A DNA stretch of 11,349 nt from contig JAHDBX010000023.1 in the NCBI GenBank assembly GCA_020630145.1, forward strand, positions 1 to 11,349, given 5' to 3'. Shown here one piece after another: positions 1-11,349 of this stretch. The stretch comes from Gammaproteobacteria bacterium (GTDB taxonomy: Bacteria > Pseudomonadota > Gammaproteobacteria > HTCC5015). A program made the position numbers and the translations under genes. The notes below the pieces were generated by a model. The model did no database searches. It was not told the DNA's origin and saw only the letters and a list, made by a program, of their open reading frames with translations. The number at the start of each line of letters is the position of its first letter. Position 1 is the stretch's first letter.

Positions 1-121
1 ACTGGGCAATATTTGCCCGCAGCATCGTTCTGGCCTGCCACTATGTTATATCTCTCTATTATTTTCTCTTAGTGTTGGCCTGCTTTATTACCTACCGTTT
101 AAACGTTTTTTTCAATATTAG
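1..121 (+). CDS. 3' end of a probable membrane protein gene (partial)
   Basis: An open frame enters from the left edge (codons begin at base 2) and ends at TAG 119-121, giving 39 visible codons. The visible peptide has a hydrophobic run (ISLLFSLSVGLLYYLPF) followed by a basic and aromatic tail (KRFFQY), the pattern of a last transmembrane helix with a short cytoplasmic end. The stop lies 12 bases before a strong hairpin, which fits a gene end. A second frame (codons from base 3) is also open and hydrophobic, but it runs into the hairpin and stops at 144-146, so I prefer the first. The family cannot be identified from this fragment, and it may not be coding at all. Confidence 0.3.
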   Translation, partial: LGNICPQHRSGLPLCYISLLFSLSVGLLYYLPFKRFFQY

Positions 122-128
122 ACACATA

Positions 129-166
129 CAAAAATGCCCGCACTAGGCAAACGGCTAGGCGGGCAT
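129..166 (-). terminator. Rho-independent terminator of fabV (possibly bidirectional)
   Basis: ATGCCCGC at 134-141 pairs with GCGGGCAT at 159-166. An inner CTAG/CTAG pairing (143-146 with 155-158) extends the stem past a one-base bulge. Read on the minus strand, the stem is followed at once by five T (complement of 130-134), the classic intrinsic terminator form. It lies 23 bases beyond the fabV stop. On the plus strand the hairpin has no good T-tract, so it would end an upstream plus-strand transcript only weakly. Confidence 0.8.
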
Positions 167-188
167 GCATATTTACTTTGTATAAAAG

Positions 189-1382
189 CTACAAGGTCAA
201 TAAATTTTTAATATCAACTTCTGTTGCCACATCGGCATCATAGTCCACACCATCAATTTCAAAACCAAATAAACGTAAAAATTCTTGTTTATAACCGTCA
301 AGGTCAGAGATAGTTTTTAAATTCTCTGTTGTGACTTGTGGCCATAGCTTTTCAACTTCACGTTGTACTTCCTGCTTCATTTCGAGATCATCGGCTCTCA
401 ATCGGCCTTCATCATCTTGTAAAGGTGAGTCACCATATAAGCTTTGCTTAAATAGTCGGTACACTTGCTCTATGCAACCTTCTTGCGTGCCATTTGCCTT
501 CATTATTTTAAAGAGTAATGACAAGTACAAAGGCATAATCGGAATAGCAGAACTGGCTTGTGTAACCACCGCTTTTAAAACAGATACGCGTGCATCGCCA
601 CCAATATTTTGTAGGCCTTTACGAATATCCAGTACGCGTTTATCTAAATCTTTTTTCGCTGCGCCAATGGTTCCATCCCAATAAATGTCCCATGTCATTT
701 TTTCACCCATGTAGGTATAAGCCGTTGTCTTTGCACCTTCGGCTAATACACCTGCATCCGCCAAATCAGCAATCCACATTTGCCAATCTTCACCACCCAT
801 CACGGCTACTGTATTATCAATATCCTCTTGGGTTGCAGGTTCAAGGGTCATCTCTTCGATAATTTCTTTATCCGTGTTTACACCATTTTGGGTAAAACTT
901 TTACCTATAGGTTTAAGTGTAGACATATGTGTCTCACCTGTTTTAGGGTGAGTACGACGAGGTGAGGCAAGACTATAAACAACTAAGTCAACCTGACCAA
1001 AGTCTTCTTTTATCGTTTCAATGGTGAGGCGCTTGATTTCATCGGAAAAAGCATCGCCATTGATGCTTTTTGCATACAGGCCTTCTGCTTCAGCAGCCTC
1101 ATGAAAAGCAGCCGAGTTATACCAGCCTGCTGAACCCGCTTTACGCTCAGTACCCGGCTTTTCAAAGAACAAACCCAGCGTGGAAGCACCCGCACCAAAA
1201 GCAGCACTAATACGAGATGCAAGACCATAACCTGTCGATGCACCAATAACCAATACTCGCTTAGGCATATCAATTGCGCCTTGCGACTTCACATAGTCTA
1301 TTTGATTCTGTACGTTTTGAGCACATCCCACTGGATGCGTTGTCACACACATAAAACCGCGAACTTTAGGCTTGATCACCAT
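189..1382 (-). CDS. fabV: FabV, NADH-dependent trans-2-enoyl-ACP/CoA reductase
   Basis: FabV catalyses the last reduction of each fatty acid elongation cycle in the cytoplasm, from trans-2-enoyl-ACP to acyl-ACP using NADH. It replaces or accompanies FabI and is much less sensitive to triclosan. The 397-residue product has the family's usual length and opening ([10 protein letters not shown] followed by TTHPVGC). A glycine-rich nucleotide-binding segment, [11 protein letters not shown], lies at residues 47-57. The family's Y-x8-K active-site pair is present as Tyr234 and Lys243 within [10 protein letters not shown]. The ATG at 1382 is chosen over an in-frame TTG at 1403 because AGGAAGAG (complement of 1390-1397) lies 7 bases upstream and the protein then starts as its homologues do. 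It is a single-gene unit with its own promoter and terminator. It is unrelated in direction to the light-regulated genes, although it also belongs to fatty acid metabolism. Confidence 0.97.
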
Positions 1383-1416
1383 ACCATTTCTCTTCCTAGA
1401 CAAAAATTAGACGCGT

Positions 1417-1445
1417 ATTATAGCGACATTCATGCAGAGATGATA
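1417..1445 (-). promoter_or_regulatory. Predicted fabV promoter
   Basis: On the minus strand a perfect TATAAT -10 box is the complement of 1417-1422. At 17 bases spacing the -35 position (1440-1445) reads TATCAT, a poor match to TTGACA, and there is no extended -10 TG. The predicted start near 1410 gives a leader of about 28 bases holding the AGGAAGAG ribosome site. The -10 is clear; the -35 is not. Confidence 0.5.
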
Positions 1446-1728
1446 CCGTGAGAATATGACAGAAAACTAGCTTAGTTATCCAGATCTAACTTCAGTTGTT
1501 TGCACAAAGTTTTACAGACTTTCAGACAGAAAAGCCCGTTGAGAACACCGTCCTCTTTAGTTACGTATATGAGCACTGCTTAATTACAAACCGTGATAAG
1601 CTTACCCAAAGTCATCATATAAAAATATAAAGTGTTATTCACCCGGACTTTTGATAAAAAGTAAAACTGGTCACAAATACTTTACATATCAATAATACGA
1701 AAAATACTTCTCACGCAAGGTAATAATT
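1446..1728. other. Intergenic stretch without a recognisable gene
   Basis: Between the fabV promoter and the DUF6435 gene I see only AT-rich sequence and very short open frames on either strand (12 codons or fewer where checked). There is no tRNA-like fold or strong terminator. TTGATA (1651-1656) and TTTACA (1681-1686) are possible -35 boxes for the downstream small gene, but neither has a convincing -10. An AAGG ribosome site (1717-1720) closes the stretch. Confidence 0.5.
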
Positions 1729-1899
1729 ATGTTCGGATTTTTAAAAGGCGATCCACTAAAAAAACTAGAAAAAGAATACGATGCGCTACTTGAAAAAGCA
1801 ATGCAGGCTCAACGTAACGGTGATATTAAAAGCTATTCTTTGCTTACGGAATCAGCTGAAAAAGTAAAAGCTCAACTCGATACCTTAAAGGCAAGCTAA
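1729..1899 (+). CDS. Small DUF6435 (Lacal_2735-type) protein
   Basis: A 56-residue cytoplasmic protein of unknown function. It starts MFGFLKGDPLKKLEKEYDAL and continues with an alternating charged, heptad-like helix through LEKAMQAQRNGDIKSYSLLT to the C-terminus. This matches, from memory, the short DUF6435/Lacal_2735 family (typical form MFG-[LF]-[FK]-K-DP-x-KKL-x-KEY...A...QR-x-GDI-x-x-[YF]). The whole chain is predicted to be helical, possibly a two-helix hairpin, with no signal peptide or membrane segment. The ATG has AAGG 8 bases upstream. It stands alone: fabV is divergent to its left and the photolyase ends toward it on the right. No function can be assigned. Confidence 0.85.
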   Translation: MFGFLKGDPLKKLEKEYDALLEKAMQAQRNGDIKSYSLLTESAEKVKAQLDTLKAS

Positions 1900-2024
1900 A
1901 CGCTAATCTTCAGATGCCAGCATCTCGCATCATACAAAACAGTATATGCAGAGTCTTCTACTTAACAGCAATAGAAGCAACAGAAAACGTTGTAATGCTG
2001 CTAATACAAGAACAAATTTATCGA

Positions 2025-3495
2025 CTACGTTTTAATTTGTTTGTAGGCATCAAGCGCGGCTTGACGGCTGACCTTTAAATCAACAATGGGTTCGGGGTAA
2101 TTGTCGCCTAAGCGCACATTTGCTGTTTGCAATATAGCTGCTGGGGCTTCCCACGGCGCATGTATATATTTTGCAGGCAAACTAGCAAGCTCTGGCACAA
2201 AGCGTTTGATATAAGCACCATTTTTATCAAAGCGCTCGCTTTGGCTCACCGGATTGAATATCCGAAAATATGGTGCTGCATCGGCACCACAACCCGCTAT
2301 CCACTGCCAACCCGCTGTATTATTGGGTAAATCAGCATCGACTAAGGTATCCCAAAACCAACCCGCACCCTCTAACCAATGTAAAGTTCTTTGTTAATAA
2401 AGACCCTACTATCATACGGACGCGATTATGCATCCAACCTGTTTGCCATAGTTGACGCATACCCGCATCGACAATAGGTATACCGGTTTGCCCTTGCTGC
2501 CAACGCTGCAAATTTTCAGGATGCTGGTGCCATGTGAAAGCTGCAAACTTTTCTTGCATAGGTTTATTCGTCACATGCGGGTAATGATAAAGCACATGAT
2601 GTGCGAATTCACGCCAAGCTAATTCGCGTATATAAGCCATGCCATTTTCTTCAGCGACACTTGCCTTGGCTGGCTCGGCCATTGCCATCGCTTGACGAAT
2701 GATATGTGTAGCCTGTGCCGGGCTAATTTGCCCAAAGTGTAAATACAATGAAAGCTTTGAGGTGTAATCATGCTCTGGGAAGTCACGCCCTTCTTTATAA
2801 GTATCTAACAATGTATCGGCATGATCATGCAAGCGCTGATGCGCTGCGGCCTCACTCATAGGCCATTGTGTAGCAATTTGTTCTTGCCAAGGCAGACCAT
2901 TTATATGTTCTTGTTTTTGAGGTAACAGTTGTAAAGACGCTAGGGACTGACCTGATACTTGAGCCTTAGCAGCCAACAATTTTTTAGGCGCTGGTAATGG
3001 ATTAACATGAATACCTTGTTTGAGCATATTTTTCCACATCGGTGTAAATACTCGATACGGTGTCCCTTGTCCCGTTTGCAATTCCCAGGGCTCAAACAAA
3101 AGATTCGCTTTATAGCTTTTTACCCATATACCCTGCTCACTTAGTGCTGACTTAATAACTTTGTCTCGATTAACTATTGCAGGGTCATACAAACGATTCC
3201 AGTAAATGGCGCTCGCGTGCAGGCTTTGCAACACAGCAACAATATCTTCACTTGTCTGGCAGTGGTGGATATGAAGGCTGGAGCCTAACTTTCTTAGGTC
3301 TGCATCCAAGGCATGCAAGGCATGATGCAAACAAACATTGCTAGCAGCACCTCGTGACCACGGCGCCTCTGTATCTGGCGCATGTATATAAATGGGCAAA
3401 ACAGAAGCGCCGCTAGCTATAGCGGCGCTTAAGGCAGGATTATCGGCTAGACGTAAGTCACGTCTAAACCAAACGATAGCTACATCTTCAGTCAC
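2025..3495 (-). pseudogene. phrB: Frameshifted class I DNA photolyase (cryptochrome/photolyase family)
   Basis: An intact product would bind FAD and use light to split cyclobutane pyrimidine dimers. From the GTG at 3495 the frame encodes the N-terminal antenna domain (AIVWFRRDLRLADNPAL) and most of the FAD domain, including YKEGRDFPEHDYTSKLSLYL, RELAWREFAHHVLYHYP, IVDAGMRQLWQTGWMHNRVR and MIVGSLLTKN. It then leaves frame and stops at TGA 2332-2334 after 387 residues. Homologous sequence resumes in another frame: HWLEGAGWFWDTLVDADLPN, GWQWIAGCGADAAPYFRIFN, then PVSQSERFDKNGAY, ending at TAG 2025-2027. Between the codons for Asn (2386-2388) and His-Trp (2376-2381) only four bases remain (2382-2385). 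Relatives have three residues there (TKDLLIHW in the usual form), so about five bases are missing. The rest of the FAD pocket lies after the break. The start is 3 bases after the upstream gene's stop (TAA TTT GTG), so the two were cotranscribed. A sequencing error cannot be excluded. Confidence 0.88.
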
Positions 3496-3498
3496 AAA

Positions 3499-4341
3499 TT
3501 ATGCAGCAACGATGACTGATAACTCTTTACGATAACGACTCAAATCTTTTGCGGTTTCTAACTTACGATCGAATAAACCAGACATTTTACGCAAAATCGC
3601 AGTAACCACTTTATCTTCCCACTCGCGATTAAAGTCAATTTGTGTATTCAACCAATTCTCTAACCACTCTGGCTCAGGCATTTTGCTTTGCACCGTATCA
3701 TTTGGAAACATCGTTTCATTAACATGCAGGTTTGTCGGGTGCATAGCTCGAGACGTTTTTTGATTCGTCATTAATACACCAATTTTTGCGAACGATAGCT
3801 TCGCAGCATCGCCCGCCTGCTTAATGGCTTTATCCATATAACGCATATAACAAGATGCATGGCGCGCTTCATCGCTAGATAAGACGCTGTAGATTTGTTT
3901 GATTACTGGCTCTGTATGCCATTCGGCCGCACGACGATACCAATTCGTTAGGCGTATTTCACCACAAAAATGCAGCATAAGCGTTTCCAAAGCTGGCGCC
4001 TCATCAAACTCAAAACGTACATTATGCAACTCTTCTTCTGTTGGCATTAAGTCAGGGCGGAAGCGGCGTAAATACTCTATCATCGCGAGAGAGTGCTTTT
4101 GCTCTTCATAGAACCAAACAGACATAAAGGCTGAGAAATCAGAGTCATGACGATTGTCACGCAAAAACATTTCTGTTGCAGGCAACGCAGACCACTCCGT
4201 GATAGCGTTGTATTTTATCGATAAGGCTTGCTCATCTGATAATTTCTTATTATCAAAAGCATCCCAGTTGATATCTTTCTCCATAGACCAACGGGCACGT
4301 TCTAACGACCTGTAAAGCTGTGGGTAAATCATTTCTGACAT
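3499..4341 (-). CDS. Ferritin-like di-iron protein, acyl-ACP desaturase type
   Basis: A 280-residue soluble helical protein with a full set of di-iron carboxylate ligands in ferritin/desaturase order: Glu49 (AITEWS), Glu80-x-x-His83 (YEEQKH), Glu128 (CGEIRL) and Glu158-x-x-His161 (SDEARH). This is the arrangement of soluble acyl-ACP desaturases (FA_desaturase_2, plant stearoyl-ACP type), which use O2 and reduced ferredoxin to place a double bond in an acyl chain. Related di-iron oxygenases or hydroxylases share the fold, so the substrate is inferred. No signal peptide or membrane helix is seen. The start ATG has AGAGGA 8 bases upstream. It is the first gene after the divergent operator region and reads directly into the photolyase (3-base gap), so it likely shares light control. 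In that setting, making or further oxidising unsaturated acyl chains would complement the lipid-modifying operon opposite. The fold is secure; desaturase activity is probable. Confidence 0.85.
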   Translation of the reverse strand: MSEMIYPQLYRSLERARWSMEKDINWDAFDNKKLSDEQALSIKYNAITEWSALPATEMFLRDNRHDSDFSAFMSVWFYEEQKHSLAMIEYLRRFRPDLMPTEEELHNVRFEFDEAPALETLMLHFCGEIRLTNWYRRAAEWHTEPVIKQIYSVLSSDEARHASCYMRYMDKAIKQAGDAAKLSFAKIGVLMTNQKTSRAMHPTNLHVNETMFPNDTVQSKMPEPEWLENWLNTQIDFNREWEDKVVTAILRKMSGLFDRKLETAKDLSRYRKELSVIVAA

Positions 4342-4385
4342 TCAGTCATTCCTCTAGGTACAAGAAAGGGAAATATTCATAATAC

Positions 4386-4412
4386 TTATACAAACTTAGC
4401 ATAATTGTACAA
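4386..4412. promoter_or_regulatory. Putative LitR-type operator near the desaturase/photolyase promoter
   Basis: TATACA (4387-4392) and TGTACA (4406-4411) form a direct pair separated by 13 bases, one more than the N12 reported for PplR1 sites. The right half lies in a perfect 12-base palindrome AATTGTACAATT (4403-4414). On the minus strand the same bases read TTGTAC, 16 bases, TATAAG, so they overlap a plausible promoter for the desaturase-photolyase genes. A regulator bound here would block polymerase. No binding data are available. Confidence 0.5.
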
Positions 4413-4460
4413 TTTTTTAGCTAAAAACTTGATTTAAAGTTATTTTCTTCTACAATATGT

Positions 4461-4484
4461 TGTACAACTTACGTAAATTGTATA
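4461..4484 (+). promoter_or_regulatory. Putative LitR/PplR operator, exact direct-repeat match
   Basis: TGTACA (4461-4466), exactly 12 bases, then TGTATA (4479-4484). This fits without mismatch the direct repeat T(G/A)TACA-N12-TGTA(C/T)A described for PplR1 of Pseudomonas putida. The left half sits inside the palindrome GTTGTACAAC (4459-4468). The site lies midway in the divergent gap, about 120 bases from one start codon and 180 from the other, and the downstream operon encodes a regulator of this family. It is the best operator candidate in the window. Confidence 0.65.
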
Positions 4485-4489
4485 ACTTT

Positions 4490-4497
4490 TTGTATAA
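4490..4497. promoter_or_regulatory. Extra TTGTATAA half-site
   Basis: A further TTGTATAA lies 12 bases after the one at 4478-4485, in the same orientation. It abuts the nested palindromic element starting at 4498. With the neighbouring pair it makes three like elements in 38 bases (4460-4497), suggesting cooperative binding. It could also be a chance AT-rich match. Confidence 0.35.
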
Positions 4498-4571
4498 GTT
4501 TTGCCGAAAATCGCCATATAAGCACTTATATAGTGTCTATTTTACCTGTTTAAACAGGTAATCGGCAAAAC
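4498..4571. repeat. Nested palindromic element (10-bp outer inverted repeat enclosing two palindromes)
   Basis: The outer arms GTTTTGCCGA (4498-4507) and TCGGCAAAAC (4562-4571) are perfect inverted repeats. Inside lie ATATAAG-CA-CTTATAT (4516-4531, perfect arms) and a perfect 20-base palindrome TTACCTGTTTAAACAGGTAA (4542-4561) that touches the right outer arm. As RNA this would fold as a three-way junction in the leader of the plus-strand operon; as DNA it could extrude a cruciform or bind dimeric proteins. It does not resemble a cobalamin riboswitch: the element is only 74 bases and I see no B12-box-like sequence. The function is unknown. A small palindromic repeat family copied elsewhere in the genome is an alternative. 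Confidence 0.6.
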
Positions 4572-4607
4572 ATTACATAAAATTTACCGTGAATCATCCA
4601 AATTAAT

Positions 4608-4615
4608 TTGTACAA
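4608..4615. promoter_or_regulatory. TTGTACAA element proximal to the lipid operon
   Basis: A perfect TTGTACAA palindrome lies 44 bases before the first start codon of the plus-strand operon. No partner occurs at N12 spacing, so it is at best a half-site or an accessory site. It might lie close to the transcription start if a promoter uses the TAAAAT at 4578-4583 as its -10, but that box has no good -35. Confidence 0.3.
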
Positions 4616-4646
4616 CGAATAGATTACTTTACAAAACACATGTAGA

Positions 4647-4654
4647 AGAGGAGG
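4647..4654 (+). promoter_or_regulatory. Strong ribosome binding site of the lipid operon
   Basis: AGAGGAGG lies 5 bases before the ATG at 4660. It is the strongest Shine-Dalgarno match in the window and fixes the start of the first gene. Most later genes of the operon have weak sites and rely on start/stop overlap. Confidence 0.75.
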
Positions 4655-4659
4655 CAGCC

Positions 4660-5190
4660 ATGCGCACATCGTTGAATTTATGCATATTTTTCTTGTATAT
4701 GCTGCCCTGTATAGCTTCAGCTACGATCATGCCAAAATCGCTGCAAGAAAAGTGGTCTGAGCTAAACAAACTCGGTATAGCCGAGTACAGCAAGTTTGGT
4801 TTCGATTTATATGATGCAGAGCTGTGGGCATCAAGCGATAAAGTAGACGCTTTAAATAAGCAAAATGTTTATGGCCTATCGCTAAAATACAAACGCAACA
4901 TTAAACAAGAGCAACTTCTCAAGGCTACAGCAAAGCAATGGCGTCGCTTACAGCTTGATGCAACGCTGAGCAAAAGCTGGCTTGCGCAGTTAGAATCAAT
5001 ATGGCCCGATATCAAGAAAGGCCACACCTTAAGCTTTGTTATAGATACACAGAATAATAGTTTGTTTTATTTAGGTGATCGTTACCTAGGTGAAATTAAC
5101 GATCACCGTTTTGGCTTTGCCTTTCTTGATATATGGCTACATGAACAGAGCCAGTTCAAGAAACAACGTCAACAATTACTAGGCTCATAA
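4660..5190 (+). CDS. Secreted chalcone isomerase-like protein
   Basis: A 176-residue exported protein. The N-terminus is a signal peptide (hydrophobic residues 7-18, AxA cleavage motif ASA at 19-21). The mature part has the features of the bacterial chalcone isomerase-like domain (Chalcone_3 type): FGFDLYDAELW (46-56), YGLSLKYKRNI (71-81), GHTLSFVIDT (121-130), then LGDRYLGEIND and FGFAFLDIWL (151-160). True chalcone isomerase chemistry is not implied; plant relatives of this fold include fatty-acid-binding proteins, so a periplasmic lipid or fatty-acid-binding role is an inference that fits the lipid genes downstream. It is the first gene of the operon, has a strong ribosome site, and ends 2 bases before the next gene. 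Confidence 0.85.
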   Translation: MRTSLNLCIFFLYMLPCIASATIMPKSLQEKWSELNKLGIAEYSKFGFDLYDAELWASSDKVDALNKQNVYGLSLKYKRNIKQEQLLKATAKQWRRLQLDATLSKSWLAQLESIWPDIKKGHTLSFVIDTQNNSLFYLGDRYLGEINDHRFGFAFLDIWLHEQSQFKKQRQQLLGS

Positions 5191-5192
5191 AT

Positions 5193-5732
5193 ATGTATAG
5201 ACTTATGCTAATACGTTCTTTTTTCATCTTGCTAATCAGCCTTTCGATAGGTGCTTGCTCTACATCTTTAAAAGACTACACCTCGACAGAACCTAAAATC
5301 GAGTTGGACCAGTTTTTAAATGGCCCTCTTAAAGCTTGGGGGGTTGTTGAAAACAGGTCTGGCAAAATCACTAATCGCTTTGTTGTAGATATGGAAGGCA
5401 GCTGGACAAATAATGTCGGCACTCTTAAAGAGTACTTTACTTACGATGACGGGCGTCAAGAAACACGGATTTGGACTATAGATAAAAATGGTGACCGCTA
5501 CACAGGCACTGCTGCTGATGTAATTGGTGAAGCTAAAGGTGAGAGTAATGGTTTTGCTTTTACTTGGTATTACACACTACGTTTAAAAACGAAAAGTAGA
5601 ACGATTAATGTGCAGCTAAAAGACTGGATATATCAAATTGACGATAATGTTGTTATCAATACAGCAGATATTAAAAAATTTGGTATTACTGTTGGCAAAG
5701 TCACACTGTTTATACAGAGGCAAACATCATGA
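5193..5732 (+). CDS. DUF3833 family lipoprotein
   Basis: A 179-residue predicted outer-membrane lipoprotein. The N-terminus has basic residues, a hydrophobic stretch and the lipobox IGAC, with Cys22 as the lipidated residue and Ser-Thr-Ser after it (no Asp at +2, so outer-membrane sorting is expected). The mature domain has the DUF3833 pattern: an early FLNGPLKAWG segment (residues 42-51), then GSWTNNVGTLKEYFTYDDG, RIWTIDKNGDRYTGTAADVI, and a C-terminal half rich in alternating beta strands (lipocalin-like; my inference). DUF3833 proteins have no settled function. They recur next to cyclopropane-synthase-family methyltransferases and chalcone isomerase-like proteins, as here. Its TGA overlaps the next ATG (ATGA, 5729-5732), indicating translational coupling to the regulator. 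Confidence 0.85.
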   Translation: MYRLMLIRSFFILLISLSIGACSTSLKDYTSTEPKIELDQFLNGPLKAWGVVENRSGKITNRFVVDMEGSWTNNVGTLKEYFTYDDGRQETRIWTIDKNGDRYTGTAADVIGEAKGESNGFAFTWYYTLRLKTKSRTINVQLKDWIYQIDDNVVINTADIKKFGITVGKVTLFIQRQTS

Positions 5733-6649
5733 ATGCAGTAAAAGGCGGGTTTCTTCAAGAGGAGCTATTTCCTATTCGCACAGTATCAAAATTAACGGGC
5801 GTTAACTCGGTTACTCTACGTGCATGGGAAAGGCGTTACGGTTTAATTACCCCCAAACGTACCGATACTGGACACCGTCTTTTTAGCAAAGACGATATTA
5901 AGATGATTCAACAAGCAAATAGCTTACTTCAAGAAGGCGTATCAATAAGCCAAGTGAGCAAACAATTAAAGAGCTCTCAAAAATTTGAAACGCTCCTTGT
6001 TGACCAACCCACTACTATTTGGGAAGAGTATTTAGAAAAAATGGTGTTTGCGGTAAGCGAATTTGATGAAGATATACTCGACGAAGTATATCAAGAAGCT
6101 TTGTCATACCACGCTATTAACGTCGTCACTCAAGAGTTAATCATCCCATTACTACGTATACTTGGCGAACGCTGGGTTAACTTGGATGGTGGCATTGCTG
6201 AAGAGCATTTCTTTAGTGTTTACCTGCGCAATAAACTCGGGGCACAGTACCACCACAAACGTGGCCGTAATAATGGGCCTTTGTTAATTGTTGCTTGCAT
6301 GCCCGGAGAAACACATGAATTCGCCATCTTATTATTTGGCTTAATCGCACATCAGCACAACTACCGCATGATTATCCTTGGTGCCGATATGCCCTTAGAC
6401 GAAATACCTTATATTGTTGAGAAAAAACAAGCCAGTGCGCTTATATTATCCTGTAACAAAAACTGTACATTTACTGCATCCACATTAGCACCCCTAACGA
6501 ATATAGCTACAACACCTATATTTGTTGGCGGCCATATGAGCGATGAACAAAAAGACATGCTTAAACGTTTTCATGCAACACCTCTAGACTGTGACTTTCA
6601 GAAAACTATAGATATTGTTAATAGTCAACTTAAACCTCAACTATCATAA
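5729..6649 (+). CDS. MerR-family regulator with cobalamin-binding domain (LitR/CarH type)
   Basis: A 306-residue predicted light-responsive repressor. Residues 14-82 form a MerR helix-turn-helix with the signature RAWERRYGLITPKRTDTGHR (31-50). Residues 95-170 form the helical-bundle half of the B12-binding region, and residues 184-300 form a Rossmann-like B12 domain (LLIVACMPGETHEFAILLFG). Key cobalamin residues known from CarH are present: W149-x9-E159-H160 (cap over the adenosyl group) and E194-x-H196 (position of the lower axial His ligand). The usual ExHxxG ends in Ala (EFA) here. In CarH, AdoB12 drives a DNA-binding tetramer in the dark and light breaks it. By analogy this protein would repress its own operon and the divergent genes in the dark. 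AGAGG lies 8 bases before the ATG, which overlaps the previous stop. Which LitR class it belongs to, and whether a LOV partner exists elsewhere, cannot be told from this window. Confidence 0.9.
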   Translation: MNAVKGGFLQEELFPIRTVSKLTGVNSVTLRAWERRYGLITPKRTDTGHRLFSKDDIKMIQQANSLLQEGVSISQVSKQLKSSQKFETLLVDQPTTIWEEYLEKMVFAVSEFDEDILDEVYQEALSYHAINVVTQELIIPLLRILGERWVNLDGGIAEEHFFSVYLRNKLGAQYHHKRGRNNGPLLIVACMPGETHEFAILLFGLIAHQHNYRMIILGADMPLDEIPYIVEKKQASALILSCNKNCTFTASTLAPLTNIATTPIFVGGHMSDEQKDMLKRFHATPLDCDFQKTIDIVNSQLKPQLS

Positions 6650-6653
6650 AATT

Positions 6654-7076
6654 ATGAGCACATTAATAGAAAGCTACGTTGAAACAATTAATGCACTGCC
6701 AAGCGGTGACATTAATGCGTTATTAAGAGAAGTTTACGCCGAAGACGTGACGTTTATCGACCCTGCTCATAAAGTAGAAGGCTTAACAAACCTTATAAAC
6801 TACTTTAGCAAACTATATCAAAACACGAACAGTTGCACTTTCTTTGTAAGCAACATCATTGCCGAGCAACAACAGTATTCACTGCAATGGAATATGACGC
6901 TCTCGCACAAAAGTTTACAAAAAGGTGCACCTATTACGGTTAATGGTGCATCCTTCTTACATTACGACAACAATAAAATTGTCTTGCATCAAGACTATTT
7001 TGATATTGGAGAAATGCTATATGAGAATGTTCCCGTGCTAGGGTCAGTCGTTAAACTAATAAAAAGTAAACTATGA
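6654..7076 (+). CDS. SnoaL-like / NTF2-fold protein
   Basis: A 140-residue cytoplasmic protein with the cone-shaped alpha/beta NTF2 pattern: an N-terminal helix (residues 3-28), then DVTFIDPAHKVEGLTNLINY (31-50), a central sheet with QYSLQWNMTLSH, and the C-terminal strand and tail IVLHQDYFDIGEMLYENVPV (109-128). SnoaL-like domains hold small hydrophobic substrates, often acting as isomerases or cyclases, and no reaction can be assigned here. The ATG at 6654 is preferred to an in-frame TTG at 6615, which would overlap the regulator gene by 35 bases and add 13 residues not typical of the fold. Only 4 bases separate it from the regulator stop, and its own stop overlaps the next ATG (7073-7076). 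The pairing with a short-chain dehydrogenase is common in this type of locus. Confidence 0.85.
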   Translation: MSTLIESYVETINALPSGDINALLREVYAEDVTFIDPAHKVEGLTNLINYFSKLYQNTNSCTFFVSNIIAEQQQYSLQWNMTLSHKSLQKGAPITVNGASFLHYDNNKIVLHQDYFDIGEMLYENVPVLGSVVKLIKSKL

Positions 7077-7846
7077 TGCAACTAAGTAATTATTTTGACA
7101 ACAAAATCATTTGGATTACGGGTGCATCAGCCGGTATTGGTGAAGCACTTGCCATTGCACTGTCACAATACAACACCAAGCTCATTCTTTCTTCACGCAA
7201 CGAAGCAAAATTAGAAAGTGTGAAATCTAAATGTGCTCACAGCAACATTACAATAGCAGCAGGTGACTTAAGCAACAAAGCCAGCAATGAAGCCATTGCA
7301 GAAAAAATTCAGGCACAATTTGGTCAACTCGATATTGCTTTATTCAATGCGGGCACCTGCGAATATGTCGATGCAAAAAACTTTGACAGCGCCTTATTCG
7401 AACGCGTATTTAATGCCAACTATTTCAGCATGGTGTACGGAATAGAAGCCGCACTACCGCTTGTCAGACGCTCAAACTCTCCTCAGATCGTCGGCATGAG
7501 TAGTACGGCTTACTATATCGGCATGCCTCGCAGTGAAGCATATGGCGCTTCTAAAGCGGCCATTGCTTATATGCTTAATGCTTTACGTATTAGTTTATTA
7601 CCAGAGAACATACCGGTTAGCGTTATTTGTCCAGGCTTTGTTGAAACGCCCTTAACAGATAAAAATGACTTTCCTATGCCCGGCAAAATTAGTGCCGAAA
7701 CCGCCGCAGAACATATTATTAAGGGTACCGCCAAACAAAGCGAAGAGATTCACTTCCCTAAACTGTTTAGCATAATAATGAAAACCTTTGCTAGCCTACC
7801 CTACTTTTTACAAACGCCTTTACTCGCAAAGATGGTAAAAAAATGA
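7073..7846 (+). CDS. Short-chain dehydrogenase/reductase
   Basis: A 257-residue cytoplasmic NAD(P)-dependent oxidoreductase of the classical SDR type. Visible motifs are TGASAGIG (16-23, cofactor binding), Ser41-Arg42 after the second strand (suggests NADP preference), the FNAG motif (91-94), and the catalytic residues Ser144, Tyr157 and Lys161 (YGASK). PGFVETPLT (187-195) forms the usual cofactor lid. The C-terminus (from about 225) is hydrophobic and basic, with LFSIIMKTFASLPYFL, which may bring the enzyme to the membrane. The substrate is unknown; a ketone or alcohol on a modified acyl chain is an inference from context. The start overlaps the SnoaL gene stop. A second ATG directly follows the first (7076), so the product may begin one residue later. 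Confidence 0.9.
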   Translation: MMQLSNYFDNKIIWITGASAGIGEALAIALSQYNTKLILSSRNEAKLESVKSKCAHSNITIAAGDLSNKASNEAIAEKIQAQFGQLDIALFNAGTCEYVDAKNFDSALFERVFNANYFSMVYGIEAALPLVRRSNSPQIVGMSSTAYYIGMPRSEAYGASKAAIAYMLNALRISLLPENIPVSVICPGFVETPLTDKNDFPMPGKISAETAAEHIIKGTAKQSEEIHFPKLFSIIMKTFASLPYFLQTPLLAKMVKK

Positions 7847-9129
7847 AAATAGCCGTAATTGGAACAGGTATCTCTGGTTTAACAGCCGCGTATAAACTCT
7901 ATAAAGATCATGATGTTACACTGTATGAGGCTGGTCACTATGTTGGCGGCCATGCTAACACCGTAGACACAGAAACATCGCTTGGCCGCATTCCTGTTGA
8001 CACAGGCTTTATTGTTTATAACGATTGGACTTACCCCAATTTTATTGAAATACTCAATGACATTGGCGTTGAGGTTGCTGAAAGTAATATGAGCTTCTCT
8101 GTTCAAAATGATAAAACAGGTTTGGAATGGGCTGGCCACTCAATTAACAGTTTATTTACACAACGTAAAAATTTTCTTTCGCCTACTTTTCACCGCATGT
8201 GGCGTGATATTTTGCGCTTCAACAAACTAGGCAAAGCATTTTCAAGCGCGGCATCATCAGTAGACAACAGATACACCTTAGACCTTTTCTTAAAAGATAA
8301 TCATTTTAGCCAAACATTTATCGACAACTATATTATCCCTATGGGTGCCGCTATTTGGTCCGCCCAACCTGAAAAAATGATGGATTTTCCAGCTTTAAGT
8401 TTTTTACGTTTTTTCAACAATCACGGCTTACTCAATGTAAAAAACAGACCACAGTGGCGAACAATCAAAGGCGGTTCGCGTGAATATATAAAAGCATTAA
8501 GCAAACCGTTTGCCGACAACATTCGCCTTAACGACCCTGTTAAAGCAATTATTAGGCAAAATAACAAAGTGCATATTCAAGCAAGCGACTTACAAATATA
8601 TGATCATGTGTTTATTAGCTGCCACAGTAATCAAGCACTAGCGCTATTAGGGCAAGCAAGCAAAGTTGAAGAATCAATACTGGGTGATATACATTATCAA
8701 AAAAATACCGCTATATTGCATACCGATGCTAATGTAATGCCTAGTCATAAGCGTGCATGGGCCGCTTGGAATTATCACTTACCTAAAAGCAGTAATGACA
8801 ATGTTGCGCTAAGCTATCATATGAATGTATTACAGCCGCTGGCTTGTCCCGATGATATTTTTGTTTCGTTAAACCCATACCAGGAAATTAATGAAAATAA
8901 AATTCAGCGCACTATTGATTATGAGCACCCTATATTTGACACCGCCGCTATTAATGCACAGCAACGTTTTTCTGAAATACAAGGTATTCAAAATACGTGG
9001 TTCTGTGGCGCTTACTGGCGTAACGGCTTTCATGAAGACGGTGTATGGAGCGCCATTGAAGCATTCAAAATGTTCACTCAAAAACTAGAAGAAAAAAATG
9101 AAGAGCTGCATTTACAAAGGGCAAGTTAG
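7843..9129 (+). CDS. FAD-dependent oxidoreductase (amine-oxidase/desaturase-like, COG2907 type)
   Basis: A 428-residue flavoprotein. The N-terminal dinucleotide fold has GTGISG (7-12) and Glu29 to bind the FAD ribose, followed by GGHANT (35-40) and DTGFIVYNDWTYPNF (53-67), typical of this group. The C-terminal FAD motif is visible as WFCGAYWRNGFHEDGVWSAI. Members sit beside DUF1365 and cyclopropane-synthase-family genes in many bacteria. In Rhodobacter the comparable cluster belongs to the singlet-oxygen response and includes enzymes for furan fatty acids (UfaD desaturase, UfaO). Acyl-chain oxidation or desaturation is therefore the likely role, but I cannot say which Ufa enzyme, if any, this corresponds to. 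The start overlaps the dehydrogenase stop (ATGA 7843-7846), and the 3' end overlaps the DUF1365 gene by 32 bases. Confidence 0.88.
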   Translation: MKIAVIGTGISGLTAAYKLYKDHDVTLYEAGHYVGGHANTVDTETSLGRIPVDTGFIVYNDWTYPNFIEILNDIGVEVAESNMSFSVQNDKTGLEWAGHSINSLFTQRKNFLSPTFHRMWRDILRFNKLGKAFSSAASSVDNRYTLDLFLKDNHFSQTFIDNYIIPMGAAIWSAQPEKMMDFPALSFLRFFNNHGLLNVKNRPQWRTIKGGSREYIKALSKPFADNIRLNDPVKAIIRQNNKVHIQASDLQIYDHVFISCHSNQALALLGQASKVEESILGDIHYQKNTAILHTDANVMPSHKRAWAAWNYHLPKSSNDNVALSYHMNVLQPLACPDDIFVSLNPYQEINENKIQRTIDYEHPIFDTAAINAQQRFSEIQGIQNTWFCGAYWRNGFHEDGVWSAIEAFKMFTQKLEEKNEELHLQRAS

Positions 9130-9865
9130 ACATCGCCGCTTTGCGGTTAAAGCACATAAGTTTAATTATCAGCTTTATATGATGTATGTAAATTTAGATG
9201 AACTACCCACTTTGTTCAAACCATTTTGGGGCTGGTCTACAGATCAACGCGGTTTTAATCTGGCACGTTTTTTACGCTCTGACCACTTTGGCAATAAGAA
9301 TGAACGTTTACAAGAAAGCGTCAGAAAATTAGTAAAAAAACAAGCTGACATAGACCTTGATGGCCCTATTTACTTGCTTACACATCTACGTTATTTTGGC
9401 TATGTATTTAACCCTTTATGCATGTATTACTGCTATGACAAAAACGAAGAAAATATAGTTGCCATCGTTGCAGAAGTGAGTAATACACCATGGGGTGAAA
9501 AACACTGTTATGTTCTCAGCAATAACTTAGGCAGCCAAAAGAAGCACTTTTATCAACACCCCAAAAATTTTCATGTCTCACCTTTTTTAGAAATAGATGT
9601 TGATTATCATTGGCGCTTATTCAATACAGATGAGCAGTTATTCATACACCTTGAAAACCGCAAACAAAACGAAAAGTTGTTTGATGCCACAATGATTCTG
9701 CACAAAGAAAGCATTTCTCAACGCTCACTCAACATTACCCTATTAACATACCCCTTAATGACCCTTAAAATTATTCTTGCTATTCATTACGAGGCATTAA
9801 AACTTTGGCTTAAGGGCGTTAAATATTTGCCTTATCAAAAGAAAAAAACTGTGGAGGACCTATGA
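9098..9865 (+). CDS. DUF1365 family protein
   Basis: A 255-residue protein of the DUF1365 family. It shows the family opening (CIYKGQVRHRRFAVKAHKFN, residues 4-23, and YVNLDELP), the core LRYFGYVFNPLCMYYCYD (97-114), and NTPWGEKHCYVL (129-140). The biochemical role is not established. The gene is almost always next to the FAD oxidoreductase and the methyltransferase, so it is expected to act in the same acyl-chain modification. His- and Tyr-rich segments are conserved, and a hydrophobic stretch near the C-terminus (LLTYPLMTLKIILAIHY, 213-229) suggests membrane contact. The ATG at 9098 fits the family N-terminus, with AGAAG about 6 bases upstream, although it lies within the preceding gene. 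The stop overlaps the next start (ATGA 9862-9865). Confidence 0.9.
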   Translation: MKSCIYKGQVRHRRFAVKAHKFNYQLYMMYVNLDELPTLFKPFWGWSTDQRGFNLARFLRSDHFGNKNERLQESVRKLVKKQADIDLDGPIYLLTHLRYFGYVFNPLCMYYCYDKNEENIVAIVAEVSNTPWGEKHCYVLSNNLGSQKKHFYQHPKNFHVSPFLEIDVDYHWRLFNTDEQLFIHLENRKQNEKLFDATMILHKESISQRSLNITLLTYPLMTLKIILAIHYEALKLWLKGVKYLPYQKKKTVEDL

Positions 9866-11136
9866 ATATTGTACCGACTATTGAAACCAGCTCTGATTGG
9901 AATGGCGGCATGACATTCATTGAACGCTTAGCTAAACGTTTAGTGCTAAAAAAACTTATGCAAATTCAATTCGGAGAGCTGCATATTGTTTTTCAAGACG
10001 AACATTATCAAGCAGGCAAAATAGATAGCACATGCGAATTAAAAGCAACTATTCACGTTAAGCACCCGCAATTCTTCGTTGACATTGCCTTTGGCGGCGA
10101 ACCCGGCGCAGGTGAAAGTTATATGCAGAATTACTGGACTACGGACAAGCTAACAACCTTAGTTCAACTTATGGTGCGCAACCGTCATGTGCTTATTAAT
10201 ATGGATAGCCGATTAGCAGCGCTAAAAAAACTAGCCATGAAAGCCGCTCACCAATTAAACGCTAACTCACGTAGAGGTAGCCAAAAAAATATTGGGGCGC
10301 ATTACGATATAGGCAATGACTTATTTGAATTATTCCTAGATCCAACGATGATGTATTCATCTGGCATATTTAAAAGCCCAGATATGACGATGGAAGAAGC
10401 CTCTAACTTTAAACTCGACACGATTTGTCGACGTTTAGAATTGAAACCTTCTGATAGTGTTATTGAAATTGGTACAGGCTGGGGCAGCTTTGCTATTTAC
10501 GCCGCAAAACATTATGGCTGTCATGTAACCACGACAACCATATCTGACGAACAACACCAATACACCAGCAAACAAATTCACAAGTACGGTCTAGAAAGTA
10601 AAATTACATTACTCAAACAAGACTACCGCGACTTAGAAGGAAAGTTCGATAAACTCGTCTCTATCGAAATGATCGAGGCCGTTGGTCATAAATACATGAA
10701 CACCTATATAGACAAGTGCTCAAGCCTACTTAAGCCCACTGGCAGTATGCTTATTCAAGCTATTACCATTCAAGACCAGTTCCATAGCCGCTATGTTAAA
10801 TCTACTGACTTTATAAAACGCTATATTTTCCCCGGCGGTTGCCTACCCTGCGTCAGCTCAATCAACAAGGCCGTACAAAAACATAGTGATATGACCCCCT
10901 TTCATATAGAAAGCTTTGGTGACTCCTATGCCCGCACACTCAAAGAATGGCGTGAAACCTTCTTCGACAAAATAGATCAAGTACGCCAGTTAGGCTACAA
11001 CAACAACTTTATTCGCTTATGGGAATACTACTTATGTTACTGTGAAGGTGGCTTTATGGAACGCTCAATCGATGTGAAGCATTTACTATTCACGAAACCT
11101 CAAAGCAGGCTAAAACCCGTTATATTGCAGGATTAG
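9862..11136 (+). CDS. Cyclopropane-fatty-acyl-phospholipid synthase family methyltransferase
   Basis: A 424-residue SAM-dependent enzyme acting on double bonds of phospholipid acyl chains. It has an N-terminal domain (1-140), then HYDIGNDLFELFLD (147-160), the SAM-binding loop IEIGTGWG (201-208), QDYRDL (253-258) and FIKRYIFPGGCLP (317-329). Compared with E. coli Cfa, Glu239 of the active site is kept as Glu272 (SIEMIEAVG), but Cys139 is replaced by Ser167 (MYSSG), the His of EHVG by Ala, and His266 by Gln299 (LIQA). The EMIEAVGHKYM/GGCLP pattern is closer to the plant-type branch of the family. In light- or singlet-oxygen-regulated loci such enzymes can methylate rather than cyclopropanate (UfaM, first step to furan fatty acids). 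The product here is therefore uncertain between cyclopropane and methylated chains, and no symbol is given. GGAGG (9852-9856) precedes the ATG by 5 bases. It is the last gene of the operon. Confidence 0.92.
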   Translation: MNIVPTIETSSDWNGGMTFIERLAKRLVLKKLMQIQFGELHIVFQDEHYQAGKIDSTCELKATIHVKHPQFFVDIAFGGEPGAGESYMQNYWTTDKLTTLVQLMVRNRHVLINMDSRLAALKKLAMKAAHQLNANSRRGSQKNIGAHYDIGNDLFELFLDPTMMYSSGIFKSPDMTMEEASNFKLDTICRRLELKPSDSVIEIGTGWGSFAIYAAKHYGCHVTTTTISDEQHQYTSKQIHKYGLESKITLLKQDYRDLEGKFDKLVSIEMIEAVGHKYMNTYIDKCSSLLKPTGSMLIQAITIQDQFHSRYVKSTDFIKRYIFPGGCLPCVSSINKAVQKHSDMTPFHIESFGDSYARTLKEWRETFFDKIDQVRQLGYNNNFIRLWEYYLCYCEGGFMERSIDVKHLLFTKPQSRLKPVILQD

Positions 11137-11157
11137 TTGTCCTTGTCGGTTTTTTTT
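11128..11157 (+). terminator. Weak intrinsic terminator of the lipid operon
   Basis: AGGA-TTAGTTG-TCCT forms a short stem around the stop codon, followed after TGTCGG by eight T (11150-11157). AAAACC (11112-11117) could also pair with GGTTTT (11148-11153). The T-tract is good but the stem is short and not GC-rich, so termination may be partial. Confidence 0.4.
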
Positions 11158-11349
11158 ACATGCTACACTCAAATTGTAAATATAAGCTACAAAAAGCCAG
11201 CATATATGTTAAAAAGCCAAAGTCGGCATATTTATATAAGACATTGAAAAACAAAGACTTTTTCAATATTTAACGCCAGATAAAAAAACTGGCATTTAAC
11301 TTGCATTAGATTACATATAACAAATATATATTGATTTTTTGGATGTAAA
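11158..11349. other. AT-rich intergenic tail with two hairpins
   Basis: No gene begins here. ATTGAAAAA (11243-11251) and TTTTTCAAT (11259-11267) form a perfect 9-bp stem with a 7-base loop. GCCAG (11275-11279) and CTGGC (11289-11293) form a second, shorter one around an A-rich loop. AAAAAGCCA occurs twice (near 11191 and 11210). TTGCAT (11301-11306), 18 bases, TATATA (11325-11330) could be a promoter for a gene beyond the window, at low confidence. Confidence 0.45.

Follow-up and report, generated by a model that had tools for sequence, protein, structure and literature searches.

A putative LitR/CarH-type operator array between photolyase and probable furan-fatty-acid genes in a gammaproteobacterial genome

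An intergenic gap between two divergent operons contains an exact copy of the site described for PplR1, a LitR of Pseudomonas putida, and the question raised by this locus is which regulator the site serves and whether light is its signal. The window (the whole stretch of DNA analysed, 11,349 nucleotides) contains the gap at 4342-4659 (318 bp, G+C 29%), with the following genes on its two sides.

2019..3495, minus strand: photolyase gene, in two frames (Pfam; tblastn with a Pseudomonas photolyase)
3499..4341, minus strand: ferritin-like di-iron gene, first of the minus-strand operon (Pfam PF03405 above the cut-off, PF11583 below)
4660..5190, plus strand: chalcone-isomerase-like gene, first of the plus-strand operon (Pfam PF16036)
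5193..5732, plus strand: DUF3833 gene (Pfam PF12915)
5729..6649, plus strand: litR, with MerR helix-turn-helix, four-helix and Rossmann B12-binding domains, proposed repressor (Pfam, CarH by sequence, residues, tree, AlphaFold model)
6654..7076, plus strand: SnoaL-like gene (Pfam PF12680)
7073..7846, plus strand: short-chain dehydrogenase (SDR) gene (Pfam PF00106)
7843..9129, plus strand: FAD-dependent oxidoreductase, probable ufaD (Pfam PF01593; ufaD from gene order)
9098..9865, plus strand: DUF1365 gene, probable ufaO (Pfam PF07103)
9862..11136, plus strand: cyclopropane-synthase-family (CMAS) methyltransferase, probable ufaM (Pfam PF02353; ufaM from gene order)

The CMAS, amine oxidase and DUF1365 families are adjacent, placing homologues of ufaM, ufaD and ufaO together, and the row of FAD oxidoreductase, DUF1365 and CMAS genes probably corresponds to UfaD, UfaO and UfaM of the furan fatty acid pathway; UfaO carries DUF1365 (PMC7380195). 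The gene set also matches the light-induced pmlR1 cluster of Pseudomonas (PMC9758184). In P. mendocina, phrB and ufaM rise about 25- to 33-fold in light (PMC9758184), an induction that favours light as the signal acting on these genes. The first-pass annotation had placed the site between a photolyase gene and a cyclopropane-synthase-family operon; the nearest gene on the left is the ferritin-like gene, which the photolyase gene follows after 3 bp. This ferritin-like gene (FA_desaturase_2/AurF-like), directly upstream of the photolyase gene, has no match above the display cut-off in the gene lists of 42 relative loci. The photolyase frame changes near 2377-2384 (tblastn pieces 3477-2377 and 2384-2019), reflecting either a pseudogene or an assembly error.

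The sequence TGTACAACTTACGTAAATTGTATA at 4461-4484 fits T(G/A)TACA-N12-TGTA(C/T)A exactly in a pattern scan, the consensus printed for PplR1 in PMC9758184, and the match reported at first pass is confirmed. The window contains no other exact match. Shuffling the whole window 200 times gave such a match twice, and Markov shuffling of the 318-bp gap gave one in a fraction of 0.00055 of 20,000 trials. The consensus is its own reverse complement, and thus the site is equally an inverted repeat, direct and inverted forms not being separable from the consensus. Across the genome to which the window belongs (1.89 Mb, 73% complete) there are two exact matches, a number close to the chance rate implied by the window shuffles and therefore uninformative; the other (G000:C62:2027-2050, L183) lies about 70 bp upstream of a PhoX phosphatase gene. 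A genome-wide regulon defined by the exact consensus was rejected on these two matches. A looser direct-repeat scan of the genome gave six other places, none beside an obvious light gene by the listed ORFs, and several of the six sit inside frames or at contig ends.

The direct-repeat unit is real, but too small a description of the gap, as further half-sites lie at 4449, 4491, 4387, 4406 and 4609. The proposed elements are as follows.

4383..4412, no strand: second half-site pair, TATACA at 4387 and TGTACA at 4406, step 19, proposed operator of the minus-strand operon
4447..4498, no strand: 52-bp imperfect palindrome, proposed main operator of the plus-strand operon (21 of 26 arm positions pair)
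4461..4484, no strand: inner operator core, pair TGTACA-N12-TGTATA (exact consensus match)
4605..4615, plus strand: sixth exact half-site, TGTACA at 4609, 45 bp upstream of the first gene of the plus-strand operon

Exact half-sites (TGTACA, TATACA or TGTATA) occur six times in the gap, at 4387, 4406, 4461, 4479, 4491 and 4609, out of 15 in the window, whereas shuffles of the gap average 0.73 and never reached six in 20,000 trials. Given six half-sites, the chance that some pair stands exactly 18 bp apart is 9%; thus, the strong signals are the cluster of half-sites and the palindrome rather than the N12 spacing, and the core spacing should not be over-read. The palindrome is centred on TTACGTAA and is built of half-sites of the form TnTACA/TGTAnA at 4449 (TCTACA, the weaker, fourth half-site), 4461 (TGTACA), 4479 (TGTATA) and 4491 (TGTATA), with steps of 12-18-12. 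Its arm pairing of 21/26 was reached by none of 2000 gap shuffles (maximum 19), and the best score elsewhere in the window is 16/26; the same score was found once more, upstream of an SDR gene in L155, in unrelated sequence. The quartet pattern 12-18-12 occurs in one of 369 genomes, the window's own. Alternatively, the region may be read as three minus-strand direct repeats AA(G/C)TT(A/G)TACAA with steps of 12 and 18, each of which fits the CarH repeat nAnnTnnACAn as quoted in PMC8156234; as TGTACA is itself palindromic, the sequence is compatible with the palindrome and the direct-repeat readings alike.

The 4387/4406 pair overlaps a weak minus-strand -35 element TTGTAC (4412-4407) and -10 element TATAAG (4390-4385) with a spacer of 16, hexamers that were read by eye, and this candidate promoter faces the ferritin-like and photolyase genes. 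For the plus strand, the candidates are TTGTAC-N15-TATAAC or TTACGT-N18-TATAAG, the latter aligning with TTGACT-N18-TATAAC of L092. A promoter scan picked up none of these promoters, so their positions are suggested only weakly.

The plus-strand operon encodes a candidate regulator for the array. The LitR of the window consists of a MerR DNA-binding domain followed by B12-binding_2 and B12-binding domains (Pfam), and keeps W149, E159, H160 and H196 as well as 8/8 residues of the published cobalamin-photoreceptor signature (GxxW, EH, GxxH, GxxxP), all eight of which are found in 66 of 118 rows of the alignment. The position of CarH H132 is occupied by V150. Among the 75 LitR rows with B12 ligand residues this position is never histidine, the commonest residues being E, A, Q and K. 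With regard to a supply of cofactor, a BtuR/CobO-family gene and a cobalamin riboswitch lie on one contig of the genome, beside frames that we take to encode a TonB receptor, permease, ATPase, binding protein and CobQ. A short LOV query found no short LOV partner in the 73% complete genome; the best LOV-like match has 26% identity and belongs to a frame of 702 residues, in which the PAS stretch is without the LOV cysteine.

To place this protein, 117 distinct loci were compared (122 minus five duplicates), of which 42 were selected for the similarity of their LitR to that of the window (35 of the 42 being of the B12 type), and the other 75 came from an alignment scan with the peptides LRAWERRY and [IV]AEEHFF[SGA], the best 80 being kept; the peptides favour LitRs with the EH residues, and proportions among these 75 loci are therefore biased. 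In a quick tree, the 75 rows in which the CarH positions are occupied by W, E, H and H (the window and 74 others) form exactly one side of a branch with SH-aLRT support of 98. The other 43 LitRs, those of Pseudomonas and Halomonas included, have lost one or more of these residues or never had them. Within the flanks examined, a short LOV gene accompanies 10 of these 43 (L139, L146, L152, L155, L156, L161, L162, L164, L165 and L170) and none of the 75; L139 and L146 are outside Pseudomonas, which suggests that the LOV partnership is wider than that genus. Among the relatives, exact N12 sites number 12 in 9 of the 43 residue-lacking loci, upstream of litR or its operon in eight of the nine and downstream in L146, versus none in the 74 of the B12 type. 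The N12 pair was not found to be conserved across orthologous gaps.

What the B12-type relatives do have is half-sites. The 300 bp upstream of litR in these 74, a sample biased towards B12-type LitR, contain 167 half-sites, where shuffles give 18.1 and a coding control gives 9; at least one is present in 63 relatives, at least two in 53, and none in 11, and pairs have an 11-bp step in 28, a 19-bp step in 8 and an 18-bp step in 0. Half-sites (at least two in 350 bp) are less common before other genes, namely 12/52 FAD, 5/58 photolyase and 1/6 chalcone-isomerase-like genes, many of which are probably inside operons. The window therefore combines a B12-type LitR with an operator core at class II spacing and arms close to CarH spacing. 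Its gene order recurs in L092, with chalcone-isomerase-like (CHI), DUF3833, LitR, SnoaL, SDR, FAD, DUF1365 and CMAS genes and then photolyase, and with an 11-bp half-site pair upstream of its first gene. The CHI-DUF3833-LitR order is found in two other loci.

Our preferred reading, to which we give a probability of roughly 0.6, is that the gap carries a LitR/CarH operator array and serves as the control region of both divergent operons, that the regulator is the LitR encoded at 5729-6649, and that both operons are repressed in the dark and relieved by photolysis of adenosylcobalamin (AdoCbl). In the dark, AdoCbl-loaded LitR oligomers would occupy the 52-bp palindrome as well as the 4387/4406 pair, denying RNA polymerase access to the two promoters; light would cleave the Co-C bond of AdoCbl, LitR would release the DNA, and the ferritin-like/photolyase and chalcone-isomerase-like/DUF3833/LitR/SnoaL/SDR/ufaD/ufaO/ufaM operons would come on together, the latter yielding furan fatty acids and more LitR, a form of autoregulation. 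The array and palindrome, the domains and cofactor residues of LitR, its place in the tree, the half-site arrays before related litR genes and the AdoCbl-supply genes are observed; binding by LitR, repression, loading with AdoCbl, release by light and the promoter positions are what we infer from them. Several observations argue against this reading. V150 replaces H132, and H132A CarH was mostly still tetrameric after light in one study, which cites an earlier, contrary report of disassembly (PMC10442372). The 12-18-12 steps differ from the tandem 11-bp repeats of CarH, the 18-bp step being class II spacing; of the 369 genomes, only the window's own has the quartet; the 11-bp step is in only 28 of 74 relatives, and 11 of 74 are without an exact half-site in 300 bp; and the proposed promoters were missed by the promoter scan. 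Furthermore, L142, which has nearly the window's gene order and the same CHI-DUF3833-LitR arrangement, encodes a LitR without cofactor residues and has no half-site in the 1400 bp upstream of litR, and a LitR of the window's type is present in none of three compared genomes of the same family.

Other explanations for the array must be weighed against these observations. That it arose by chance is scarcely credible: the gap is AT-rich and the genome-wide count of the exact consensus is near chance, but neither the number of half-sites nor the palindrome is reproduced by dinucleotide-type shuffles. Binding of the palindrome by another dimeric regulator, with a convergent likeness to LitR sites, is very improbable; palindromes like TTGTACAA are simple and AT-rich, and the gap contains a second, perfect palindrome at 4542-4561, but the half-sites fit a matrix built from the litR promoters of relatives, a LitR is encoded in the operon, and L092 repeats the arrangement at the corresponding position. 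Control by an ECF/ChrR system was considered and rejected. The ECF/ChrR promoter consensus is TGATC-N16-20-TAWG, and this pattern matches the window once, in a far gene and at chance level, while the only ChrR-like cupin in the genome falls below the cut-off.

The remaining alternatives accept LitR as the DNA-binding protein and differ in how it would sense light, if at all. The first-pass annotation had assigned the site to PplR1 and from the motif predicted light control of the locus, which remains a prediction that the motif by itself does not demonstrate. A LitR-family operator set between photolyase and fatty-acid-methyltransferase operons is still the reading that fits best, and the gene set agrees with that of Pseudomonas, but the PplR1 (class II) type is not supported. 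A class II mechanism of the PplR1/PmlR type, in which blue light acts through a short LOV protein to release a B12-free LitR, would explain the exact consensus and the gene set shared with Pseudomonas, and in 5 Halomonas and 3 Pseudomonas loci an exact N12 site does precede a litR operon of class II type. It is improbable here, and was rejected as first choice on the cofactor residues kept by the local LitR and the N12 pairs in 0/74 related loci; the distribution of short LOV genes in the flanks examined and the poor LOV-like match in the 73% complete genome also count against it, as does the structure of class II sites, which are without outer half-sites (11-13/26 arm pairs versus 21/26). Rather unlikely, too, is a LitR that occupies the array without sensing light through B12, and that instead follows the cobalamin level, answers to a partner protein (as CarA does to CarS) or works as an activator. 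In its favour are the valine at the H132 position, histidine being found there in 0 of 75 cofactor-residue rows, and the precedent of CarA, which binds B12 yet represses without needing it (PMC8156234). The full photoreceptor signature is kept, however, CtMerR with arginine at the H132 position is still light-responsive (PMC11796333), and light would be a sensible cue for photolyase and ufa genes.

The leader of the plus-strand operon contains a perfect 10-bp outer inverted repeat, GTTTTGCCGA/TCGGCAAAAC (4498-4571), that encloses two hairpins, one of them the perfect 20-bp palindrome TTACCTGTTTAAACAGGTAA (4542-4561). The element folds as RNA at -27.3 kcal/mol (z -6.9), a stability matched by none of 200 shuffles, is present in one copy in the genome and has no Rfam match; it is possibly a leader RNA or the site of another protein.

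If the LitR/CarH reading is true, furan-fatty-acid synthesis and photolyase in some Gammaproteobacteria would be under a vitamin B12 photoreceptor, and not only under singlet-oxygen (ChrR) or LOV control, the locus would exemplify a regulon that stayed the same as its light sensor was exchanged, and it would provide a natural test of how DNA is released by a relative of CarH that has no H132. It would also caution against naming the chromophore from a match to the PplR1 consensus. More tentatively, and on balance doubtfully, the 52-bp palindrome may represent a new operator form for B12-type LitR, with four half-sites (12-18-12), class II core spacing and near-CarH arm spacing, controlling a photolyase and furan-fatty-acid regulon through a direct B12 photoreceptor without H132, a regulon that class II LitRs may have taken over on losing B12 and gaining a short LOV partner. 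A literature search that covered few subscription papers found no CarH-type LitR described as controlling such genes.

Compared with known systems, the window shares its enzyme families with UfaM-UfaD-UfaO of Rhodobacter sphaeroides, where the furan fatty acid pathway is higher in a chrR mutant (PMC7380195), but its genome shows only a weak, sub-cut-off match to a ChrR-like cupin. The class II LitR systems (PplR1 of P. putida, and PmlR1/PmlR2 of P. mendocina, with short LOV proteins) have litR, photolyase, SDR, FAD oxidoreductase and ufaM in one light cluster, as does the window, and the core site fits their consensus. In contrast to class II, the window's LitR keeps the B12-photoreceptor residues, outer half-sites extend the core to a 52-bp palindrome, and no short LOV gene was found in the 73% complete genome; relative to the Pseudomonas loci, the RudS-type first gene (DUF523/DUF1722) is absent from the window. 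The operator of CarA/CarH in Myxococcus xanthus, bound by CarA as two dimers (PMC8156234), is about 55 bp and thus similar in size to the palindrome. With the class I, AdoCbl-dependent CarH/LitR proteins of Thermus thermophilus and Bacillus megaterium, the window's LitR has in common the domain order, Wx9EH, GxxH and the fold, and the half-site TnnACA and an operator overlapping the promoter are as proposed here. It differs from Thermus CarH, with its bis-His photocycle, in having V150 for H132, and from the CarH operator of three or four tandem 11-bp direct repeats in its 12-18-12 steps, and its targets would be photolyase and furan-fatty-acid genes rather than carotenoid genes.
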